Shown in pieces: positions 1 to 64,000 of a stretch of 64,000 bases of DNA (position 1 is the first letter of the stretch; every line of letters begins with the position of its first letter). Where the stretch lies: NCBI RefSeq assembly GCF_000739695.1, contig NZ_BBIO01000006.1, forward strand, positions 1 to 64,000. The letters run 5' to 3'. A model generated the notes under the pieces. It was not told the DNA's origin and ran no database searches. It saw only the letters and a program-made list of their open reading frames with translations. The translations under genes and the position numbers were made by a program. This stretch comes from Tepidicaulis marinus. GTDB lineage: Bacteria; Pseudomonadota; Alphaproteobacteria; Parvibaculales; Parvibaculaceae.

Positions 1-1
1 A

Positions 2-457
2 GCCAACCATTTACCGCTGCTCGACATTGCCGCTTATGTGAACGGGCGCCCCCGCGTCTTCTCGCTGCGCGACTTTCTGCTGCTGGTGAGTGAAGGTATG
101 CGCATCATGCGGCGCTTCGAGCGCCCCTTTGCGCTCGGCCGCATCGCCATCTCCAATCTGGAGGAGCTGCGCGAAACCCGTTCGGTGACCGAGATCAGCC
201 TCGCCTTCCGCCAGGCGGTCGATACGATCCTGGACGGCATGCATGATTGCGATTTTGTGGGAACGGATGGCACCGCCGCGATCCTGATCGGCTTTCCTGA
301 AACCAGCGCCGCCCAGGCCGAAATCGCGCTTGCCCGCTTGCGCACCAAGGTGGCCGAGGCGGTGCCGCTTTCCTTCGCCATCGAAACCAGCGCCGATGAA
401 GGCGAGAATATTCTGGACTTCCTCGTCCGGAAGGAAAACGAGCTTGCCGATGAGTGA
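2..457 (+). CDS. Degenerate GGDEF-like protein, C-terminal part (5' end outside window)
   Basis: The frame is already open at base 2, so the gene probably begins upstream; a GTG at 38 is the first possible internal start. The visible ~150 residues look like the second half of a GGDEF (diguanylate cyclase) fold. A helix is followed by a strand-turn-strand where GGDEF would lie, but the signature reads GTDGT, followed by AAILIGF and an ALARLR helix. With GG[DE]EF gone it is unlikely to make c-di-GMP; a structural or sensing role in the neighbouring polysaccharide operon is inferred. The stop overlaps the next start by 8 bases, so the genes are translationally coupled. Family assignment is moderately sure, function unknown. 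Confidence 0.55.
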   Translation, partial: ANHLPLLDIAAYVNGRPRVFSLRDFLLLVSEGMRIMRRFERPFALGRIAISNLEELRETRSVTEISLAFRQAVDTILDGMHDCDFVGTDGTAAILIGFPETSAAQAEIALARLRTKVAEAVPLSFAIETSADEGENILDFLVRKENELADE

Positions 458-1724
458 CGCGCTCTCCTTCATCGGCTCGCTCGACACGCTCAGCCTGATT
501 GAGCTTTTCTGGTTTGCGGTCCTCTTCGAAGTGCCCCGCTACGGGCTCGGCGCGCTGATCATCATTCTTGCGGGTATGGGCGCAAGGCCGCAAGCCAAGG
601 CGTGCGCCAACAAAGACGCCTCGCTCAGCATTCTTCTTGCCGGGCATAATGAAGCGGCGAGCCTGCGCCGCTGCATCGAGGCGCTGGGCGAGCAAACGCT
701 GGCCCAGGGCAAGAACCCGAATTGGCAGATCGTTGTCGTGGATGACGGCTCGACGGACAATATGAGCGATATCGCCCGCGCGTTGCAGAAGGAAGGCCGT
801 GTCGATGAGGTCTTGAAACTTTCTCAGCGCGGCGGCAAAAGCGCGGCAATCAATCTTGCCTTTTCCGTCTGCACCGGCGACATCATCATTATTTCCGATA
901 TCGACACGACCCTCGACCGGGATGCGCTGGAACGGCTGCTTCCCTATTTCGACGATCCGCGTGTCGGCGCGGTGGGCGGCACGCTGGAAGTGCGCAATGC
1001 CGAGGCAAGCCTCGTCACCCGCCATCAGGCGATCGAATATGCGCTCTCGATCGGCCTTGGCCGCCGGCTCTCCGATCTTCTCGGCACGCTTTCCATCGTC
1101 TCGGGCGCATTCGGCGCTTTCCGCCGCAGCGCGGTCGAGGCGGTGGGCGGCCAGGATGTGGAAGTAGGAGAGGATGCGGACCTCACCATGAAGCTGCGCC
1201 GGGCCGGCTGGCGGGTGACATTCGCGCCTGACGCCCGCGCGCTTACCAATGTGCCTGAAACGATCGTCGACCTTATCGCTCAGCGCCTGCGCTGGGACCG
1301 GGGGCTCGTCACCATCTGGTCGCGTAAGTTCCGCGGCGAGTTCAATCCTGCCTCGGCCTCCTTCAGACTGTCGAACGTCGTGGCCCTTGCCGACATTCTC
1401 TTCTTCCAGATCGTGCTGACGCTGGTTTTTCCAGCTTATCTCGTCTGGCTTTGGCTCAGCCTCGGGGCGATGGCGCTGCCGGTTTTCGCGGCGACGTTGA
1501 TCGGCTATGCGCTGATGGACGGGTTGCTTTTCATGGGCGCGGCCTTTGCCGGTATTGGCGGGGCGGGGCGCCTGATCGCCTATCTGCCTTTCTATTCGTT
1601 GATGCAGGTCACGGTGATGCGTGCCGTCCGGCTGTTCTCGATTATCCAGGAACTGGTCTTCCGGTCTTCCTACCGCGACCCTTATGTGCCCGGCCGTGTC
1701 ATGGACCAGGTGGAGAGAGTATGA
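450..1724 (+). CDS. Membrane glycosyltransferase family 2, processive polysaccharide synthase type
   Basis: A 424-residue inner-membrane GT2 synthase. It has an N-terminal membrane segment (about 12-43), then the catalytic domain with DDG (98-100), the metal-binding DID (150-152), GED (240-242) and QRLRW (278-282), the Q-x-x-R-W motif of processive synthases such as cellulose, hyaluronan and beta-glucan synthases. Several C-terminal membrane helices (about 310-400) would form the export channel. The ATG at 450 overlaps the upstream stop. The downstream gene is an HlyD-type protein, the same GT2 plus membrane-fusion layout as the rhizobial mixed-linkage glucan genes bgsBA. The polymer made cannot be told from sequence; a PilZ domain is not visible. 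Confidence 0.85.
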   Translation: MSDALSFIGSLDTLSLIELFWFAVLFEVPRYGLGALIIILAGMGARPQAKACANKDASLSILLAGHNEAASLRRCIEALGEQTLAQGKNPNWQIVVVDDGSTDNMSDIARALQKEGRVDEVLKLSQRGGKSAAINLAFSVCTGDIIIISDIDTTLDRDALERLLPYFDDPRVGAVGGTLEVRNAEASLVTRHQAIEYALSIGLGRRLSDLLGTLSIVSGAFGAFRRSAVEAVGGQDVEVGEDADLTMKLRRAGWRVTFAPDARALTNVPETIVDLIAQRLRWDRGLVTIWSRKFRGEFNPASASFRLSNVVALADILFFQIVLTLVFPAYLVWLWLSLGAMALPVFAATLIGYALMDGLLFMGAAFAGIGGAGRLIAYLPFYSLMQVTVMRAVRLFSIIQELVFRSSYRDPYVPGRVMDQVERV

Positions 1725-2767
1725 TGAGGCGTTTGAAACGGCGCAAAGAAGCTGCTCCTTTGGAAAACCAGCCGCGCGCGCGGCGTCAGACCGTCATCAA
1801 ATGGGTCTATCTGACGAGCATTTTCTTCCTCTTTGTCTGGCTGGCGGATATTTTCGTCGGCGATCTCTTTTTCCTGCGCAGTGGCGGCATCGTGATCGGC
1901 GAGCAAGCGGTTGTGGCAACCGAGTTTCCCGTCACTGTGCGCGATGTGCATGTGCGCACGGGCGATGAGGTGAAAGCGGGCAGCGTGGTGGCCGTAGCCT
2001 CCTCGCAAGCCGTGGCGGAGAGTATCGCGCGTCTCACCGCGCAGCTTGGCCATTTGGAAGCCCAGCGCGCCGAGCTTTCCGTGCGCGGCCAGAGCGTGGA
2101 AGCGCTGATCGCCATGGCAAGCGAGCGCAGCGATATTGCCGCGGGCGCGCGCAAGGAAATCGAAAAGCTCTGGAAGCAAGGTTATCTGCCGCTCGATAAA
2201 CGCACGGCCGCTGCCGAAAGCGAGTTCCGCGGCCGCCAGGACTTGGAAAGTCTTCTCGCCGAACGGCAGATCGTTTCCTCGGAAATGGAAAGCCTCGCCG
2301 GCATACTCTCCGATGCGCAAGCAGCGATCGAAGAACTGAAAGCGCTTTACGATGATGGAAGGTTCCGTGCGCCGATCGATGGGATCGTTTCCGCTGTCGC
2401 CGTCCATAAAGGCGCGGTGGCGAATGTCGGCGAGCCGATGGTGCAGATTTACAGCCAGAACCGCTATGTACTGGCCTATGTGCCGACCGGCGCGCTTTAT
2501 TCCGTTGCCGCCGGAGATAGCGTGCATCTTCTTACCGGTCTAGACAGCTATCAGGGTGTGATCAGCAGCATCGAACCATATGCTGCGGCGCTGCCGAGCG
2601 AGTTCCAACGTGCCTTCAGCCCCGTCGAGCGCCAACAGGTCATTCGCATCCGCTTCAAGGAAGACGAGGCCCCGCCGCCGCTTTTCACCAAGGTTGAGGT
2701 GCATGGCGAAATCTGCATCAGAATGATGGCCGGCAATGCCTGGAAGCGGATCTGGTCGCTTTTCTAG
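1721..2767 (+). CDS. HlyD-family membrane fusion (periplasmic adaptor) protein
   Basis: 348 residues: a basic cytoplasmic N-terminus, one membrane helix (about 25-51), a biotinyl-lipoyl-like half (around 70-100, 'VRTGDEVKAGSVV'), a long helical hairpin (about 105-225), the second lipoyl half ('FRAPIDGIVSAV') and a C-terminal beta-barrel. This is the standard periplasmic adaptor architecture, here probably linking the GT2 synthase to an export route across the envelope. ATG 1721 overlaps the synthase stop in an ATGA, showing tight coupling; a second ATG follows at 1724. No ABC transporter or TolC-like gene is visible nearby, so export of a polysaccharide rather than a protein is the likelier role. 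Confidence 0.8.
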   Translation: MMRRLKRRKEAAPLENQPRARRQTVIKWVYLTSIFFLFVWLADIFVGDLFFLRSGGIVIGEQAVVATEFPVTVRDVHVRTGDEVKAGSVVAVASSQAVAESIARLTAQLGHLEAQRAELSVRGQSVEALIAMASERSDIAAGARKEIEKLWKQGYLPLDKRTAAAESEFRGRQDLESLLAERQIVSSEMESLAGILSDAQAAIEELKALYDDGRFRAPIDGIVSAVAVHKGAVANVGEPMVQIYSQNRYVLAYVPTGALYSVAAGDSVHLLTGLDSYQGVISSIEPYAAALPSEFQRAFSPVERQQVIRIRFKEDEAPPPLFTKVEVHGEICIRMMAGNAWKRIWSLF

Positions 2768-2838
2768 CCGCCGGTCTCTGCGGCAGTCTGATAAGCTCTT
2801 CTCCTTGACGCCGCGTTCCCCTGCGGCGCTTCACCTCC

Positions 2839-2847
2839 TGCTATAAT
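2839..2847 (+). promoter_or_regulatory. Extended -10 promoter candidate before the MpaB-type gene
   Basis: TGCTATAAT carries a perfect TATAAT (2842-2847) with a TG extension; no good -35 lies 16-18 bases upstream. It stands about 60 bases before the ATG at 2909. Confidence 0.45.
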
Positions 2848-2908
2848 TGTTTGGGAGAGGTCCCGGCCATGTGCCAAAATTTCCGCCGGGAGTGGAGGAG
2901 AGACGATC

Positions 2909-3844
2909 ATGGACCAATTGAAAACATATCTGGGCTGGACGGTGGACTTCACGGTGCCGGCTGGCGCGCCGGCTTATTGCGAGCCGGATTCGGTGCGCTG
3001 GAAAGTTTTCAAAAACCCGGTAACGAGTGTCGTTGCCGGTGTCTGCGCCGTGCTCCTGGAATTTGCCGATGACCGTATCCGGTCCGGCGTCTGGGATCAT
3101 TCGGTTTTCCCGACCGATCCCATCGGCCGCGGCCAGCGCACGGGCACGGCGGCGATGGTCGGTATTTACGGCCCGCAAAGCGCCGCCCAGCGTGTCATTC
3201 GCGGCATTACCAATATGCATGCGAAAGTCGAGGGGACGACGCCGAATGGGCGCACATACAAAGCGCTCGACACGGAGCTGTTGAACTGGGTCAGTGCCAC
3301 GGCGACCTATGGCTGGTTCACCGCCTATGACCGCTTCGCCAGGAAACTGAGCAAGGAAGAGGAGCGGCGCTTTTTCTCCGAAGGCGAGGAAGTCTCGAAA
3401 CTTTATGGCGTTACCTATTCGCCCAAATGCCTTGATGATTTCTACGCCATGATGGGCCGTCTCGAAGGCGATTTCGAACCCCATCCCATCAATGGCGAAT
3501 TTCTGGACATCATGCGCTCGGGCCGGGCAGCGCGCGGCCTGCCGGTCTGGATCCAGCGCGCGCTGGCTCACGCGGCCATCGACATTCTGCCGCCCGCCGT
3601 GCGCCAGGTGCTTGGGCTCGGCAAGGAATACGATCTCACCTTCTTCGAGCGCGCGGCGGTGAAAGCGGCAGCCTGGGCGGCGGAAACCATTCCCGCGAAA
3701 AACAGCCCGCCCGCCGAAGCTTGCGAGCGGCTCGGCCTGCCGCGCGATTTTCTTTGGAAATCCGAGGCCGCGCAGGCGCGGCTCCTGAAGGACTGGCGCG
3801 CAAGCCATGCGCTTTCCGGCGAAGCAGCAGCGGCGGTGAGCTGA
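2909..3844 (+). CDS. Oxygenase MpaB family protein (DUF2236)
   Basis: 311 residues matching the MpaB/DUF2236 family (heme-dependent oxygenases related to the latex-clearing protein Lcp). Visible features are the N-terminal 'VRWKVFKNPV', the segment with 'WDHSVFPTDPIGRG' (about 63-76), the central 'ELLNWVSATATYGWFTAYDRF' region written here as ELLNWV...YDRF, and the C-terminal 'GLPVWIQRALAH'. In Lcp, Arg, Lys and His in this fold bind and serve the heme. The substrate is unknown; hydrophobic compounds are plausible given the catabolic neighbours. ATG 2909 is preceded by GGAGG-like sequence. It converges on the TetR gene with 3 bases between stops and looks monocistronic. Confidence 0.75.
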   Translation: MDQLKTYLGWTVDFTVPAGAPAYCEPDSVRWKVFKNPVTSVVAGVCAVLLEFADDRIRSGVWDHSVFPTDPIGRGQRTGTAAMVGIYGPQSAAQRVIRGITNMHAKVEGTTPNGRTYKALDTELLNWVSATATYGWFTAYDRFARKLSKEEERRFFSEGEEVSKLYGVTYSPKCLDDFYAMMGRLEGDFEPHPINGEFLDIMRSGRAARGLPVWIQRALAHAAIDILPPAVRQVLGLGKEYDLTFFERAAVKAAAWAAETIPAKNSPPAEACERLGLPRDFLWKSEAAQARLLKDWRASHALSGEAAAAVS

Positions 3845-3847
3845 GAG

Positions 3848-4474
3848 CTAGCGCCCGCCTGCTGCGGCAATGGCAATTTCCGTATCGCGCACCAGCTCGT
3901 CCGCAAGTTCCCTGACGGAAATCTTGTGGATTTTGGGTGGGAGAATGCCTTCTTCCGCCAGCATGACGATGCCGTGCAGCGAGGTCCAGAATTTCAGCGC
4001 AAAGCGGCGGCGCGCCATTTCATCGAGTGCGGGATCGATGGCGGCAAGAATGAGATCGAAGCCTTCATCCGCCGCCTGGTAAAGCTCGCTTGTTGCCGGT
4101 GAGCGCCCCAGAATATGCGAAGCATACATCAGCCGGTAAAGCGCTTTACGTGTCAGCCCGAGCTCAAGATAGGTATGGGCAATGGTGGCAAGCGCGCTCT
4201 TCTTGGTGCGCCGGCGCAGTTTCTGGCGCAGTTCGTCGCCCGTCTCGCGGAAGGCCTTGGTGGAAACCGCTGCCAGCAGCTCTTCTCTGTCCTTGAAATG
4301 CCGGTAGGGGGCGGCTTGCGAAACGCCAAGCCTTTTAGCAAGCGCGCTGAAGGTGACCGCCTCTACACCCTCGCGCTCCGTCATTGCAAACCCCGCCTCT
4401 ATGAGAGCGTCCCGCAAATCGCCATGGTGATAGCGATGAGGCTTTTTCCGGGCTGGAGCGGTGCTTTGGGGCAT
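3848..4474 (-). CDS. TetR/AcrR family repressor
   Basis: About 208 residues from the ATG at 4474; a TTG at 4510 would add 12 residues but would abut the operator. The N-terminal helix-turn-helix is clear ('TFSALAKRLGVSQAAPYRHFKDREELL'; its core is LAKRLGVSQAAPYRHF), and the C-terminal half resembles the WHG-type ligand domain. It is divergent from the VOC/NTF2 pair. Two 17-bp palindromes of the same design (4511-4527 and 4559-4575) lie between them, so it probably represses itself and that pair. Ligand unknown. Confidence 0.85.
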   Translation of the reverse strand: MPQSTAPARKKPHRYHHGDLRDALIEAGFAMTEREGVEAVTFSALAKRLGVSQAAPYRHFKDREELLAAVSTKAFRETGDELRQKLRRRTKKSALATIAHTYLELGLTRKALYRLMYASHILGRSPATSELYQAADEGFDLILAAIDPALDEMARRRFALKFWTSLHGIVMLAEEGILPPKIHKISVRELADELVRDTEIAIAAAGGR

Positions 4475-4510
4475 GGTGCGGTTCGCTGTGATGGGCGGGG
4501 CGGCTTTCAA

Positions 4511-4527
4511 TGTAAAAACTTATAACA
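4511..4527. promoter_or_regulatory. Operator candidate 1 of the TetR/VOC divergon
   Basis: TGTAAAAACTTATAACA is an imperfect 17-bp inverted repeat with TGT...ACA ends. It sits directly upstream of the TetR gene and shares its design with the site at 4559. Confidence 0.6.
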
Positions 4528-4558
4528 TTCGCCTTGACCTGGAAATGCCGCCATGGAA

Positions 4559-4575
4559 TGTAATAAAGTATAACA
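4559..4575. promoter_or_regulatory. Operator candidate 2 of the TetR/VOC divergon
   Basis: TGTAATAAAGTATAACA, again TGT...ATAACA, lies 48 bases from site 1 and just before the Shine-Dalgarno of the VOC gene (AAGGAGG at about 4577). A repressor here would block transcription of the 4590 gene. Confidence 0.6.
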
Positions 4576-4589
4576 TAAGGAGGAGCGCC

Positions 4590-5117
4590 ATGAGCCGGTT
4601 CTTCGGACCTATTCGTCAGAATGGTTATGTCGTGCGCGACATCCGCGCGGCCATGGACCATTGGGTCCATGTCATGGGCGTCGGTCCCTGGTTCTATGTG
4701 GACCGGGTGAAGACGGATTATTTCCACTACAAGGGCCAGGATGCAGCAGTGGAGATGAGCATTGCGCTGGCTAATGCGGGCGATCTGCAGATCGAGCTTA
4801 TTCAGCAGCGCAATGATGCGCCTTCCATGTACAAGGATTTTCTGGATGCGGGCCATGAAGGCCTGCAGCATGTCGCTTTCTGGAGCACGTCTTATCAGGC
4901 GCTTTATGAGGACTGCCTCGCGCGCGGCCTGAAAGTCGGTCATGAAGGGCAGATCGGCGGGCCGCAGGGGCGCTTTTGTTATTTTGAAAATGCCGGCCAT
5001 CCCGGCGCGGTGATCGAGATTTCCGACATTAGCGGTGCCAAGGGTGCCTTCTTTGAACATATCCGCAAAGCGGCTTTGGATTGGGACGGCACGGACGCCA
5101 TCCGCGCAGTTGGGTAA
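4590..5117 (+). CDS. VOC (glyoxalase-like) family protein
   Basis: 175 residues of the vicinal-oxygen-chelate fold, Glyoxalase_4 type. It opens with 'QNGYVVRDIRAAMDHWVHVMGVGPW', in short the V-D-A-x-x-W strand-helix start, and later shows 'GLQHVAF' and 'AVIEISD', where metal-binding His and Glu would fall. The start follows a strong AAGGAGG. It is followed after 18 bases by an NTF2-fold gene, and both are probably controlled by the divergent TetR. Such pairs often belong to catabolic or methylmalonyl-CoA-epimerase-like reactions; no specific substrate can be given. Confidence 0.75.
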   Translation: MSRFFGPIRQNGYVVRDIRAAMDHWVHVMGVGPWFYVDRVKTDYFHYKGQDAAVEMSIALANAGDLQIELIQQRNDAPSMYKDFLDAGHEGLQHVAFWSTSYQALYEDCLARGLKVGHEGQIGGPQGRFCYFENAGHPGAVIEISDISGAKGAFFEHIRKAALDWDGTDAIRAVG

Positions 5118-5135
5118 AACATGGGGGACGAAACG

Positions 5136-5567
5136 ATGAGCGATTTGACGGAGCGGCGCCTTCAAACGGTGCGCGATCATATGGCGCTGGAATGTGTAGG
5201 CGACTGGGACGGCGTCATCGCCACGTTCGAACACCCGCGCTATGAAATGTATGGCTCCGGCGCGGTTTTCGATGGTGAGGAGGACGTGCGCGGCTACTTC
5301 GCCGCGTCCCGCACACCCTTTCCCGATCAATCGAACGAGATCATCGCGCTTGCCCATGGGGGCGACACGGTGCTGGTCGAGTTCTGGTTGATGGGCACGC
5401 ATCTGGGGCCGCTCAAATTGCCGGGCAAAACCATCGAACCTACGGGTAAAGCCTTCCGTGTGCGCATGGCTGCCTCCTTCGAATTTGCCCCGGGCAGCGA
5501 CAAGATCATTTGCGAGCGGCCCTATTTCGACCAGCTCGCCGTGCCGCGCGCGCTCGGGCTCATGTAA
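5136..5567 (+). CDS. SnoaL-like / NTF2-fold protein
   Basis: About 143 residues from ATG 5136, which has GGGGGA 7-8 bases upstream; an in-frame ATG at 5121 would add five residues. The sequence has the cone-shaped NTF2 pattern: an N-terminal helix ('VRDHMALECVGDWDGVIATF'), a short 'DGEEDVRGYF' helix and paired strands ending in 'ICERPYFDQLAVPRALGLM'; only short stretches are quoted. Members are small polyketide-cyclase-like, dehydratase-like or isomerase-like enzymes, or ligand binders. Cotranscribed with the VOC gene. Substrate unknown. Confidence 0.65.
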   Translation: MSDLTERRLQTVRDHMALECVGDWDGVIATFEHPRYEMYGSGAVFDGEEDVRGYFAASRTPFPDQSNEIIALAHGGDTVLVEFWLMGTHLGPLKLPGKTIEPTGKAFRVRMAASFEFAPGSDKIICERPYFDQLAVPRALGLM

Positions 5568-5652
5568 CCGCCGGGACGCGGCAGGCTGGATATGTGCAAA
5601 ATGCAACGAAAAATCGGCTGAGGCCTGCCGATCCGGCATGCTGCGGGGTTTG

Positions 5653-5667
5653 TTAACTTTTCATTAA
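5653..5667. promoter_or_regulatory. CtrA-type binding box
   Basis: TTAACTTTTCATTAA is a perfect TTAA-N7-TTAA, the recognition sequence of the alphaproteobacterial cell-cycle regulator CtrA. It lies 256 bases before the Fis-type regulator gene, in a 356-base non-coding stretch. Confidence 0.6.
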
Positions 5668-5923
5668 CCCTCCACTCCTTAGCCTTGGTAAACGCGATGT
5701 TTTGACCGGGCGGGCCATGTGCTAAGCTCACAGCCCGCCCGAGCAAGGTCATGGCGGTTCCACGCGCTGCTTTAAATTTTGTGGAAACGTGAAAATTCGA
5801 GGGTCTCCGGGAACCAGAGAGCGCATCCAGCGTTTGATCTGGGATTGAGTAACCCGGGTATTCCAAGACATCTCTTCTGCATCGGCAGAAGGGTCACGTG
5901 AGTTACCCCATGGAGTGGTCATC
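5668..5923 (+). other. Non-coding structured leader before the Fis-type regulator
   Basis: No convincing gene lies between 5568 and 5923. A strong hairpin sits at 5708-5740 (GGGCGGGC paired with GCCCGCCC, plus TGTG/CACA). There is an inverted repeat TTCCAC/GTGGAA at 5758-5763 and 5781-5786, and a hairpin CTTCTGC-ATCG-GCAGAAG at 5874-5891. A structured 5' leader or a small RNA are both possible. Confidence 0.4.
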
Positions 5924-6514
5924 ATGACACTGACTTCCACTAGGGGGGCAAAGACAGGGGGCGTATTGATTGTCGGGGATGATTCCTCGGTCTTCGGTAC
6001 ATTGACGGCCTGGCTCGACAGCCAGGATATTTCTTCACAAACCGTGAGCTGGAATGGGCTTCAGGGCCGCCAGATGCTGGCGCAAGCCTATGACCTGATC
6101 GTTGTGGATCTGCGCACACCCATGCCCGATTGGCTGATGCGGCTCGGGCGTGTCGATCCGGCATCGACGATCTTGATGGTGAATTGCGAAACCGATCAGG
6201 TCTCGACCGGCGCCCATCCGCCCGAGGCATTCCAATATGTTGCCATGCCTTGCAGCCGTGCGCGGTTTCTCTCCGTCATGGAGCATTCGCTGCAGCTTCG
6301 GCGCATCGCCCAGGATATGAACGAGGCACAAATCCGTTTGGACGGGCGCCCGCTCTGGGAGCTTGAACGTGAGGTGGTGGAAAAAACCATCCGCCAATGC
6401 TCCGGCTCCATTCCCTCTGCGGCGCGTCGTTTGGGGGTTAGCCCATCGACGCTTTACCGCAAGCGGGAAGCCTGGACGCGCAAGTTGCGGCCACAGCGCA
6501 ACGTGGCTTACTGA
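5924..6514 (+). CDS. Receiver-like protein with Fis-type HTH (ActR/RegA-like size)
   Basis: 196 residues from ATG 5924 (GGAG 8 bases before; a GTG at 5915 would add three residues). The N-terminal half has a receiver-like fold: 'GVLIVGDDSSVF', where DD is the acidic pair, and 'DLIVVDLRTPMPDW', where the Asp before L-R-T-P is the likely phosphoacceptor. The C-terminus is a Fis-family helix-turn-helix ('AARRLGVSPSTLYRKREAW'). There is no AAA+ domain, so this is the compact REC-Fis layout of RegA/PrrA/ActR, although the receiver is divergent. No kinase gene is adjacent. The CtrA box upstream suggests cell-cycle control. Its 3' end overlaps the convergent gene by 7 bases. Confidence 0.7.
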   Translation: MTLTSTRGAKTGGVLIVGDDSSVFGTLTAWLDSQDISSQTVSWNGLQGRQMLAQAYDLIVVDLRTPMPDWLMRLGRVDPASTILMVNCETDQVSTGAHPPEAFQYVAMPCSRARFLSVMEHSLQLRRIAQDMNEAQIRLDGRPLWELEREVVEKTIRQCSGSIPSAARRLGVSPSTLYRKREAWTRKLRPQRNVAY

Positions 6515-7692
6515 AGCCAGCCGGAAAGCGCGACGCCGATAAAGGTGGCAATGGCATAGCCCAGCACGCCGAGCATGACGGCGGGCGTCACCAGGGCATG
6601 CCAGCGCTGGCCGGCGGCTTGCGCGGCGGCCGTTGCCGGGCCAAGCGCCACGGCATTGGAAACGAGCATGGCCTCGGCCAGATCGATCTTGAAGAGCTTG
6701 GCCGCGCTCAGCACGACCGCGAGATGCACGCTTGCCATGATGCCCACAAAGGCAAAAACGGGCAGGGCGGTTTCGATCATCAGCACCACATTGGCGCCTG
6801 CGCCCATCACCCCGAAAAACACATACATGAAGAACATGCCGAGATCGAAATCCCCGTGCAGCTTTTCGATCTGCCGGGGAAAGAGATTGGCGATGGCAAG
6901 CGCATAAAGCGTCAAGAAGAGCACGCCGTAGCGGGAGAAATCCGCCAGCCAGCCGATCCCGGCCGCCGCGCCCCAGCCGCCGATAAGGGCTGCGGTTTCA
7001 TAGCCGAGAAAACAGCAAATGGCGGAAATGGCGAGCAGCAGCGCCAGCTTGCTCACCTGCACGGGCGGGACGGCGCCTTTGCGTTCGGCCTCTTCTTCCG
7101 CGCTTTCCTCCGCCACTGCCGCTTCCACGATGGGCGAGGGAATGAACCGGCGGATGGCGGCGCGCCCTGGAATGAGCACGAGGAGAATGAGAAAAAGCGT
7201 GCCCCCCACATTGTCTGCCGCCGCCATGGCCGAAAGCAGCGTGCCGTCCTCCATACCGAGCGCCTGGCTGGTGGCGGCAAAATTCATCGAGCCGCCGATC
7301 CAGCTTGCCCCGATGGTGGAAACGATATTGGCGGAGGAAGGGCCGAGATCGACCAGCGCGTGTCCGGCAAGAACGCCCGCGACCGTGCCGAGCGCTGCGA
7401 TGACGAAGGTGAGCAGCATGGGGCCGGCAACGGGGAAAAGCGCGCGCAGATTGGCACGCATCAGCAAAAGCGGAATGGCGAGAGAAACCGCATAGGTCCA
7501 GACCGCGTCGTAAAACGGCGAGGCAAAAGGAACGATGCGCAGATTGGAAAGCACGATCCCGGCAAGAATGACCAGAATGACGCCGGAGAGGAACTTGCCG
7601 AGCTTTGTGTGTTCGGACCAGAAGCCGAAAGCGGCCAGCCCCACGAAGACCATGATGAGGCCGAAAATATTATCCGCGCCGATGAGCGCCAT
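6508..7692 (-). CDS. DUF819 family multi-pass membrane protein
   Basis: 394 residues with about ten membrane helices and the DUF819 (YjcL-like) hallmarks: an early 'ANLRALFPVAGPMLL', a central 'GASWIGGSMNFAATSQALG', an acidic/Ala-rich cytosolic loop near 190-205 ('EESAEEEAERKG') and the late 'SNAVALGPATAAAQA'. Related proteins behave as putative transporters in the inner membrane; the substrate is not established. Monocistronic. The last 7 bases overlap the end of the convergent Fis-type regulator gene. Confidence 0.75.
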   Translation of the reverse strand: MALIGADNIFGLIMVFVGLAAFGFWSEHTKLGKFLSGVILVILAGIVLSNLRIVPFASPFYDAVWTYAVSLAIPLLLMRANLRALFPVAGPMLLTFVIAALGTVAGVLAGHALVDLGPSSANIVSTIGASWIGGSMNFAATSQALGMEDGTLLSAMAAADNVGGTLFLILLVLIPGRAAIRRFIPSPIVEAAVAEESAEEEAERKGAVPPVQVSKLALLLAISAICCFLGYETAALIGGWGAAAGIGWLADFSRYGVLFLTLYALAIANLFPRQIEKLHGDFDLGMFFMYVFFGVMGAGANVVLMIETALPVFAFVGIMASVHLAVVLSAAKLFKIDLAEAMLVSNAVALGPATAAAQAAGQRWHALVTPAVMLGVLGYAIATFIGVALSGWLQ

Positions 7693-7782
7693 GAGCTCCC
7701 TCCCCGAATCTTTCCCGCAATCGGGGTAATCTGGAAGGAGAGCCTCTCACCTGCAAGACTTAAGTGCCAATGAAGGACCGGG

Positions 7783-8844
7783 TCAGAGCGCCCAGCCCAG
7801 CGTGATCGAGCCAAATTGGTCCGGCTTGTCCTGTCCGTAAAACTCGCGGGTCCGGTAAAGATGGGTAAAGCTGATGCGGGTGCGCCCGATTACCGTCACG
7901 AGGCCCAGTTTCGCATCGGCGACGAAATTCTTCTTGTCGACGCTGTGGCTGTCGCGGAACGTATTGCCGTCGAGAAAAATATCCCTGGCAACGGCGCGCC
8001 CTTCCAGCCCGGCAAAAAGATACCAGTCAAAAGAGCTGTCGGCATGAAACCATTCCGAGCCGCCGATGCCCGGATAGATGCGCGGCGGGCCGAAATCATC
8101 GGGCAGCGAAGGACCGAGCCTGAGCGTGCCGCCAAGCCCTGCATAAGTTTGCACATTGCCGAGGGCAAGCACCCCGTAAGGAATGAAATCGGTTTCAAAG
8201 CCCAGTACTTCGGGCGTTGCGAAAGTATCGCTGCGCCAGGAGCGTTCGAGCGTCAGGTTGATACCCAGTTCGTTGCGCAGTTGATTGTCCCAGCCGTCCG
8301 CTTCTTCCGCGCCGATCAGCACATGCCACTTGTTCTGCACCTCTTCGCCAAGCGCGCCGGGGCCGATAATGCCGACATCGAGTTTCCATTGATCCTGGAT
8401 GGCAAGATTGGAGTCGGATTTGTAGACCGATTGCAGCGCGAAGGTGAGATGCAGCCAGCCGGCATAAGGCCGGTCATCGGGCACCAGCGCGCTCGTGTCC
8501 GTGTCATCCGGCGTGAAGATGACATGACCGAGCGCCGCACCGGCACGGTGATGGCTTGTGTAGAGGCTGGAGGCGCGGCCGGGAATGGGAAGCTCGGTCA
8601 AAAAGCCCATCCAACCGGGAAATTGCCGGGGCTCCGAAAGCCAGGAGGCTTGCAATCCGTTCGTATAATGCCGGTCGGTATTGGCGAAATTGGCGAAGAG
8701 ATCGTTTTCGACCTGAACCGTGACAAAGCCATTGTCTTTAGGCATTTCATGACCCGCCTGCGGCTCGGCCAAGGCGGGGGAAGCGGCAAGAGCAAGCGCG
8801 CATCCCATTGCCCATTTGCGGCAGGCGGCGATTTTCTTCTTCAT
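7783..8844 (-). CDS. LpxR-like lipid A deacylase family outer-membrane protein
   Basis: 353 residues. ATG 8844 follows GGGGGAAATC and begins an ideal signal peptide ending ASPALA. The mature N-terminus has the LpxR signature: 'VENDLFANF' (Asn-Asp pair) and 'DRHYTNG' in the first strands, then 'DDRPYAGW'. Repeated amphipathic strands follow, and the chain ends 'GSITLGWAL', an outer-membrane beta-barrel C-terminus. LpxR removes the 3'-acyloxyacyl group of lipid A in the outer leaflet with Ca2+. The protein is the usual length for the family. The next gene, 174 bases away, is divergent. Confidence 0.8.
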   Translation of the reverse strand: MKKKIAACRKWAMGCALALAASPALAEPQAGHEMPKDNGFVTVQVENDLFANFANTDRHYTNGLQASWLSEPRQFPGWMGFLTELPIPGRASSLYTSHHRAGAALGHVIFTPDDTDTSALVPDDRPYAGWLHLTFALQSVYKSDSNLAIQDQWKLDVGIIGPGALGEEVQNKWHVLIGAEEADGWDNQLRNELGINLTLERSWRSDTFATPEVLGFETDFIPYGVLALGNVQTYAGLGGTLRLGPSLPDDFGPPRIYPGIGGSEWFHADSSFDWYLFAGLEGRAVARDIFLDGNTFRDSHSVDKKNFVADAKLGLVTVIGRTRISFTHLYRTREFYGQDKPDQFGSITLGWAL

Positions 8845-9018
8845 GATTTCCCCCGCAAGTAGCGCTGCCGGCAAAGACGGTGCATGGCTGAACAACGCGA
8901 ATGTCTTGACCCGGTTCCCTGATTGACGGTCCAATATTGCCCAAATGCGGTGACAATACGGCAAATGAGCCGCGGTGCCGCCATCCGCGTCAAGATGCGC
9001 GATCTGGGGAGGAAGTGA

Positions 9019-10611
9019 ATGGCAAAGAGCGGCAGTGAACAAGAAAGCGCGCTGACACCGGAAGAGGCGGCGGCAAGCGGCATGGTGCTCGCCCTTCACG
9101 CGCAGCTCGCCCCGCAGCGGATGGCCGTTGCAAGCGCGGCAGGTACGCGCAGCTTCGGTGAATTGAATGCAAGGGCCAACCAGCTGGTGCGGGCGCTCCG
9201 GGCGCGCGGCGTGGCGCCGGGCGCGGGCGTTGCGCTTTTATGTTCCAACCGGCCCGAATTCGTGGAGACCATGGCCGCCTGTCAGCGCGGCGGCTACCGC
9301 ATCACGCCGATCAATTGGCATCTGACGGGAAAAGAGATCGGCTATATCGTGGATAATTGCGAGGCCGAAGCTTTTCTCGCCGATGCCCGCTTTGGCGCGA
9401 AGGCGATCGAGGCGGCAGCGCTTGCGCCGGGCGCCAGGGTGAAGCTTGCCATCGGCGGCGCGATAGACGGTTTCGAGCCTTATGAAGCAGCGGTGGAGGG
9501 GCAAGCAGGCGGCAATCTCTCCGATCCGCAGCTTGGCTCGCAAATGCTTTACACCTCGGGCACGACCGGCCACCCGAAAGGCGTTTACCGGCGCACGCCG
9601 CCCGGACCCTCCCCGCTGCTCGAAAAATTGCGGGAGACGGCGGCCTTTAAGCCTGGCGAAGATGCGGCATTGGTCACAGGCCCGCTTTATCACGCAGCGC
9701 CCCTGGCGCTTAATCTTCTCTTTCCCCTTGCAAGCGGCGTCGGCACCGTCCTCATGGATAAGTGGGATGCGGAAGAAACATTGGCGCTGATCGAAAAACA
9801 CCGCATTACTCACACCCATGTCGTGCCCACCATGATGCACCGCATGGCGGGCCTGCCGAAGGCGGTGCGGGAGAAATACGATCTTTCCTCTTTGCGCTGG
9901 ATGCTGCATGGGGCAGCGCCTTGCCCTGTCCATGTGAAGGAAGAAATGATTGCCTGGCTGGGACCTGTCGTATTCGAATATTACGCGGCAACGGAGGGCG
10001 GCGGCGTTTTCATCGGGCCGGAAGAATGGCTTGAAAAGAAAGGAAGCGTCGGGCGCGCGCTGCCCGGCGTCACCGTCTCCATTCAGGATGAAGCGGGGCG
10101 GGAGCTGCCGGCGGGAGAAACCGGCACCGTCTATTTCAAGGCACCGGACGTGGGCCGTTTTGAATATTTCAAAGCGCCGGAGAAAACCGAGGGCGCCTAT
10201 CGCGGGTCTTACTTCACCATGGGCGATATGGGCTATATCGATGAGGATGGGTTCATCTTCCTCACCGGGCGCAGCGCTGAGCTGATCATTTCCGGCGGCG
10301 TTAATATCTATCCCGCCGAGATCGATCAGGAGCTTTTGCAGCACCCCGCCGTCGCCGATGTCGCGACTATCGGCGTGCCCAATGAGGAATGGGGCGAGGA
10401 GGTCAAGGCGGTGGTGCAGGTGAAGGAAGGCATTCATGCCGGCCCCGAGCTGGCGCAGGAACTGCTTGCCTTTGCCGCAAACCGTCTTCCGGGGTTCAAA
10501 CGCCCGCGCAGCATCGATTTTGCGGAGGATCTGCCGCGCCTGCCGACGGGCAAGATCGTCCGCCGCCAGGTGCGTGCACCTTATTGGCCCGTGAAGGGCA
10601 AGTCCATCTGA
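9019..10611 (+). CDS. Acyl-CoA synthetase (AMP-forming), ANL superfamily
   Basis: 530 residues. ATG 9019 follows GGGGAGG. The P-loop 'YTSGTTGHPKGV' is at about 178-189, the 'YYAATEGGG' adenine-binding segment at about 320, 'GDMGYIDEDGFIFLTGR' (A8 hinge region) at about 403-419, and the catalytic lysine in 'PTGKIVRRQV' near the C-terminus. It converts a carboxylic acid to its CoA thioester with ATP in the cytosol, priming fatty or aromatic acids for degradation. The acyl-CoA dehydrogenase gene converges on it from 11 bases away, which fits a shared catabolic role though not an operon. Chain-length preference cannot be read. Confidence 0.85.
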   Translation: MAKSGSEQESALTPEEAAASGMVLALHAQLAPQRMAVASAAGTRSFGELNARANQLVRALRARGVAPGAGVALLCSNRPEFVETMAACQRGGYRITPINWHLTGKEIGYIVDNCEAEAFLADARFGAKAIEAAALAPGARVKLAIGGAIDGFEPYEAAVEGQAGGNLSDPQLGSQMLYTSGTTGHPKGVYRRTPPGPSPLLEKLRETAAFKPGEDAALVTGPLYHAAPLALNLLFPLASGVGTVLMDKWDAEETLALIEKHRITHTHVVPTMMHRMAGLPKAVREKYDLSSLRWMLHGAAPCPVHVKEEMIAWLGPVVFEYYAATEGGGVFIGPEEWLEKKGSVGRALPGVTVSIQDEAGRELPAGETGTVYFKAPDVGRFEYFKAPEKTEGAYRGSYFTMGDMGYIDEDGFIFLTGRSAELIISGGVNIYPAEIDQELLQHPAVADVATIGVPNEEWGEEVKAVVQVKEGIHAGPELAQELLAFAANRLPGFKRPRSIDFAEDLPRLPTGKIVRRQVRAPYWPVKGKSI

Positions 10612-10621
10612 GCCGGGCAGA

Positions 10622-11821
10622 TCAAAGCCCCAGCACGGCTTTGGCAAGCACCCCGCGCTGAATTTCGTTCGAGCCGCCATAAATCGTCGTGGCGCGTCCG
10701 AAAGCGTAGTTGGAGAACACCGTCACGGCATGGTCCGGACCCACCGGCGCTTGCGAGACGAGACCGAGCAATTGATCGCGGTGGAAGGGCTGCGCATAAA
10801 AGGCGGCAAGCTCGACGGCAAGCGTTTGCAGCTCCTGGGCAAGCTCGGAGCCGATAATTTTAAGGGCCGAGGTTTCCGCCCCCAGCGTCTTTCCCGCGGC
10901 CGCTTCCGCCAGTTTGCGCAGGTTCGTGAATTCCAGACTTGCCAGTTTGATCTCAAGTTCGGCGAGGCGGCGGCGGAAGCCTTCGTCCTCGATCAGGGTT
11001 TTCCCGTCGCCGTCCCGTTCCTCGCTTGCCATTTTCTTTAGCTGAGTGATGCGGCGTTTGGATTCGGGCACACCGGCAATCCCCGTGCGTTCGTTCGCCA
11101 GCAGGAACTTCGCATAGGTCCAGCCTTTGTTTTCCTCGCCGACGAGGTTTTCCACCGGCACTTTCACGTCCGAGAAGAAGACCTCATTGAGATGATGCAG
11201 CCCGTCGATCGTCACGATGGGCCGCACCTCGATGCCGGGGCTCTTCATGTCGATCAGCAAAAAGGATATGCCTTCCTGTTGTTTGACGTTTTCATCGGTG
11301 CGCACGAGGCAGAAAATCCAGTCCGCTTCATGGGCATAAGACGTCCAGATCTTCTGTCCGTTGACGATGTAATGATCGCCCTTGCGCACGGCTTTCGTTT
11401 TTAAAGAGGCAAGGTCGGAGCCCGCGCCCGGCTCCGAATAACCTTGGCACCACCACACATCGCCGGAAAGAATGCCGGGCAGGTGCTGCGCTTTCTGCGC
11501 TTCATTGCCGAACGTATAAATAACGGGACCGACCATGGTCAGGCCGAAAGCCATGAGGCGCGGCGCATTCGCCCGCGCGCATTCTTCCTGAAATATATGT
11601 TTTTGCGTCACGTCCCAGCCCGGCCCGCCATAGTCCGAAGGCCAGCTCGGCGCCACCCAGCCTTTTTCATAAAGCGCGCGGTGCCATTTTTTCAGGAGCC
11701 GCTTTTCGATGCTGACCCCGACGGTGGGCGCATTTGCAATTTCCTCGGGCAGCGCTTCCTCGATGAACCGGCGCACCTCGCTGCGGAACTTGCCTGCCGC
11801 CTCGCTCTCCTTCAACTGCAT
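10622..11821 (-). CDS. Acyl-CoA dehydrogenase family protein
   Basis: 399 residues, normal for the family. It contains the FAD/substrate segment 'QGYSEPGAGSDLASLKTKA' (about 131-149), 'GQKIWTSYAHEADW', and the C-terminal 'YGGSNEIQRGVLAKAVLGL'. These enzymes form the 2,3 double bond of an acyl-CoA and pass electrons to ETF. The N-terminus is the longer type seen in enzymes for branched, aromatic or steroid side-chain acyl-CoAs, but this is not decisive. The start at 11821 is an ATG with a purine-rich upstream. It is divergent from the sensor kinase. Confidence 0.85.
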   Translation of the reverse strand: MQLKESEAAGKFRSEVRRFIEEALPEEIANAPTVGVSIEKRLLKKWHRALYEKGWVAPSWPSDYGGPGWDVTQKHIFQEECARANAPRLMAFGLTMVGPVIYTFGNEAQKAQHLPGILSGDVWWCQGYSEPGAGSDLASLKTKAVRKGDHYIVNGQKIWTSYAHEADWIFCLVRTDENVKQQEGISFLLIDMKSPGIEVRPIVTIDGLHHLNEVFFSDVKVPVENLVGEENKGWTYAKFLLANERTGIAGVPESKRRITQLKKMASEERDGDGKTLIEDEGFRRRLAELEIKLASLEFTNLRKLAEAAAGKTLGAETSALKIIGSELAQELQTLAVELAAFYAQPFHRDQLLGLVSQAPVGPDHAVTVFSNYAFGRATTIYGGSNEIQRGVLAKAVLGL

Positions 11822-11958
11822 GGGCGTTTCCCCTCCTTGCTTCTTTTACCCATTATTAACCCAACTTTCTTCCATCTGCCCAGCATGAGGCGCGCACAAG
11901 AGTTTGGAAAGCAAGCTTTCCTAGACTGGCTTTGTTGCGTTGTTCAGGGGAGCGCGTC

Positions 11959-14340
11959 TTGGGTTTCTTGGCGGAATTGGTGAAGAAAGCGGGCAGACTG
12001 GGAAGGCCGCTGGCCAGCAGTGCCGCCTCGCTGCGTTCTTCTGCGCTGGCGGTTTGCGTGAGCCTCATCATGCTTGCGCTGCTTCTCGCCGCGCTTTGGT
12101 GGAACCAGCTGCGCAATGAAGAAGCTATTCGCCAGCATACGGGCCAGATGCTGACCGCCTCCGGCAATATGAATGCGCGCACCGTCGATGCCTGGTTCGA
12201 GCGCCAGCGCGGCACGGTGCAAGGCTGGGCCCGGCTCGATGTGGTGGAGGGGCGCATCCGGCGCATGCTTACCGCCCCGCCCGGCGAGCGCGTGAGGCTT
12301 GAAAGCGAGTTGCGCGAGTTGCTGGACGCCTTTCTCCCGCGCACGGGGTATACGGGCTATGCCTTTCTCAATGCCGAAGGGGGTGTTCTTCTGGCCTCCA
12401 ATAATGAATGCGGCGCCCGTCTCTCTCAGATTCCGCCCGAAAGCCGGAAGCGCGTGCTGACCGGCAAGCCTGCGGTCGGTTTTCCCCGATCCGGCCTCGC
12501 GCGGGTGGAGGGGCAAAAATCGGCGCTCTTTTCCGCCGCCCCCATTTTGGGGGAAAACGGGCAGAGTATCGGCCTTCTGGCGCTCGCCATCGATCCGGCG
12601 GGCGATTTCACGCGCATGCTCCGCAACAGTCATTTCGGCGATAGCGGGGAGACCTATGCCGTCAACGCGCAAGGGGTGATCGTCAGCGAAAGCCGTTTCG
12701 GCGCGAAGATCGGGCTGCGGGCAACGGCCGGCAAGCCGGTAAAGAGCAACGCCGCCGCCCTGCCGCTCAGCACGCTCGCCGGGCGCATGGTGAATGAGCG
12801 CCGGGATAGTGAAGAATTCACACCCTATGCCGATTACCGGGGCGTGCAGGTTATCGGTGTGGCGCGCTGGCTGGAAAACTCGGGCGTCGGCATCATTACG
12901 GAAGTGGACGCGGACGAAGCCTATAAGGCGATCGCCTATACCCGCTGGCAGGCGGTGCTGCAAAGCATCGTTCTGGTACAGCTATATTGCGTGCTCGCCG
13001 CGGTAATTTGGGGCGCGCGGCATTTGATCGCCCTGCGCGAGGAAAAAGCGCGCCAATCCGAAAGCCGGATGAAAGGCGCCATCGATGCCATGCCCGCGCC
13101 GCTTCTGCTTTATGATCATCATGATTGCCTGCTCGCTTTCAACCGGGCGGCGGAAAAAGCCTTCGAGCCGATCCCCGATTATTTACGCATCGGCAAACCG
13201 CTGCAGGAAATGGTGTGGGAGTCTTTTGCCACCGGCCGCCTCAGCGCTGGAGAAGGGCTCGATGCGGCGGCTTCCTACATCAAGGTTCAGGACTTCGTCA
13301 TGGGCCGGATGGAGCAGGGCGGCGCCGTCGATCTGATCACCTCGGACGGGCGTAATTTCGAAGTGCAGCGGGTCGAGACCCAGGGCGGCGCGGCCTTCAT
13401 TTTCTTCGATGTAACGGACCGTATGCGCGCGCAGGAAGAAATCCGCTCCGCCAATGCCGAGCTTGAAAAGCGGGTGCATGAGCGCACCTTGAAGCTCGAG
13501 CGGGCGAACGAAGAATTGCGCGAGATGAACGAAGAACTGCAGGATGCGCAGGCGCATCTGGTTCAGCACGAGACCATGGCCTCGCTTGGCAGCATGGTGG
13601 CGGGCATCGCTCATGAGATCAACACGCCGCTCGGGGTTTGCGTGACGGCGGCTTCCCATTTCCGCGAAAGCGTGAACAAGCTTTACGGGCTCTTCGATGA
13701 AGGGGTGATGACGCGCTCGGACTTCACCAAGTTCCAGGACCTGTCGCTGCGCACGATGGAAATTCTGGAACGCAATCTTTACCGCGCCTCCCAGCTCGTG
13801 CGCTCCTTCAAATCCGTCTCCGCCGACCAGATCCATGAGGAAATCCGCGCCATCGATCTGGGCACCTATGTCGAGGAAGTGGCAACCACCCTCGAGCCGA
13901 TGATGAAGAAGGGCGGCCATACGCTCAAAGTCTCGATCGAGGCGAGCGCGGAGCTTGAAACCTATCCCGGCGTCATAGCGCAGATCATCTCCAACCTGGT
14001 CGCCAATGCCGTTGCCCATGGCTTCGACGAGCGCGGCGGTCTCATCCGCGTGTCGCTGAAAAACGGGGGGCTCAATTCCCTGCGCCTTACTGTGGAAGAT
14101 TCCGGCAAAGGCATTTCCCCGGAAGTCGAAAAGAAGATGTTCGAACCGTTCTTCACCACCAAGCGCAAATCGGGCGGCACGGGGCTCGGCCTCAGCACCG
14201 TCTTCAATTTGGTGGTCAAACAGCTTGGCGGGCGGATCGATTTCCGCCGCTCGGAACTGGGCGGCGCGCGGTTCGACATCTCCTTGCCGCTGGGCATGCC
14301 CGGTGAGGTGGAAATTCACCGGCTTGAAGATACGGCCTAA
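11959..14340 (+). CDS. Membrane sensor histidine kinase with Cache-like sensor and PAS
   Basis: About 793 residues if the TTG at 11959 is used (AGGGGAG six bases upstream); TTG 11932 and GTG 11980 are alternatives. Order: membrane helix 1; a large periplasmic dCache-like sensor with 'GYAFLNAEGGVLLASN' and 'GETYAVNAQGVIVSE'; membrane helix 2 (about 335-357); a PAS domain ('MPAPLLLYDHHDCLLAFN'); a coiled coil; the dimerisation/H-box 'GIAHEINTPLGV'; then a complete ATPase domain with 'NLVANAVAHG', 'DSGKGI' and 'GGTGLGLST'. It should autophosphorylate in response to an extracellular small ligand. No response regulator is adjacent, so the partner is unknown. Confidence 0.8.
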   Translation: MGFLAELVKKAGRLGRPLASSAASLRSSALAVCVSLIMLALLLAALWWNQLRNEEAIRQHTGQMLTASGNMNARTVDAWFERQRGTVQGWARLDVVEGRIRRMLTAPPGERVRLESELRELLDAFLPRTGYTGYAFLNAEGGVLLASNNECGARLSQIPPESRKRVLTGKPAVGFPRSGLARVEGQKSALFSAAPILGENGQSIGLLALAIDPAGDFTRMLRNSHFGDSGETYAVNAQGVIVSESRFGAKIGLRATAGKPVKSNAAALPLSTLAGRMVNERRDSEEFTPYADYRGVQVIGVARWLENSGVGIITEVDADEAYKAIAYTRWQAVLQSIVLVQLYCVLAAVIWGARHLIALREEKARQSESRMKGAIDAMPAPLLLYDHHDCLLAFNRAAEKAFEPIPDYLRIGKPLQEMVWESFATGRLSAGEGLDAAASYIKVQDFVMGRMEQGGAVDLITSDGRNFEVQRVETQGGAAFIFFDVTDRMRAQEEIRSANAELEKRVHERTLKLERANEELREMNEELQDAQAHLVQHETMASLGSMVAGIAHEINTPLGVCVTAASHFRESVNKLYGLFDEGVMTRSDFTKFQDLSLRTMEILERNLYRASQLVRSFKSVSADQIHEEIRAIDLGTYVEEVATTLEPMMKKGGHTLKVSIEASAELETYPGVIAQIISNLVANAVAHGFDERGGLIRVSLKNGGLNSLRLTVEDSGKGISPEVEKKMFEPFFTTKRKSGGTGLGLSTVFNLVVKQLGGRIDFRRSELGGARFDISLPLGMPGEVEIHRLEDTA

Positions 14341-14348
14341 GCTCCCGC

Positions 14349-15245
14349 TTAACGCGCCTCTCTCACCAGCCGGAAGCCCGTATAGGCGCTGCGCAAATCC
14401 GGCGGGTCGCCCTGGCGCGCGGCAAGGCGCACGGGGCCCGGTATGTCCGTCCAGGAACCGCCGCGCCGTGCCCTCAGCCTGCAATCGGCTTCAGGATCCG
14501 CAAGGCTTTCCCGCCAGCAATCGCTTGTCCATTCCCAGACATTGCCCTGCATGTCGTAAAGCCCGAACCCGTTCGGGCGGAAGGTGCCGGCGGGTGACGT
14601 GTATAGATATCCATCAGTGCAGCGCTCGGCGACCTTGGCCGTTTTGTTCTTGGCGGCGAGGTCGTTGACATTGGCGTAAAGGCAGGCGCGGGCCGGGTCA
14701 TCTCCCCAGCTATTGAGGCCTTCCGCCCCGCCGCGCGCGGCATATTCCCATTCCGCCTCGCTCGGCAGGCGGTACCGCGCACCCGTTTTCCGGCCGAGCC
14801 AAGCGGCATAGGCCTCGGCATCTTCCGCCGAGACGCAGACGGCGGGATGGTCATCTTCTTGCGCAAAGCCCGGCGCCCGCCAGCTGGCAGCGGCATCCAT
14901 GCGCCAGCCTTCTTCCGTCAGCGCCCAGCAGCCGGGGGCGGGGGTATAATCGCTTTGCGCAATAAAAGCGGCATAAGCGCCGCGCGTCACGGGCACTTTG
15001 GCGAGCGCGAACGCTTCCATTTGAAGCTCGCGCTGCGGGAACTCGCTTGGATCGGCGGCAGGATCGCCCGCCGCCGCGCCCATCAGAAAACGCCCGGCGG
15101 GAAGCTCGGCAAAAGCGAAGGGGTCTGCCGCAGGCGCCGGTCCTGCGCTGAGACAGCCGAAGAAAAGCGCGCCGAGAAAGAACGCTTGCCGGCGGGCCGT
15201 TTCTCGCAAAAATAGCAGTAAAAAATATGACATTATTTGTGTCAT
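14349..15245 (-). CDS. SUMF1/FGE-fold secreted protein without FGE catalytic cysteines
   Basis: 298 residues with an N-terminal hydrophobic export segment (about 12-40). The FGE-sulfatase fold is clear: 'GRFLMGAAAGD', 'KVPVTRGAYAAF', 'RLPSEAEWEYAARGG', 'NGFGLYDMQGNVWEWTSD' and the final 'RRGGSW...RLAAR...TGFRLV'. The copper-binding Cys pair of true formylglycine-generating enzymes would lie in the last block and is absent, and no sulfatase gene is near. A periplasmic binding or scaffold role is inferred. ATG 15245 (GAGG 8 bases before) was chosen; ATG 15233 is possible. Confidence 0.75.
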   Translation of the reverse strand: MTQIMSYFLLLFLRETARRQAFFLGALFFGCLSAGPAPAADPFAFAELPAGRFLMGAAAGDPAADPSEFPQRELQMEAFALAKVPVTRGAYAAFIAQSDYTPAPGCWALTEEGWRMDAAASWRAPGFAQEDDHPAVCVSAEDAEAYAAWLGRKTGARYRLPSEAEWEYAARGGAEGLNSWGDDPARACLYANVNDLAAKNKTAKVAERCTDGYLYTSPAGTFRPNGFGLYDMQGNVWEWTSDCWRESLADPEADCRLRARRGGSWTDIPGPVRLAARQGDPPDLRSAYTGFRLVREAR

Positions 15246-15321
15246 TATGCTTGCCTCACTCCTCCTTCCGGTGTTGAGTCGGGGTAATCATAAAGCCGGA
15301 ATAATGGGAGGGGATAACTCC

Positions 15322-16335
15322 ATGAGTTTTGAGGGATACCGTATCATTGGCGGGCTGGGCTCGCCTTATTCCATGAAAATGCGCGCGATTTTCCGCTACC
15401 GGCGCATTCCCCATGTCTGGATCCAGCAAACCCCCGAAACGCGGGAGGAGACCGCCGGCATCCGCCCGCCCGTCATTCCCATCATCCAATATCCGGACGG
15501 CACGTATCACAATGATTCAACGCCCATGATCTACGATCTGGAAGCGCGCCATGCGGGCCGTTCCGTCGTGCCGGAGGATGAGAGCCAGGCGTTTCTTGCC
15601 CATCTCCTTGAAGACATGGCCGATGAATGGGCGACGAAAATGATGTTCCATTACCGCTGGTTCCGCGAGCGTGACCAGCGCCAGATGAGCGAGTGGCTGG
15701 CCTTCGATTCGCTGATGGGCAAAGGGCTCGACGGCATACGCGAGTTCGCCGCCCTCTTCCGCGAGCGCCAGGTGGGGCGCATGGCGCTTGTCGGCTGCAC
15801 CGAACATAACAGGCCGTTGATCGAGGCGACCTGCACGGAAATTTTCTCGCTGCTGGACGCTCATGTCACCGAGGAGGCGTTCCTCTTCGGCGGGCGGCCC
15901 TCGCTGGCCGATTTCAGCTTCATGGGCCAGTTCTCCCAGCTCGCCGTCGATCCCACCCCGTGCGAGAAGATGCGGGCCGAGGCGCCCTATCTCTTCCGCT
16001 GGCTGATGCAGATGGACGATCTGAGCGGCTTTGAAGGCGGGCCCTGGCGCGCGCCGGAAAAACGTCTCTCCCATGCGGTGCTCGAATTGCTGCGCATGGC
16101 AGGCAGTGTTTATTTCCCCTTCCTGGAGGCCAATGCCAAAGCGGCGGAAGCGGGCGAGGAAACCTTCCGCTTCGAGGCGCTGGGCATGGCTTACGAACAA
16201 GGCACCTTCCGCTATCAGGTCAAATGCCTGAGCGAGCTGCGCCGGCGCTATGCGGGCCTGAGTGAGAGTGCCCGTAAGCGCCTCGAGCCGGTGCTGGAGG
16301 AAGCGGGCTGCCTTGCCCCGCTCACCCGCGCCTGA
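15322..16335 (+). CDS. Glutathione S-transferase family protein
   Basis: 337 residues from ATG 15322, which has GGGAGGGG upstream; an in-frame ATG at 15247 is less likely because it lacks a Shine-Dalgarno sequence. The N-terminal thioredoxin-like domain starts 'IIGGLGSPYSMKMRAIFRY', with a serine where GSTs activate the thiol, and contains the 'HNDSTPMIYDLE' glutathione-binding turn. The all-helical C-terminal domain has 'FLFGGRPSLADFSFMGQ', a standard GST N-capping box. It is longer than common GSTs (about 210) and belongs to the long bacterial group. Substrate unknown; detoxification is likely. Confidence 0.75.
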   Translation: MSFEGYRIIGGLGSPYSMKMRAIFRYRRIPHVWIQQTPETREETAGIRPPVIPIIQYPDGTYHNDSTPMIYDLEARHAGRSVVPEDESQAFLAHLLEDMADEWATKMMFHYRWFRERDQRQMSEWLAFDSLMGKGLDGIREFAALFRERQVGRMALVGCTEHNRPLIEATCTEIFSLLDAHVTEEAFLFGGRPSLADFSFMGQFSQLAVDPTPCEKMRAEAPYLFRWLMQMDDLSGFEGGPWRAPEKRLSHAVLELLRMAGSVYFPFLEANAKAAEAGEETFRFEALGMAYEQGTFRYQVKCLSELRRRYAGLSESARKRLEPVLEEAGCLAPLTRA

Positions 16336-16462
16336 ACCGCCGTTCGGCCCGAAGAGACGCGCCATGAACACACGGCTGTGAGTATTTGAGCCTTGCCGGG
16401 GCCTTTCCCGCGGGCTTAACTCCCGCCATCGCAATTCAAAAAACGAAGAGGGGAGGGTTCAG

Positions 16463-17401
16463 ATGAACCGTGTTCTTGCGCATCTGGGAACGAAATATCC
16501 GATCATTCAGGCACCGATGGGCTGGATCGCCCGCTCGCAGCTTGCCTCCGCTGTTTGCGAGGCGGGCGGGCTCGGCGTGATCGAAACCTCGTCCGGCGAG
16601 ACCGAGGCCTGCAAGGCCGAAATCGAGAAGATGAAGGAGCTGACGGACAAGCCCTTCGGCGTCAATCTGCCCATCCTTTTTCTCAAAGACCGCGCGATGC
16701 TGGATTATGTCTGTAATTCCGGCATCAAATTCGTCACGACCTCCGCAGGCAGTCCGGCAAAATTTGTCGGCCCGCTGAAGGAGGCGGGCATCACCGTCTA
16801 TCACGCGGTGCCCACGGTCGAGGCGGCGGTGAAATGCGCCGAGGCCGGTGTCGACGGGCTCGTCGTGGAAGGGGCCGAAGGCGGCGGCTTCAAGAATCCG
16901 GAAGAAGTCTCGACGCTTGTTCTGTTGCAGGCGGTGCGCCGCGCCGTCGATCTGCCGCTTGTCGCAGCGGGGGGTATTTGCGACGGCAAGGGCATGGCGG
17001 CGGCTTTCGCGCTTGGCGCGGAAGCGGTGCAAATGGGTACGCGTTTCGTCAGCGCGGCGGAAAGCCCGGTGCATGAGAATTACAAGAACGCCATCGTCAA
17101 TGCAGGCACCACCGGCACTTATGTGCTGAACAAGAAGGCAAGCCCCTGCATCCGTGCGCTGAAAACCGAAAAGACCGCGAAGATTTACGAAGAAGGGCTG
17201 ATGCCGCCCGACACATTCGCGCGCATTCTCGATCTTTATTTCGGCGGGGATATGGAGGCGAGCGTCGGCCTTGCCGGGCAGACCTCCGGTCTCATCGACG
17301 GCGTGAAGCCGGCGCGTGAAATCATCGAGGAAACGGTGTCCGAGTTTTTCGAAATCACCGGCCGCCTTGGCCAGTGCGCTTCGGCCAGAGCCTTCGGTTA
17401 A
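16463..17401 (+). CDS. Nitronate monooxygenase / 2-nitropropane dioxygenase family flavoprotein
   Basis: 312 residues of the FMN TIM-barrel family. Signatures are 'QAPMGWIARSQLASAVCEAGGLGVI' (start of the barrel, quoted in part: QAPMGWIA), 'DGLVVEGAEGGG' and the phosphate-binding 'AAGGICDGKGMAAAFALGA'. These enzymes oxidise alkyl nitronates with O2; many homologues in catabolic regions are annotated this way without a proven substrate, and some act as enoyl reductases. ATG 16463 follows GGGGAGGG. Its last 4 bases overlap the convergent TetR gene. Confidence 0.8.
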   Translation: MNRVLAHLGTKYPIIQAPMGWIARSQLASAVCEAGGLGVIETSSGETEACKAEIEKMKELTDKPFGVNLPILFLKDRAMLDYVCNSGIKFVTTSAGSPAKFVGPLKEAGITVYHAVPTVEAAVKCAEAGVDGLVVEGAEGGGFKNPEEVSTLVLLQAVRRAVDLPLVAAGGICDGKGMAAAFALGAEAVQMGTRFVSAAESPVHENYKNAIVNAGTTGTYVLNKKASPCIRALKTEKTAKIYEEGLMPPDTFARILDLYFGGDMEASVGLAGQTSGLIDGVKPAREIIEETVSEFFEITGRLGQCASARAFG

Positions 17402-18051
17402 GCCGCACCGCTCCGCAGACCGGCAAGCACCGCGCGCACCGCCTGGTGTTTGACGGCCTGCGCATCGCCCCAGGGATATTCGGGAATGGTGATGAGATTG
17501 AGCGCCACGCCCTGGAGCATGCAGAAAAGCACATTCTGGATGTCGGCGGCGGGCCGTGCGGGCAGGCGGCCGGCTTTCTGATCTTCCTCGATCAGCGTGC
17601 GCAGAATATCGAAGCCGCTGAGCGCCTGCGACGTTTCCACGAAATAACGGTCGCCCTCACCCTGCAACTTATCCTCGATCAGAAAGATCGCGCGGTAATC
17701 ATCCGCATGGGCAAGCCAGAAATCTACAAAGCCGAGCGATACCGCCTCGAGCTTTTCCTCCGGCGCGGCTTTTTTCGCGCAAGCTGCCAGATGCGCGCCC
17801 AGCGCCGCGAAGGTTTCCTCCCAGATGTAACGCAGGAGTGCCCGCTTGCTGGCAAAGAGTGTGTAAAGCGCGGCGGGCGAGCAGCCCGCCAGTTCGGCGA
17901 TCTTGCGCATGGAAACGCCGCCATAACCTTCGCGCGCAAAAAGCCCGCGCGCCGCCGCGATCACCCGCTGCCGGTCGGCGGCCAGCGCTTCGCTCGGGCG
18001 TTTCGGGCGCCCGCGTCCTGGCCCCGGTCTATCTTTGGCCTTTGCCTGCAT
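17398..18051 (-). CDS. TetR family regulator
   Basis: About 217 residues from ATG 18051; TTG 18060 is an alternative. A basic, Pro/Arg-rich N-terminus precedes the HTH ('MRKIAELAGCSPAALYTLFASKRALL' region; core IAELAGCSPAALYTLF). The ligand domain is of the common 130-residue all-helical type. It is divergent from the amine oxidase gene with 91 bases between, where a perfect TTTAATTAAA palindrome lies; control of that gene is the simplest guess. Its 3' end overlaps the nitronate monooxygenase gene. Confidence 0.85.
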   Translation of the reverse strand: MQAKAKDRPGPGRGRPKRPSEALAADRQRVIAAARGLFAREGYGGVSMRKIAELAGCSPAALYTLFASKRALLRYIWEETFAALGAHLAACAKKAAPEEKLEAVSLGFVDFWLAHADDYRAIFLIEDKLQGEGDRYFVETSQALSGFDILRTLIEEDQKAGRLPARPAADIQNVLFCMLQGVALNLITIPEYPWGDAQAVKHQAVRAVLAGLRSGAA

Positions 18052-18076
18052 CTCACCCAAACAGGATTTTCCTTGA

Positions 18077-18086
18077 TTTAATTAAA
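18077..18086. promoter_or_regulatory. AT palindrome in the TetR/amine-oxidase divergon
   Basis: TTTAATTAAA is self-complementary and lies in the only non-coding gap between the two divergent genes, so it is a candidate operator or part of the promoters. Confidence 0.35.
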
Positions 18087-18142
18087 CGCGTTCATAAAAA
18101 TACGGGCAACGAGACCCGAACGCAAAGAAAAAGGATGCCGGC

Positions 18143-19504
18143 ATGAGCGTGGAAAGCGGCGCGAAAGTGGATGTCATTATCGTGGGCGCCGGCCTTGCCG
18201 GGTTGAAAGCGGCACGGGAGCTGCAGGCCGCCGGCAAGTCCTTCGTTATCCTGGAAGCGCGCGAGCGGGTGGGCGGGCGCTCCAAGCCCGGTGAGATTGC
18301 GGGCCAGCCGATCGACCTTGGCGGCCAATGGGTCGGGCCTCAGCAAAAGCTGCTTTTGAAAGAAGCCGCCGAGCTCGGCGTCGAGACCTATCCCCAATAT
18401 GTCAAAGGCAAGAGCCTTGTGGGCATGGACGGCAAGGTGGAGGCTTATTCAGGCTCCGTTCCCAAACTCCCGCTCTTTGCGCTGCTGGAACTTGCGCGTA
18501 TCGAAAAGCGCTGGGGCAGGGAAGCCGCAGCCCTCCCGCCCGGCGCGCCTTGGGAGGCGCCCCGTGCCCGTGAATGGGACAGCCAGACGCTCGAAACCTG
18601 GATCCGCAAAAACATCCGCACCCACGGCGCCCAGGAATTTGCCCGCATCGTGGCGCGGGCCGTTTTCTGCGCCGAGCCCAATCAGATGTCTTACCTCTTC
18701 TTCCTGGAATATCTGCGCCAGGGCCATGGGCTGGAAGTGCTGATCGGTACGGAAGGCGGCGCCCAGGAAGCCAAGTTCCGTGGCGGCGCCTGGCAGGTGC
18801 CGAAGCGCATGGCCGCCCGGCTTGAAACCCGCATCGTTTACGAAGCGCCCGTGCGCGCCATCGAGCAGGATGAAAGCGGCATTAAGGCTCATACGGATAA
18901 AGGCAGTTTCGAAGGGGCGTTCCTCATCATGGCGGCGCCCCCGGTTCTTGCCGGGCGCATTCAGTACAACGCTCCGCTGCCCGCCAAGCGCGACGCGCTC
19001 CTTCAGCGCATGCCCATGGGCTCGGTCATTAAAATTCATGTGGCCTATGAAAAGCCTTTCTGGCGCGAGCGCGGCCTCAGCGGGTCGGTTGCCAGCAACG
19101 ATAGGATGTTCAATGTCGTCTTCGACCAGAGCCCGGAGGATGAAAGCCTCGGCATTCTGGTCGGCTTCATGGACGGGGACCATGCGGTGGAAATGAGCCA
19201 GCGCGGCGACAATGCCCGCCGGGAGCAAGCGATTAGCGACCTTGTGCATTATTTCGGCAAGGAGGCGGGCGATCCCATTGCCTATATCGACCAGGACTGG
19301 ACGGCGGAAGAATGGAGCCGGGGCTGCTATGTCGCCCATATGGCGCCGGGCGTCATGACGGTCTTCGGCGATATCATCCGCGAGCCTGCCGGGCGCATCC
19401 ATTGGGCAGGCACGGAAACGGCGACCGAATGGGTGGGCTATCTCGATGGCGCGCTGCAATCCGGCATCCGCGCGGCGGGCGAGGTGAAAGCAAGGCTCGG
19501 TTAA
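18143..19504 (+). CDS. Flavin-dependent amine oxidase family protein
   Basis: 453 residues of the monoamine-oxidase fold. The FAD dinucleotide motif 'VIIVGAGLAGLKAARELQ' (about 10-27) is followed by 'EARERVGGRS' and the 'DLGGQWVGPQQ' flavin-contacting loop; near the C-terminus 'IHWAGTETATEWVGYLDGA' closes the FAD site. The enzyme should oxidise an amine to an imine and H2O2. ATG 18143 has AAAGGA upstream. The neighbouring speD and speE genes make polyamines, which hints at polyamine or biogenic-amine substrates, but this is only context. Confidence 0.8.
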   Translation: MSVESGAKVDVIIVGAGLAGLKAARELQAAGKSFVILEARERVGGRSKPGEIAGQPIDLGGQWVGPQQKLLLKEAAELGVETYPQYVKGKSLVGMDGKVEAYSGSVPKLPLFALLELARIEKRWGREAAALPPGAPWEAPRAREWDSQTLETWIRKNIRTHGAQEFARIVARAVFCAEPNQMSYLFFLEYLRQGHGLEVLIGTEGGAQEAKFRGGAWQVPKRMAARLETRIVYEAPVRAIEQDESGIKAHTDKGSFEGAFLIMAAPPVLAGRIQYNAPLPAKRDALLQRMPMGSVIKIHVAYEKPFWRERGLSGSVASNDRMFNVVFDQSPEDESLGILVGFMDGDHAVEMSQRGDNARREQAISDLVHYFGKEAGDPIAYIDQDWTAEEWSRGCYVAHMAPGVMTVFGDIIREPAGRIHWAGTETATEWVGYLDGALQSGIRAAGEVKARLG

Positions 19505-19587
19505 CCTTCGCCCCGGTTGCCAAGTGTTGCCGACCGGCATTCACGGCAAAAAACTGCCCCTCGGGCCCCTCATTTGCAGAACGGCAA

Positions 19588-19616
19588 TTGACACGGGCTG
19601 TGCGTGGTCTTAAACG
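19588..19616 (+). promoter_or_regulatory. Sigma70-type promoter candidate for speDE
   Basis: TTGACA (19588-19593) is a perfect -35, followed by 17 bases and TAAACG (19611-19616), a weak -10. It would give a leader of about 310 bases before speD. Confidence 0.4.
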
Positions 19617-19749
19617 TCCCCTCGAACGCAATCGCACGTGCCCCTTGCCGCTATCGGTTACGTAACGACGTACGCGTCTCACTCAGCAATTTCTGGTTCC
19701 GCACGGGCGGGCCGGGTTCCGAGGGAGAATGCATATGCTTTATTTGAAC

Positions 19750-19794
19750 GGTAGGGGCTAACGCCCCCGATTACGCCGCTAAAGCCCCTATACC
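19750..19794 (+). ncRNA. Structured speD leader with competing hairpins
   Basis: GGTA-GGGGCT (19750-19759) can pair with AGCCCC-TA-TACC (19783-19794), a 10-bp stem with a 2-base bulge. The same GGGGC can instead pair with the near GCCCC at 19763-19767 in a short hairpin. The two folds exclude each other, as in an attenuator or riboswitch. The rest of the 427-base gap (19505-19931) holds more GC-rich inverted repeats (such as GACC-GT-GGTC near 19876) and no convincing gene. Ligand and class unknown. Confidence 0.4.
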
Positions 19795-19931
19795 TTCATG
19801 GAAAAGGGCGCACGTGACGCGGAGCGCACGCGAACGGCAAGCAAATCACCTTAATCGTGAATTTACGGCGGTCCCGACCGTGGTCCTTTGGCCCGGCGGC
19901 CCCGCGTCATCTACTGGTTGTGGAGAAGCCC

Positions 19932-20432
19932 ATGTCTTTGAACAATGGCCTCTTCCAATTGGGGATCGACTTGCAGCGTGGCTCAAGCAACACCCAAGCG
20001 GAAGTAATCGAATTCAAGCCCTCTGTCGCCGAAGCCCCGCTTCAGGATGAAGAGCGCAAAGATTTTTTCATCGAGCGCGACGGCGAGCGATTTGCCGGCA
20101 CGCATCTGATCATCGAGCTGGTGGGCGCGAAGTTCCTCGACAGTCTCGAAAAGATCGAAGCGGCGATGCGCGAATGCGTGGAGCGGGCAGGGGCGACGCT
20201 TTTGCATATCCATCTGCATCATTTCACGCCGAATGGCGGTGTTTCCGGCGTGGCGGTGCTGGCCGAAAGCCACATCTCCATCCACACCTGGCCGGAAGCG
20301 GACTATGCCGCGCTTGACGTTTTCATGTGCGGCGATGCCCGCCCGCATGAATGTGTCGAGGTGCTGCGCCAGCATTTCACCCCCTCCGATGTGGTGGTGG
20401 ATGAACTGCGCCGCGGCAAGGGCCTGGTCTGA
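19932..20432 (+). CDS. speD: S-adenosylmethionine decarboxylase proenzyme
   Basis: 166 residues from ATG 19932 (TGGAGAAG upstream). The pyruvoyl-forming site is explicit: 'AESHISIHTWPE', with self-cleavage expected between Glu112 and Ser113, Ser113 becoming the pyruvoyl cofactor; conserved 'HIHLHHFTPNGGVSG' precedes it. The enzyme makes decarboxylated AdoMet, the aminopropyl donor for spermidine. It is about 45 residues longer at the N-terminus than Bacillus-type (class 1B) enzymes. speE follows after 15 bases, forming the operon. A long structured leader precedes it and may regulate it. Confidence 0.9.
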   Translation: MSLNNGLFQLGIDLQRGSSNTQAEVIEFKPSVAEAPLQDEERKDFFIERDGERFAGTHLIIELVGAKFLDSLEKIEAAMRECVERAGATLLHIHLHHFTPNGGVSGVAVLAESHISIHTWPEADYAALDVFMCGDARPHECVEVLRQHFTPSDVVVDELRRGKGLV

Positions 20433-20447
20433 TCCGGAGGGCGCTTC

Positions 20448-21302
20448 ATGAGCGATGAACGCTGGGTAACCGAAAATCTCCATGATGGGGTGCGCACGGG
20501 CTTTCGCGCCGACAAGGTGCTTTATGAAGAAGGCACCGGCCACCAGCATCTGGTGATTTTCGAGAACGCGAAGTTCGGCCGGATGATGTCGCTCGACGGC
20601 ATCACCCAGGTCACCGAGCGCGATGAGTTCGTCTATCATGAAATGATGAGCCATGTGCCGATCCTGGCCCATGGCGCGGCGCGCAAAGTGCTGATCATCG
20701 GCGGCGGCGACGGCGGCGTGCTGCGCGAGGTTCTGCGGCACAAGGGCGTCGAGAAGGTCACGATGGTCGAGATCGACCGCTCCGTGGTCGATATGTGCGT
20801 GGAGCACCTGCCGATGATTTCGGCAGGCGCGTTCGATGATCCGCGCACCAATCTTGTCATTGCGGACGGGGCGGCTTTCGCGGCAAACCCCGATGAGCGC
20901 TATGACGTCATGATCGTTGATTCGACCGATCCGGTCGGCCCCGGCGCGGTGCTTTTCAGCCCTGAATTTTACGCCAACGCCAAGAACTGCCTGAGCGAAG
21001 GCGGCGTCATCGTCACGCAGAACGGCGTTCCCTTCGTGCAGGGCGATGAGCTTCAAGGCACGATGGGTGAATTTAAAAAACTCTTCCGCTCCTATGGCTG
21101 TTATCTCGCCACCATCCCGACTTACGTTCTGGGGTCCATGGCGCTTGGCTGGGGGAGTGATAACCCCGAGCTCTTGAACGTGCCGCTTGAAGTGCTGGAA
21201 GACCGCTTTGCCGCGCTTGAGGGGGAGACGAAATATTACGCGCCGGACGTGCATAAGGCGGCCTTTGCCTTGCCGCCTTATGTGAAGAAATTCGTCGTTT
21301 GA
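20448..21302 (+). CDS. speE: Spermidine synthase
   Basis: 284 residues, standard length. The methyltransferase-like AdoMet site reads 'IIGGGDGGVLREVLRH' (about 84-99) and 'MVEIDRSVVDMC'. The catalytic Asp lies in 'DSTDPVGPG' (about 161-169), with 'VTQNGVPFVQGDEL' after it. It transfers the aminopropyl group from decarboxylated AdoMet to putrescine. ATG 20448 follows CGGAGGG, directly behind speD, so both steps of spermidine synthesis are coexpressed. Confidence 0.92.
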   Translation: MSDERWVTENLHDGVRTGFRADKVLYEEGTGHQHLVIFENAKFGRMMSLDGITQVTERDEFVYHEMMSHVPILAHGAARKVLIIGGGDGGVLREVLRHKGVEKVTMVEIDRSVVDMCVEHLPMISAGAFDDPRTNLVIADGAAFAANPDERYDVMIVDSTDPVGPGAVLFSPEFYANAKNCLSEGGVIVTQNGVPFVQGDELQGTMGEFKKLFRSYGCYLATIPTYVLGSMALGWGSDNPELLNVPLEVLEDRFAALEGETKYYAPDVHKAAFALPPYVKKFVV

Positions 21303-21309
21303 TTTGTCT

Positions 21310-21813
21310 TCAAGCCGGCAGGGAAAGTTCCTTGGCGGCGACGATGATCCCGTCCCGGTCCGCGTAAAGATAATCGCCGGGCGAAATCATCACGCCTGCA
21401 AACGTTACCGGCACATCGAAATCCCCGAGCCCGCGTTTGACGCTTTTCTTTGGGTGGCTGGCCAGGGCTTTGACGCCGACGGCTTCCGCCTCAAGCTCGC
21501 CCCGGTCGCGCACGCAGCCATTGATGACCACGCCCGCCCAGCCGTTCTTTGCGGCAAGCTGAGCCAGATTGCCGCCGAAAAGGGCGCAGCGCTTGGAGCC
21601 GCCGCCGTCGACGACAAGCACGCGTCCCCGGCCCTCGCTTTCCACGGCCTCGCGCACTTTCGTGTTGTCCTCGAATGTGGCAAGCGTGACCACCGGCCCA
21701 TGAAAGGCGCTCTTGCCGCCAAAGTCGGAAAAGAGCGCATCTAGGTGGCGCAGCCCCGCTTCCGGCGCATCGGCATGGGCATCGGAAAGATCCGTCGTCG
21801 CAAAGTCAGTCAT
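21310..21813 (-). CDS. rraA: RraA family protein
   Basis: 167 residues, the usual RraA size. It has 'TTDLSDAH' at the start, '[22 protein letters not shown]' (glycine-rich loop), '[12 protein letters not shown]' and '[23 protein letters not shown]'. E. coli RraA trimers inhibit RNase E; close relatives are 4-hydroxy-4-methyl-2-oxoglutarate/oxaloacetate aldolases using the same G-x-R-D and Asp ligands, so either role is possible. The gene lies tail-to-tail with speE (7 bases). Confidence 0.85.
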
Positions 21814-22098
21814 TCGCAGGCCTCGTTTTGGTGCTTATCGCTCAAGAAATTTGCCCGATAGATAGCAGCCATGCCGGCCTTTGTCCCGCCAAAGAGAGTG
21901 GGAGAGGTTGAGAAGCGGCGGATGACGCGGCGTCCGAGAGGGGGCGGTGCGCTTTTTAATGCCGTTCTAGGGTGACCCCCCGCACCCTCTCCATCTTGCC
22001 CGTGAAACGCGTTAAACTGGGCTCAAGGAATTGGAACCGTTTGGGGAGAGACGGCGCCAGGCTGCCGCCGAAAGCCCCAAGCAGAGGGAGGACTTGGA

Positions 22099-23622
22099 AT
22101 GGCTATGACCGACGCCCGTGAAAAGCAGCGCTCCGTCGCCATTATCGGCGCGGGCATGTCCGGCATTTGTACGGCGATCAAGCTGAAGGAAGCCGGGATC
22201 ACCGATTTCACGATCTATGAGAAAGCCTCCGAGATCGGCGGCACCTGGCGTGAGAACACGTATCCCGGCTGTTCTTGCGACGTGCCGCTGCATATGTATC
22301 AATTTTCTTTCGACATGCGGCCCGACTGGGAGCGCAAATTCGTCTTCTCCGCCGACATCAAGGCTTACCTTGAAAGCGTCGTCGATAAATACGGGCTGCG
22401 GAACCATATCCGCTTCAATTCCGAGATCCAGTCTTGCCGGTTCGACGAGCGCTCCGGGCGCTGGCATATCGGCTGCGCCGATGGCAGCGCCCATGAAGCC
22501 GATGTCGTTGCGGCGGGCACCGGCCAATTGCACCGCCCGCGCTGGCCGGGCATCAAGGGCGAGGGAAGTTTTGAAGGCGCGCATTGGCACTCGGCCGAGT
22601 GGAACCACGAGTATGATCTGAAAGGCAAACGCGTCGCCGTGATCGGCAATGGCGCAAGTGCCATTCAATTCGTGCCGGAAGTCGCGAAAGAGGCAAGGGA
22701 AGTCACGGTCTTCCAGCGCTCGGCAAGCTGGGTGCTGCCCCGCCCGCAGCGCGAGTTCTATGGCTGGGAGCGCGCGCTTTACAAAGCCTTCCCCTGGCTC
22801 ATCAATGTGCAGCGCTGGAAGATTTACTGGTTCGGCGAGTTGCTCTTCCGCGCTTTCCACACTTCCGGCGACAAGATCAAGGACATGGCCATCGAGGAGA
22901 TGGAGCTTTATGTGTCCGACCCGGAAAAGAAAGCCAAGCTGACGCCGGATTATGAACCGGGATGCAAGCGCGTGCTCTTTGCCAATGATTGGTGGCCGGC
23001 CATGGGCAAGGATCACGTCCATGTCGTCACCGAAGGGATCGAGGAAATCTGCCCCTCGGGCATCAAGACGAAAGACGGCGCGCTGCACGAAGTCGATGCG
23101 ATTATTTACGGCACCGGCTTCGATACGACGAATTTCCTAGGCCCCATGGAGGTGACGGGCCTTGCCGGACGCGAGTTGAAGAAAGAATGGAAAGACGGCG
23201 CGGAAGCCCATTACGGGATGACGGTGACGGGCTTTCCGAATTTCTTCCTGCTTTACGGGCCCAACACCAATCTCGGCCATAACTCGATCATCTTCATGAT
23301 CGAGTGCCAGGCGAATTACATCCGCCAATGCGTCGAAAAGCTGCGCGAAGACGACCTTCTTTACATGGATGTAAAGCCGAAGGCCCAGGCACTCTGGAAC
23401 GAGAAAGTGCAAAGCGACAATGCCAATTCCGTTTTCGCAAGCGGCTGCACGAGCTGGTACAAGACGGATGCGGGTAAAGTCACCAACAATTGGGCGAATT
23501 ACACGTTCAAATATTGGTGGTGGACGCGCCGTCCCGATTTTGCCGAATTTACGCTGCGCGAGCGGCCCGGCAAAAATGAAGGCGACCGCGAGCCGGCAGG
23601 CGCACCCGTCGCCGCGCAATAA
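22099..23622 (+). CDS. FAD/NADPH-dependent monooxygenase, Baeyer-Villiger type
   Basis: 507 residues. Two Rossmann motifs are clear: 'VAIIGAGMSGICTAIKL' (FAD, about 13-29) and 'VAVIGNGASAIQFVPEV' (NADPH, about 179-195). Between them 'FEGAHWHSAEW' is a slightly modified Baeyer-Villiger fingerprint F-x-G-x-x-x-H-x-x-x-W; 'GGTWRENTYPGCSCDVP' and the late 'GPNTNLGHNSIIFM' are also typical. The protein should insert oxygen next to ketones or act as a related flavin monooxygenase on hydrophobic ketones. ATG 22099 follows GGGAGGACTTGGA. An intrinsic terminator follows at 23645. Confidence 0.85.
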   Translation: MAMTDAREKQRSVAIIGAGMSGICTAIKLKEAGITDFTIYEKASEIGGTWRENTYPGCSCDVPLHMYQFSFDMRPDWERKFVFSADIKAYLESVVDKYGLRNHIRFNSEIQSCRFDERSGRWHIGCADGSAHEADVVAAGTGQLHRPRWPGIKGEGSFEGAHWHSAEWNHEYDLKGKRVAVIGNGASAIQFVPEVAKEAREVTVFQRSASWVLPRPQREFYGWERALYKAFPWLINVQRWKIYWFGELLFRAFHTSGDKIKDMAIEEMELYVSDPEKKAKLTPDYEPGCKRVLFANDWWPAMGKDHVHVVTEGIEEICPSGIKTKDGALHEVDAIIYGTGFDTTNFLGPMEVTGLAGRELKKEWKDGAEAHYGMTVTGFPNFFLLYGPNTNLGHNSIIFMIECQANYIRQCVEKLREDDLLYMDVKPKAQALWNEKVQSDNANSVFASGCTSWYKTDAGKVTNNWANYTFKYWWWTRRPDFAEFTLRERPGKNEGDREPAGAPVAAQ

Positions 23623-23644
23623 ACTTTATGGCACAGGCAAAAGA

Positions 23645-23675
23645 AAGCGGTCCCCAAGGAGGGGCCGCTTTTTTG
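23645..23675 (+). terminator. Rho-independent terminator
   Basis: AAAGCGG-t-CCCC pairs with GGGG-CCGCTTT around an AAGGA loop and is followed by a T run, just after the monooxygenase stop. The A-rich left flank lets it also serve the convergent autotransporter gene. Confidence 0.8.
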
Positions 23676-23686
23676 ATGCCTGTGTC

Positions 23687-25756
23687 TTAGAGGCAGGGCG
23701 CCGCGCCGTTTTGCAGCACGGTACCGTCGGCAAAGCTGAGCGTGCCGCTGAAGCCACCGCTGGATACGTCGCAAATGTCGGCGGTGATCGCCGCTGCATC
23801 CTTCACATTGCCGGTGCTGGCGCTGAAGACGTTTCCTGGCCCTTCAAAGTCGAAGAGATCGTCCCCCACGGAACCGGAAATCACCGTGCCGGAAATGCTG
23901 AGCGCGTTATTCGCGCCAATATCGAAGGCATCGTCTCCCATGCCGCTCATGCGGGTGTCCGTCATGGTGAAGCTGTTGCCGTCATCCATATAGATGCCGT
24001 CGGTTGGCGTTGTGCTGAAGTCTGCCCCTGAGAGCGCAACGCTGTTGCCGTTCTCCATATAGACAAACCCGAACCCTGCTTCTCTCACGGTAAGGCCGGT
24101 GAAATTGACCTGGTTGTCATCGACAAGCGCGATGGCAGGCCCGCCCGTGCGGGTAAGGGTGACGTTCCTGCCGCTGATGGTGTTGTTGTCAAAGGCATCG
24201 ATGCCCGGCCCGAAGAAAGTATCGTCGATGAGCACATTCTCCAGCACGAGGATGTTGCCCGTATCGATCTCGATGCCTGACAAAGTCATGCCGCTCATCG
24301 ATGTGTTGCGGACCGTGATCATATTGTCGTTGGACACCAAAATACCGCTGAAGTCGTTCCGCAAGACCGAGAGCCCGTCGATGCTCACCTCATTGCCGTC
24401 GAACATCGCAACACCCGGTCCGCTCAGATCGAGCGCGGCAATATTGGTCAGATGCAGATTGCGCTGATCGCTGCCGATCACGACACCCGCGCCCGCTGCA
24501 CCCATGTCGCCGTCGAGCGTCATGCCTGAGACATGCAGATTGCTGCCCCCGTCAAGCGTGAGCACATCGCCGCAGAAACAGCCGCTCGTCATCAGCGTGG
24601 GCCGGGTGCCGGGCAAGGTGAACGTGGTGACGGCGCCGCTTTGTACCCCGCGCAGGGCAAGCGCCGTGCCGCCGCCTACCAAGGTCTGATTGCTCGCGGT
24701 CACGATATGCGTGCCGACGAGCGCGCCCTTGCCGCCATCGACGATCAGCAGCGTATTCGCGCCGGCATTGGCGGAGGCGGCGGTTAGGTCGCCGTTTCCA
24801 TCGACTGTGGTCACGCTATTGAGAGCCACGCCGCTGCGCGCATCGAGCACCGCTTCGCGTTTCGTGCCCGCGGTGACGATATCGGTATCCCGTTCGATGG
24901 CCTCCATCATCCGCCGCTCTTGCGGACTAAGCGATGAGGTGGAAGAGCCGAAAAGCGGAATGCGCAGGCGCACCCCGGCCTCGATCTGGCCGTCCCTGTA
25001 ATCGTCATGCTGGATTTCCGTCTCGAAGGTGAGGCGCATGCCCGGCACCTCTTCGACGAAATCCATCAGCCGCCATTCGGCGCGAAGGCGCGGCCCGGCA
25101 AGGGCGCGGTCGATCTTGTCATCGTTGAAATAGAACCCGCCCGCATAAAGGCGCAGCTCATGGTGTTCCGTGCCACCCAGAAAAGTCTCGATCGGCACGC
25201 GCCATCCTGCCTCCCCGTCGAACCCGGCAAGCGCGACTTCCTGCCCGCCGGTGATGAAGATCTGCGAGCCGCTCAGTTCCACACGGGCAAGCCCGTTCGC
25301 GGTTTTGTCTCCCGATAGGGGAACATAGCCATTCAGGCGGAAATCGTAATCGGCGGACAGCGCTTCGAGGCCGAAACTTGCTTGCGAAAAATTGTTGCCG
25401 AATTCGCTGCGGCGGATGTCGTATCCGGCCCAGGCGCCGAGGTTCCAGCCATGTTCCGTCATCTGCCGGTAGCCGAGCGCGAAATTGCCTTCCTTGAGGC
25501 TGTCGGTAAAAAGTTTGCCTTTGATGTCGGCAAAGACGAGCCGCGCGCTGTCTTGATAAAGCGGGGCAAAGCCGCTGACCTCGCCGCGGTCGCGTTCGGA
25601 AGAAAGGAAGCCTGCCGCTTCGAGCCAGGGAGACCATTTTGCTGTAGGCGGAGGATCGCCCGCCATGGCGGATGCCGCAGGCAGCATGAACCCTGCGCAT
25701 AGCAAGACGGCGTGTCTCGCAGATATGGCGCGGTAAACGTCCCCGGTTGCGCTCAT
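23687..25756 (-). CDS. Inverse autotransporter (type Ve) barrel with beta-helix passenger
   Basis: 689 residues. A signal peptide (to about 32) precedes an intimin/invasin-type outer-membrane barrel (about 38-275), recognisable by 'DSARLVFADIKGKLFTDS', 'ALGYRQMTEHGWNLGAWAGYD' (shown in part as GYRQM...GAWAGYD) and 'GEAGWRVPIE', ending in 'GVRLRIPLFG'. A charged helical linker (about 282-305) leads to a C-terminal right-handed parallel beta-helix (about 310-689) of roughly 23-residue turns with recurring Asn-containing corners (N-D-N, D-N-N, N-G-N). Only four Cys are visible, two near the C-terminus. Orientation barrel-then-passenger is that of intimins, but the passenger lacks Ig-like repeats. 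A surface adhesin or glycan-binding role is inferred. Confidence 0.7.
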   Translation of the reverse strand: MSATGDVYRAISARHAVLLCAGFMLPAASAMAGDPPPTAKWSPWLEAAGFLSSERDRGEVSGFAPLYQDSARLVFADIKGKLFTDSLKEGNFALGYRQMTEHGWNLGAWAGYDIRRSEFGNNFSQASFGLEALSADYDFRLNGYVPLSGDKTANGLARVELSGSQIFITGGQEVALAGFDGEAGWRVPIETFLGGTEHHELRLYAGGFYFNDDKIDRALAGPRLRAEWRLMDFVEEVPGMRLTFETEIQHDDYRDGQIEAGVRLRIPLFGSSTSSLSPQERRMMEAIERDTDIVTAGTKREAVLDARSGVALNSVTTVDGNGDLTAASANAGANTLLIVDGGKGALVGTHIVTASNQTLVGGGTALALRGVQSGAVTTFTLPGTRPTLMTSGCFCGDVLTLDGGSNLHVSGMTLDGDMGAAGAGVVIGSDQRNLHLTNIAALDLSGPGVAMFDGNEVSIDGLSVLRNDFSGILVSNDNMITVRNTSMSGMTLSGIEIDTGNILVLENVLIDDTFFGPGIDAFDNNTISGRNVTLTRTGGPAIALVDDNQVNFTGLTVREAGFGFVYMENGNSVALSGADFSTTPTDGIYMDDGNSFTMTDTRMSGMGDDAFDIGANNALSISGTVISGSVGDDLFDFEGPGNVFSASTGNVKDAAAITADICDVSSGGFSGTLSFADGTVLQNGAAPCL

Positions 25757-25981
25757 GGTTCAAGCCCCCCAGCCTGTCTGTCAGCTTGGGCAAGATAACG
25801 GCAGGGCGCGCGCGTTTCACCAAAAAAGCTCTCTTTTTCATCCTGCGGATTTCTGCGCGTGCGGCGAACAAGAAAATTCCTGGCACGTTTACCAAAAGAA
25901 TGCCGGAGTTCCGGCGCTTTTGGGGCGTGGGGGCGGATATGCGGGGAGGCTTCCCGCTTAGAACACGTCCTGGAGGATGGA

Positions 25982-26179
25982 ATGAAAGCTCTTTTGAATT
26001 GGCGCATGGGCGCTGCCGTTCTTGCTCTGACAGTCGCGGCAGGCTGCGGCAGTACCCAAACGACAACGGCGACGACGGGTCAGCAGCTGACCGATCTCAA
26101 TCAGGCGCTCGAAAGCGGCGCCATCACCTGGGAAGAATATAGCGAGCAGAAGGAAGCGATCCTGGATCGCAACGATTGA
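25982..26179 (+). CDS. Small lipoprotein with SHOCT-like tail
   Basis: 65 residues from ATG 25982 (GGAGG nine bases upstream). The signal peptide ends in a lipobox (L-T-V-A-A-G-C, Cys22). After a short Thr-rich linker, 'LNQALESGAITWEEYSEQKEAIL' has the SHOCT pattern (L-x-x-G-x-I-x-x-x-E-Y-x-x-x-K), found at the ends of many proteins that oligomerise. Divergent from the autotransporter gene; function unknown. Ends at a strong terminator. Confidence 0.7.
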   Translation: MKALLNWRMGAAVLALTVAAGCGSTQTTTATTGQQLTDLNQALESGAITWEEYSEQKEAILDRND

Positions 26180-26201
26180 TCGCGTTTGCCCCGCGCAAAG
26201 A

Positions 26202-26231
26202 AAAACCCCGGCGGTTGCCCGCCGGGGTTTT
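26202..26231. terminator. Bidirectional Rho-independent terminator
   Basis: AAAACCCCGGCGG-TTGC-CCGCCGGGGTTTT is a perfect stem with A and T flanks. It ends both the small lipoprotein gene and the convergent aceA. Confidence 0.9.
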
Positions 26232-26254
26232 CGTTTCCGCAAGAAACGGGCTGC

Positions 26255-27550
26255 TTATTCGGCAGCGCCTTTCTTGAACTGGGCAGCTTCCGTCGAGTCG
26301 CCGAGGGCGGTCGTGGAAGATTCGCCGCCGCCTGCCGCGATGGAGACGAGGTCGAAGTAACCCGTGCCCACTTCGCGCTGGTGGCGGGTTGCCGTGTAGC
26401 CTGCATCTTCGGCAGCGAACTCGGCCTGCTGCAGTTCGGAATACGCGCCCATGCCGCGGTCCCGGTAGCCGGACGCGAGCTGGAACATGCCGTAGTTGAG
26501 CTGGTGGAAACCGGCCAGCGTCACGAACTGGTACTTGTAGCCCATGGCTGCGATTTCGCGCTGGAACTTCTCGATCGTGTCTTTGTCGAGGTTCGCTTCC
26601 CAGTTGAAGGACGGCGAGCAGTTATAGGCCAGCATCTGGTCCGGATATTCCTTCTTCACCGCTTCGGCGAAGCGCTTGGCATCGTCGAGGTTCGGCTTGG
26701 AAGTTTCCCACCACAGAAGGTCGGCGTAAGGCGCGAAGGCCAGACCGCGCTTGATGCAGTGGTCGACACCCGTGCCCGGCTTCAGACGGTAGAAGCCTTC
26801 AACCGTGCGGCCGGCGTCGAAATCGATGAACTCGTGGTCGCGCTCGTCGATGTCGGAGGTGATGAGGTTGGCCGATTCAGCATCCGTACGGGCCATGATC
26901 AGCGTGGGCGTGCCCATCACGTCGGCGCCGAGGCGGGCGGCGTTCAGGTTACGCTCATGGGCGCGGGTCGGGATCAGCACTTTACCGCCGAGGTGACCGC
27001 ACTTCTTCTCGGAAGCCAGCTGGTCTTCGTAGTGCACACCGGCTGCGCCTGCTTCGATATAGGCTTTCATGATTTCGAAGCAGTTGAGCGGGCCGCCGAA
27101 ACCGGCTTCCGCGTCGGCCACGATCGGCAGGAACCAGTCGCGCTTGGCGCCGCCTTCGGAATGCTCGATCTCGTCAGCGCGCTTCAGCGTGCGGTTGATC
27201 TTCTTGGCCAGTTCAGGGCCGGAGTTGGCCGGGTAAAGCGACTGGTCCGGGTAGGTGGTGCCGGCGGTGTTCGCGTCGGCAGCAACCTGCCAGCCCGACA
27301 GGTAGATGGCCTTCAGGCCGGCGCGGGCCATCTGCATGGCCTGGTTGCCGGACAGCGCGCCGAGGGAGTGCACGTAGTCTTCGGTGTGCAGCAGGTCCCA
27401 GAGCTTGTTCGCGCCGCGGGTTGCCAGCGTGTATTCGATCGGGAAAGAACCGCGAAGTTTTTCAACGTCTTCGACGGAGTAGTTGCGCTTTACATTGTCG
27501 AAACGGCCTTTCGGGGCGCTCGGAATGATGTCGTAAAAAGTCTTGCTCAT
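26255..27550 (-). CDS. aceA: Isocitrate lyase
   Basis: 431 residues from ATG 27550. It has the catalytic 'KKCGHLGG' signature in '[15 protein letters not shown]', '[32 protein letters not shown]' (metal and glyoxylate site; core DAEAGFGG and VHYEDQ), '[11 protein letters not shown]' and 'YNCSPSFNW'. It cleaves isocitrate to glyoxylate and succinate, the first step of the glyoxylate shunt, used for growth on acetate and fatty acids. It lies 49 bases downstream of aceB on the same strand. The ScfR-like regulator upstream of aceB is the probable controller. Confidence 0.95.
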
Positions 27551-27599
27551 CGTTTTACGTCCTTGGGTCAGCAGGGGAGGCCTCACTCGCGAGGGCCGC

Positions 27600-29225
27600 T
27601 TATTTCTCGTTTTCAACGAGAAGCTTGTATGCCGGAAGCGTGAGGAATTCCTCGCACTCTTCGGCTGTTGCCATATCGTCGAAGATTTTGATGGCTTCGT
27701 CGAAACGGCCGGATGTCCAACGCTCGTCGCCGAGCGTGTCGCGGAGCTGTTTCATTTCGTCGTCGAGGATTTCCCGGAAGAGTTCCGGGGTTACCTTGCG
27801 CCCGTCCGAAAGATCGGCTCCGTGATAGAGCCACTGCCAGATCTGCGTACGGCTGATCTCGGCCGTGGCTGCATCTTCCATGAGATTGTAGAGCGGAACG
27901 GCGCCGCGCCCGGAAAGCCAGGCTTCGATATATTGCACGCCGACGCGGCAGCATTCGCGCATGCCGCTTTCCGTACGCTCGCCCTTATGCGGCTCCAGAA
28001 GTTCCTTCTGGCCGACATGCACGTCCTGGCGCTGGCGGGCGAGCTGGTTTTTCTCCGGCAGCTTGCCGAAAACTTCCGCCGCCACCGCAACGAGGTCCGG
28101 GTGCGCCACCCAGGTGCCGTCATGGCCGTTATTGGCTTCGCGTTCCTTGTCGGCGAGCACTTTGGCGAAAGCGGCCTTGTTGGCCTCTTCATCGCCCTTC
28201 ACCGGGATCTGGGCCGCCATGCCGCCCATCGCAAAGGCGCCGCGCTTGTGGCAGGTCTTGATGAGGAGCAGCGAATAGGCGTTGAGGAACGCATCGCCCA
28301 TCACCACCTGCGAGCGGTCGGGCAGAATGTAGTTCGGGTTTTTGCCGAGGCGCTTGATGTAGGAGAAGATGTAATCCCAGCGCCCGCAGTTCAGGCCCAC
28401 AATGTGGTCGCGCATTTCGTAAAGGATTTCGTCCATCTCGAAGGCCGCCGGCAGCGTCTCGATCAGGATCGTGCAGCGCGCCGTGCCGACCGGAATGCCG
28501 AGCGCCTTTTCCGCATGGGTAAAGACGTCGTTCCACAGGCGCGCTTCCAGATGGCTTTCCATCTTCGGCAGGTAGAAATAGGGACCCGAGCCCGTCTTCT
28601 TCAGGTTGGCGTGGTTGTGGAAGAGATACATGCCGAAATCGAACATGCCGCCGGACATCGGCCGGCCGTCGACTTCCACATGCGCTTCATCCAGATGCCA
28701 GCCGCGCGGGCGCACGATCAAGGTGGCGCGCTCGCCGAGCGGCTTGACGTCATAGGTCTTGCCATTGGCCGGGTCGGTAAAGCCGATCGTGCCGGCCCAC
28801 AGGTCCATGAGGTTGAGCTGGCCGCCGATCATGTTATCCCAGGTCGGGGCCGCGGCGTCCTCGAAGTCGGTCATGTAGGAGTTGGCGCCGGAATTGAGCG
28901 CATTGATGACCATCTTGCGGTTATCGACCGGGCCGGTGATTTCCACGCGGCGGTCGAGCAGGTCTTCGGGGATCGGCGCGATTTTCCAGTCGCCTTCGCG
29001 GATCTCTTTCGTCTCGGGCAGGAAATCGGGCAGCTCACCGGCGTCGAACTTCTTCTGGCGTTCGGCGCGCTTGGCCAGGAGTTCAAGCCGGCGCTCGCCG
29101 AATTTGCGTTCGAGGTCCGCGACGAATTCAATCGCTTCGGGGGTCAGAACACGTTCGTATTCCGGTTTGATCTCGCCGAGAATACGCACGCCTTCCACGC
29201 TGGCGCTTTTTGCTGCCTGGCTCAT
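27600..29225 (-). CDS. aceB: Malate synthase A
   Basis: 541 residues, the size of type A enzymes (type G is about 720). Active-site elements are '[12 protein letters not shown]' (catalytic Arg), '[14 protein letters not shown]', '[37 protein letters not shown]' (cores ETLPAAFEM and [12 protein letters not shown]) and a late '[19 protein letters not shown]' with the catalytic Asp. It condenses glyoxylate with acetyl-CoA to malate. First gene of the aceB-aceA unit, divergent from the ScfR-like regulator; a 15-bp palindrome lies between. Confidence 0.95.
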
Positions 29226-29336
29226 GGGCTTCTTGCCTCCGCTATCTGGGTGCTGTTGCGGGCGTCATACAGCCCTGACAGGAAAATGTCCAACGATTCC
29301 CGAAAACTTCTAAGTCATTGAAATCGTTCAAGTAAA

Positions 29337-29351
29337 AATCTTGACAAGATT
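29337..29351. promoter_or_regulatory. Palindromic operator candidate between aceB and the ScfR-like gene
   Basis: AATCTTG-A-CAAGATT is a perfect 7-1-7 inverted repeat. Its left arm, AATCTTG, recurs at 29377-29383, 40 bases away (about four helical turns). The palindrome includes TTGACA (29341-29346), so binding would mask a possible -35 of the regulator gene. Confidence 0.55.
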
Positions 29352-29416
29352 CCAGTGAAATTCTGGTGTAGATGTAAATCTTGTAAAGAAAACAATGCTG
29401 AAACGGGACACGGCCG

Positions 29417-30862
29417 ATGGCAGCAGACAGGAAAGTATTCGCAGGCCCGCGCGTGCGCCGCATGCGCCGGGACCGCAACCTGACCCAAGCGAAAATGGCT
29501 GAAGCGCTTGGCATTTCAGCCAGTTACCTCAATCTCATCGAGCGTAACCAACGGCCGATCTCGGCGCAAATCCTTCTCAAGCTCGCCGATGTCTTCGATA
29601 TGGACGTCAAAACGCTGGCGGGCGATGAAGAGGCACGGGCGTTAACCACGCTCAAGGAAATTTTTTCCGACGCGGTCTTCAAGGACGCGGGAATCGGCAA
29701 TCAGGACCTGCAGGATGTGGCCTCGGCTAGCCCCGGCATTGTCGATGCCATCGCCCATCTTTACCGCGCCTATGAAGAAGCGGTGACGGCAAGCTCGTTT
29801 CTGGCCGAGCGCCTGGCGGACAGGGACATGGTGGAGCCGGGCGAAACGCAAGGCCTGCCGCTGGAAGAAGTGCGCGACTTCATCAATTCGCGCGGCAATC
29901 ACTTTCCCCAGCTCGATGACGCTGCCGAGGCGCTTTACGTCAAGGCTGAACTTGCGAAAGACGAGCCTTACGTCTCGCTGCGCAATTATCTGCGCGATGA
30001 GCACGGGGTGACGACGCGTGTCGTCCCGCATGATGTCATGTCCGGCGATCTCAGGCGCTATGACCGGCACCGCCAGACGCTCTTTTTGTCCGAGTTGCTC
30101 GACCAGCCGGGGCGCTGCTTTCAGCTTGCCTATCAGGTGGGCTATTTCGAGCTTTCCCGCACGATGGAAGATATCGTCACTTCGTCCGGCTTTGAGAGCG
30201 AGGAGCCCAAACGGCTTTTGCGCATTGCGCTGGCCAATTATTTTGCCGCCGCGCTGCTTATGCCCTATGCGGCGTTTTTCCGCACCGCAGAGGAAACGCG
30301 CTACGACATCCGCCTGCTCGGCCGCCGTTTCGGCACCAGCTTCGAGCAGGTCTGCCACCGGCTCACCACGCTGCAGCGCCCGGGCGCCCGGGGCATCCCG
30401 TTCTTTCTTATCCGCGTCGATAATGCGGGCAATGTCTCCAAGCGCTTCTCGGCTGCAGGCTTTCACTTTGCCCGTTTCGGCGGCACCTGCCCGCGCTGGA
30501 ACGTTCATGACGCTTTCCGCGTGCCGGGGCAGATCTATAGCCAGGTCGTGCAGATGGAGGACGGTATCCGCTATTTCTCCATCGCCCGCACGGTCAGCCG
30601 GGCGGGCTCCGGCATGGGGGTGCCGGGGGACCAATATGTGGTGGGGCTCGGCTGCGAAATCTCTCATGCCAAAAAATTGATTTATTCGGCGGGCTATGAT
30701 CTGGAAGATGAGCGCGGTGCGACGCCCATCGGCGTCAATTGCCGCCTTTGCGAGCGGATGGATTGCTCGCAGCGCGCCTTCCCCCCGCTCAAGAAGCGGC
30801 TTGAGGTGGATGAGCATGTGCGCGGAATTTCGCCTTTCGGTCACGCGGTGGACAAGGTATGA
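29417..30862 (+). CDS. ScfR/RamB-type short-chain fatty acyl regulator (XRE + ImmA/IrrE-like + DUF2083)
   Basis: 481 residues. The XRE HTH is at about 10-65 ('LTQAKMAEALGISASYLNLIERNQRPIS' region; core MAEALGISASYLNLIERN). The middle (about 150-290) resembles the ImmA/IrrE domain but lacks a clear HExxH, reading 'QLAYQVGYFELSR' there. The C-terminal domain has conserved cysteines ('GGTCPRW', 'VNCRLCERMDCSQRAFP'), typical of the short-chain fatty acyl regulator family. RamB and ScfR relatives control the glyoxylate shunt and acetate or propionate use in response to acyl-CoA; the divergent aceB-aceA genes fit exactly. Confidence 0.88.
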   Translation: MAADRKVFAGPRVRRMRRDRNLTQAKMAEALGISASYLNLIERNQRPISAQILLKLADVFDMDVKTLAGDEEARALTTLKEIFSDAVFKDAGIGNQDLQDVASASPGIVDAIAHLYRAYEEAVTASSFLAERLADRDMVEPGETQGLPLEEVRDFINSRGNHFPQLDDAAEALYVKAELAKDEPYVSLRNYLRDEHGVTTRVVPHDVMSGDLRRYDRHRQTLFLSELLDQPGRCFQLAYQVGYFELSRTMEDIVTSSGFESEEPKRLLRIALANYFAAALLMPYAAFFRTAEETRYDIRLLGRRFGTSFEQVCHRLTTLQRPGARGIPFFLIRVDNAGNVSKRFSAAGFHFARFGGTCPRWNVHDAFRVPGQIYSQVVQMEDGIRYFSIARTVSRAGSGMGVPGDQYVVGLGCEISHAKKLIYSAGYDLEDERGATPIGVNCRLCERMDCSQRAFPPLKKRLEVDEHVRGISPFGHAVDKV

Positions 30863-30919
30863 GGGGCCCGTCCATGCCCCGCCGGTATGGGCAAATTCGA
30901 TTTGAAACGGGAGTAGCGC

Positions 30920-31639
30920 GTGGACGCGGAGGCGCCGGGCACAATCTGGAAGGCCATGGGCATCGCAGCCATGCTGCATGTGATCGGCTATGCGCTGTTC
31001 CTCTGGTCGCCTTATGGCGAGGTGCCGGAACCGGCGGGCTCGGCGGGCATTCAGCTGTCCCTTGCCGATCTGAGCGCGCCGCCCGCCCCTGAAACCGCGC
31101 TCCCGCCCGAACCCGATATCGAGCCGGTGCCGGAAGAAGTTGCCGAGCCCGAGCCGGAAGAGCCGGTGGAAGAAGAGGTGGTGGAGGACGTGCCGCCGCC
31201 AACACCCGACATTCCGCTGCGCAAAGCCGAGAGCCGCCCGCCCAAACCTGAAGCGCAGCCGAAACCGGCTGCCCCCGTGCAGAAGGCCGGGGGCCCGCAA
31301 GGTCAGGCTGCCGAGCAAAGCGCGCCGTCCCCCTTTCTCGGCAATGCCGATGCGCAGGCAAGTTATATCGCCCGCCTGCAGGCCTGGCTTGCCCGCCACA
31401 AACGCTATCCGCGCACCGCGCGCCGGCGCGGAGTGGAAGGGGATGCGGTTTTGCGCTTCGTGGTGGACCAAGCCGGCGCCGTGCGCAGTTTCGGCCTCGA
31501 CAAGGGCACCGGCTCCGGCCTTCTCGACCGTGAAGTGCGCGAAATGCTGGAACGGGCGAGCCCTCTGCCGCCCGTGCCGGCCGATTTCGGCGCGGAAACG
31601 GTCGAGGTTGTGATCACCGTGCGCTTCAATCTCGATTGA
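30920..31639 (+). CDS. TonB-family energy transducer
   Basis: 239 residues from GTG 30920. One N-terminal membrane helix (about 12-30, with a His in 'AAMLHVIGY') is followed by a long Pro/Glu then Pro/Lys periplasmic linker (about 50-125). A C-terminal TonB domain follows: 'YIARLQAWLARHKRYPRTARRRGVEGDAVLRFVVD' (key parts HKRYPRTARRRGVEG and VLRFVVD) ending 'VVITVRFNLD'. It transmits proton-motive force from ExbBD to outer-membrane receptors. No exbBD or receptor gene is adjacent. It follows the ScfR-like gene by 57 bases and may be read through. Confidence 0.85.
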   Translation: MDAEAPGTIWKAMGIAAMLHVIGYALFLWSPYGEVPEPAGSAGIQLSLADLSAPPAPETALPPEPDIEPVPEEVAEPEPEEPVEEEVVEDVPPPTPDIPLRKAESRPPKPEAQPKPAAPVQKAGGPQGQAAEQSAPSPFLGNADAQASYIARLQAWLARHKRYPRTARRRGVEGDAVLRFVVDQAGAVRSFGLDKGTGSGLLDREVREMLERASPLPPVPADFGAETVEVVITVRFNLD

Positions 31640-31786
31640 GGGAAATGCCTTGCCGTGCCGGAACGGCACAGATTGCGACACATTTTGTGCCGCAATCTGT
31701 CCTACCCGAAACAGCTTGTTAGCGAATTGCCGATAGGCTTTGCCCGGTTAAGGACGATAAACGTCTGGGGAAGCTGAGAGGGCGTC

Positions 31787-32527
31787 GTGGCTGGCAATAA
31801 GCGCTTTCGTATCGAGCAGAATATGGCGGGGCAGGTGATGCCCAAACCCGTGCCGGAAAAACCGGCCGATGACGGCGAGACCCGGCACCGGGAATTGCTC
31901 GATGCGATCGGCCGGCTGGAAGCCCGCCTTTCGGCAACCGACATGAGCGCCTTCACGCAGGCCGCCCCGGTTTCGAGCGATATTCTCGATCAATATAAAT
32001 CCGAGCTGAAAGAAGCCGCGAAGCTGAAAAGCCAGGTCGAGCGGCTGCAGGGTGCGGTGCGCGACACCCAGGCTGAAATCAAAGCCATGCAATATGAGCA
32101 GCCGGATCTGCAGCGCCTCTCGCATGCGACCGACGAGCTTGAAGAGGTCATCTCGCATAACGAGCTTGCCGCCGACACGATTTTGTCCGCCGCCGAGGCG
32201 ATCGATGAGAGCGCCACGCGCCTTGCCGATCAGCTCAAAGGCAGCGATGCCGCCGCCGTCTATGACATCCGCGAGCAGTCCATCGCCATTCTGCAAGCCT
32301 GCAACTTCCACGACATTACGAGCCAGCGCATCACCAAGGTGCTGCGCTCCATCAAAAACCTGGAAGAGCGGCTCGAGAGCATTCACGGCATTTGGGGTGA
32401 TGGCGCTTTCGACGATATTGCCGTTCCCGTTGAGGAAAAAGACGAATATCAATCGCTGCTGCACGGCCCGGCGTTGCCGAGCGAAGAGCATTGCAGCCAG
32501 GAAGATATCGACGCGCTTTTCGACTGA
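31787..32527 (+). CDS. cheZ: CheZ-family CheY-P phosphatase
   Basis: 246 residues from GTG 31787. Long amphipathic helices carry the CheZ signature 'ILQACNFHDITSQRITKVL' (about 168-186), where the Asp and Gln match the catalytic D and Q that dephosphorylate CheY-P. The extreme C-terminus 'SQEDIDALFD' resembles both the CheY-binding tail of E. coli CheZ and the N-terminal CheY-docking peptide of FliM. It switches off chemotaxis signals at the flagellar motor. No che or fli genes are adjacent; a degenerate sensor kinase converges on it. Confidence 0.8.
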   Translation: MAGNKRFRIEQNMAGQVMPKPVPEKPADDGETRHRELLDAIGRLEARLSATDMSAFTQAAPVSSDILDQYKSELKEAAKLKSQVERLQGAVRDTQAEIKAMQYEQPDLQRLSHATDELEEVISHNELAADTILSAAEAIDESATRLADQLKGSDAAAVYDIREQSIAILQACNFHDITSQRITKVLRSIKNLEERLESIHGIWGDGAFDDIAVPVEEKDEYQSLLHGPALPSEEHCSQEDIDALFD

Positions 32528-32536
32528 TCCGCTCGT

Positions 32537-34180
32537 TTAACAGAGCCGGCCCGCGGGAAAGTTCAAATGCACCTGCGGCAGACGCCCGGTCTTTGTCGGG
32601 GTAACGGCCAGCGTGCCGCCATGCATTTCCACCACACGCCGCGTTAAGGTGAGCGCCAGCCCATCCTGACGCGGATGGCCGCTGGCCTGCGCGCTGAGGA
32701 ACGAGCGTTCCGGGCTGTCGGGTCCGCGGGCACCGGTGCTTGTTTCCTGCAGCAAGTCGGGATGCAGCGCCTCGAATTCGTCTTTCTCTGAAACATGAAT
32801 GCTCAGCCCCGCCTCCTCCCGGCGGGCCTTGATGACAAGCACCGTGCCGGGCGGGGTGGAGTGGATGATTTCGCTGAGCAGACGGAAGAAGCCCTGGCGC
32901 AGGCGCCGCGCATCGCCCTGAAAACCTGGCAGGTTTTCCGGGCAGTCGATTTCGACCTTGATGCCGGCCCGCTCGCACGCGGCCTGCTGGCTTGTCACGG
33001 CAATATTGACGAGCTGCGCCAGATTGCAGATTTCCTCATGCAGCGTGGTGTCGCCTTTTTCCGCATCCGCGATGCCCAAAAGATCCTCGATCATTTCCAG
33101 CAGCATCGTGCCGCTTGCATGAATGTCGGCGGCATAGTCGCGGTAATTGCTGTTGCCCATCGGGCCGAAGCGCTCATCGCGCATGATCTCCGAAAAGCCG
33201 ATGATATGGGTCAGCGGCGTGCGCAGGTCGTGATTGACGTTGGAAAAGAAGGTGCGGCTGCGCCGGATGGCTTCCTCGCGCTGGTGGCGCGACAGGCGGA
33301 TCGTATCTTCCAATTGGCGGCGCACCGTCACGTCCGTCAGCGTCGCGATCTTGGTGGGCACCGGCCCTTCATTGGTTTCGAAGACGCGCGCTTCCACGAA
33401 ACGGGTGGCGCCGTCATCGCCGGGCAGCGTCAGCGATTGGGGCGCATCGCTTGCCATGTCGAGGGGCAGATGCAGCGGTTTGCCTTCCAGCGCTTCCGGC
33501 GTGAAACCGAGCAGGGCGGCGGCTTCCTCATTGGCGAATTTTACCCGCCCGTCCTGATCGATGATCAGCATGGCTTCGGGTGATTCCTGGATGAGGGTGA
33601 GAGATTTTTGCGGCACGGCAGGCACGCAAGGGGCCGGGCGCGCCTCGTCCCGGCGCTGGCGGCGCTGATGCGCGAGCCGGGTGATCCAAAGCGCTTCGTC
33701 CGCGTCGATCTTGTCGAGGCCGAGCACTTCTTCGGCGCCTGCTTCCAGCGTTTCGAGCGCGTATTTCCTGTGCCCGTTCAAAGAAGCGGCAAAGGCGATG
33801 ACGGGCGCGTCGGGGCCGAGCGTCGTGATCCGCCGGATCAGCGCGTCGATGTCGCCGGGCAGGGAGAGGTCCACAAGCACGGCGTCGATCCCCGGCTCCA
33901 GCAAGGGGGCAAGGCCGGCATCGGCTGAAAGGGAAATGATGTCGTAGGGAAAATCGGGATCGGCTTTCGCGGCTGCTTCGAAAGTGCACGTCAGAGCGCT
34001 GTCGTGGCAAAGCAGGGCGATGGTCAGCGCGCTGGGGCGTCCGCCTTCCTCGATCCGTTTGAGAGCTTCGGCCATGCGGGATATCTCCTTTGACGCATGA
34101 TCCCCAAAATCCCCGATGTTGAACGGCACGTGCCTTGTATTTGTTTCCGGTGCAGTGCTGACGGGTTGGGCGTGCCGCAT
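32537..34180 (-). CDS. REC-PAS-HisKA protein with degenerate ATPase domain
   Basis: 547 residues. About 50-165 is a receiver-like domain ('IDAVLVDLSLPGD', Asp as possible phosphoacceptor), about 190-300 a PAS ('ESPEAMLIIDQDGRVKFAN'), then the H-box 'FFSNVNHDLRTPLTHIIGF'. The ATPase domain has lost its motifs: the N-box region reads 'QGFFRLLSEIIHSTPPG' without the Mg-binding Asn, and no D-x-G-x-G follows. ATP-dependent autophosphorylation is therefore unlikely; a phosphatase, phosphotransfer or scaffold role like other pseudokinases is inferred. Its stop is 9 bases from that of cheZ (convergent). Confidence 0.7.
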   Translation of the reverse strand: MRHAQPVSTAPETNTRHVPFNIGDFGDHASKEISRMAEALKRIEEGGRPSALTIALLCHDSALTCTFEAAAKADPDFPYDIISLSADAGLAPLLEPGIDAVLVDLSLPGDIDALIRRITTLGPDAPVIAFAASLNGHRKYALETLEAGAEEVLGLDKIDADEALWITRLAHQRRQRRDEARPAPCVPAVPQKSLTLIQESPEAMLIIDQDGRVKFANEEAAALLGFTPEALEGKPLHLPLDMASDAPQSLTLPGDDGATRFVEARVFETNEGPVPTKIATLTDVTVRRQLEDTIRLSRHQREEAIRRSRTFFSNVNHDLRTPLTHIIGFSEIMRDERFGPMGNSNYRDYAADIHASGTMLLEMIEDLLGIADAEKGDTTLHEEICNLAQLVNIAVTSQQAACERAGIKVEIDCPENLPGFQGDARRLRQGFFRLLSEIIHSTPPGTVLVIKARREEAGLSIHVSEKDEFEALHPDLLQETSTGARGPDSPERSFLSAQASGHPRQDGLALTLTRRVVEMHGGTLAVTPTKTGRLPQVHLNFPAGRLC

Positions 34181-34319
34181 GCCGTAATCCCTTTTGTCTT
34201 AACGGTTTGAGGTCCGAATCACCTCTCCGGCCCATGCCCAATTATTGATGCGCAAAGTAAACATCCTCTTAATATTATCATTCAAATGTGGACAAGTTCG
34301 GTGCCGGGGTTTCGGCGGG

Positions 34320-34365
34320 AAAGGCAAAAAGCTCAAAGCGCGCAACCGGTTGAGCTTCGGCCTTT
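34320..34365. other. Stem-loop in the 534-base gap before hisS
   Basis: AAAGGC-AAAA-AGCTCAA pairs with TTGAGCT-TCG-GCCTTT around a 13-base loop. The gap 34181-34714 has no supportable gene; it is AT-rich at 34250-34290 and 34395-34435. The stem could end a small RNA or belong to the leader of either neighbour. Confidence 0.35.
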
Positions 34366-34714
34366 ATCTAAAACGCTCTGTAAGCTGAGGAAAGTGCCCG
34401 GTTAAAAAATGATTAAATTTTGAGGCAAATACGCTCGAAGGTTAACGCGCTTCTTTTTGCGGGCGGCAGGGCAAAGGTTAAGAGGGCTTGGCGCTCCATC
34501 TCATGCCTGGCGTAAGGAAGGGCAAGACGAGCGCCGGCAGAGGGCGCGGGCGGGGCACGGCATGGCCGCGTTTTCCGCGCAAATCCGGGAAATTGGAACA
34601 TATCGGCAACACCTGGCGGCGGTGACGGAAGCTCGGGCGGCGGGGCCGCTTGCCGCGCCGGGGCTTCTGCGCTAGGACTGCGCGCGACCGGCAAACCCCA
34701 GCGATTTCAGGCAC

Positions 34715-36214
34715 ATGGGCAAGAAGCAGAAAATATTCCGACCGAAGGCGCGGATTCCGAAGGGACTGCGCGACATTCCCGCTGCCGCCGTGCGGGCGGA
34801 AGCGGCCATGCTCGCGCGCATCCGGGAGGTTTACGAGGCTTACGGCTTCGAGCCTCTGGAAACCTCGGCCTTTGAATATGCCGATGCGCTGGGCAAGTTC
34901 CTGCCCGATGCGGACCGCCCGAATGAAGGCGTCTTCTCGCTGCAGGACGATGACGAGCAATGGCTCTCGCTGCGCTATGATTTGACGGCGCCGCTCGCGC
35001 GCTATGTCGCCGAACATTATGACGGGCTGCCCAAGCCCTTCCGCCGCTATCAGACGGGCCCCGTCTGGCGGAACGAGAAGCCGGGGCCGGGCAGGTTCCG
35101 TCAATTCACCCAGTTCGATGCCGACACGGTGGGCGCGCCCACCGTCGCCGCCGATGCCGAGCTGTGCATGATGGCCGCCGACTGCCTGGAAGCGCTCGGC
35201 ATTCCGCGCGGCTCTTATGTAATGCGCGTCAATAACCGCAAGGTGCTGGACGGCGTTTTTGAAAATGCCGGTATTACGGGCGAGGGCGCGGAATTCGAAG
35301 CGCGGCACCTCACCGTCATGCGCGCCATCGATAAGCTCGACCGGCTGGGCCCGGAGGGCGTGCGTCTCTTGCTCGGCAAGGGACGGAAAGACGAGTCCGG
35401 CGACTTCACCGAAGGCGCGCATCTCTCGGATGAACAGATCGACCGCATCATGGCCTTTACGGGTGCGGGCGGCGATGACCGCGCCGCCGTTTGCGCGCGC
35501 ATGGGAGAGCTGGTGGGTGACAGCGCGCGCGGGCTGGAAGGTGTGGCGGAGATGCGCCTCATCGACGAATTGCTCAGCGCAGGCGGCTACGGCGCGGACC
35601 GCGTTGCCTTTGATCCCTCCGTGGTGCGCGGCCTTGGCTATTACACGGGGCCTGTCTTCGAAGCTGAGCTCACCTTCGAGGCGGAAACCGAAGACGGGCG
35701 TATGCGCTTCGGCTCCGTCGGCGGGGGCGGGCGCTATGACGATCTTGTCGAACGCTTCAAGGGCGTGAAGGTGCCGGCCACGGGCTTTTCCATCGGCGTC
35801 AGCCGCCTTTATGCCGCGCTCGAAGCCTTGGGCAAGCTGGAAACGGAAACCGTGCTGCCCCCCGTCATCGTGCTCACCATGGATAATGACCGCCTTGCCG
35901 ATTATCAGCGCATGGTCATGGAGCTGCGCGCGGCGGGCATCCGCGCGGAAATGTATCTGGGCGGCTCGGGCATGCGCGCGCAGGTCAAATATGCCGATAA
36001 GCGCGGCGCGCCTTGCGTCGTCATCGAAGGCGAGGATGAGCGGGCCGCCGGTGAGGTCACCATCAAGGACCTTATTCTCGGCGCGCAAAAGGCCGAAGAG
36101 ATCACCGACAATACCGAATGGCGCGAAAGCGCTCATGCGCAGATTTCCGTACCCCGCGCGGGTCTCGTCGGCGCCGTGAAGGATGTGCTTGCCCGACATA
36201 CCGCCGCCCGCTGA
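34715..36214 (+). CDS. hisS: Histidine-tRNA ligase
   Basis: 499 residues, class II. Motif 2 is '[28 protein letters not shown]' (core [17 protein letters not shown]), the histidine-binding loop '[13 protein letters not shown]' is at about 303-315 and the motif-3 '[12 protein letters not shown]' follows; the C-terminal anticodon-binding domain runs from about 385. It is longer than the bacterial norm (about 420) because of an insertion between motif 2 and the His loop ('[20 protein letters not shown]' region), as in the alphaproteobacterial/eukaryote-like group. It charges tRNA-His. First gene of the hisS-hisZ-hisG run. Confidence 0.92.
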
Positions 36215-36369
36215 GCCGGCGCGGCATGTGCCGGGCCCGGCGGGCTGCGCGCCTGCCTCTTTGGGGGCGAAACAGTCATCTTTTCCATGCTAGAAGAGGT
36301 CCGCTTTTGAAAACCTGACGCTTTCTCCTTCTAAAGGAAGCGCCGCGGCCAACGGGGCGGAACGAGAAA

Positions 36370-37593
36370 ATGAGCAATTCCGATATGGACGCTGGAAGCC
36401 TGGCAAGCGCTGCTGAAAGCCGCGCGCTGGCCGACCGGCTGCAAACCCTGTTCGGCGAAGCGGGCTTTCAGCCTGTCGATCCGCCCGTGCTTCAGCCCGC
36501 CGATGTCTTTTTGGACCGCTCGGGGGAGGATATCCGCCGGCGCATGTATGTTTTTTCCGATCCGGGCGGCGCCGAGCTTTGCCTGCGCCCGGACCTGACC
36601 ATTCCGACCTGCCTGCACTATCTCGAAGAGCACCCGAAAGCCGACAAACCCGTAAAGCTAACCTACCGGGGTCTTGCCTTCCGCTATCAGTCGAGCGCGC
36701 CCTGGCCGATGCGCGAGTTCACGCAAGTGGGCGTCGAGCAGATCGGCGAATGCGAAGCGAGCGAAAGCTGCGAGGAAGCTGATGCCGCCATTCTGGAACT
36801 GGCGCTCAGGGCGGTGGAAGCCTCGGGCCTTGCCTCCTACCGCCTTGAAATGGGCGATCTGGCGCTTTTCGGCGCGCTGGTCGATGGGCTCGACATTCCC
36901 GCCACTTGGGCGGAGCGGCTGAAGCGGCATTTCTGGCGGCCAGATTATTTCCGCGAGCTGTTGCTGCGCCTTGCCGATCAGGAAGCGCTGGCCGCGTCCG
37001 GGCCGGATCTGCCCGGGCTCTTTTCCGCTCTCGGCGCGCTGGACGGGGTGGAGGCCAAAGCGCTCATCGAGGAAGTGCTGACCCTTGCCGGTATTTCACC
37101 GGTGGGCGGGCGCTCGACGCGGGAAATTGCCGAGCGCTTGCTGGAACAGGCGGCGGATGCAGGCGCCCAGGCGCTGCCCAAAGACATTGTGGCGCTGATC
37201 GACGGGTTTCTTGCAATTTCCGGCACGCCCGATGAGGCGCTCGCAAAAATCCGTGAGCTGACGAAAGCGGCCGGCCTTTCCGGCGGCTCGCTCGGCGAGG
37301 CCATGGCGCGGCTCGAACGGCGCTTCGAGCGGCTGGAAGCGGCGGCGCCCGATTTTTCCAAAGCCCATTTCGCCACGAGCTTCGGGCGCAATATGGAATA
37401 TTACACGGGCTTCGTTTTCGAGTTCCGCACCCAGCTGGCGGGCAAGACGGTCAATGTCGCCGGCGGCGGGCGCTATGACACGCTGCTTGAAACGCTGGGC
37501 GCGCCGGGGCCGGTACCGGCCATCGGCTGCGCCATCGGGGTGGAGCGGCTGGCGCGCGCGGTGGCCGAAAACGCGAAAGGAGCGGGGCGATGA
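36370..37593 (+). CDS. hisZ: ATP phosphoribosyltransferase regulatory subunit
   Basis: 407 residues, a HisRS paralogue without the anticodon-binding domain. '[17 protein letters not shown]', '[15 protein letters not shown]', '[10 protein letters not shown]' and the late '[13 protein letters not shown]' and '[17 protein letters not shown]' are diagnostic. It binds HisG to form the first enzyme of histidine synthesis and confers histidine feedback. It overlaps hisG by 4 bases (ATGA) and follows hisS, a common alphaproteobacterial order. Confidence 0.92.
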
Positions 37594-38573
37594 GCGAGAA
37601 ACTGATTATCGGCCTGCCTTCCAAGGGGCGGCTGCAGGAAAACGCCAATGCGTTTTTTGCCAGCGCCGGGCTGAAGGTAAAGCAGAAGGACGGGCGCGGT
37701 TATACCGGCGTTCTGAAAGGCGTCGGCAATGTCGATATCGCCTTTCTCTCGGCCTCTGAAATTGCGGGCAATCTGGAAAGCGGCGCCATCCACTTTGGCG
37801 TGACGGGTGAGGATCTCATCCGCGAGAAAATCGTGAACCCGGAAGAAAAGGTGGAGCTTTTGCTGCCGCTCGGCTTCGGTCATGCCGATGTGGTGGTGGC
37901 GGTGCCGCAAAGCTGGATCGACGTGCGCGCCATGGCCGATCTTGACGATGTGGCGCGCGGCTTTCACATCCGCCACAAGCGCCGTCTGCGCGTTGCCACG
38001 AAATATCTCAACCTGACGCGGCTTTTCTTCGCCGAGCACGGGATTTCCGATTACCGCATCGTGGAAAGCCTGGGGGCGACGGAAGGCGCGCCGGCGGCAG
38101 GTTCCGCCGAGGCGATTGTCGACATCACCTCGACGGGCGCAACGCTGGCGGCCAATAATCTGAAAGTGCTCGATGACGGGGTGATGCTGAAAAGCCAGGC
38201 GAACCTCGTTGCCTCGCTCACCGCCACCTGGTGCGACACGGCGCTGCAGGCGGCAACTCATGTGCTCGACATGATCACGGCGCGCACCGAGGCGCAGCGG
38301 ATGAAGGAAATCCGTTTCGCCGCGCCCGCGCTCGATCAGACATTGGTGGATGAGCTGCTTGCCCGTTTCGACGTGCGTGTGCCGCAGGAAGCGCGCGCCG
38401 CTTTGCCGGGCAGCGGCGAGCTTGCCGCCTATTGCCCCTCGGCAAAGCTTTATGACGCCGTCAGCTATCTGCGCGAGAACGGCATCACCACCGTCACGGC
38501 GCGGGACGTGGATTATCTTTTCGAGCCGGAAAACGCGCTGCTAGCACGTCTCAAGGCCCGGCTCGGGAACTAG
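37590..38573 (+). CDS. hisG: ATP phosphoribosyltransferase catalytic subunit
   Basis: 327 residues. It begins with '[19 protein letters not shown]' and has '[25 protein letters not shown]' (core HFGVTGEDL) and the PRPP-binding '[18 protein letters not shown]' (core DITSTGATL). It starts histidine synthesis by joining ATP and PRPP. The short HisG that works with HisZ is usually about 210-230 residues; this one has about 95 extra C-terminal residues, a form I associate with Bradyrhizobium-like bacteria, and yet hisZ is present. Whether the tail is an ACT-like regulatory domain is unclear. Confidence 0.92.
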
Positions 38574-38587
38574 GTCGTTTACAAAAG

Positions 38588-38624
38588 TTACAGAATTTCT
38601 GTTCCTTTACAGAAGTTCTGTAAC
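38588..38624. promoter_or_regulatory. Tandem palindromic operator
   Basis: ACAGAA-T-TTCTGT (38590-38602) and ACAGAA-G-TTCTGT (38609-38621) are two perfect 6-1-6 palindromes 19 bases apart; TTACAGAA and TTCTGTAA extend the outer arms. They lie between hisG and the TauE/SafE gene, next to no regulator gene. Confidence 0.6.
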
Positions 38625-38709
38625 TTCTCTCACTTTAATAAGCTCTTGCCTCTATTGATTTTTCTCCGCCGCGCGCGCAAATTCGCGCCGCCTTGTAAAG
38701 GAGGAAAGC

Positions 38710-39474
38710 ATGAGCGCGCTGCTTGTTATTGCATTGGGGCTGGTCGTCGTGGCGACCGCCATCCTGTCGGGCATATTCGGCATGGCGGGCGGCATCGTGC
38801 TGATGGGCTTCCTCGTCTCCGTCCTGCCGGTGGGCGCGGCGATGATGCTGCACGGGGTGACGCAAGCCGCTTCCAATGGCTACCGCGCCTGGCTGAACCG
38901 GGCTCATATCCGCTGGGAAATCTTGAGCCTTTATGGCGCGGGCGCAGCGGTAGCGCTTGCCGGGCTCACCGCGCTTTCCTTCGTGCCGGACAGGGAGATC
39001 GTCTTTCTGGCGCTCGGGACCGTGCCCTTCATCGCTGCAGCATTGCCCGAGGGTCTTGCTCTCGACATAACGAAAAAAGGCATGGCGGCCGCGGCGGGAT
39101 TTATCATTACCCTGATTAATCTTGTGGCCGGGGTGGCGGGGCCGCTTCTCGATGTGTTTTTCGTGCGCACTAGTCTTACCCGCCATGAGGTCGTCGCCTC
39201 CAAAGCGGTGACGCAGACGGTTAGTCATTTGCTCAAACTCGTCTATTTCGGTCTTCTCGTCCGCGAGACGGTGAGGATGGAAAGCGAGGGCGCGTCCGTT
39301 TCCTGGTGGGTCTTTCTCATGGTCGTGCCCCTTGCCATGCTGGGCACGACGCTCGGCAAGAAAGTGCTCGACCGGATGAGCGACACGAATTTCCGCAAAT
39401 GGAGCCAATGGGTGGTGCTGACCATCGGTGCCGTCTTCATCGCGCGCGGGCTTTGGACGCTTTACGCAGCTTAG
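38710..39474 (+). CDS. TauE/SafE family membrane exporter
   Basis: 254 residues with seven or eight hydrophobic helices. The family's N-terminal 'LSGIFGMAGGIVLMGFLVSVLPVGAAMMLHGVTQ' (core SGIFGMAGG and MLHGVTQ) and the matching second half 'NLVAGVAGPLLDVFFV' plus 'KAVTQTVSHLLK' are present. Relatives export sulfite, sulfoacetate or other organic anions. ATG 38710 follows AAGGAGG. The tandem palindromes upstream should regulate it. Its end overlaps the convergent SDR gene by 4 bases. Confidence 0.8.
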   Translation: MSALLVIALGLVVVATAILSGIFGMAGGIVLMGFLVSVLPVGAAMMLHGVTQAASNGYRAWLNRAHIRWEILSLYGAGAAVALAGLTALSFVPDREIVFLALGTVPFIAAALPEGLALDITKKGMAAAAGFIITLINLVAGVAGPLLDVFFVRTSLTRHEVVASKAVTQTVSHLLKLVYFGLLVRETVRMESEGASVSWWVFLMVVPLAMLGTTLGKKVLDRMSDTNFRKWSQWVVLTIGAVFIARGLWTLYAA

Positions 39475-40295
39475 TTACGGGCAATGCCGAGCGAGGCGAG
39501 ATAGGCTTTCTGCTTTTTAAGCCCCTGTTTTTCGAGATAGCGGAAGACGGGGCCGAGCAGCGCCGGCCAGGTCATGACGAGACCGGCCATGAGGCCGTCG
39601 CTCACCGGCAGCCAGGTTTCAAGCTTGCCGTTTTTGAGCGCCTTCATGACATGGTGCGCCGTTTCTTCCGGGCTGAGCGGTTTGGCATTGCCCGCGAAAT
39701 TGAGCGGCGAGCCTTCCGGATGGGCCATTTCCGCCTGGAGCATGGGCGTGTCGATCGCATTGGGATAAAGCCCGCCGACCTTGATGCCGTGAGGGGCAAG
39801 TTCGAGATGGAGCGCGGCCATGAACCCGCGCAGCCCGAATTTCGAGGCGCTGTAAGCGGCGCTGTCTTTCAGCGGAAAGAGTCCGGCAAGAGAGGCGATA
39901 GAAAAGATCTGCCCTGTGCCCCGTTTCAGCATGGCGCGGGCAGCGGCCTGGGAAAGATGCATCGGCGCGCGCAAATTGATGTCGAGATGCTTATCGAGCA
40001 GGGCGCTATCGGAGGCGGCAACGGAGCCGGGAAGGCCGATCCCGGCATTGTTGATCAGAAGCTCGATGCCGGGCGCCGCGTCAAGCCGCGCGCAAAGGGT
40101 TTGCAACCCTTCTGCTGCGCAAAGATCGGCGGTGATGCGCTCCGGGGCGCTCCCCAGCGCGCCTGCCGTCTTTGCCAGATCCTCTTCGGAAATATCGGTG
40201 AGGACAAGACTGTAGCCTGCTTTTTCAAGCGCGAGCGCAAGCGCGCGGCCAAGGCCGCCGCCTGCGCCCGTGATCAGGGCAAGGGGCCGGCTCAT
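39471..40295 (-). CDS. Short-chain dehydrogenase/reductase (SDR)
   Basis: 274 residues. The NAD(P) motif 'ITGAGGGLGRALALAL' (9-24), 'NNAGIG' (about 87-92), the catalytic Ser in 'SIASLAGLFP' and Y-x-x-x-K in 'AYSASKFGLRGF' are all present. The C-terminus (from about 225) is longer and hydrophobic, suggesting membrane association. Substrate: an alcohol or ketone. The start overlaps the stop of the flavin monooxygenase gene upstream in an ATGA, so both enzymes are made together, probably oxidising the same compound in sequence. Confidence 0.85.
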   Translation of the reverse strand: MSRPLALITGAGGGLGRALALALEKAGYSLVLTDISEEDLAKTAGALGSAPERITADLCAAEGLQTLCARLDAAPGIELLINNAGIGLPGSVAASDSALLDKHLDINLRAPMHLSQAAARAMLKRGTGQIFSIASLAGLFPLKDSAAYSASKFGLRGFMAALHLELAPHGIKVGGLYPNAIDTPMLQAEMAHPEGSPLNFAGNAKPLSPEETAHHVMKALKNGKLETWLPVSDGLMAGLVMTWPALLGPVFRYLEKQGLKKQKAYLASLGIARN

Positions 40296-41632
40296 GCCGC
40301 CGCCTTCGCCCGCAGGCTTTCATAATGGCCGTCCGGAATCTCCGGCCAGCGCATGGTTTTGCGCAGACCCTTCATCGCCTTCTGGTAGGCATCGATATTG
40401 ACGTAAGTCGCATGGCGGTCGGAGCCGACATATTTCACGCCGCCGGAAAGGTCGGGCCGCAATGTCGTGAGCGCCTTTTCCCAGCGCGCCGCTTCCTTGC
40501 CGCCTTGGGCCTCCGCCAGGATCGCCCGTGCGATGAGGTCGGCCATATTGTCGAAGAGCTTGTAGGCGCCGCCATTCGTTTCCATGAAACCGATGGCGAA
40601 GAGCTGCGGGTTCTCGCGGGAGAAAAGGTTCATGAAAAGATCGGGCCGCCCGCCTCTCCGGGAAAACTCTTTTTCCTCCACATAAGGAATGTTCCAGCGG
40701 TAGCCCGTCGCGCAGAGGATGAGATCGACGGTCTCGCGGCTGCCATCTTTGAAGACGACATCGGGCCCATCGAGCCGCGCGATATCTCCCTTGGCTTTGA
40801 TGTCGCCGTGGGAGAGATAATGAAGAAGCTGCGTATTGACGATCGGGTGGCTTGCAAAAACCTTGTGATCGGGGGCGGGCAGGCCGAGCCGCGTCAGATC
40901 GCCATTGAGGAGCCGCAACATCGCGCCGAAGATGATCTGCGTCAGCCACATGGGCATATGCGGGCCTTCATGGGCAAAGACATCCGCCGGCTTGCCGAAA
41001 ATATGCTTGGGAATGAAGTGATAGCCGCGCCGCAGGCTGATAAAGGCGGCATCGGCCGATTGCGCGGCATCGCAGGCAATGTCGCAGCCGGAATTGCCCG
41101 CGCCGATGACGAGAACGCGCTTACCTTTGAACTCGTCCGGCGAGCGGAACGTGTTCGCATGGCGGATCTCGCCGTCGAAACTGCCTTCGAACTGAGGCAG
41201 GCTCGGATGCCAGTTCGTGCCGTTGGCGCAGATGAGCCAGCGGTAGCGCCGCTTTTCACCAGTGCCGAGCGTCACCGTCCAGCCGCCATCTTCAAAGCGC
41301 GTTTCCTTCACTTCCGTGTTGAACGTGATGTCGCCGTAAAGGCCGAACTCGCGGGCAAAGGCGCGCATGTAAGAAAGGATCTGCCGGCCCGACGGGTAAT
41401 CGGGATAATCGGCCGGCATCGGGAAACCCAGATAATGGGACTGGGTTTTGGAGGAAATGAAATGCGCCGAATCGTACATGGGCGAGCCCGGATTATCCGC
41501 ATCCCAGATGCCACCCACATCGCTGTGCCGCTCGAAGCAGTCGAAATCGATGCCCAGCAATTTGAAGGTGCGCGCCAGCGCCAGCCCGCCGGGCCCCGCG
41601 CCCACGATGCAGGCTTTGTTATTTACCGTCAT
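40292..41632 (-). CDS. FMO-like flavin monooxygenase
   Basis: 446 residues from ATG 41632; an ATG at 41650 lies within the palindrome and is less likely. FAD motif 'CIVGAGPGGLALARTF' (about 8-23), the FMO fingerprint 'FDGEIRHANTF' (F-x-G-x-x-x-H-x-x-x-F), NADPH motif 'VLVIGAGNSGCDIACDA' and 'ILCATGYRWNIPY' are present. It should oxygenate a soft nucleophile or ketone. It is coupled by 4 bases to the SDR and is divergent from a TetR gene, its likely repressor. Confidence 0.87.
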   Translation of the reverse strand: MTVNNKACIVGAGPGGLALARTFKLLGIDFDCFERHSDVGGIWDADNPGSPMYDSAHFISSKTQSHYLGFPMPADYPDYPSGRQILSYMRAFAREFGLYGDITFNTEVKETRFEDGGWTVTLGTGEKRRYRWLICANGTNWHPSLPQFEGSFDGEIRHANTFRSPDEFKGKRVLVIGAGNSGCDIACDAAQSADAAFISLRRGYHFIPKHIFGKPADVFAHEGPHMPMWLTQIIFGAMLRLLNGDLTRLGLPAPDHKVFASHPIVNTQLLHYLSHGDIKAKGDIARLDGPDVVFKDGSRETVDLILCATGYRWNIPYVEEKEFSRRGGRPDLFMNLFSRENPQLFAIGFMETNGGAYKLFDNMADLIARAILAEAQGGKEAARWEKALTTLRPDLSGGVKYVGSDRHATYVNIDAYQKAMKGLRKTMRWPEIPDGHYESLRAKAAA

Positions 41633-41649
41633 TCCTCTCTCCCATAACA

Positions 41650-41662
41650 TGAGGATTCCTCA
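41650..41662. promoter_or_regulatory. Palindromic operator candidate, FMO/TetR divergon
   Basis: TGAGGA-T-TCCTCA is a perfect 6-1-6 palindrome 18 bases upstream of the FMO start, in the 93-base gap shared with the TetR gene. Confidence 0.5.
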
Positions 41663-41725
41663 GATTTGAATAATTTGATAAACCCTCATATTTTCCGGCG
41701 CAAGCAAAAATTGGAAACCCGCCCC

Positions 41726-42343
41726 ATGACCGACAGCGCTCTTCGCAAAAAACCGGCTCAGGCCCGCTCCCGCGCCCGTTATGAAGCCATTCTTGCCGCC
41801 GCCAAGGCGCTGATCGCGGAAAAGGGTTCGGACACGGTGAAAATGAGCGAGGTGGCGGAGCGGGCGGGCGTGCCCATCGGCTCCGTCTATCAGTTCTTCC
41901 CCGACAAGGGCGCCATCATCCAGACGCTGGCCGAAGACTATATGGAGCAAGTGCGCGCGGGCCTGCGCGAGGAAGTGAAATCCATCACCGATAAGGAAAG
42001 CGCGGGCGCGCTCATCGCCCGGCTGATGGATAGCTATTACGCTTTCTTTTTGATGGAGCCCGTCGCGCGGGATATCTGGTGCGGCACCCAGGCCGATAAA
42101 CGCATGCAGGATATCGATATCGAAGACAGCCGCCTCAATGGCGAGATTTTCTTTGCCGCCTTAAAGCCGCTTGCCCCGCGCGCCGCCTGGAAAAGCCTCA
42201 AGACCGATTGCTTTTTGATGATGCAGCTCACGGGCGCCGCCGTCCGCCTTGCGGTCGCGCTGGACCGCAAGGAGGGCGACAGGATCATCGATGCCTATAA
42301 GGGCATGCTGCTTTCCAAGCTTATGCAGAACTTGGAAAGCTAA
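41726..42343 (+). CDS. TetR family regulator
   Basis: 205 residues from ATG 41726 (an in-frame ATG at 41666 would run through the promoter region). The HTH is at about 30-55: 'MSEVAERAGVPIGSVYQFF' with 'PDKGAIIQTL' after it. The ligand domain has a C-terminal half of the common TetR_C type. It is divergent from the FMO-SDR operon and most simply represses it until the substrate appears. It ends 6 bases from the convergent glyA. Confidence 0.85.
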   Translation: MTDSALRKKPAQARSRARYEAILAAAKALIAEKGSDTVKMSEVAERAGVPIGSVYQFFPDKGAIIQTLAEDYMEQVRAGLREEVKSITDKESAGALIARLMDSYYAFFLMEPVARDIWCGTQADKRMQDIDIEDSRLNGEIFFAALKPLAPRAAWKSLKTDCFLMMQLTGAAVRLAVALDRKEGDRIIDAYKGMLLSKLMQNLES

Positions 42344-42348
42344 GCCGC

Positions 42349-43683
42349 TTAAAGCCCCGGCACGGGAAAGCGCGCGCAGAGCGCCTCGGCTTCCGCGGCA
42401 AGGGCGGGCAGCATTTCCTCGCGCTTGCCCGCATCGGCGCTGAGGGCACTTGCAATCATCGCGGCAATGCTTTCCATCTCGCTTTTCCCCATGCCGCGCG
42501 CGGTGGGCGCGGGCGTGCCTAGGCGGATGCCGGAAGGGCGCATGGGCGGGCGTGGATCGTCGGGGATCACCTGCTTGTTCGTCGTCAGGCCTATTTCATC
42601 GAGAAGACGCTGCGCCTCATCGCCGCTCATGCCGAAGCTCGCCTCGGTGTCGATGACCATGAGGTGGTTTTCCGTACCCCCCGTCACGAGTTTGATCTGC
42701 CGGGCGGCAAGGGCATTGGCGAGCGCCTTGGCGTTCTCCAGCACCTGGCGGGCATAGGCTTTAAAGGCGCCCTCGCCCACGAGCTTCAGCGTCGTCGCCG
42801 TGGCCGCCACCTGGTTCATATGCGGGCCGCCCTGAAGGCCGGGGAAGACCGAGGCATCGAGCTTCTTGGCATGGGCTTTCTGCGTCAGGATCAGCCCGCC
42901 GCGCGGCCCCCGCATCGATTTATGCGTGGTCGTCGTCATGAAGTCGAAACCGGCTTCCATCGGGTTGTTGAGTAGCCCCGCCGCGATGAAGCCTGCCGTG
43001 TGGCTGACATCGGCCATGGTTAGCGCGCCCACTTCATCGGCAATTTCCTTGAAGGCGCGGTAATCGATATCGCGCGGATAGGAAGAATGCCCGCAAACGA
43101 TCATTTTGGGCCGGGTGCGCAAGGCCGCCTCCCGCACGGCGCCGAAATCGATATGACCCTCGCCATCCGTCTTGTAGCGGGTGAAATCGAACAGCTTGCC
43201 CATATGGCTGACCGGCGCGCCATGCGTCAGGTGCCCGCCATGGGAAAGGTCCATGGCAAGGATCGGATCGCCCGGCTCCAGAAAGCCGAGATAGACGGCC
43301 TGGTTCATGGGCGAGCCGGATAGGGGCTGCACATTGGCGTGTTCCGCGCCGAAAAGCGCCTTGGCCCGCTCCCGTGCCAGTTCTTCGACAATGTCGGTAT
43401 TTTCCTGCCCGCCATAATAGCGCCGGCCCGGATAGCCTTCCGAATATTTGTTGGTGAAGACTGAGCCGAGCAGCGCCAGCACTTCCGGGAAGGCGTAGTT
43501 TTCCGACGGGATAAGCTCAAGCCCGCGCCGCTGGCGTTCTTCCTCGCGCAAAAGCGCGGCGGCGATCTCGGGGTCGGACTGGGCAAGCCCGTCCCGCAGC
43601 GCGTTCATGTTGGCCGCGCTTTGCGTTTCCTCGGGGAAACGGGCGGTGGGGGCGGAAGAAGAAAAAGAAGGCGTGATCGTCAT
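42349..43683 (-). CDS. glyA: Serine hydroxymethyltransferase
   Basis: 444 residues, usual length is about 420-435. 'LELIPSENYAFPEVLALLGS', 'NKYSEGYPGRRYYGG', 'LSHGGHLTHG' and the PLP lysine in 'TTTTHKSMRGPRGG' identify it. It converts serine and tetrahydrofolate to glycine and 5,10-methylene-THF, feeding purine and thymidylate synthesis. About 25 residues precede the conserved start; ATG 43683 has AGGAG upstream, although a later Met ('MNALRDGL') could be used. A ZTP riboswitch with terminator stands directly upstream. Confidence 0.95.
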   Translation of the reverse strand: MTITPSFSSSAPTARFPEETQSAANMNALRDGLAQSDPEIAAALLREEERQRRGLELIPSENYAFPEVLALLGSVFTNKYSEGYPGRRYYGGQENTDIVEELARERAKALFGAEHANVQPLSGSPMNQAVYLGFLEPGDPILAMDLSHGGHLTHGAPVSHMGKLFDFTRYKTDGEGHIDFGAVREAALRTRPKMIVCGHSSYPRDIDYRAFKEIADEVGALTMADVSHTAGFIAAGLLNNPMEAGFDFMTTTTHKSMRGPRGGLILTQKAHAKKLDASVFPGLQGGPHMNQVAATATTLKLVGEGAFKAYARQVLENAKALANALAARQIKLVTGGTENHLMVIDTEASFGMSGDEAQRLLDEIGLTTNKQVIPDDPRPPMRPSGIRLGTPAPTARGMGKSEMESIAAMIASALSADAGKREEMLPALAAEAEALCARFPVPGL

Positions 43684-43700
43684 GAGGCAAGCTCCTGTTC

Positions 43701-43738
43701 AAAACAAAACCCGGCCAGCTTTTCAAAAGCTGCCCAGG
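43701..43738 (-). terminator. Riboswitch-controlled terminator of glyA
   Basis: Read on the minus strand, CCUGG-G-CAGCUUUU pairs with AAAAGCUG-G-CCGGG and is followed by UUUUGUUUU. The 5' arm is part of the conserved aptamer segment CGCCTGGGCA, so ligand binding should prevent the terminator from forming. Confidence 0.65.
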
Positions 43739-43840
43739 CGAACGGCTTGGCCCTATGGCCCGATATGGTTCCGCGCTCCCTCGTGGTTCCCCACGCCCCG
43801 GTAAGACGATTGCCGGGTTTTCGCCAGTCACGCGGAATGC
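43729..43840 (-). ncRNA. ZTP (ZMP/pfl) riboswitch
   Basis: The minus strand carries in order CGTGACTGGCG (43832-43822), GGAACCACGAGGGAGCG (43790-43774) and CGCCTGGGCA (43740-43731). These are the conserved parts of the pfl/ZTP aptamer, which senses the purine intermediate ZMP/ZTP when 10-formyl-THF is short. Between the first two a CCCGG/CCGGG hairpin is possible. glyA is a classic target of this class, as it restores one-carbon folates. Confidence 0.9.
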
Positions 43841-43860
43841 GACCGGTTTGATCACCATAA

Positions 43861-43889
43861 GAGATAGGATGCGGCAAGAGGGCCGTCAA
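43861..43889 (-). promoter_or_regulatory. Promoter for the glyA riboswitch transcript
   Basis: On the minus strand TTGACG (43889-43884), a 17-base spacer and TATCTC (43866-43861). Transcription would start near 43853, just ahead of the aptamer. Confidence 0.5.
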
Positions 43890-43994
43890 CCCGCCTTTTC
43901 CGCCACTCACGCCGTGCACGGAACATGGGAGCGCGTCTCTCGTTCGTTACCCGAGTGAGTAAAACGCGTGAAACCAACCAAAAAGGAGGAAGAC

Positions 43995-44405
43995 ATGCGT
44001 ATCAAATCTCTGACAGCCACGCTGGCTGCCTCCGCCTTTGCTCTGGCCGCGGGCGCCGCACAGGCCGAGGATATGGAAACCGGCCCATCCTGGAGCCCGA
44101 AGGATCAGGAAGGCCTTTATGAAAAGCATATGGAATTGACGCGCTTGGCGAACAGCAAATGCGAAGACCTTGGCGGGTCCGCCTCCGCCAAGGCGCAGAC
44201 GGATGACCTGCTTGCCGACCGCCGCGATGCCTGCGTGCGCCAGACGCTCGACAGCATGGCGGTGCAGACCGGTAATACCGGCGTCGTCCTCGTCCACATG
44301 GCCCTGCCCGCGGACGTGCGCTACAACGAAAGCCGCACGGAAGCCTGGAAAAAGCAGGCGATGGAAGGCACGCTCGTAACCATCCGCGAGGACAGCGAAA
44401 GCTAA
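43995..44405 (+). CDS. Secreted protein of unknown function
   Basis: 136 residues from ATG 43995 (AAAAGGAGG upstream). A clean signal peptide ends near 'AGAAQA'. The mature part has two cysteines ('NSKCEDLGG' and 'RRDACVRQTLDSM'), probably a disulfide, then a hydrophobic strand 'GVVLVHMALP'. The size, the signal peptide and the paired Cys recall the UrcA-type periplasmic proteins, but the match is weak and I do not assign a function. Monocistronic, with its own promoter region and a strong terminator. Confidence 0.65.
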   Translation: MRIKSLTATLAASAFALAAGAAQAEDMETGPSWSPKDQEGLYEKHMELTRLANSKCEDLGGSASAKAQTDDLLADRRDACVRQTLDSMAVQTGNTGVVLVHMALPADVRYNESRTEAWKKQAMEGTLVTIREDSES

Positions 44406-44434
44406 GCGCGTCTGAGCGGCGCATAGGAAAGAAG

Positions 44435-44468
44435 GACCGGCCTCCCGGCGTTGGGAGGCCGGTCTTTT
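44435..44468 (+). terminator. Rho-independent terminator
   Basis: GACCGGCCTCCC-GGCGTT-GGGAGGCCGGTC is a perfect 12-bp stem followed by TTTT, 30 bases after the secreted-protein gene. Confidence 0.9.
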
Positions 44469-44547
44469 CATGTCTCTTTGGTGGTTTCAATTGCGCCGAT
44501 TCTCATTAAGCTGCCGGGCGGCTTTAGGCAAAGGCGAGTGAAAGGTG

Positions 44548-45591
44548 ATGGCAGTCAGGTCGGCGTTCGAAATGGGCGGGGTGGATGTAGCGCCGGGCAC
44601 CCGGCAGACCGTGCAATTGCCGCTTGGCGTCTTGTCCAATCACACGCCCATGGCGCTGCCGGTGCAGGTCGTGCATGGCAGGCGGGAGGGTCCGGTGCTT
44701 TTCGTCAGCGCGGCGGTCCATGGGGACGAGATTATCGGCGTCGAAATCGTCCGCCGGCTTTTGCGCCAGCCCGCTTTGAAGCAGCTGCGCGGTACGCTTA
44801 TCGCCGTTCCCATCGTCAACGCTTTCGGCTTCATCAATCATTCGCGCTATCTGCCCGACCGGCGCGATCTCAACCGCTGCTTTCCCGGTAGCGGCGACGG
44901 CTCTTTTGCCGGGCGCCTGGCGCATCTTTTCCTGAGCGAAGTGGTGGCGCGCGCCGATCTCGGCATCGATCTGCATTCGGCGGCCATTCACCGCACCAAC
45001 CTGCCGCAGATCCGCGTCTCTCCCTCGAAGCCGGAAACCATGGACCTTGCACTTGCCTTCGGCGCGCCGGTCGTCATCACCTCGAAACTGCGCGACGGGT
45101 CCTTGCGCGAGGCGGCCAAGGAAAAAGGCGTCGATGTGCTTCTCTATGAAGCAGGCGAGGGGCTGCGCTTCGATGAAATGGCAATCCGCACCGGGGTGGC
45201 GGGCATTTTGCGCATCATGCACGGCCTCGGCATGGTGGCGCGCCGGGCGATCGCGCCGGCCCGTGCCACCTCCATCCTCTCCTCCAAAAGCAGTTGGCTG
45301 CGCGCACCGGAAGGCGGCATTCTGCGCGCCTATAAAGGCATCGGCGCCATGGCGGAAAAGGGCGAGGTTGTCGGCGTTATTTCCGATCCTTTCGGGGAAA
45401 CGGATATAGAGATCGAAGCGGGTGAGCCCGGCCTTGTCATCGGCCGCACCAACCTGCCCATCGTCAATCAGGGCGATGCGCTCTTTCATATCGCCCGGGT
45501 GCGCAAGCCCGATACGGCGGAGGCCCGGATCGGCGCCCTGGCCGAACAGCTCGGTGAGGCGGCGATTTTCGATGAAGACGAGATCATCTAA
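44548..45591 (+). CDS. Succinylglutamate desuccinylase/aspartoacylase family zinc hydrolase
   Basis: 347 residues from ATG 44548 (GTG 44545 is adjacent). Zinc ligands are visible: 'AAVHGDEIIGVEIVRRLL' (H-x-x-E) and 'GIDLHSAAIHRTNLPQIR' (third His), with the catalytic Glu in 'LLYEAGEGLRFDE'. The C-terminal beta-domain ('SSWLRAPEGGILRAYKGIGAMAEKGEVVGVI', in short a lipoyl-like sandwich) is that of AstE/Asp-like N-deacylases. It hydrolyses an N-acylated amino acid or a related amide; the substrate is unknown. No ast genes are nearby. Confidence 0.8.
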   Translation: MAVRSAFEMGGVDVAPGTRQTVQLPLGVLSNHTPMALPVQVVHGRREGPVLFVSAAVHGDEIIGVEIVRRLLRQPALKQLRGTLIAVPIVNAFGFINHSRYLPDRRDLNRCFPGSGDGSFAGRLAHLFLSEVVARADLGIDLHSAAIHRTNLPQIRVSPSKPETMDLALAFGAPVVITSKLRDGSLREAAKEKGVDVLLYEAGEGLRFDEMAIRTGVAGILRIMHGLGMVARRAIAPARATSILSSKSSWLRAPEGGILRAYKGIGAMAEKGEVVGVISDPFGETDIEIEAGEPGLVIGRTNLPIVNQGDALFHIARVRKPDTAEARIGALAEQLGEAAIFDEDEII

Positions 45592-45601
45592 TCTCCAGAC
45601 T

Positions 45602-45616
45602 AAAACGTCACGTTTT
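45602..45616. promoter_or_regulatory. 15-bp palindrome after the zinc hydrolase gene
   Basis: AAAACGT-C-ACGTTTT is a perfect 7-1-7 inverted repeat 10 bases after the stop and 131 before the outer-membrane protein gene. It could be an operator or a weak terminator. Confidence 0.35.
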
Positions 45617-45747
45617 TGCAACAAATGCGTGCAAAGCGTCCTTTTTGGCACCCTCCAGGCCGCGCAGACCGTTTGAATCCGCCTTATCGCCGCCTAGACT
45701 GTCCCCAACCGGCACATAACAACCTTGCCGGGTCTGGGGAGAGAGAT

Positions 45748-46362
45748 ATGAAAAAGCAGCTTTTGAAGACGGCGGCGCTGTCCGCCTTGCTGGCCAGCGG
45801 CATGAGCGGCGCCGCGCTTGCCGATGCCGCAACGCCGGGCCTTTATGTGAGCCTCGGGGCGGGCATGAACTGGCTGGACGATGTTGAAAGCGGCGGCCAA
45901 ACCACCTCCTTCGATGAAGGCTTCATCATCAACGGCGCGCTCGGCTATGACAGCGGCGATATTGCGGAGATGGGTAAATACCGCCTCGAAGCGGAAATCT
46001 CCTGGAGTGAGAACGACACCGATACAGTCACCGCAGGCGGCGTGACGGGTAATGCCGGCGGCGAGATCGAGCAGTTCGGCTTCATGGTCAACGGCTATTG
46101 GGACTTCCTGCCGGGTGAACGGCTGCGTCCTTATGTCGGTATTGGTCTTGGCTTAACCGATCTCGACCAGACCCTCACCGTGGGTGGTCTGACGGCGAGC
46201 GCGGACGGCACGGAATTCACCTATCGCGGGGCGCTGGGCGCGAGCTACGCGCTTGATGCCAATTGGGCGATCGATCTCGGCTACCGCTACACGGTCGTCA
46301 ATGCCGACAATGACGACGCGGAAAACCATTCGGTGCTGACGAGCTTGCGTTACAAATTCTAA
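45748..46362 (+). CDS. Small outer-membrane beta-barrel protein
   Basis: 204 residues from ATG 45748 (GGGGAGAGAG upstream). The signal peptide ends 'GAALADA'. Eight amphipathic strands follow, such as 'GLYVSLGAGMNW', 'KYRLEAEISWSEND', 'FGFMVNGYWDF', 'LRPYVGIGLGL' and 'WAIDLGYRYTVV', and the C-terminus is 'LTSLRYKF' with the terminal Phe of outer-membrane proteins. The pattern fits the OmpA/OmpW-like or acyloxyacyl-hydrolase/'outer membrane protein beta-barrel' families with 8 strands. Function unknown. Confidence 0.75.
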   Translation: MKKQLLKTAALSALLASGMSGAALADAATPGLYVSLGAGMNWLDDVESGGQTTSFDEGFIINGALGYDSGDIAEMGKYRLEAEISWSENDTDTVTAGGVTGNAGGEIEQFGFMVNGYWDFLPGERLRPYVGIGLGLTDLDQTLTVGGLTASADGTEFTYRGALGASYALDANWAIDLGYRYTVVNADNDDAENHSVLTSLRYKF

Positions 46363-46385
46363 CCGGCACGCTTTTGTCCCGGCGA

Positions 46386-46415
46386 AAAGGGCGCGGAAAC
46401 CTCCGCGCCCTTTTT
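46386..46415 (+). terminator. Rho-independent terminator
   Basis: AAAGGGCGCGGA and TCCGCGCCCTTTTT form a perfect stem around AACC just after the outer-membrane protein gene. Confidence 0.9.
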
Positions 46416-46431
46416 CATGCGCCGGTTCCGC

Positions 46432-46468
46432 CCAAAGAAAAACCCGGCCCTCTTGCGAAGGCCGGGTT
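46432..46468 (-). terminator. Terminator of groEL
   Basis: AACCCGGCC/GGCCGGGTT stem (46441-46449 and 46460-46468). On the minus strand it is followed by TTTTTCTTT, about 100 bases after the groEL stop. Confidence 0.8.
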
Positions 46469-46568
46469 CTTTGTTCCGTGAGCGCGGGGCTCAGGGAGCA
46501 TGAGTGCATCATGCCGCCGCCTGAAACCGGCATGTCCGGTTCAGGCAGTCAACATGATGGGGGCATGA

Positions 46569-48239
<1,671 letters not shown>

Positions 48240-48325
48240 TCAAGGTCTAATCTTGAGCGTTATCCTTAAAAGCGGTGCGCGGCAGACGGCATGAAAAAGC
48301 CGTCCTGCGAAAGCAGCACAGCTTC

Positions 48326-48613
48326 TTATTCGATGATGCCGAGAATGTCGGATTCCTTCATGATCAGCAGGTCTTCACCGCCGACCTTCACTTCCGTGCC
48401 GGACCATTTGCCGAAGAGCACCTTGTCGCCCTTTTTGACATCAAGCTTCACGGTCTTGCCGGTTTCGTCTTTGGCGCCCGGACCAACGGCCACGACTTCA
48501 CCCTGAGAGGGCTTTTCCTGAGCCGTTTCGGGAATGATGATGCCGCCAGAGGTCTTGGTGTCCTCTTCAACCCGGCGAACGAGCACGCGATCGTGCAAAG
48601 GACGGAACTTCAT
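48326..48613 (-). CDS. groES: Co-chaperonin GroES
   Basis: 95 residues, full length: '[33 protein letters not shown]' includes the mobile loop ([11 protein letters not shown]), then '[13 protein letters not shown]' and '[19 protein letters not shown]'. The heptameric lid of GroEL. First gene of the operon; ATG 48613 is preceded by GGGAGAC. The promoter at 48713-48741 and the CIRCE operator lie upstream. Confidence 0.98.
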
Positions 48614-48671
48614 CTGAATGTCTCCCTTGAACCCCGTCTAAGAGATTGGAATTCATAAATTTTTTGGATTG

Positions 48672-48698
48672 TTAGCACTCACCTAAGGTGAGTGCTAA
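48672..48698. promoter_or_regulatory. CIRCE element (HrcA operator)
   Basis: TTAGCACTC-N9-GAGTGCTAA is a perfect match to the CIRCE consensus. It lies between the groES promoter and start, so the operon is repressed by HrcA and induced by heat or protein-folding stress. hrcA itself is not in the window. Confidence 0.97.
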
Positions 48699-48712
48699 CA
48701 AAGGTCGTCGCA

Positions 48713-48741
48713 CAAATAGGCACATGCCCGGTCCCTGTCAA
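48713..48741 (-). promoter_or_regulatory. groES promoter
   Basis: On the minus strand TTGACA (48741-48736), 17 bases, TATTTG (48718-48713). Transcription would begin just upstream of the CIRCE element. Confidence 0.65.
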
Positions 48742-48771
48742 GAGACCCCAGGGCCGGGCGGGATGATTCTT

Positions 48772-49503
48772 TTATGACACGCGTGGCCGGACCGGTTGCG
48801 GCGGCGCGGCGGGCTGGGAAAAGCTCAGAACGGGATGTCCGGCACCTTGCCGGGCAAGATGGTCGCAAAGGGCGCCGGTGAAAAGGGCAAGGCCCAGCAT
48901 TTCCAATGTTTCTTCGCAAATCGCCAAGAGCGCGACGAGCGGTGCCTCTTCACCTTGAGCCGTGATGACCAGGCCTGAGAGCATTTCAAACCCGAGCGCC
49001 CCGCCCACGAATAGCGCGCCGGAGAGCGTAAAGAGCAAAGCGCTGCGCCGGGGCAGGGCAAGAAGAAAAGGCACCATGGCAAGGGCGAAGCCGCTCACAA
49101 GCACGAGCGCGGGCAGCACCCAGGCCCAGTAGAAGATGCCGCTTAGCCCCAAGGCGCCGCGCAGGGGCTCGATGAAAACTTCATGGATGCCCGTTGCTTC
49201 ATCGAGCGAGAGATAGGCGAAGGCTGCCGCCAGCACCAGCCAGTAGCGGGCCTGCCGGCGCGCTTGCCCATAGGCGTGATGGGCCGACAAAAAGAGCAGG
49301 CCCGAGGCGGCCATCATCATCGATGAGGAATACCAGGCACCGAAATTCATCTCCGAATCGAGATTGAGATGGCGCAGGTCTTTCAGCGCCGTGTCCTCGC
49401 CGATGATGTTCAGGACAAACTCCCGCACCACGGCAAGCGCGCCGATCACCGCCGCACCGGTAAAGAGCAGCCGCCATACGGCCCGCGCCTTGATCGTCAG
49501 CAT
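48772..49503 (-). CDS. Multi-pass membrane protein of unknown function
   Basis: 243 residues with about six hydrophobic segments. Conserved-looking motifs are 'HLNLDSEMNFGAWYSSSMM' after the first helix and 'AYLSLDEATGIHE' after the third; acidic residues, Trp and His at membrane edges suggest a shared active or binding site. The tail is a Pro-rich cytosolic end. I recognise the motifs from uncharacterised bacterial membrane proteins but know no function. It is divergent from aat and ends 158 bases before groES, upstream of the groES promoter. Confidence 0.65.
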   Translation of the reverse strand: MLTIKARAVWRLLFTGAAVIGALAVVREFVLNIIGEDTALKDLRHLNLDSEMNFGAWYSSSMMMAASGLLFLSAHHAYGQARRQARYWLVLAAAFAYLSLDEATGIHEVFIEPLRGALGLSGIFYWAWVLPALVLVSGFALAMVPFLLALPRRSALLFTLSGALFVGGALGFEMLSGLVITAQGEEAPLVALLAICEETLEMLGLALFTGALCDHLARQGAGHPVLSFSQPAAPPQPVRPRVS

Positions 49504-49587
49504 GTCTCATCCCTCCGCTGTCTGGTCCCGCCCTTGCAAGACTTGGCTCAATTATCGGCCAGCAACCAAAGAGGGGGATAAGTGGTC

Positions 49588-50523
49588 ATGATTACGGGTG
49601 ATTTCAGGCAAATACGCACGGGCGCCTTGCGGCGCCTCGGGCGCGAATTGTCCCAAAATAGGAAAACGGGCCGGGGCAAGGGGTTCAGCCTGTTTCAAAA
49701 CGGGCTGAGAAAGCTCCTGGTGCTTTTATTGTCGATGCGCGACGACGGCCCACTCGGAATTTTGGGTTTTGCGCGCATGGGAGCCGAAAAAGCGCTGATG
49801 GCGCCGCAGGGCTTTTTCCAGCGCCGCCCGGAAAACGCTTATGCCCATCCCGACGGGCTGGTGGATCTTGGCGGCTCGATGAACGCGGCCCGCCTGATCG
49901 GGGCTTATGCGCAAGGGGTCTATCCCTGGAACCATGCAAGCCCCTTGAAATGGTGGTCGCCCTCGAAACGCGCCGTTCTTTTCTTCGGCGATCTGCGCAT
50001 TGAAAAGAACCTGCGCCGGCTTCTGCGCCAAAAGCGGTACAGCGTCACCTTCGATGTGGATTTTGAAAGCGTGATGCGCGGCTGCGCCCGCCCGCGCCCC
50101 GGCCATCTGCCCGTCACCTGGATCGATGAGGATACGGTGCGGGCTTACCGGCGGCTCTTTGCGCTCGGCCGTGCCCATTCCGTCGAGGTCTGGGACAGGG
50201 ACGGCACGCTGGCCGGCGGGCTTTACGGCGTGGTGCAAGGCGGCGTTTTCGTTATCGAGTCGCAGTTCGCTGAGATGCGCGACGCGTCCAAGGTCGGTTT
50301 CGTCACCTTGATGCGCCATTTGAGGGAATGGGGTTTCGTCGCCGCCGACGGCAAGGTGATGACGGGACATCTTGCCAATTTCGGTATGAAAGACATTTCC
50401 CGCTCCGCCTATCTCGGGCTCTTGCACGCAAGCCGCGAGCATCAGGTCCCGCAGATCTGGCTCGCCGATCCGGCGCTCGATCCGGCGGAATGGAAACCGG
50501 AAGACGATTATCTGACGGTTTGA
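49588..50523 (+). CDS. aat: Leucyl/phenylalanyl-tRNA-protein transferase family
   Basis: 311 residues from ATG 49588 (GAGGGGG ten bases before; GTG 49582 also possible). The Aat core is clear: 'IGAYAQGVYPWNHASPLKWWSPSKRAVL', here cores GAYAQGVYPW and KWWSP, then 'SVEVWDRDGTLAGGLYGVVQGGVFVIESQF', 'MRDASKVGF', and 'ISRSAYLGLL'. The enzyme adds Leu/Phe to N-terminal Arg or Lys for the N-end-rule pathway. Differences are an N-terminal extension of about 90 residues, ESQF for the usual ESMF, and ADGK where most have DCQ. It may be a diverged paralogue. Confidence 0.75.
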   Translation: MITGDFRQIRTGALRRLGRELSQNRKTGRGKGFSLFQNGLRKLLVLLLSMRDDGPLGILGFARMGAEKALMAPQGFFQRRPENAYAHPDGLVDLGGSMNAARLIGAYAQGVYPWNHASPLKWWSPSKRAVLFFGDLRIEKNLRRLLRQKRYSVTFDVDFESVMRGCARPRPGHLPVTWIDEDTVRAYRRLFALGRAHSVEVWDRDGTLAGGLYGVVQGGVFVIESQFAEMRDASKVGFVTLMRHLREWGFVAADGKVMTGHLANFGMKDISRSAYLGLLHASREHQVPQIWLADPALDPAEWKPEDDYLTV

Positions 50524-50541
50524 GGTTCCTCTCTCTTTGGC

Positions 50542-50575
50542 AAACGCCCCGGCCTCACCGCCGGGGCGTTTTTCG
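50542..50575 (+). terminator. Rho-independent terminator
   Basis: AAACGCCCCGGC-ctcacc-GCCGGGGCGTTT followed by TTCG and more T, about 20 bases after aat. Confidence 0.9.
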
Positions 50576-50626
50576 TTTTTGCCCCATGCGTCTATAGTCT
50601 GGCGCAAGAAATAAAGGGGGAGAGAG

Positions 50627-51760
50627 ATGGCAGGCACATTCGTCAACGAAGCGCTGATCGGCAAGAAGGATGGTGCGGGAGAGCTGGCAACACCGGCGCT
50701 CGTCATCGACCTGCCGGCCTTCGAGCGTAATATCAAAACCATGGCCGAGCATTGCGCGCGCGCCGGCCTCACGCTGCGCCCCCATGCCAAGACCCATAAA
50801 TGCGCCGAGATCGCCCGCCGCCAGATCGCGGCCGGGGCGGTAGGCATTTGCTGCGCAAAACTCGGCGAGGCCGAAGTCATGGCCGATGCGGGCATCGAAA
50901 ACATTCTCCTAACCTCGCCGGTCGTGCTGCCGCGCGCATTGGACCGGCTCATGGCGCTGAATGACCGCATCCCCGATCTTCATGTCGTGATCGATAGCGA
51001 GGAAAACGCCCGCGCGCTTGAAGCGGCGGCGGAAAAGGCGGGCCGCCCGCTCAACGTGCTTGTCGATCTCGATATCGGGCTGCACCGCACCGGTATCGCG
51101 CCGGAGGCAGCCCCTGCGCTTGCCCGCTTCGCCGATGGCGCTAAGCATCTGCGCTTTAAAGGGCTGCAGGCCTATGGCGGCCATCTCATGCATATCGAAG
51201 GTTTTGCCGAGCGGCGCGAAAAGTCCCTGGCCGCCATGGACGTCATGAAGAGCGTGAAAGACGCGCTGGAAAAAGAGGGTATTCTCTGCCCCATCATGAC
51301 GGGCGGCGGCACCGGCACCTTCGATATCGACCCGGAGGCAAATGTCCTCACCGAGCTGCAGGGCGGCTCCTACATCTTCATGGACAAGCAATATAACGAC
51401 GTGGAAGGGGCGAACGGCAACGTGCCTTTTGAGACCGCGCTTTACGTGCAGATGTCCGTCATCTCCAACAACACCCCGCGCCTTGCGACAACGGATGCGG
51501 GCTTCAAATCCTTCGCCACCGACGCCGAGCCGCCCCTCCTGCGCTCCGGCGCGCCGGAGGGGGCAAGCTATTTCTTCTTCGGGGACGAGCAGGGCGGCAT
51601 CCTCCTGCCGAAAGGCGAGAGCCTGCCACTCGGCGCGGTGCTGACCGCCGTCACCCCCCACTGCGACCCGACCGTCAATCTCTACGACGCCTATCACGTC
51701 GTGGAAGAGGGCGTCCTCACCGCCATCTGGCCCATCGAAGCGCGCGGACGAAGTGCTTGA
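50627..51760 (+). CDS. DSD1-family PLP enzyme (D-threonine aldolase / 3-hydroxyaspartate aldolase-like)
   Basis: 377 residues of the alanine-racemase-like type III fold. 'TPALVIDLPAFERNI' leads into 'LRPHAKTHKCAEIARRQI', whose lysine binds PLP; 'VDLDIGLHRTGI', 'IMTGGGTGTFDID' (phosphate loop) and the metal site 'VTPHCDPTVNLYDAYHVV' (His and Cys) follow. Relatives retro-aldol cleave D-threonine or D-3-hydroxyaspartate, or dehydrate D-serine. ATG 50627 has GGGGGAGAGAG upstream. It stands alone; the substrate cannot be chosen from sequence. Confidence 0.8.
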   Translation: MAGTFVNEALIGKKDGAGELATPALVIDLPAFERNIKTMAEHCARAGLTLRPHAKTHKCAEIARRQIAAGAVGICCAKLGEAEVMADAGIENILLTSPVVLPRALDRLMALNDRIPDLHVVIDSEENARALEAAAEKAGRPLNVLVDLDIGLHRTGIAPEAAPALARFADGAKHLRFKGLQAYGGHLMHIEGFAERREKSLAAMDVMKSVKDALEKEGILCPIMTGGGTGTFDIDPEANVLTELQGGSYIFMDKQYNDVEGANGNVPFETALYVQMSVISNNTPRLATTDAGFKSFATDAEPPLLRSGAPEGASYFFFGDEQGGILLPKGESLPLGAVLTAVTPHCDPTVNLYDAYHVVEEGVLTAIWPIEARGRSA

Positions 51761-51818
51761 TACAAAACAGAAAAATTATCTCCTCGGCAAAAATATCGGA
51801 AAGTTGCGAGAATTCTTG

Positions 51819-51846
51819 TTGACCCACTATTGTTTATTGTTATTGT
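51819..51846 (+). promoter_or_regulatory. Promoter of the TetR gene (leaderless)
   Basis: TTGACC (51819-51824), 16 bases, TATTGT (51841-51846). A start seven or so bases on would fall at the ATG of the TetR gene (51853), and there is no Shine-Dalgarno. Confidence 0.55.
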
Positions 51847-51863
51847 GAGTAAATGATCACTCA
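51846..51863. promoter_or_regulatory. Regulon operator, copy 1 (spans TetR start codon)
   Basis: TGAGTAAATGATCACTCA: inverted repeat with arms TGAGTRAW and ATCACTCA around TG. The ATG of the TetR gene (51853) is inside it. The same 18-mer recurs at 52512 and 52876. Confidence 0.8.
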
Positions 51864-52440
51864 ACGAAACAAAGCGACTGGTGAAACGAGAAAGCGGCTG
51901 GTGGCCGCCGCCCTGCAACTCTTTGTTGAGAAGGGTGTGGCGGCAACCACCACGCGGGATATCGCCAAACAGGCCGGTATTTCGGAAGGGGCAATGTACC
52001 GCCACTTCGAAAGCAAGGAGACGTTGGCGCGCGAGCTGTTCATGAGCGAGTTTGCTCCGTTCTCGGATGCGCTGGCCCAGATCGAAAATATGCCGGTCAG
52101 CCTGATCGAGAAAGTCGATCATATGGTGCGGTACTTCTATCAGGCATTCGACGCCAATCCCGCGCTGTGGCGCTACATTGTGACGTATCAGTCGGGGCCG
52201 TGGTCTAGAGTGTCGGATGATATGGAGACGCCGGTTTCCGTTGTCTTCAAGGCGCTGCGCAAGGCGGAAGAGCAAGGTAAGATCAAGCTGAACGATACCG
52301 CCTTGCAAGTGCAATTGGTAATCGGCCTGGTGACACAGCCGGCCATTGGCGTTGTGTTTAACGAGATTGAACTTCCGCTGAGCCCCAAGCGCGGGCAAGT
52401 GGTCGAGGCGGTGGCTGCGGTACTTGGTATCGAGCCTTAA
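51853..52440 (+). CDS. TetR family autoregulator
   Basis: 195 residues. The HTH is near the N-terminus: 'TTRDIAKQAGISEGAMYRHFESKETLA' region (core IAKQAGISEGAMYRHF). The start codon lies inside an 18-bp operator and seems to coincide with the transcription start, so the mRNA is probably leaderless and the repressor autoregulates. Two further copies of the operator head the next two genes, so all three form one small regulon. The upstream 90 bases are AT-rich, unlike the surroundings. Ligand unknown. Confidence 0.88.
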   Translation: MITQRNKATGETRKRLVAAALQLFVEKGVAATTTRDIAKQAGISEGAMYRHFESKETLARELFMSEFAPFSDALAQIENMPVSLIEKVDHMVRYFYQAFDANPALWRYIVTYQSGPWSRVSDDMETPVSVVFKALRKAEEQGKIKLNDTALQVQLVIGLVTQPAIGVVFNEIELPLSPKRGQVVEAVAAVLGIEP

Positions 52441-52453
52441 GCTGCCTAAGCTG

Positions 52454-52480
52454 GCAGAGTGATGTGAAGGATCACTCTGC
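52454..52480. other. Stem-loop after the TetR gene
   Basis: GCAGAGTGAT-GTGAAGG-ATCACTCTGC is a perfect 10-bp inverted repeat. It contains AGTGAT/ATCACT like the operator arms but with a 7-base centre. No T run follows, so a terminator is doubtful. Confidence 0.6.
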
Positions 52481-52490
52481 TCCTACCCAC

Positions 52491-52504
52491 ACCCGATATC
52501 GGGT
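52491..52504. promoter_or_regulatory. 14-bp palindrome upstream of the small secreted protein gene
   Basis: ACCCGATATCGGGT is fully self-complementary. It adjoins TAATAAT (52504-52510), a possible -10, which abuts operator copy 2. Confidence 0.45.
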
Positions 52505-52511
52505 AATAATG

Positions 52512-52529
52512 TGAGTGAATGATCACTCA
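52512..52529. promoter_or_regulatory. Regulon operator, copy 2
   Basis: TGAGTGAATGATCACTCA, 16 of 18 or better identity to copies 1 and 3, placed right after a -10-like TAATAAT and 15 bases before the start of the small secreted protein gene. Confidence 0.8.
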
Positions 52530-52543
52530 AAATGGAGATGATG

Positions 52544-52861
52544 ATGAAAAAGCTACTTCTTTCTGCTGCCCTGTCCGCCGTCATTTGCCTGCCGGCGACG
52601 GCCCAGGCTTCCCGCTCGGGACTGACCGATTCTGAAATCGCTTTGCTTTTTGTAGGGGTGCCGGTCGCTAGCGGTGCTGCGGTAGCGGCTGCTGCCAGTG
52701 CCGCGCCGGTTGCAGCCGCCGGCTCGGGCGGCGCGGTGCTGTTGATAAACGGGGCAAACAGTCTCGACAAGGCGATCAAAGAAGACGCCAAACGGGAAGC
52801 ACTCGAAGTCGACGATGTGTCGATCATCACGGACAGAAACGGGACCGCAACGGCCCAGTAA
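52544..52861 (+). CDS. Small secreted Ala-rich protein, second gene of the TetR regulon
   Basis: 105 residues from ATG 52544, six bases after GGAG (four in-frame ATGs lie between 52532 and 52544). The signal peptide ends 'TAQA'. A long Ala/Gly/Val hydrophobic stretch follows (about 30-70) and could insert in a membrane or self-assemble, then a charged 'KAIKEDAKREALEVDDVSII' and a short tail. I see no catalytic motif. In layout it resembles small exported proteins such as the Salmonella STM0539 type, but I cannot claim homology. Controlled by operator copy 2. Confidence 0.6.
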   Translation: MKKLLLSAALSAVICLPATAQASRSGLTDSEIALLFVGVPVASGAAVAAAASAAPVAAAGSGGAVLLINGANSLDKAIKEDAKREALEVDDVSIITDRNGTATAQ

Positions 52862-52875
52862 TTTCAACATAGTAG

Positions 52876-52893
52876 TGAGTAATTGATCACTCA
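52876..52893. promoter_or_regulatory. Regulon operator, copy 3
   Basis: TGAGTAATTGATCACTCA, 10 bases before the start of the DUF2145 gene and just after a -10-like CATAGT. The GGAG Shine-Dalgarno overlaps its end. Confidence 0.8.
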
Positions 52894-52903
52894 GGAGATT
52901 GTT

Positions 52904-53719
52904 ATGTTTGATACCCGCCTTCGTTCCAATTTTGTTGCTGCTGTTTTTGCTCTGCTTGTCAGCGTTGTCTGTGCGCTTCTGCCCGATGTGGCGTCTGCCA
53001 ATAGTTCTGCTGCGCCGGAGGGCATTAAAGATCCGGAGCGTGTCTTGCCGTTTGCCAAGAAGGTCGAGCGGGAACTGGCCGCGCGCGGCGCGCGCGTTGC
53101 CATTGTCGCCCGCGTTGGCCGGGACCCTGAAAGCCTGCCGGACGGGATTGATTACACACATGTCGGTATCTGGATCTATTCCGACATCGAGACGGAAGAT
53201 GGCCGGACCGTGCGAGGATATGCTGTGCACAATCTTTATCAGTTCAACGATGATTTGAGCCGCTCTTCGCTCCAGCAGGATTTCCCGCCGGATTTCTTCG
53301 CAGACGTTTTCGCGATGCGGGCAGGTATCACTATTCCCTCGCCCGAACTGCAGGACCGGCTTGTCGCGTTCGTCTCGAGCCCGTCATATGCCAAACTTCA
53401 TGTCCCCAATTACTCGCTCGTCGCAAATCCCTATGACACCGCTTACCAAAACTGCACGAACTTCGTTCTGAGTACGCTGATCGGGGCGATCCATGGCACC
53501 GATGATCTCAGCAAGGTAATAGAGATTGCCGCAGAGAGCGGGTATGAACCGCAGAAAGTCGAGCTGAACGGGCTGCAGCGCGCATTCGGTCCCCTCTTCG
53601 TGGCCGGCTTTGAAACGGACGATCATGATGGAGATATCCGTACGTCCACCCTGGGATCGATAACGAAATATCTTCAGGCCCAAGAGCTGGTGGATGCCAG
53701 TTTTGTTATCGAAGAATGA
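52904..53719 (+). CDS. DUF2145 family exported protein, LRAT/permuted-papain-like
   Basis: 271 residues from ATG 52904 (GGAG seven bases upstream). Signal peptide to about 33. The body matches DUF2145: 'PFAKKVERELAARGARVAIVAR', in part, then 'GIDYTHVGIWIYSD' with His86, 'GYAVHNLYQ', 'ANPYDTAYQNCTNFVLSTLIGA' with Cys184, and a C-terminal helical part. Order His then N-C-x-x-F is that of LRAT-like circularly permuted papain folds (H-box, then N-C-E-H-F), so a periplasmic thiol hydrolase or acyltransferase is inferred. Third unit of the TetR regulon, under operator copy 3. Confidence 0.75.
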   Translation: MFDTRLRSNFVAAVFALLVSVVCALLPDVASANSSAAPEGIKDPERVLPFAKKVERELAARGARVAIVARVGRDPESLPDGIDYTHVGIWIYSDIETEDGRTVRGYAVHNLYQFNDDLSRSSLQQDFPPDFFADVFAMRAGITIPSPELQDRLVAFVSSPSYAKLHVPNYSLVANPYDTAYQNCTNFVLSTLIGAIHGTDDLSKVIEIAAESGYEPQKVELNGLQRAFGPLFVAGFETDDHDGDIRTSTLGSITKYLQAQELVDASFVIEE

Positions 53720-53748
53720 GGACTGAATGGAATGAACGCGCTCTTCCC

Positions 53749-54555
53749 TCAAGATGCCGGGAAGAGCGCGTCCGTTTTGCCGGTGAGGTAATAGGCAGTC
53801 AGCCCGAGCCATTCCTTGACGGCGAAATCGGTGAAGGCGATGCCGTCGGACGAAAAATAGAAGAAGGAGAAGGTATGCTCGCCGCCGGTTTGATAATCGG
53901 CGGGATAGGGCAGAACCTCGAAACCTGCCGCGCGGAAGGTGCCGAGCGCGCGGGGCATGTGATAGGCGGAGGTGATGAGGAGCCAGGGCGCTGCCTCGCT
54001 TGCTCCGAGCCCGGCGGCCATCGCCTTGGCTTTCACCGCGTTCTCATGGGTGTTGCGCGAGTGTTTTTCGAGAATGAGCCGTTCCGGCGCAACGCCGATC
54101 CCGGTCAAAACCTCCGCCATGATTTCCGCTTCCGAGGCAATGGCCTCATCGCCCGGCAAGAGCGCGTTGTTGCCGCCGGAAAGAAGAAGCGGGATTCCGG
54201 GATAGCGCTCAGCGAGCTGGCGGGCTGCCAGCAGCCGTTCGCCGCCAGAGAGAATGGCAGGCTCGCCCCGCGCCGCGCTCACTTCCATATGAACCGCGCC
54301 GCCAAGCACGATGATGCCGGCGGGTGTGCCGGTTATTTCCGCTCGCGGAATACGGTCTTCGAGCCCTGCCGTCAAAACCCGGCCGAGCGGCGAAAAGGAA
54401 ATCACGAAAAGCCCGCAAAGCCCGATGGCGAGACAAGCGCGCCCGAGCCGCCGGAATCTGGTCAGCGAGAGCGCAAAACCGCCCGCACTTAAAAACAGAA
54501 AAGCGGCGGAGGGCTGCAAAAAGAACCAGACGATCTTGGACAGCGCGAAAAACAT
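53749..54555 (-). CDS. YdcF/ElyC family (DUF218) membrane protein
   Basis: 268 residues. Two N-terminal membrane helices (about 5-30 and 37-58), then a periplasmic DUF218 Rossmann-like domain: 'GIIVLGGAVHME', 'GGERLLAARQLAERYPG', 'LLLSGGNNALLPGDEAIASEAEIMAEVL', in short S-G-G-N and S-E-A, 'EKHSRNTHENA' and 'LLITSAYHMPRAL'. Relatives SanA and ElyC affect envelope permeability and lipid-carrier use in peptidoglycan synthesis. It lies 72 bases after the Gfo/Idh/MocA gene on the same strand. Confidence 0.8.
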   Translation of the reverse strand: MFFALSKIVWFFLQPSAAFLFLSAGGFALSLTRFRRLGRACLAIGLCGLFVISFSPLGRVLTAGLEDRIPRAEITGTPAGIIVLGGAVHMEVSAARGEPAILSGGERLLAARQLAERYPGIPLLLSGGNNALLPGDEAIASEAEIMAEVLTGIGVAPERLILEKHSRNTHENAVKAKAMAAGLGASEAAPWLLITSAYHMPRALGTFRAAGFEVLPYPADYQTGGEHTFSFFYFSSDGIAFTDFAVKEWLGLTAYYLTGKTDALFPAS

Positions 54556-54627
54556 GAAGCTCCTTTAAACGGTCTTTGCGCAGCCTAACGCCAAGCCCTC
54601 GCCAAACTCTTAAGCGCCTCCAGTCTT

Positions 54628-55803
54628 TCAAGCGCGCCCGAGCGCCGCGTGAAGCCGCTGCCAGAGCGGCGCGCAATCGACGATTTTACCCTCCCGCATC
54701 GCTTCATCCGCGGCCATGACGGTGAGGCCCGCCACCATGGCGTCATAGACCTGCACGGGGAAGGGTGCGCCTTCCAGTAAGTGGGCGGCAAGATCCCGTC
54801 CCATTTGCGGGTCCGAGCCGTAATGCTCATGAAGATTGCCGCCTACGGTTTGTTCCTCGCGCGGGCGGCGTCCGAAGGCTTCTGAATAGGTGAGCGTATT
54901 CGTCACAAGATCGGCTTCGAGCGCGCCTTTCGTGCCCGCGAAATACCAGCGCCGCTGCAGGATGCCCGCATGGGTGTTGGTATGGAAGGCAAGCTGTACG
55001 CCGTTTTCATAATGGATGAGCGCGGTTTGATGATCCACGGCATCGCCCTTGGAGCGGAAGACATCGCTCGCCCCGTTCCAGCCGCCGGGCCAAAGCGAAT
55101 AGGCCGCCTCGCCGCCCGGATATGTCTCCTCTTTAAGCGCTTCATGCTCGGGCGTGAAAATGCGCCTGCCGCCGAAACTTGCAACCCGCGCGGGCAGCGC
55201 CCCGGCGAACTGCCGGTAAAGGTCGAAATCATGGCAGCATTTATCGAGCAGATAAGAGCCGCCATGGGCGCTGTCCCGCCGCCAGTCCCGCATCAAAAAG
55301 CCGCCATGTTCGGGATGAAGATGCTCGTTGCCTTCGAAGCTGATAAGCGTGCCGAGCTTTCCTTCGTCGAAATAGCGGCGCACTTCGCGCACAAGCGGGG
55401 AGGAGCGCAGCACGAGGCCGACCAGCACCGACGCTTCGCCATGGTCGCGCAAGAGTTCGGCAAGCTCGAAGGTTTCTTCCGCCGTGCGCACCACGGGCTT
55501 TTCGGTGAAGACCCGCACGCCTGCCTCAAGCCCTGCCTTGATATGGGCAAGGTGAAGGTGGTTGGGCGAGCCGACCATCAGAAGGTCGGGCTCGGTTGCG
55601 GCGATGAGCGCCTCGACGCTCTCGAAGGCCGTGCCCGCCTCAATCCCGTGCTGCTCGAGCGAGGCAAGACCCGCCGGGGCAGGGTCGGCATAGCCGGCGA
55701 TCTTCATGGATGGGGCGGCAGCCATTACATGGCGCAGCACGGTTGCGATGCGGTGGCCGAGCCCGGCCACGGCGATACGGAATTCTTTTTGGGATTTGCT
55801 CAT
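54628..55803 (-). CDS. Gfo/Idh/MocA family oxidoreductase
   Basis: 391 residues. N-terminal Rossmann fold ('RIAVAGLGHRIATVLRH', about 8-24) and the family's 'VRVFTEKPVVRTAEE' with the catalytic E-K-P Lys. 'GGSYLLDKCCHDFDLYRQF' carries the C-terminal active-site His/Asp. These NAD(P)-dependent enzymes act on sugars, inositols or sugar-nucleotides; two Cys next to the active-site His are unusual. Divergent from the phosphofructokinase gene. Substrate unknown. Confidence 0.8.
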   Translation of the reverse strand: MSKSQKEFRIAVAGLGHRIATVLRHVMAAAPSMKIAGYADPAPAGLASLEQHGIEAGTAFESVEALIAATEPDLLMVGSPNHLHLAHIKAGLEAGVRVFTEKPVVRTAEETFELAELLRDHGEASVLVGLVLRSSPLVREVRRYFDEGKLGTLISFEGNEHLHPEHGGFLMRDWRRDSAHGGSYLLDKCCHDFDLYRQFAGALPARVASFGGRRIFTPEHEALKEETYPGGEAAYSLWPGGWNGASDVFRSKGDAVDHQTALIHYENGVQLAFHTNTHAGILQRRWYFAGTKGALEADLVTNTLTYSEAFGRRPREEQTVGGNLHEHYGSDPQMGRDLAAHLLEGAPFPVQVYDAMVAGLTVMAADEAMREGKIVDCAPLWQRLHAALGRA

Positions 55804-55890
55804 GGGTGATGCGGGCGGGTCATAGTCTTGCAGATTATTTGTTCTATGCTTTCATGGAGCATATCAGAGCAGCTTCAGGCGGAGTAGCGC

Positions 55891-57045
55891 ATGCGGATCG
55901 GAATTTTGACGGGCGGCGGCGATGTGCCGGGCCTCAATCCTTGCATCAAGGCAGTGACGCGGCGGGCGGCGGAGCTCGGCTGGGAGGTTGTGGGTTTCCG
56001 GCGCGGCTGGGCGGGGCCGTTGAACGTGGACCCGGATGATCCGGAAAGCCTGGAAAAATGGACCCTGCCGCTCACCCCTAATGCCGTGCGCACGATCGAC
56101 CGGACGGGCGGCACGATCCTCCATACCTCCCGCACCAAGCCGAGCAAGGTGAAGCCTGCGGATCTGCCGGAGCGCTTGCAGGGAAAGCTGCAGCCCGGTA
56201 AAGACGGCACGGTGGATTGCACGGCGCCTATTCTCGCGGCGCTGGAAAAAATGAAAATCGATGTGCTCATCCCGATCGGGGGCGATGACACGCTCTCTTA
56301 TGGCGCGCGCCTCCACCAGGAAGGCATGAAGGTCATGTCCATCCCGAAGACGATGGATAATGACGTTTACGGCACCGATTATTGCATCGGCTTTTCGACG
56401 GCGGTCTCCCGCTCCGTCGAGCATATTCATGCGCTGCGCACCTCCACGGGCAGTCATGAGCGCATTGCGGTGATCGAGCTTTTCGGGCGCAATTCCGGCG
56501 AGACCGCGCTCATCGCGGGGTATTTGGCCGATGTCGACCGCGTGCTCATCGCCGAGGAGCCTTTCGATGTGCAGCATTTAAGCGAGCTTGCGGCAAAAGA
56601 CCGGGCGGACAATCCCGCCAATTATTCCATGGTCGTCGTTTCCGAAGGCGCGCAGATGCAGGGCGGGGAGATCATGGAGCGGGGCGAGGCGGATGCCTAC
56701 GGGCACCGCAAGCTCGGCGGGATCGGCCAGGTGCTGGGCGAGGAGATCAAGCAGCGCACGGGCATCAACATCATCTCCCAGTCGCTGGGCTATATGATGC
56801 GGGCGGGCGCGCCCGACGCGCTCGATGTGATGGTCGCCAAAAGTTATGGCACCATGGCCGTGCAGCTTATCGAAGAAGGCAAGTCCGGCCTGATGATGGC
56901 GCTGCGCGATGGCAATTACACCGCCATGCCGGGCGATATCTGCATCAAGGGCGAGCGGCGGGTGGATGTCGCCGCTTTTTACGACAAGGAAAATTACCGT
57001 CCGCGCATCACCCGCGTCTCGGGCCTGCCCATGTTCCTTTATTGA
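55891..57045 (+). CDS. 6-phosphofructokinase, PPi-type signature
   Basis: 384 residues, group II/III PFK size. '[20 protein letters not shown]' is the phosphate loop, '[12 protein letters not shown]' (130-141) has Asp at the position that is Gly in ATP-enzymes, and 'PKTMDNDV' (152-159) has Lys where ATP-enzymes have Gly. In the standard E. coli numbering Asp104 plus Lys124 predicts pyrophosphate as phosphoryl donor, making the step reversible. '[16 protein letters not shown]' and '[13 protein letters not shown]' are the substrate sites. ATG 55891 has AGCAGCTTCAGGCGGAG upstream. Donor specificity needs assay. Confidence 0.88.
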
Positions 57046-57051
57046 GGCGCG

Positions 57052-57507
57052 CTACTGGTCCTTGTAAGGGCTTTGCGAGGCCGGGGCGGGCGGCGCGGCT
57101 TTAAAGCGGATGGCGGGCTCGCCATCGGCATCTTTGAAGAGCAGGACGCCGTCTTCCGCTTCCCAGGTCTTGGTTGCGGCAAGCGCGGCAATGACAGCCT
57201 GCTCCTGCGCCATGAAAGGGTCGGGGCAGGCCATCTTGGTCATGGGGCCGGGGTCGAGCCGCACCTCGGCACCGTCGAAATGTGCCTTCCCGCTCAGTGA
57301 ATTACAGCCCGCATTGCCGCCATAGCGGCCGCTTTCGGTGAAGGTGAAAGCGGCCTCGCTTTCCTCGCTTACCGGTTTGCCGTTCACATCCGTGACGAGC
57401 CATTTCTTCTCGTAAAGCACGGAAGGGTCCGCGCCGTTTTCAGTTGACGCGGAAGGCTCGCAGGCGGCAAGCAAGAAGAGGGCGGCAATAAGCGGGGCGT
57501 ATTTCAT
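57052..57507 (-). CDS. META-domain lipoprotein
   Basis: 151 residues. The signal peptide ends in the lipobox L-L-A-A-C (Cys16). One META domain follows (HslJ-like): 'KKWLVTDVNGKPVS', 'GRYGGNAGCNSLSGK' (the N-x-x-x-G-x-N-x-x-x-G core), 'DPGPMTKMACPDPFMAQEQAV' and 'LLFKDADGEPAIRFK'. HslJ affects novobiocin resistance and is heat-induced; the biochemical role is unknown. The domain has three Cys. Single gene, convergent with the phosphofructokinase. Confidence 0.8.
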   Translation of the reverse strand: MKYAPLIAALFLLAACEPSASTENGADPSVLYEKKWLVTDVNGKPVSEESEAAFTFTESGRYGGNAGCNSLSGKAHFDGAEVRLDPGPMTKMACPDPFMAQEQAVIAALAATKTWEAEDGVLLFKDADGEPAIRFKAAPPAPASQSPYKDQ

Positions 57508-57587
57508 ATCGGGTCTTTCCGTCAGGGGCCATCAGGCGTTTGAGCGCAAACGTTCAAGGCGCGCTTTTGTTCCCTTCGGAAATGATA

Positions 57588-58025
57588 TCAAGCGGAAAGC
57601 AGACGTTCCACGGCGCGCGCTTTCAGCACCAGTTTGCCCTCATCATTCGTAAAGGTGGCTTCCACATAAGCCTGGCTCTTGCTCATGTTGAGGACACGGC
57701 CCTCGCAGCGGAGCGTGCCTTTCGTGACCGGGCGGAAGAAATGCATTTGCAGATCCGAGGTGGTGAAATTCTGATCATCCTCAAGCTGCGTCATCAGCGC
57801 AAAAGAGCAGGTCTGATCGGCAAGCGTTGCCAGATACCCGCCGAACACCGCCACGGGGTTCATATAGTCGGGATTGACGTCCCATTCGTAAACGATGTGC
57901 CCGTCGCCCACTTCCGTCAGCCGGCCCGCATAAAGATTGAGCGCGGCGACATGGGGCGGCGCTTTTTCCAAATTCTGTTCCTGAATGCGGGTGAGAATAT
58001 TCTTCCAGCTCGGCATCGCCCCCAT
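57588..58025 (-). CDS. PaaI-type hotdog thioesterase
   Basis: 145 residues, one hotdog domain: 'NPVAVFGGYLATLADQTCSFAL' carries the G-G-x-x-x-x-x-x-D helix with the catalytic Asp, 'FTTSDLQMHFFRPVTKGTLRCEGRVL' the long strand pair and 'YVEATFTNDEGKLVLKA' the end. It hydrolyses acyl- or aryl-CoA thioesters. Start at 58025 (AAAGGAG close upstream); ATG 58016 is possible. Third gene of the marR-ICL/PEPM-thioesterase operon (8 bases between). Confidence 0.8.
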   Translation of the reverse strand: MGAMPSWKNILTRIQEQNLEKAPPHVAALNLYAGRLTEVGDGHIVYEWDVNPDYMNPVAVFGGYLATLADQTCSFALMTQLEDDQNFTTSDLQMHFFRPVTKGTLRCEGRVLNMSKSQAYVEATFTNDEGKLVLKARAVERLLSA

Positions 58026-58033
58026 CGGCTCCT

Positions 58034-58897
58034 TTACTCGGTCTTGAACTTTGCGGCATCGGCCAGCATTTCGGGCAGGCCGACGATCTCGTTATAGCGC
58101 TGGAAGGTGACCCGTTCCTGGGCCTCTGGCAAGCGGCCTTCCTTCAAAAGCCCGCCATAGACGTTTTCAAGCAGCCGGGCAGCGCAGAGAAGCGCGGAGA
58201 CGGGAAAGAGCGCAAGCTTATAGCCCATCGCCTCGAGCGTGCCTGTATCGAGATAAGGCGTCTTGCCGTCCTCGACCATATTCGCGGTAAGTGCGGCGCC
58301 TTTGAAAGTGGCGGCGATCTTTTCCATCTCCTCAAGGCTTTGCGGCGCCTCGATGAAAAGAATATCGGCGCCCGCTTCCAGAAAAGCCTCCCCCCGGCGC
58401 AAAGCCTCATCGAGGCCGAGCGGGGCGCGCGCATCCGTGCGCGCCATGATCTTGAAGGCGGGGGAGCGGCGCGCTTCAACCGCCGCGCGGATTTTCGCCG
58501 CCGCCGCTTCCTTGCCGATGACTTCCTTGTTTTCCATATGCCCGCAGCGTTTGGGCAGCGCCTGATCTTCCAATTGAATGGCGGCTGCCCCGGCCTGCTC
58601 ATAGGCCGCCGTCAGCCGCGCGGTCTGCAAGGGCCCGCCATGGCCGTTGTCCCCGTCGGCGATCAGCGGGGCGGGGCCTGCCGCCGCTGCCATGGCGCGC
58701 ACGCGCTCGGTCATTTCCGAAGCGCTCATCAGCCCGATATCGGGCAGGCCGAGAGCGGAACCTGCCACCGAAAAGCCGGATAGATAAACCGCCTTTGCCC
58801 CGGCCTGCCGGGCGATGCGCGCGGAAAGCGCGTCATAAGCGCCGGGAGCAAGAATGAGGCCGTCTTCTTTTAAATGGGCGTCCAGTGTTTTGGTCAT
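58034..58897 (-). CDS. Isocitrate lyase/PEP mutase superfamily enzyme
   Basis: 287 residues from ATG 58897. 'LILAPGAYDALSARIARQAGAKAVYLSG' starts the barrel, in part; 'LIADGDNGHGG' gives the Asp metal ligands; 'AAIQLEDQALPKRCGHMENKEV' carries the K-R-C-G-H active-site loop of methylisocitrate lyase-like members; 'MARTDARAPLG' follows. It should cleave a C-C bond in a 2-hydroxy di/tricarboxylate (2-methylisocitrate, oxaloacetate or similar). It starts one base after the marR stop, so the two are coupled. Confidence 0.82.
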   Translation of the reverse strand: MTKTLDAHLKEDGLILAPGAYDALSARIARQAGAKAVYLSGFSVAGSALGLPDIGLMSASEMTERVRAMAAAAGPAPLIADGDNGHGGPLQTARLTAAYEQAGAAAIQLEDQALPKRCGHMENKEVIGKEAAAAKIRAAVEARRSPAFKIMARTDARAPLGLDEALRRGEAFLEAGADILFIEAPQSLEEMEKIAATFKGAALTANMVEDGKTPYLDTGTLEAMGYKLALFPVSALLCAARLLENVYGGLLKEGRLPEAQERVTFQRYNEIVGLPEMLADAAKFKTE

Positions 58898-58898
58898 G

Positions 58899-59384
58899 TC
58901 ATCTCTCCCCGGCGCGGGCCTTGGCGCGCGCGGCCTTAGTGCCCGGCTCGCCCCAATCGGCATTCAGTATGGAGCGCAGCTCGCTGAGCGCCGCTGCGCC
59001 CAGATTCTCTTCCAGTCTTTTTTCAAGCCCGCTCAAAATGGAAGCGGCTTCCTCGCGCATCGGCGCGCCCTCCGGGGCAAATTCCACGATCTTGCAGCGC
59101 TTGTCTTCCGGGTCGGGCACCAGGCGGATGAGGTTTTTTTCTTCCAGTTCCTTCAGCGCCGTGTGCATGGACTGGCGCGTCACGCCGATCAGCCGGGCAA
59201 GGGCGCTCGGGCGCTGCACACCCGATTGCACATAAATCATGGTCATGGATTCAAGCCGCCGCACACCGCCCCAGCCGCGCGCTTCCAGGCTCTCCTGCAA
59301 GGCGCCGTCGAACCACATGAAGCGGGCAAGCAGCAGCGCCATCAGCATCCCAGGCTGTCTTTCTTCCGGCTCGGCCTGCAACAT
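58899..59384 (-). CDS. MarR family regulator
   Basis: 161 residues from ATG 59384, six bases after GCGGAG; the TTG at 59405 lies in a TTGAGTCAA palindrome and is less likely. The winged helix is at about 45-115 ('PSALARLIGVTRQSMHTALKELEEKNLI', core LARLIGVTRQSMHTAL; wing 'PDPEDKRCKIVEF'). It should regulate its own operon and perhaps the divergent CMD-VOC pair. One Cys in the wing could sense oxidation. Confidence 0.85.
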   Translation of the reverse strand: MLQAEPEERQPGMLMALLLARFMWFDGALQESLEARGWGGVRRLESMTMIYVQSGVQRPSALARLIGVTRQSMHTALKELEEKNLIRLVPDPEDKRCKIVEFAPEGAPMREEAASILSGLEKRLEENLGAAALSELRSILNADWGEPGTKAARAKARAGER

Positions 59385-59396
59385 AAATTTCTCCGC

Positions 59397-59405
59397 TTGA
59401 GTCAA
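59397..59405. promoter_or_regulatory. MarR operator candidate
   Basis: TTGA-G-TCAA palindrome just upstream of marR and 72 bases before the CMD gene, in their common gap. Confidence 0.35.
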
Positions 59406-59476
59406 TCGTCAGTTTATCTTACGTTTTTCGAGAGGATGCAATGGGCCCCGCACCAAAAGCGGGGCGGGGAGGAAGA

Positions 59477-60121
59477 ATGCCGCGTCTCAGGCAAGTGGCA
59501 AAGGCGGATGCAGATCCCCTTGCCCAAAAACTCTATGAGGTTCTGTTCGGCAAGCGCGACCCGGTGAAGGAGCCGGGCACCGCCACGGGCACGCCCGGCA
59601 ATTGGTGGACCGTCTTCGCGCTGGTGCCCGATGCTTTCAAGCACACGCTGGAAGGGTTTCAGTTCTACCGGAGCCCGGAGCGCAAGATCGATCCGAAGCT
59701 GCGCGAACTTGGCCAGATCCGGGCGGGCTTTGCCCGGGGTTCGCAATTCGTTTTCTCGCAGCATTGCAAAGCTTGCCGCGATGTGGGGCTGACGGAAGCG
59801 CAGATCGAGGCGATCCCCCACTGGCAGATCGCCGATGTCTTCAGCCCGCTTGAGCGGGCGGTGCTTGCCTATACGGACTGTCTTGTCCTGCAAAGCGGGC
59901 GCGTGCCCGAGGCGATATTCGAAGCGCTGAAAGCGCATCTTTCCGATGAGGAAATTCTGGAGCTGACCTACATCACCGCGACCTATGACATGCATGCCAC
60001 CATGTCCCGCGCGCTGCGCCTGGAATATGACGACGTGGATGAGCGCGTGGTGGAGATCGCCGCGCCCGAAGGCGCTTCCAACGATGTGATGAGCATGGCC
60101 GATCACGGCAAGAAGGAGTGA
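59477..60121 (+). CDS. Carboxymuconolactone decarboxylase family protein (AhpD-like)
   Basis: 214 residues from ATG 59477 (GGGGAGGAAG upstream). The conserved core is 'RELGQIRAGFARGSQFVFSQHCKACRDVGLTEAQI', with the C-x-x-C pair in 'HCKACRD' and the adjacent His of AhpD-like thiol peroxidase partners. A following helix has 'LTYITATYDMHATMSRAL'. The family covers decarboxylases and disulfide reductases; the CxxC favours redox chemistry. A VOC gene follows after 4 bases. Confidence 0.8.
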   Translation: MPRLRQVAKADADPLAQKLYEVLFGKRDPVKEPGTATGTPGNWWTVFALVPDAFKHTLEGFQFYRSPERKIDPKLRELGQIRAGFARGSQFVFSQHCKACRDVGLTEAQIEAIPHWQIADVFSPLERAVLAYTDCLVLQSGRVPEAIFEALKAHLSDEEILELTYITATYDMHATMSRALRLEYDDVDERVVEIAAPEGASNDVMSMADHGKKE

Positions 60122-60125
60122 GGAA

Positions 60126-60656
60126 ATGGGATATCACCATCTGGCGCTTGCCGCCCGCGACATGAAAGCCATTCACGCCCTTTACGAAGGGGTGATGGAA
60201 TTTGAGCTGGTGAAAGTCGAAATCGGCCCGGCGCCCGAAGGCGGCTGGGCGAAACACTTCTTCTACCGGATGGAAGATGACAGCAAATTCATCGCTTTTT
60301 GGGAGCTGCATGACGTGCCGGGAACGGAAAGCTTCGAAACGAGCCTGTCGAAAGCCGCCGGCGTGCCCGATCACATCAATCATATTTCCTTCGATGTGAA
60401 GGACAGGGCGGAGCTTGAACGGCGGCGGGAGAAATGGCGCGCTGCCGGGCTCGACGTTCTGGAGATCGACCATAATTGGTGCCACTCGATCTATACCAAA
60501 GACCCGAACGGCAATTTCGTCGAGTTCTGCCTGACGACCGGCGCCTTTAGCAAGGCGGATCGGGAAGAAGCGCTTGCCGCGCTCAGCGCCGACGAGCCTG
60601 CCTTTTCAAAGCCGCCCGCTTCCGTGAAGGTGCATCAGGCAAAAGCGGCTTCTTAA
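60126..60656 (+). CDS. VOC family dioxygenase-like protein
   Basis: 176 residues. 'MGYHHLALAARDMKAIHALYEGVM' starts the first beta-alpha unit with a metal-binding His pair, 'DHINHISFDVKD' has the second His, and 'YTKDPNGNFVEFCLTT' the Glu, giving the 2-His-1-Glu set of extradiol dioxygenases and glyoxalases. Parts of its 3' end (60444-60471 and 60601-60652) recur at 61886-61963. ATG 60126 follows GAAGGAGTGAGG. Cotranscribed with the CMD gene. Confidence 0.82.
   Translation: MGYHHLALAARDMKAIHALYEGVMEFELVKVEIGPAPEGGWAKHFFYRMEDDSKFIAFWELHDVPGTESFETSLSKAAGVPDHINHISFDVKDRAELERRREKWRAAGLDVLEIDHNWCHSIYTKDPNGNFVEFCLTTGAFSKADREEALAALSADEPAFSKPPASVKVHQAKAAS
60444..60652 (+). repeat. Parent segments of the scarred VOC copy at 61886-61963
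   Basis: 28 bases (60444-60471) and 52 bases (60601-60652) of the VOC gene are repeated, joined directly, at 61886-61963. The 129 bases between them are missing from the copy, the joint being at a shared CC. Confidence 0.9.
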
Positions 60657-60818
60657 GCAGGGGGAGTCTCTTGGGGGGAGCGCCATGCAGGATTTTCTGT
60701 CGTCCTGTTATGCGGAAATAAAATTCGTCTGTATGTTTCCCGATGCGCTATTATTAACTTGCCCGTATCCAACGCCTTGCAAGCAATACCACTGTATCCA
60801 TTTGGTGGCGACACAGAC
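60657..60818. other. AT-richer non-coding start of the island
   Basis: From just after the VOC stop the sequence becomes visibly AT-richer than the surroundings. I see no gene, terminator or insertion-sequence end in it. Confidence 0.5.
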
Positions 60819-60932
60819 TTAGCAATGACTTCGTACCATCTCACGAGTGGAAACCTGTAACGTGTCCCCGCGCATCAAGGCATTGTCATACGCAAACCTA
60901 GCAAGCTCTGCATCGGAGAGAAGATTAGTCAT
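60819..60932 (-). CDS. Possible small coupled ORF (37 aa), perhaps a gene remnant
   Basis: ATG 60932 lies inside the stop of the upstream hypothetical gene (8-base overlap) and opens a 37-residue frame starting MTNLLSDAELARFAYD and ending at TAA 60821-60819. It looks like the head of a longer protein cut short. Low confidence that it is a functional gene. Confidence 0.3.
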   Translation of the reverse strand: MTNLLSDAELARFAYDNALMRGDTLQVSTREMVRSHC

Positions 60933-61734
60933 TGCAGCTACCTTCCAGGTTCTTCATCGGAATATCCAAAATTTCATCCACAGAGCACCAAACGTCATTC
61001 GGGATAACGAAAGCATATTCCCCTCCGGGACTATTCCAGCTCTCTCCCCCGACCGCAGGGAGAGAAAGAACAATTTGAGCACGCGATGACTGAGCCACCT
61101 CAAGCATTTTTTCCAACCACCTTTTGCTGCCAACGAAGATTCTCAGATAGACGAATTCAGGAAAGTAATTCGGATCGATCTCTATTAAACTTGCCGAATT
61201 CCAAAATCCCCGAAGAGCCTCAGGATCTCTTGAAAAGTTTGTGGAGCGGAGATGCACTGGGAATATTTTGTCGCTGCGATATGGAAGTGGGCGGGCAGCA
61301 CTAGGCGGAAAATGCATGCGCGCTTGAAAGCCTGCCCTTCCGACCCATTGTTCATGCGGCAGATCAAGCTGCACTTTCTTGGAAACAAGAATGCGCAGAT
61401 CAAAAACATTTGCACTGCCGTAAGAGTACCCATTTAACTGAACCGCACCTATCCAATCGGGGAGAGCAGAAGTGAGATGCCTTCCTTCTGTTGGAAAACG
61501 GAAACGTTTGGCAAAACTCGGCGAATAGAACAATGCTCTAAAATCAATGCGGTCCTCGCACAAACTCGTCTCGCGGATAGAACTCTCGTTTGTACCCTTT
61601 GAAAGCAAGCGTGTAGGAACACTCCCTTCTGAGCACTGCTCACCTGCGATATCAGCATGCAGAGCCACAGGAAACACCACCCCCAGCAGCAGCACGGCGC
61701 ATTGTAAAAGTAGGCGGTCTTTCCAGTTCAGCAT
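60925..61734 (-). CDS. Exported protein of unknown function in an AT-rich island
   Basis: 269 residues from ATG 61734 (GAGG six bases upstream; GTG 61746 is an alternative). A typical signal peptide (about 1-30, ending 'ALHA') is followed by a soluble body with conserved-looking 'DWIGAVQLNGYSYGSANVFDL', in part, 'KIFPVHLRSTNF' and a C-terminal 'EYAFVIPNDVWCSVDEIL'. Cysteines at about 33, 60, 250s and the end may pair. No family is recognised. Its base composition is more AT-rich than any other gene here, suggesting acquisition by transfer. Confidence 0.55.
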   Translation of the reverse strand: MLNWKDRLLLQCAVLLLGVVFPVALHADIAGEQCSEGSVPTRLLSKGTNESSIRETSLCEDRIDFRALFYSPSFAKRFRFPTEGRHLTSALPDWIGAVQLNGYSYGSANVFDLRILVSKKVQLDLPHEQWVGRAGFQARMHFPPSAARPLPYRSDKIFPVHLRSTNFSRDPEALRGFWNSASLIEIDPNYFPEFVYLRIFVGSKRWLEKMLEVAQSSRAQIVLSLPAVGGESWNSPGGEYAFVIPNDVWCSVDEILDIPMKNLEGSCND

Positions 61735-61885
61735 GCCAAGCCTCACGTTTTTTAAAAATAAAATTTTTCTTTTAAATAATCAAACTCAATGAAAGCACGA
61801 TGTGGGCGAAATGGCGTGTTTTTTAGTGCCCGCATGCACAGCACTCCCAATCGAGAGACTTGCTAGATGACCAAAACCGCGAGCC

Positions 61886-61963
61886 GCCGGGCTCGACGTT
61901 CTGGAGATCGACCTTTTTAAAGCCGCCCGCTTCCGTGAAGGTGCATCAGGCAAAAGCGGCTTC
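61886..61963 (+). pseudogene. Scarred second copy of the VOC gene 3' part
   Basis: 78 bases: 61886-61913 equals 60444-60471 exactly, and 61912-61963 equals 60601-60652 with one change (C to T). Together they are a VOC fragment with an internal 129-base deletion at a CC microhomology, in the same orientation as the parent. Confidence 0.9.
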
Positions 61964-61982
61964 CGCCCAACCCTTTTAAGGA

Positions 61983-62588
61983 TCAAAAGCTCGGCGGCGT
62001 GCAGGCGGAAATGATCACGCATTCGGCTTGACCCAGATTGCGGAAGCGGTGGGGCAGGCGGCTGTCGAAATAATAGGCCTCGCCGGGCCCGAGCACCCGG
62101 GTCTCCCCGCCCACGGTCAGAACGATCTCGCCGGAAACGACGATCCCGGTTTCCTCGCCCATATGGGAGAGCATTTCCTCACCCGTATCCGCGCCCGGCT
62201 CATAGCGCTCATGCATCATCTGGATCGAGCGGTCGCTCGTGTCCTTGCCCACGAGCTTGAAGGAAATCGGCGCGCCGCCCGCAATCTCCTTCAGGTCTTT
62301 GCGCTCGTAAAAGACCGGGCGCTTGGGCTGAAGATCGACGGTCAGAAAATCGGTGAAGGAAATCGGGAAGCCGTCCAGCACCCGCTTTAAAGAGCCGATG
62401 GAGGGGCTGATGCGCTCCTGCTCGATCAGCGAGATCGTGCCATTCGTCACCCCGGCCCTTTTGGCGAGCTCGCGCTGGGAGAAGCCGTACATTTTTCTCA
62501 AAGCCCGAAGGCGGGGGCCGACTTCCGGAAGGGATACCTCTTCCCGGGCTTGCTGTGCGCCATGCGCGATACGGTGGTCTTTCTTCAT
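61983..62588 (-). CDS. XRE-cupin regulator, PuuR-like
   Basis: 201 residues. HTH at about 24-78 ('GFSQRELAKRAGVTNGTISLIEQERISPSIGSL', core LAKRAGVTNGTISLIEQ) and a C-terminal cupin domain ('ETGIVVSGEIVLTVGGETRVLGPGEAYYFDSRLPHRFRN', core GEAYYFDSRLPH). This is the layout of PuuR, the putrescine-utilisation repressor. It is divergent from an omega-aminotransferase gene, which supports control of an amine or beta-amino-acid pathway. Confidence 0.87.
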   Translation of the reverse strand: MKKDHRIAHGAQQAREEVSLPEVGPRLRALRKMYGFSQRELAKRAGVTNGTISLIEQERISPSIGSLKRVLDGFPISFTDFLTVDLQPKRPVFYERKDLKEIAGGAPISFKLVGKDTSDRSIQMMHERYEPGADTGEEMLSHMGEETGIVVSGEIVLTVGGETRVLGPGEAYYFDSRLPHRFRNLGQAECVIISACTPPSF

Positions 62589-62702
62589 ACCGGTTAATAT
62601 ACTAAGCGTTGCGGATAAATTTCCAGTCCCTTTTCCTTGCGGGAAGAGGAGCTGGGGCGTTCAATTGTTTAAGTTAACCTATCAGTCCAGGGAGCCTGCC
62701 CC

Positions 62703-64000
62703 ATGTCCCAAACGGAGGCTGCGGCCAGCCACGCCAAAGCGCCGAACGATCTTGAATCGCTCTGGCTGCCATTCACCCCGAACCGCCATTTCAAGCGTGA
62801 CCCGCGCCTCGTCGCCCGCGCCAAGGACATGCATTATTTCAAGCCGGACGGCACGCCGGTGCTGGACGGGACCGCAGGGCTTTGGTGCGCCAATGCCGGC
62901 CATTGCCGGGACAAGATCGTCTCCGCCATTCAGGCCCAGGCCGCCGAGCTCGATTTCGCGCCCTCTTTCCAGTTCTCCCACCCGAAAGCCTTCGAGGTGG
63001 CGAACCAGCTCGTCGCGATGACGCCGGAGGGGCTCGATTACGCCTTCTTCTGTAATTCAGGCTCGGAGGCCGCCGACACCGCGCTGAAAATGGCGATCGC
63101 TTATCATAGGGCGAATGGCGAGGCCTCGCGTACGCGCCTTATCGGCCGGGAACGCGGCTATCACGGCGTCGGCTTCGGCGGCATTTCGGTGGGCGGCATG
63201 TCGCCCAACCGCAAATTCTACGGCTCGCTTCTGCCCGGCGTCGATCATCTGCCCCATACCTATAACCGCGCCGAGCAGGCCTTCACGCGGGGCGAGCCGG
63301 CATGGGGCGCGTATCTGGCCGACGAGCTGCAGCGGCTTGTCGATCTGCATGATGCCTCCACCATTGCCGCCGTTATCGTCGAGCCCATGGCCGGTTCCAC
63401 CGGCGCGCTGCCGCCGCCGCAGGGCTATTTGAAGCGCCTGCGCGAGCTTTGCGACAAGCACGGCATTCTTCTCATCTTCGATGAAGTGATCACGGGCTTC
63501 GGCCGTCTTGGCCATGCCACGGCGGCGGAGCGCTTCGGCGTCACGCCCGACATCATGACCTTTGCCAAGGGCGTCACGAGCGCTGCCGTGCCCATGGGCG
63601 GGGCGATGGTGGGCCGCCATGTCTATGAGGCGTTCCAGTCCGGCCCCGATCACATGATCGATCTTTTCCACGGCTACACTTATTCGGGCCACCCGCTGGC
63701 CATGGCCGCAGCGCTCGCCACGTTCGAGCTTTACCGCGAAGAGGGGCTCTTCGAGCGGGCGCGGGCGAACGAAGCGGCCTTTGCCGATGCCGCCTTCACG
63801 CTGAAAGGCCATCCCCTCGTGCTCGATATCCGCACCATCGGCATGGTTGCCGCGTTCGATCTTGCCCCTGTCGAAGGGCTGATGGGCAAGCGCGGCTATG
63901 ATGCGATGTGCAACGCCTTCCATGAGCAGAACATCATGGTGCGCGTTTCCGGCGACACGATCGCCTTCTCGCCGCCGCTCATCATCGAAGAAGCGCAGAT
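62703..64000 (+). CDS. Class III omega-aminotransferase (beta-alanine/diamine-pyruvate type), 3' end outside window
   Basis: 432 codons visible from ATG 62703; the gene runs off the window. 'LWLPFTPNRHFKRDPRLV' and 'GLWCANAGHCRDKIV' are the start typical of beta-alanine:pyruvate aminotransferases, 'FFCNSGSEAADTALKMA' binds PLP phosphate, 'ERGYHGVGFGGISVGGM' stacks the ring, 'LIFDEVITGFGRLG' has the PLP Asp and 'TFAKGVTSAAVPMGG' the PLP Lys. It transfers the amino group of beta-alanine, putrescine or similar omega-amines to pyruvate. The PuuR-like gene is divergent. Confidence 0.88.
   Translation, partial: MSQTEAAASHAKAPNDLESLWLPFTPNRHFKRDPRLVARAKDMHYFKPDGTPVLDGTAGLWCANAGHCRDKIVSAIQAQAAELDFAPSFQFSHPKAFEVANQLVAMTPEGLDYAFFCNSGSEAADTALKMAIAYHRANGEASRTRLIGRERGYHGVGFGGISVGGMSPNRKFYGSLLPGVDHLPHTYNRAEQAFTRGEPAWGAYLADELQRLVDLHDASTIAAVIVEPMAGSTGALPPPQGYLKRLRELCDKHGILLIFDEVITGFGRLGHATAAERFGVTPDIMTFAKGVTSAAVPMGGAMVGRHVYEAFQSGPDHMIDLFHGYTYSGHPLAMAAALATFELYREEGLFERARANEAAFADAAFTLKGHPLVLDIRTIGMVAAFDLAPVEGLMGKRGYDAMCNAFHEQNIMVRVSGDTIAFSPPLIIEEAQ

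Follow-up and report, generated by a model that had tools for sequence, protein, structure and literature searches.

We found that the window, a stretch of 64,000 nucleotides from Tepidicaulis marinus, most likely carries a self-contained, autorepressed TetR unit, which would combine repeated operators, a leaderless regulator gene, and an exported DUF2145 protein of permuted papain-like fold together with a small partner protein.

Results

The operator TGAGTnAnTGATCACTCA is present in three identical copies at 51846, 52512, and 52876, each 5′ of one gene, and it consists of the arms TGAGTGA and TCACTCA around a 4-bp centre. The features of the unit, all on the forward strand, are as follows.

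51819..51824, +, −35-like box TTGACC of the TetR promoter (promoter search)
51841..51846, +, −10-like box TATTGT (promoter search), whose final base is the first base of operator 1
51846..51863, +, operator 1, covering −7 to +11 relative to the predicted start of a leaderless mRNA
51853..52440, +, TetR-family regulator, 195 aa (PF00440, 1.2e-18; fold matches to TetR-family proteins, FadR first)
52453..52481, +, stable RNA hairpin between the TetR gene and the small gene (−21.1 kcal/mol for 52440-52490, z −3.07)
52507..52512, +, −10-like TAATGT at operator 2, proposed by analogy of register with site 1
52512..52529, +, operator 2, exact copy
52544..52861, +, small Ala-rich exported protein, with homologues in the DUF2145 genomes; frame also open from 52532
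52876..52893, +, operator 3, exact copy, seen only in this genome
52904..53719, +, DUF2145 protein, 271 aa (PF09916, 1.6e-51), with a signal-peptide-like N-terminus and a start behind GGAG

The sequence-only reading had placed inverted repeats at these three positions, before the TetR gene, the small exported protein gene, and the DUF2145 gene, and all of them are there as exact copies. No site with up to 3 mismatches was found in the window beyond the three 18-mers on either strand (two extra rows of the scan are operators 2 and 3 on the opposite strand), and 100 shuffles of the window gave a mean of 0.07 operator matches with a maximum of 1. The scan for more targets that had been suggested returned no extra site with 0-2 mismatches in the 3.48-Mb genome, where only the three operators matched. 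Furthermore, there were seven matches with 3 mismatches elsewhere in the genome and none of the control pattern (the operator read backwards), so weaker additional sites may exist.

The regulator scored 67 bits against the N-terminal HTH domain model PF00440 (cut-off 24). TTGACC, 16 bp 5′ of TATTGT, was the sole promoter-like match in 51700-53000, and this match is weak taken alone because shuffles gave a mean of 0.6. The palindromic operator spans the promoter of the TetR gene itself and adjoins the target genes, whose promoters 2 and 3 are weakly defined: no good −35 box was seen at either site, and the promoter search missed both. Thus, the claim of a −10-like hexamer before each operator stands for site 1 (TATTGT) and site 2 (TAATGT) but not for site 3, where AGTAGT is poor.

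The ATG of the TetR gene (51853) is base 8 of operator 1, and an in-frame TAA lies immediately 5′ of it, which makes an earlier start in the same frame impossible. The same register, with a TGA or TAA stop directly 5′ of the ATG, was found in all ten genomes that have the cassette of TetR, small protein, and DUF2145 genes, and none of the ten showed an evident Shine-Dalgarno sequence before the TetR gene when judged by eye. The first base of TTGAC is at −34 to −36 relative to the ATG in all nine aligned TetR genes and at −35 in the tenth, which was found after the alignment. Majority identity was 94% in the operator columns, 51-53% in the non-coding columns flanking the −35 box, 74% in TetR codons 5-11, and 83% in codons 12-65. 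In addition, codon 3 reads ACT in 10/10 genes, although ACT is rare among the Thr codons from codon 7 onward (4 of 147); the DNA site therefore seems to dictate the N-terminus of TetR. A structural cause of the conserved MIT is unlikely, since residues 1-7 of the TetR model have pLDDT below 50. The position of the ATG inside the operator was thus borne out, and the promoter geometry, the lack of an evident Shine-Dalgarno sequence, and the conserved register support the proposal that the TetR mRNA is probably leaderless.

The start of the small gene is probably 52544 rather than 52532, because GGAG is found at 52534-52537 and the starts of the relatives align there (eight proteins were aligned; the broken copy of one genome, G019, and the later-found copy of another, G016, were left out). 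The hairpin at 52453-52481 could be a possible attenuator. An intrinsic terminator after the TetR gene was rejected: the hairpin has no T run and is absent from the list that the promoter search gave.

The cassette is present in 10 of 40 genomes of the family Parvibaculaceae, and the small protein and DUF2145 co-occur in the same ten; a 59-residue DUF2145 match in G025 (7.6e-4) was not counted as a cassette. A D-serine dehydratase-like gene on the same strand ends 92 nt before the TetR gene, and the order of this gene, TetR, small gene, and DUF2145 is retained in 8/8 relatives' contigs spanning the cassette. Gene order and operator are accordingly kept in relatives, as the proposed comparison of relatives was to establish, with the operator over the ATG in every cassette genome. 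Across the 40 genomes there were nine sites with 0-1 mismatch, in seven genomes and all within the cassette; the TetR site of the remaining three cassette genomes has 2 mismatches, and four cassette sites have exactly 2. Outside the cassette, 17 sites with 2 mismatches occurred in eight genomes, six of them without the cassette (the control pattern occurred once), which means that relatives contain either further targets or different regulators that use similar sites.

The second site of the relatives lies at about the same place as operator 2 and is degenerate, with 2-5 mismatches and, in three genomes, a best match in a shifted register; equally good matches arose in at most 26 of 2000 shuffles in each of the ten genomes and in at most 2 in eight of them. 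Repression at this site may therefore be weak or absent in those relatives. No counterpart of operator 3 was seen before DUF2145 in the relatives, where the small gene and DUF2145 apparently form one operon. The three-unit regulon of the sequence-only reading thus holds for the three operators of this genome, but the relatives have two sites.

Another genome of the same genus, G039, has a clean empty site from which exactly this block is missing. This and the absence of further sites with 0-2 mismatches in the T. marinus genome support a self-contained unit. Among five further cassette-less genomes, L177 had no Gfo match near the D-serine dehydratase-like gene and was excluded from the empty-site count. 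Insertion with a target-site duplication was rejected, as the two compared ends share no direct repeat of at least 6 bases. A plasmid origin was also rejected (plasmid-borne relatives of DUF2145 are distant and few, 2 of 72,556 records), as were a phage origin (only the TetR had matches in PHROGs) and a defence system (PADLOC matched neither the small protein nor DUF2145, and matched the TetR HTH only weakly, 0.0016).

The DUF2145 protein matched PF09916 over positions 1-200 of the 200-position profile with 175.2 bits (gathering cut-off 25), and its model has a pLDDT of 93.2. No PDB entry had E <= 0.001 in the Foldseek search with this model, and YiiX came from the second-look aligner alone: VIA-align superposed the model on YiiX (2if6) with Z 11.9 and rmsd 3.7 over 166 aligned residues, and on 3kw0 with Z 8.7. 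No credible sequence relative was found in the PDB (best E 0.57). The predicted fold of DUF2145 is a YiiX-like permuted NlpC/P60 fold.

H86, Y170, and C184 are invariant among 36 aligned DUF2145 sequences of wider origin, namely that of the window and those of 35 of 56 loci, with fragments and near-duplicates left out (YQNC and YTHV were the seeds of the scan that gave these loci). The nine aligned sequences of the family likewise retain Cys, His, and Tyr. An unseeded sample, the 29 best-scoring loci from 46 match rows with the own genome excluded, is biased toward members near the Pfam profile; in it His and Tyr occur in 29 loci, Cys in 15, and Ser in its place in 14, so catalysis is not universal in DUF2145. 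One DUF2145 alignment includes two incomplete proteins (L025 and L026).

Of 398 genomes sampled from the phylum, 39 have DUF2145. At 75 of 90 DUF2145 loci, against 21 of 503 in the control, a small exported-type frame precedes it. The regulators of these pairs differ: one is the TetR whose operator spans its start codon, another is divergent and of the Cro/C1 type, and a third is a TetR with a TetR_C_33 domain. A literature search for a link between PspA and YiaAB or YiaA found none.

Discussion

We infer that the unit works as follows. A TetR dimer would bind TGAGTGA-N4-TCACTCA and, at its own promoter, would lie over the −10 end, the point where transcription starts, and the opening codons and thereby block RNA polymerase. 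The leaderless TetR mRNA would have its 5′ end on the A of the ATG or on a neighbouring base, and its translation would be weak. The same TetR would act on the small gene's promoter and on a separate DUF2145 promoter in this genome; in the relatives, both genes would be one operon behind the weaker second site. From the TetR family, we infer that the unit is ligand-induced: a ligand in the C-terminal pocket would free the sites, and a hydrophobic, acyl-type molecule is our guess. Both products would then be exported. In the periplasm, DUF2145 would be a circularly permuted papain-like protein of the YiiX kind, carrying a Cys/His site; its substrates are possibly acyl or lipid-linked components of the envelope, and the small protein would be its partner.

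Two other readings of the regulatory region were considered. The TetR gene might be transcribed from upstream or from a different start, with translation that needs no Shine-Dalgarno sequence; the overlap of operator and ATG would then merely reflect compactness. The D-serine dehydratase-like gene is indeed close and on the same strand, and the TetR gene of G131, a more remote relative, starts with GTG behind a GGAGG, with its palindrome lying upstream. However, the spacing of TTGAC and TATTGT places the transcription start on the ATG, and the operator register and the rare ACT codon are retained in all ten genomes, none with a Shine-Dalgarno sequence evident by eye; we regard this reading as improbable. 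It is still far harder to believe that the palindromes belong to another regulator and the adjacent TetR is unrelated. The 2-mismatch sites in six genomes without the cassette would fit such a regulator, but sites with 0-1 mismatch stand only alongside this TetR gene across the 40 genomes, and the TetR-small-DUF2145 unit of G131 has a different palindrome at both the TetR and the small gene, as expected from co-evolution.

For DUF2145, canonical NlpC/P60 enzymes cleave peptidoglycan (passages of PMC3142127), and the protein might be a peptidoglycan amidase or endopeptidase induced by wall damage rather than a lipid enzyme. The order of His then Cys and the closest fold, YiiX, point instead to the permuted type, for which the same passages report hydrophobic, lipid-type pockets, an assignment that is itself a proposal of that paper, so we think a peptidoglycan enzyme unlikely. 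Slightly less likely still is that DUF2145 only binds, its papain-like scaffold being catalytically dead, and that the unit makes an envelope-binding or sensing pair. The Ser variants of the unseeded sample, and the Ser and positively charged pocket noted for DUF2145 in part of a published survey (PMC10318531), would agree with it, but the three residues are retained in the nine family sequences and in the 36 of wider origin.

The closest precedent for the autorepressed TetR unit that we prefer is AcuR of Rhodobacter sphaeroides. As far as passages of PMC3017554 describe it, the acuR mRNA starts exactly at the AUG, and AcuR controls one operon (acuR-acuI-dddL) for DMSP/acrylate through the operator TAATAGAC-n6-GTCTATTA. 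Both systems have a TetR-family repressor as the first gene, an inverted-repeat operator overlapping the promoter, and downstream genes with Shine-Dalgarno sequences, and here, too, the promoter geometry would put +1 at the ATG, with no evident Shine-Dalgarno sequence before it. Unlike in the acuR description, the sites here recur before each gene and the ATG is inside the operator. The TetR scored 31.9 bits against the AcuR model NF051457, below its cut-off of 247.

The best Foldseek matches of the TetR were to the acyl-CoA-responsive FadR of Bacillus (3whb, 3whc, 1vi0, and 5gp9), and FadR is also among its full-length sequence matches. However, the lead of FadR in fold is small because 465 TetR-like chains have E <= 0.001. 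In NCBIfam, the FadR model NF053878 (38.7 bits, cut-off 200) ranked sixth, and ScbR-type (61.4) and MtrR (59.8) models were higher, all below cut-off. Unlike those of FadR, the targets here are not beta-oxidation genes. The half site of B. subtilis FadR is TGAATGA; our literature search gave no confirmation of it as the operator of this protein, and the passages found concern other FadR proteins.

His, Tyr, and Cys residues like H86, Y170, and C184 are described for permuted NlpC/P60 enzymes in the passages of PMC3142127. DUF2145 shares with the YiiX type the fold and the order of His before Cys, and the spacing from its conserved Tyr to the Cys is 14 residues, against 13 in YiiX by the numbering of that paper. 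Nevertheless, identity to the two YiiX-type structures is 12% and 10%, and DUF2145 differs in having a signal peptide, an N-terminal extension, a small partner gene, and common Ser variants. By description in part of PMC7387801, it may also be likened to LnsA of the LnsAB system for lipoprotein N-acylation, in which a YiiX-like permuted NlpC/P60 protein and a second protein handle acylated envelope substrates; the partner LnsB is a CPBP-type membrane protein, whereas here it is a small exported Ala-rich protein.

The function that the sequence-only reading had left blank is thus narrowed, by predicted fold and loci counts, to a YiiX-like permuted NlpC/P60 protein with a small exported partner. 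More tentatively, and with some doubt, we propose a widespread, apparently undescribed module of a small Ala/Ser-rich exported protein and DUF2145 under exchangeable regulators, which might act on acylated envelope components, the small protein being substrate, adaptor, or anchor.

In this compact form, one stretch of DNA would serve as repressor site, transcription start, and coding start at once, and the codon-level evidence suggests that the DNA site fixed the first residues of the TetR protein. Meanwhile, DUF2145, a family of unknown function, is now connected with a partner gene for a small protein, a switch of the inducible type, and a predicted fold resembling that of lipid enzymes, and these links make its substrate searchable.

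Structure of the cassette

We found that the region 51819-53719 of the window includes three genes, all on one strand:

51853-52440, + strand, TetR-family regulator (PF00440)
52544-52861, + strand, small exported-type Ala-rich protein (frame open from 52532 too)
52904-53719, + strand, DUF2145 protein (PF09916)

An 18-bp palindrome, with arms TGAGTGA/TCACTCA and a 4 bp centre, lies ahead of each gene, and the three palindromes that the sequence-only reading had placed at 51846, 52512 and 52876 were confirmed as exact copies. The shuffled window gave a mean of 0.07 operator matches at up to 3 mismatches. In the whole genome (3.48 Mb), the sites with 0-2 mismatches were the three cassette copies only, and seven places had 3 mismatches, against none for the control pattern (the operator pattern read backwards). 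In addition, GGAG precedes both the small gene and the DUF2145 gene at normal spacing. A strong hairpin lies between the TetR and small genes at 52453-52481 (GCAGAGTGAT / ATCACTCTGC), and its arms echo operator-like half sites (GAGTGAT..ATCACTC); it may act as an attenuator or protect an mRNA end, or be a relic operator. By eye, a GC-rich inverted repeat at 53738-53769 (GCGCTCTTCCC / GGGAAGAGCGC) separates the convergent DUF2145 and DUF218 genes, and is possibly a terminator.

Distribution of the cassette

The family sample comprised 40 genomes, and an order-level search gave the same 40. DUF2145 was matched in 11 of them, including a marginal 59-residue match (G025) that was left uncounted, and the small protein occurs in the same 10 genomes as the counted DUF2145. 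The nine carriers besides the window genome all belong to one other genus (g5). Conservation in relatives, on which the sequence-only reading depended, was found for both gene order and operator: a D-serine-dehydratase-like gene (DSD), TetR and DUF2145 follow one another in all eight relatives whose contig spans the unit, and the operator covers the TetR ATG in the same register in 10/10 cassette genomes. The small gene sits between TetR and DUF2145 in the relatives and is broken in G019. A Gfo/Idh gene (Gfo) comes next in seven of the eight; in the eighth (L026), no Gfo match was seen in the ~880 nt of contig remaining. The unit of the tenth genome (G016) is divided between two contigs. Meanwhile, DUF2145 is split over two frames in G019 (L079) and is without an N-terminal stretch in G021 (L069), either by decay or by assembly error.

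The unit comes and goes between genomes. A genome of the same genus as the window (G039), 91-93% identical on either flank, is without the block from ~51761 to 53747, and the neighbours abut there with 8 other bases in between. DSD adjoins Gfo, with the unit absent, in four further cassette-less genomes (L176, L178, L179, L180); in a fifth (L177), no Gfo match was seen within the fetched stretch. The unit has a GC content of 55-57%, its flanks one of 60-63%, and no terminal direct repeat of at least 6 bases was seen between the ends compared.

The TetR start within the operator

The TetR ATG begins at base 8 of operator 1. The stop directly before it in frame (TAA in the window, TGA or TAA across all ten genomes) means that the frame cannot begin further upstream, and no Shine-Dalgarno sequence was seen before this ATG. 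TTGACC (51819) and TATTGT (51841-51846) form the sole promoter-like pair within 51700-53000, which is not strong alone, being one pair against a shuffle mean of 0.6. TTGAC stands at -34 to -36 of the TetR ATG in all ten cassette genomes. Among the ten genomes, majority identity was 94% over the 18 columns of operator 1; outside it, the figure was 53% at -50 to -37, 51% at -29 to -13, 74% across codons 5-11 and 83% across codons 12-65. All ten have ACT as codon 3, a codon used for 4 of the 147 Thr residues from codon 7 onwards, and of the 186 third positions in codons 5-190 just 8 are the same in every genome; but the sequences are kin, so these figures are no probability. The TetR model is poorly ordered at the N-terminus (pLDDT <50 at residues 1-7), the five structure models ranging from 85.3 (best) to 52.4 (worst). 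Judged from these sequences, the simplest reading is that TetR codons 1-3 would be kept by the operator rather than by the protein.

TetR genes that are leaderless and have overlapping operators are already known. The mRNA of one of them, acuR, begins exactly at the AUG, as stated in a section of PMC3017554, which also cites Tn1721 tetR. In the literature searched, which was that outside subscription journals, we found no description of an operator containing a start codon with codon-level constraint, nor of operator reuse before each target or the pairing with DUF2145; one paper there turned up for DUF2145 and one for COG4727.

Second and third sites

All ten genomes carry a site-like sequence in the intergenic region between TetR and the small gene; it departs from the consensus at 0-5 positions, the window matching exactly and the relatives differing at 2-5. 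When the letters of that region were shuffled 2000 times, no more than 26 shuffles matched as well in any genome, and no more than 2 in eight of the ten. The site reads TGAGTGARTGTTCACA in six relatives, and three relatives match best in a shifted register; from its sequence, it would be at most a degenerate operator in relatives. The third operator, before DUF2145, was seen in the window only and in none of the relatives. There, the small gene ends 1-3 bases before the DUF2145 ATG in six of seven genomes with an intact junction (29 in the seventh), so that the two genes look like one operon. Thus, the three-unit plan seems to be a local elaboration of a two-site plan: the three-unit regulon proposed earlier would hold for the window with its three exact sites, but not for the relatives, which have two sites, the second degenerate.

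Over the 40 genomes, 9 sites with 0-1 mismatches were found in 7 genomes, every one in the cassette, and 4 further cassette sites had 2 mismatches. Outside the cassette, 17 sites in 8 genomes had exactly 2 mismatches, against 1 for the control pattern. Six of these 8 genomes are without the cassette (G003, G004, G005, G006, G009, G022), and such sites may belong to other TetR proteins.

A distant version was found in G131 (L030/L091), from another family of the class, where a homologous TetR (37% identical) is followed by the small gene and DUF2145. Its palindromes differ: by eye, GTAAGTAATCACTTAC stands ahead of TetR, with a similar GTTAGTAATCGTTTAC ahead of the small gene; the two were not in the output of a repeat finder on this locus. 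Also by eye, this TetR has a GTG start with GGAGG ahead. Because of these two palindromes and this start, two-site autoregulation may predate the leaderless arrangement.

Regulators and neighbours in other loci

Eight loci from outside the class had longer flanks. In six of them (L137, L138, L139, L140, L142, L143), a divergent regulator adjoins the small gene; that of L137, the one scanned, is Cro/C1-type, and the other five are 34-80% identical to it. No regulator was seen beside the small gene in the other two, both short contigs. A TetR of a different type stands immediately downstream in 4 of 56 collection loci (PF13305 in the two scanned). The same domain occurs in a divergent TetR of L043, and L094 has a 30% match nearby. 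A YiaAB-domain gene lies close by in L137, L138, L143 and L047. In L047:3394-6419, PspA, YiaAB, the small protein, DUF2145 and the other-type TetR stand in a row, a possible link of the module to the phage-shock envelope response. The YiaAB/PspA neighbours give a thin hint of envelope stress.

DUF2145, its small partner and the TetR ligand

The DUF2145 structure was modelled with confidence (mean pLDDT 93.2), and Foldseek gave no match for it at E <= 0.001. VIA-align 2 on Foldseek candidates aligned it with two permuted NlpC/P60-type structures, YiiX (2if6; Z 11.9, rmsd 3.7, 166 residues) and 3kw0 (Z 8.7, rmsd 4.0, 154 residues). H86, Y170 and C184 are invariant across 36 aligned sequences, which were drawn from a collection scan seeded on the Cys motif. 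Because of this seeding, an unseeded Pfam sample of 29 DUF2145 loci (L096-L125) was inspected: His and Tyr were present in 29/29, with Cys in 15 and Ser in 14. The window clade has Cys, whereas the survey PMC10318531, in its passage on the family, describes DUF2145 with Ser. Under a loose rule, an Ala/Ser/Val-rich frame lies ahead in 10 of the 14 Ser-type loci. By a loose rule, too, 75 of 90 loci have a small exported-type frame, rich in Ala/Gly/Ser/Val, immediately ahead of DUF2145; for other frames of at least 200 aa in these loci, the figure was 21 of 503. The small frame does exist in some of the 15 misses (L039, L077, L111). A lipobox-like motif was found in 17 of the 75 small frames, 15 of them within the Rhodobacteraceae-rich set L040-L074 (32 loci).

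Against curated models, TetR missed all shown cut-offs (ScbR-type 61.4, MtrR 59.8), and it was not assigned as FadR, the acyl-CoA-responsive type of Bacillus (38.7 against a cut-off of 200). FadR is among its full-length sequence matches, and other TetR proteins rank higher. Foldseek matched the TetR model to 465 chains at E <= 0.001; the first were Bacillus FadR structures, one with stearoyl-CoA, and the TM-scores, 0.65-0.74 for the leading pair, are modest. Were the ligand of acyl type, it and a YiiX-like protein would fit together as a coherent lipid or lipoprotein response; this is a guess that we hold to be less likely than not.
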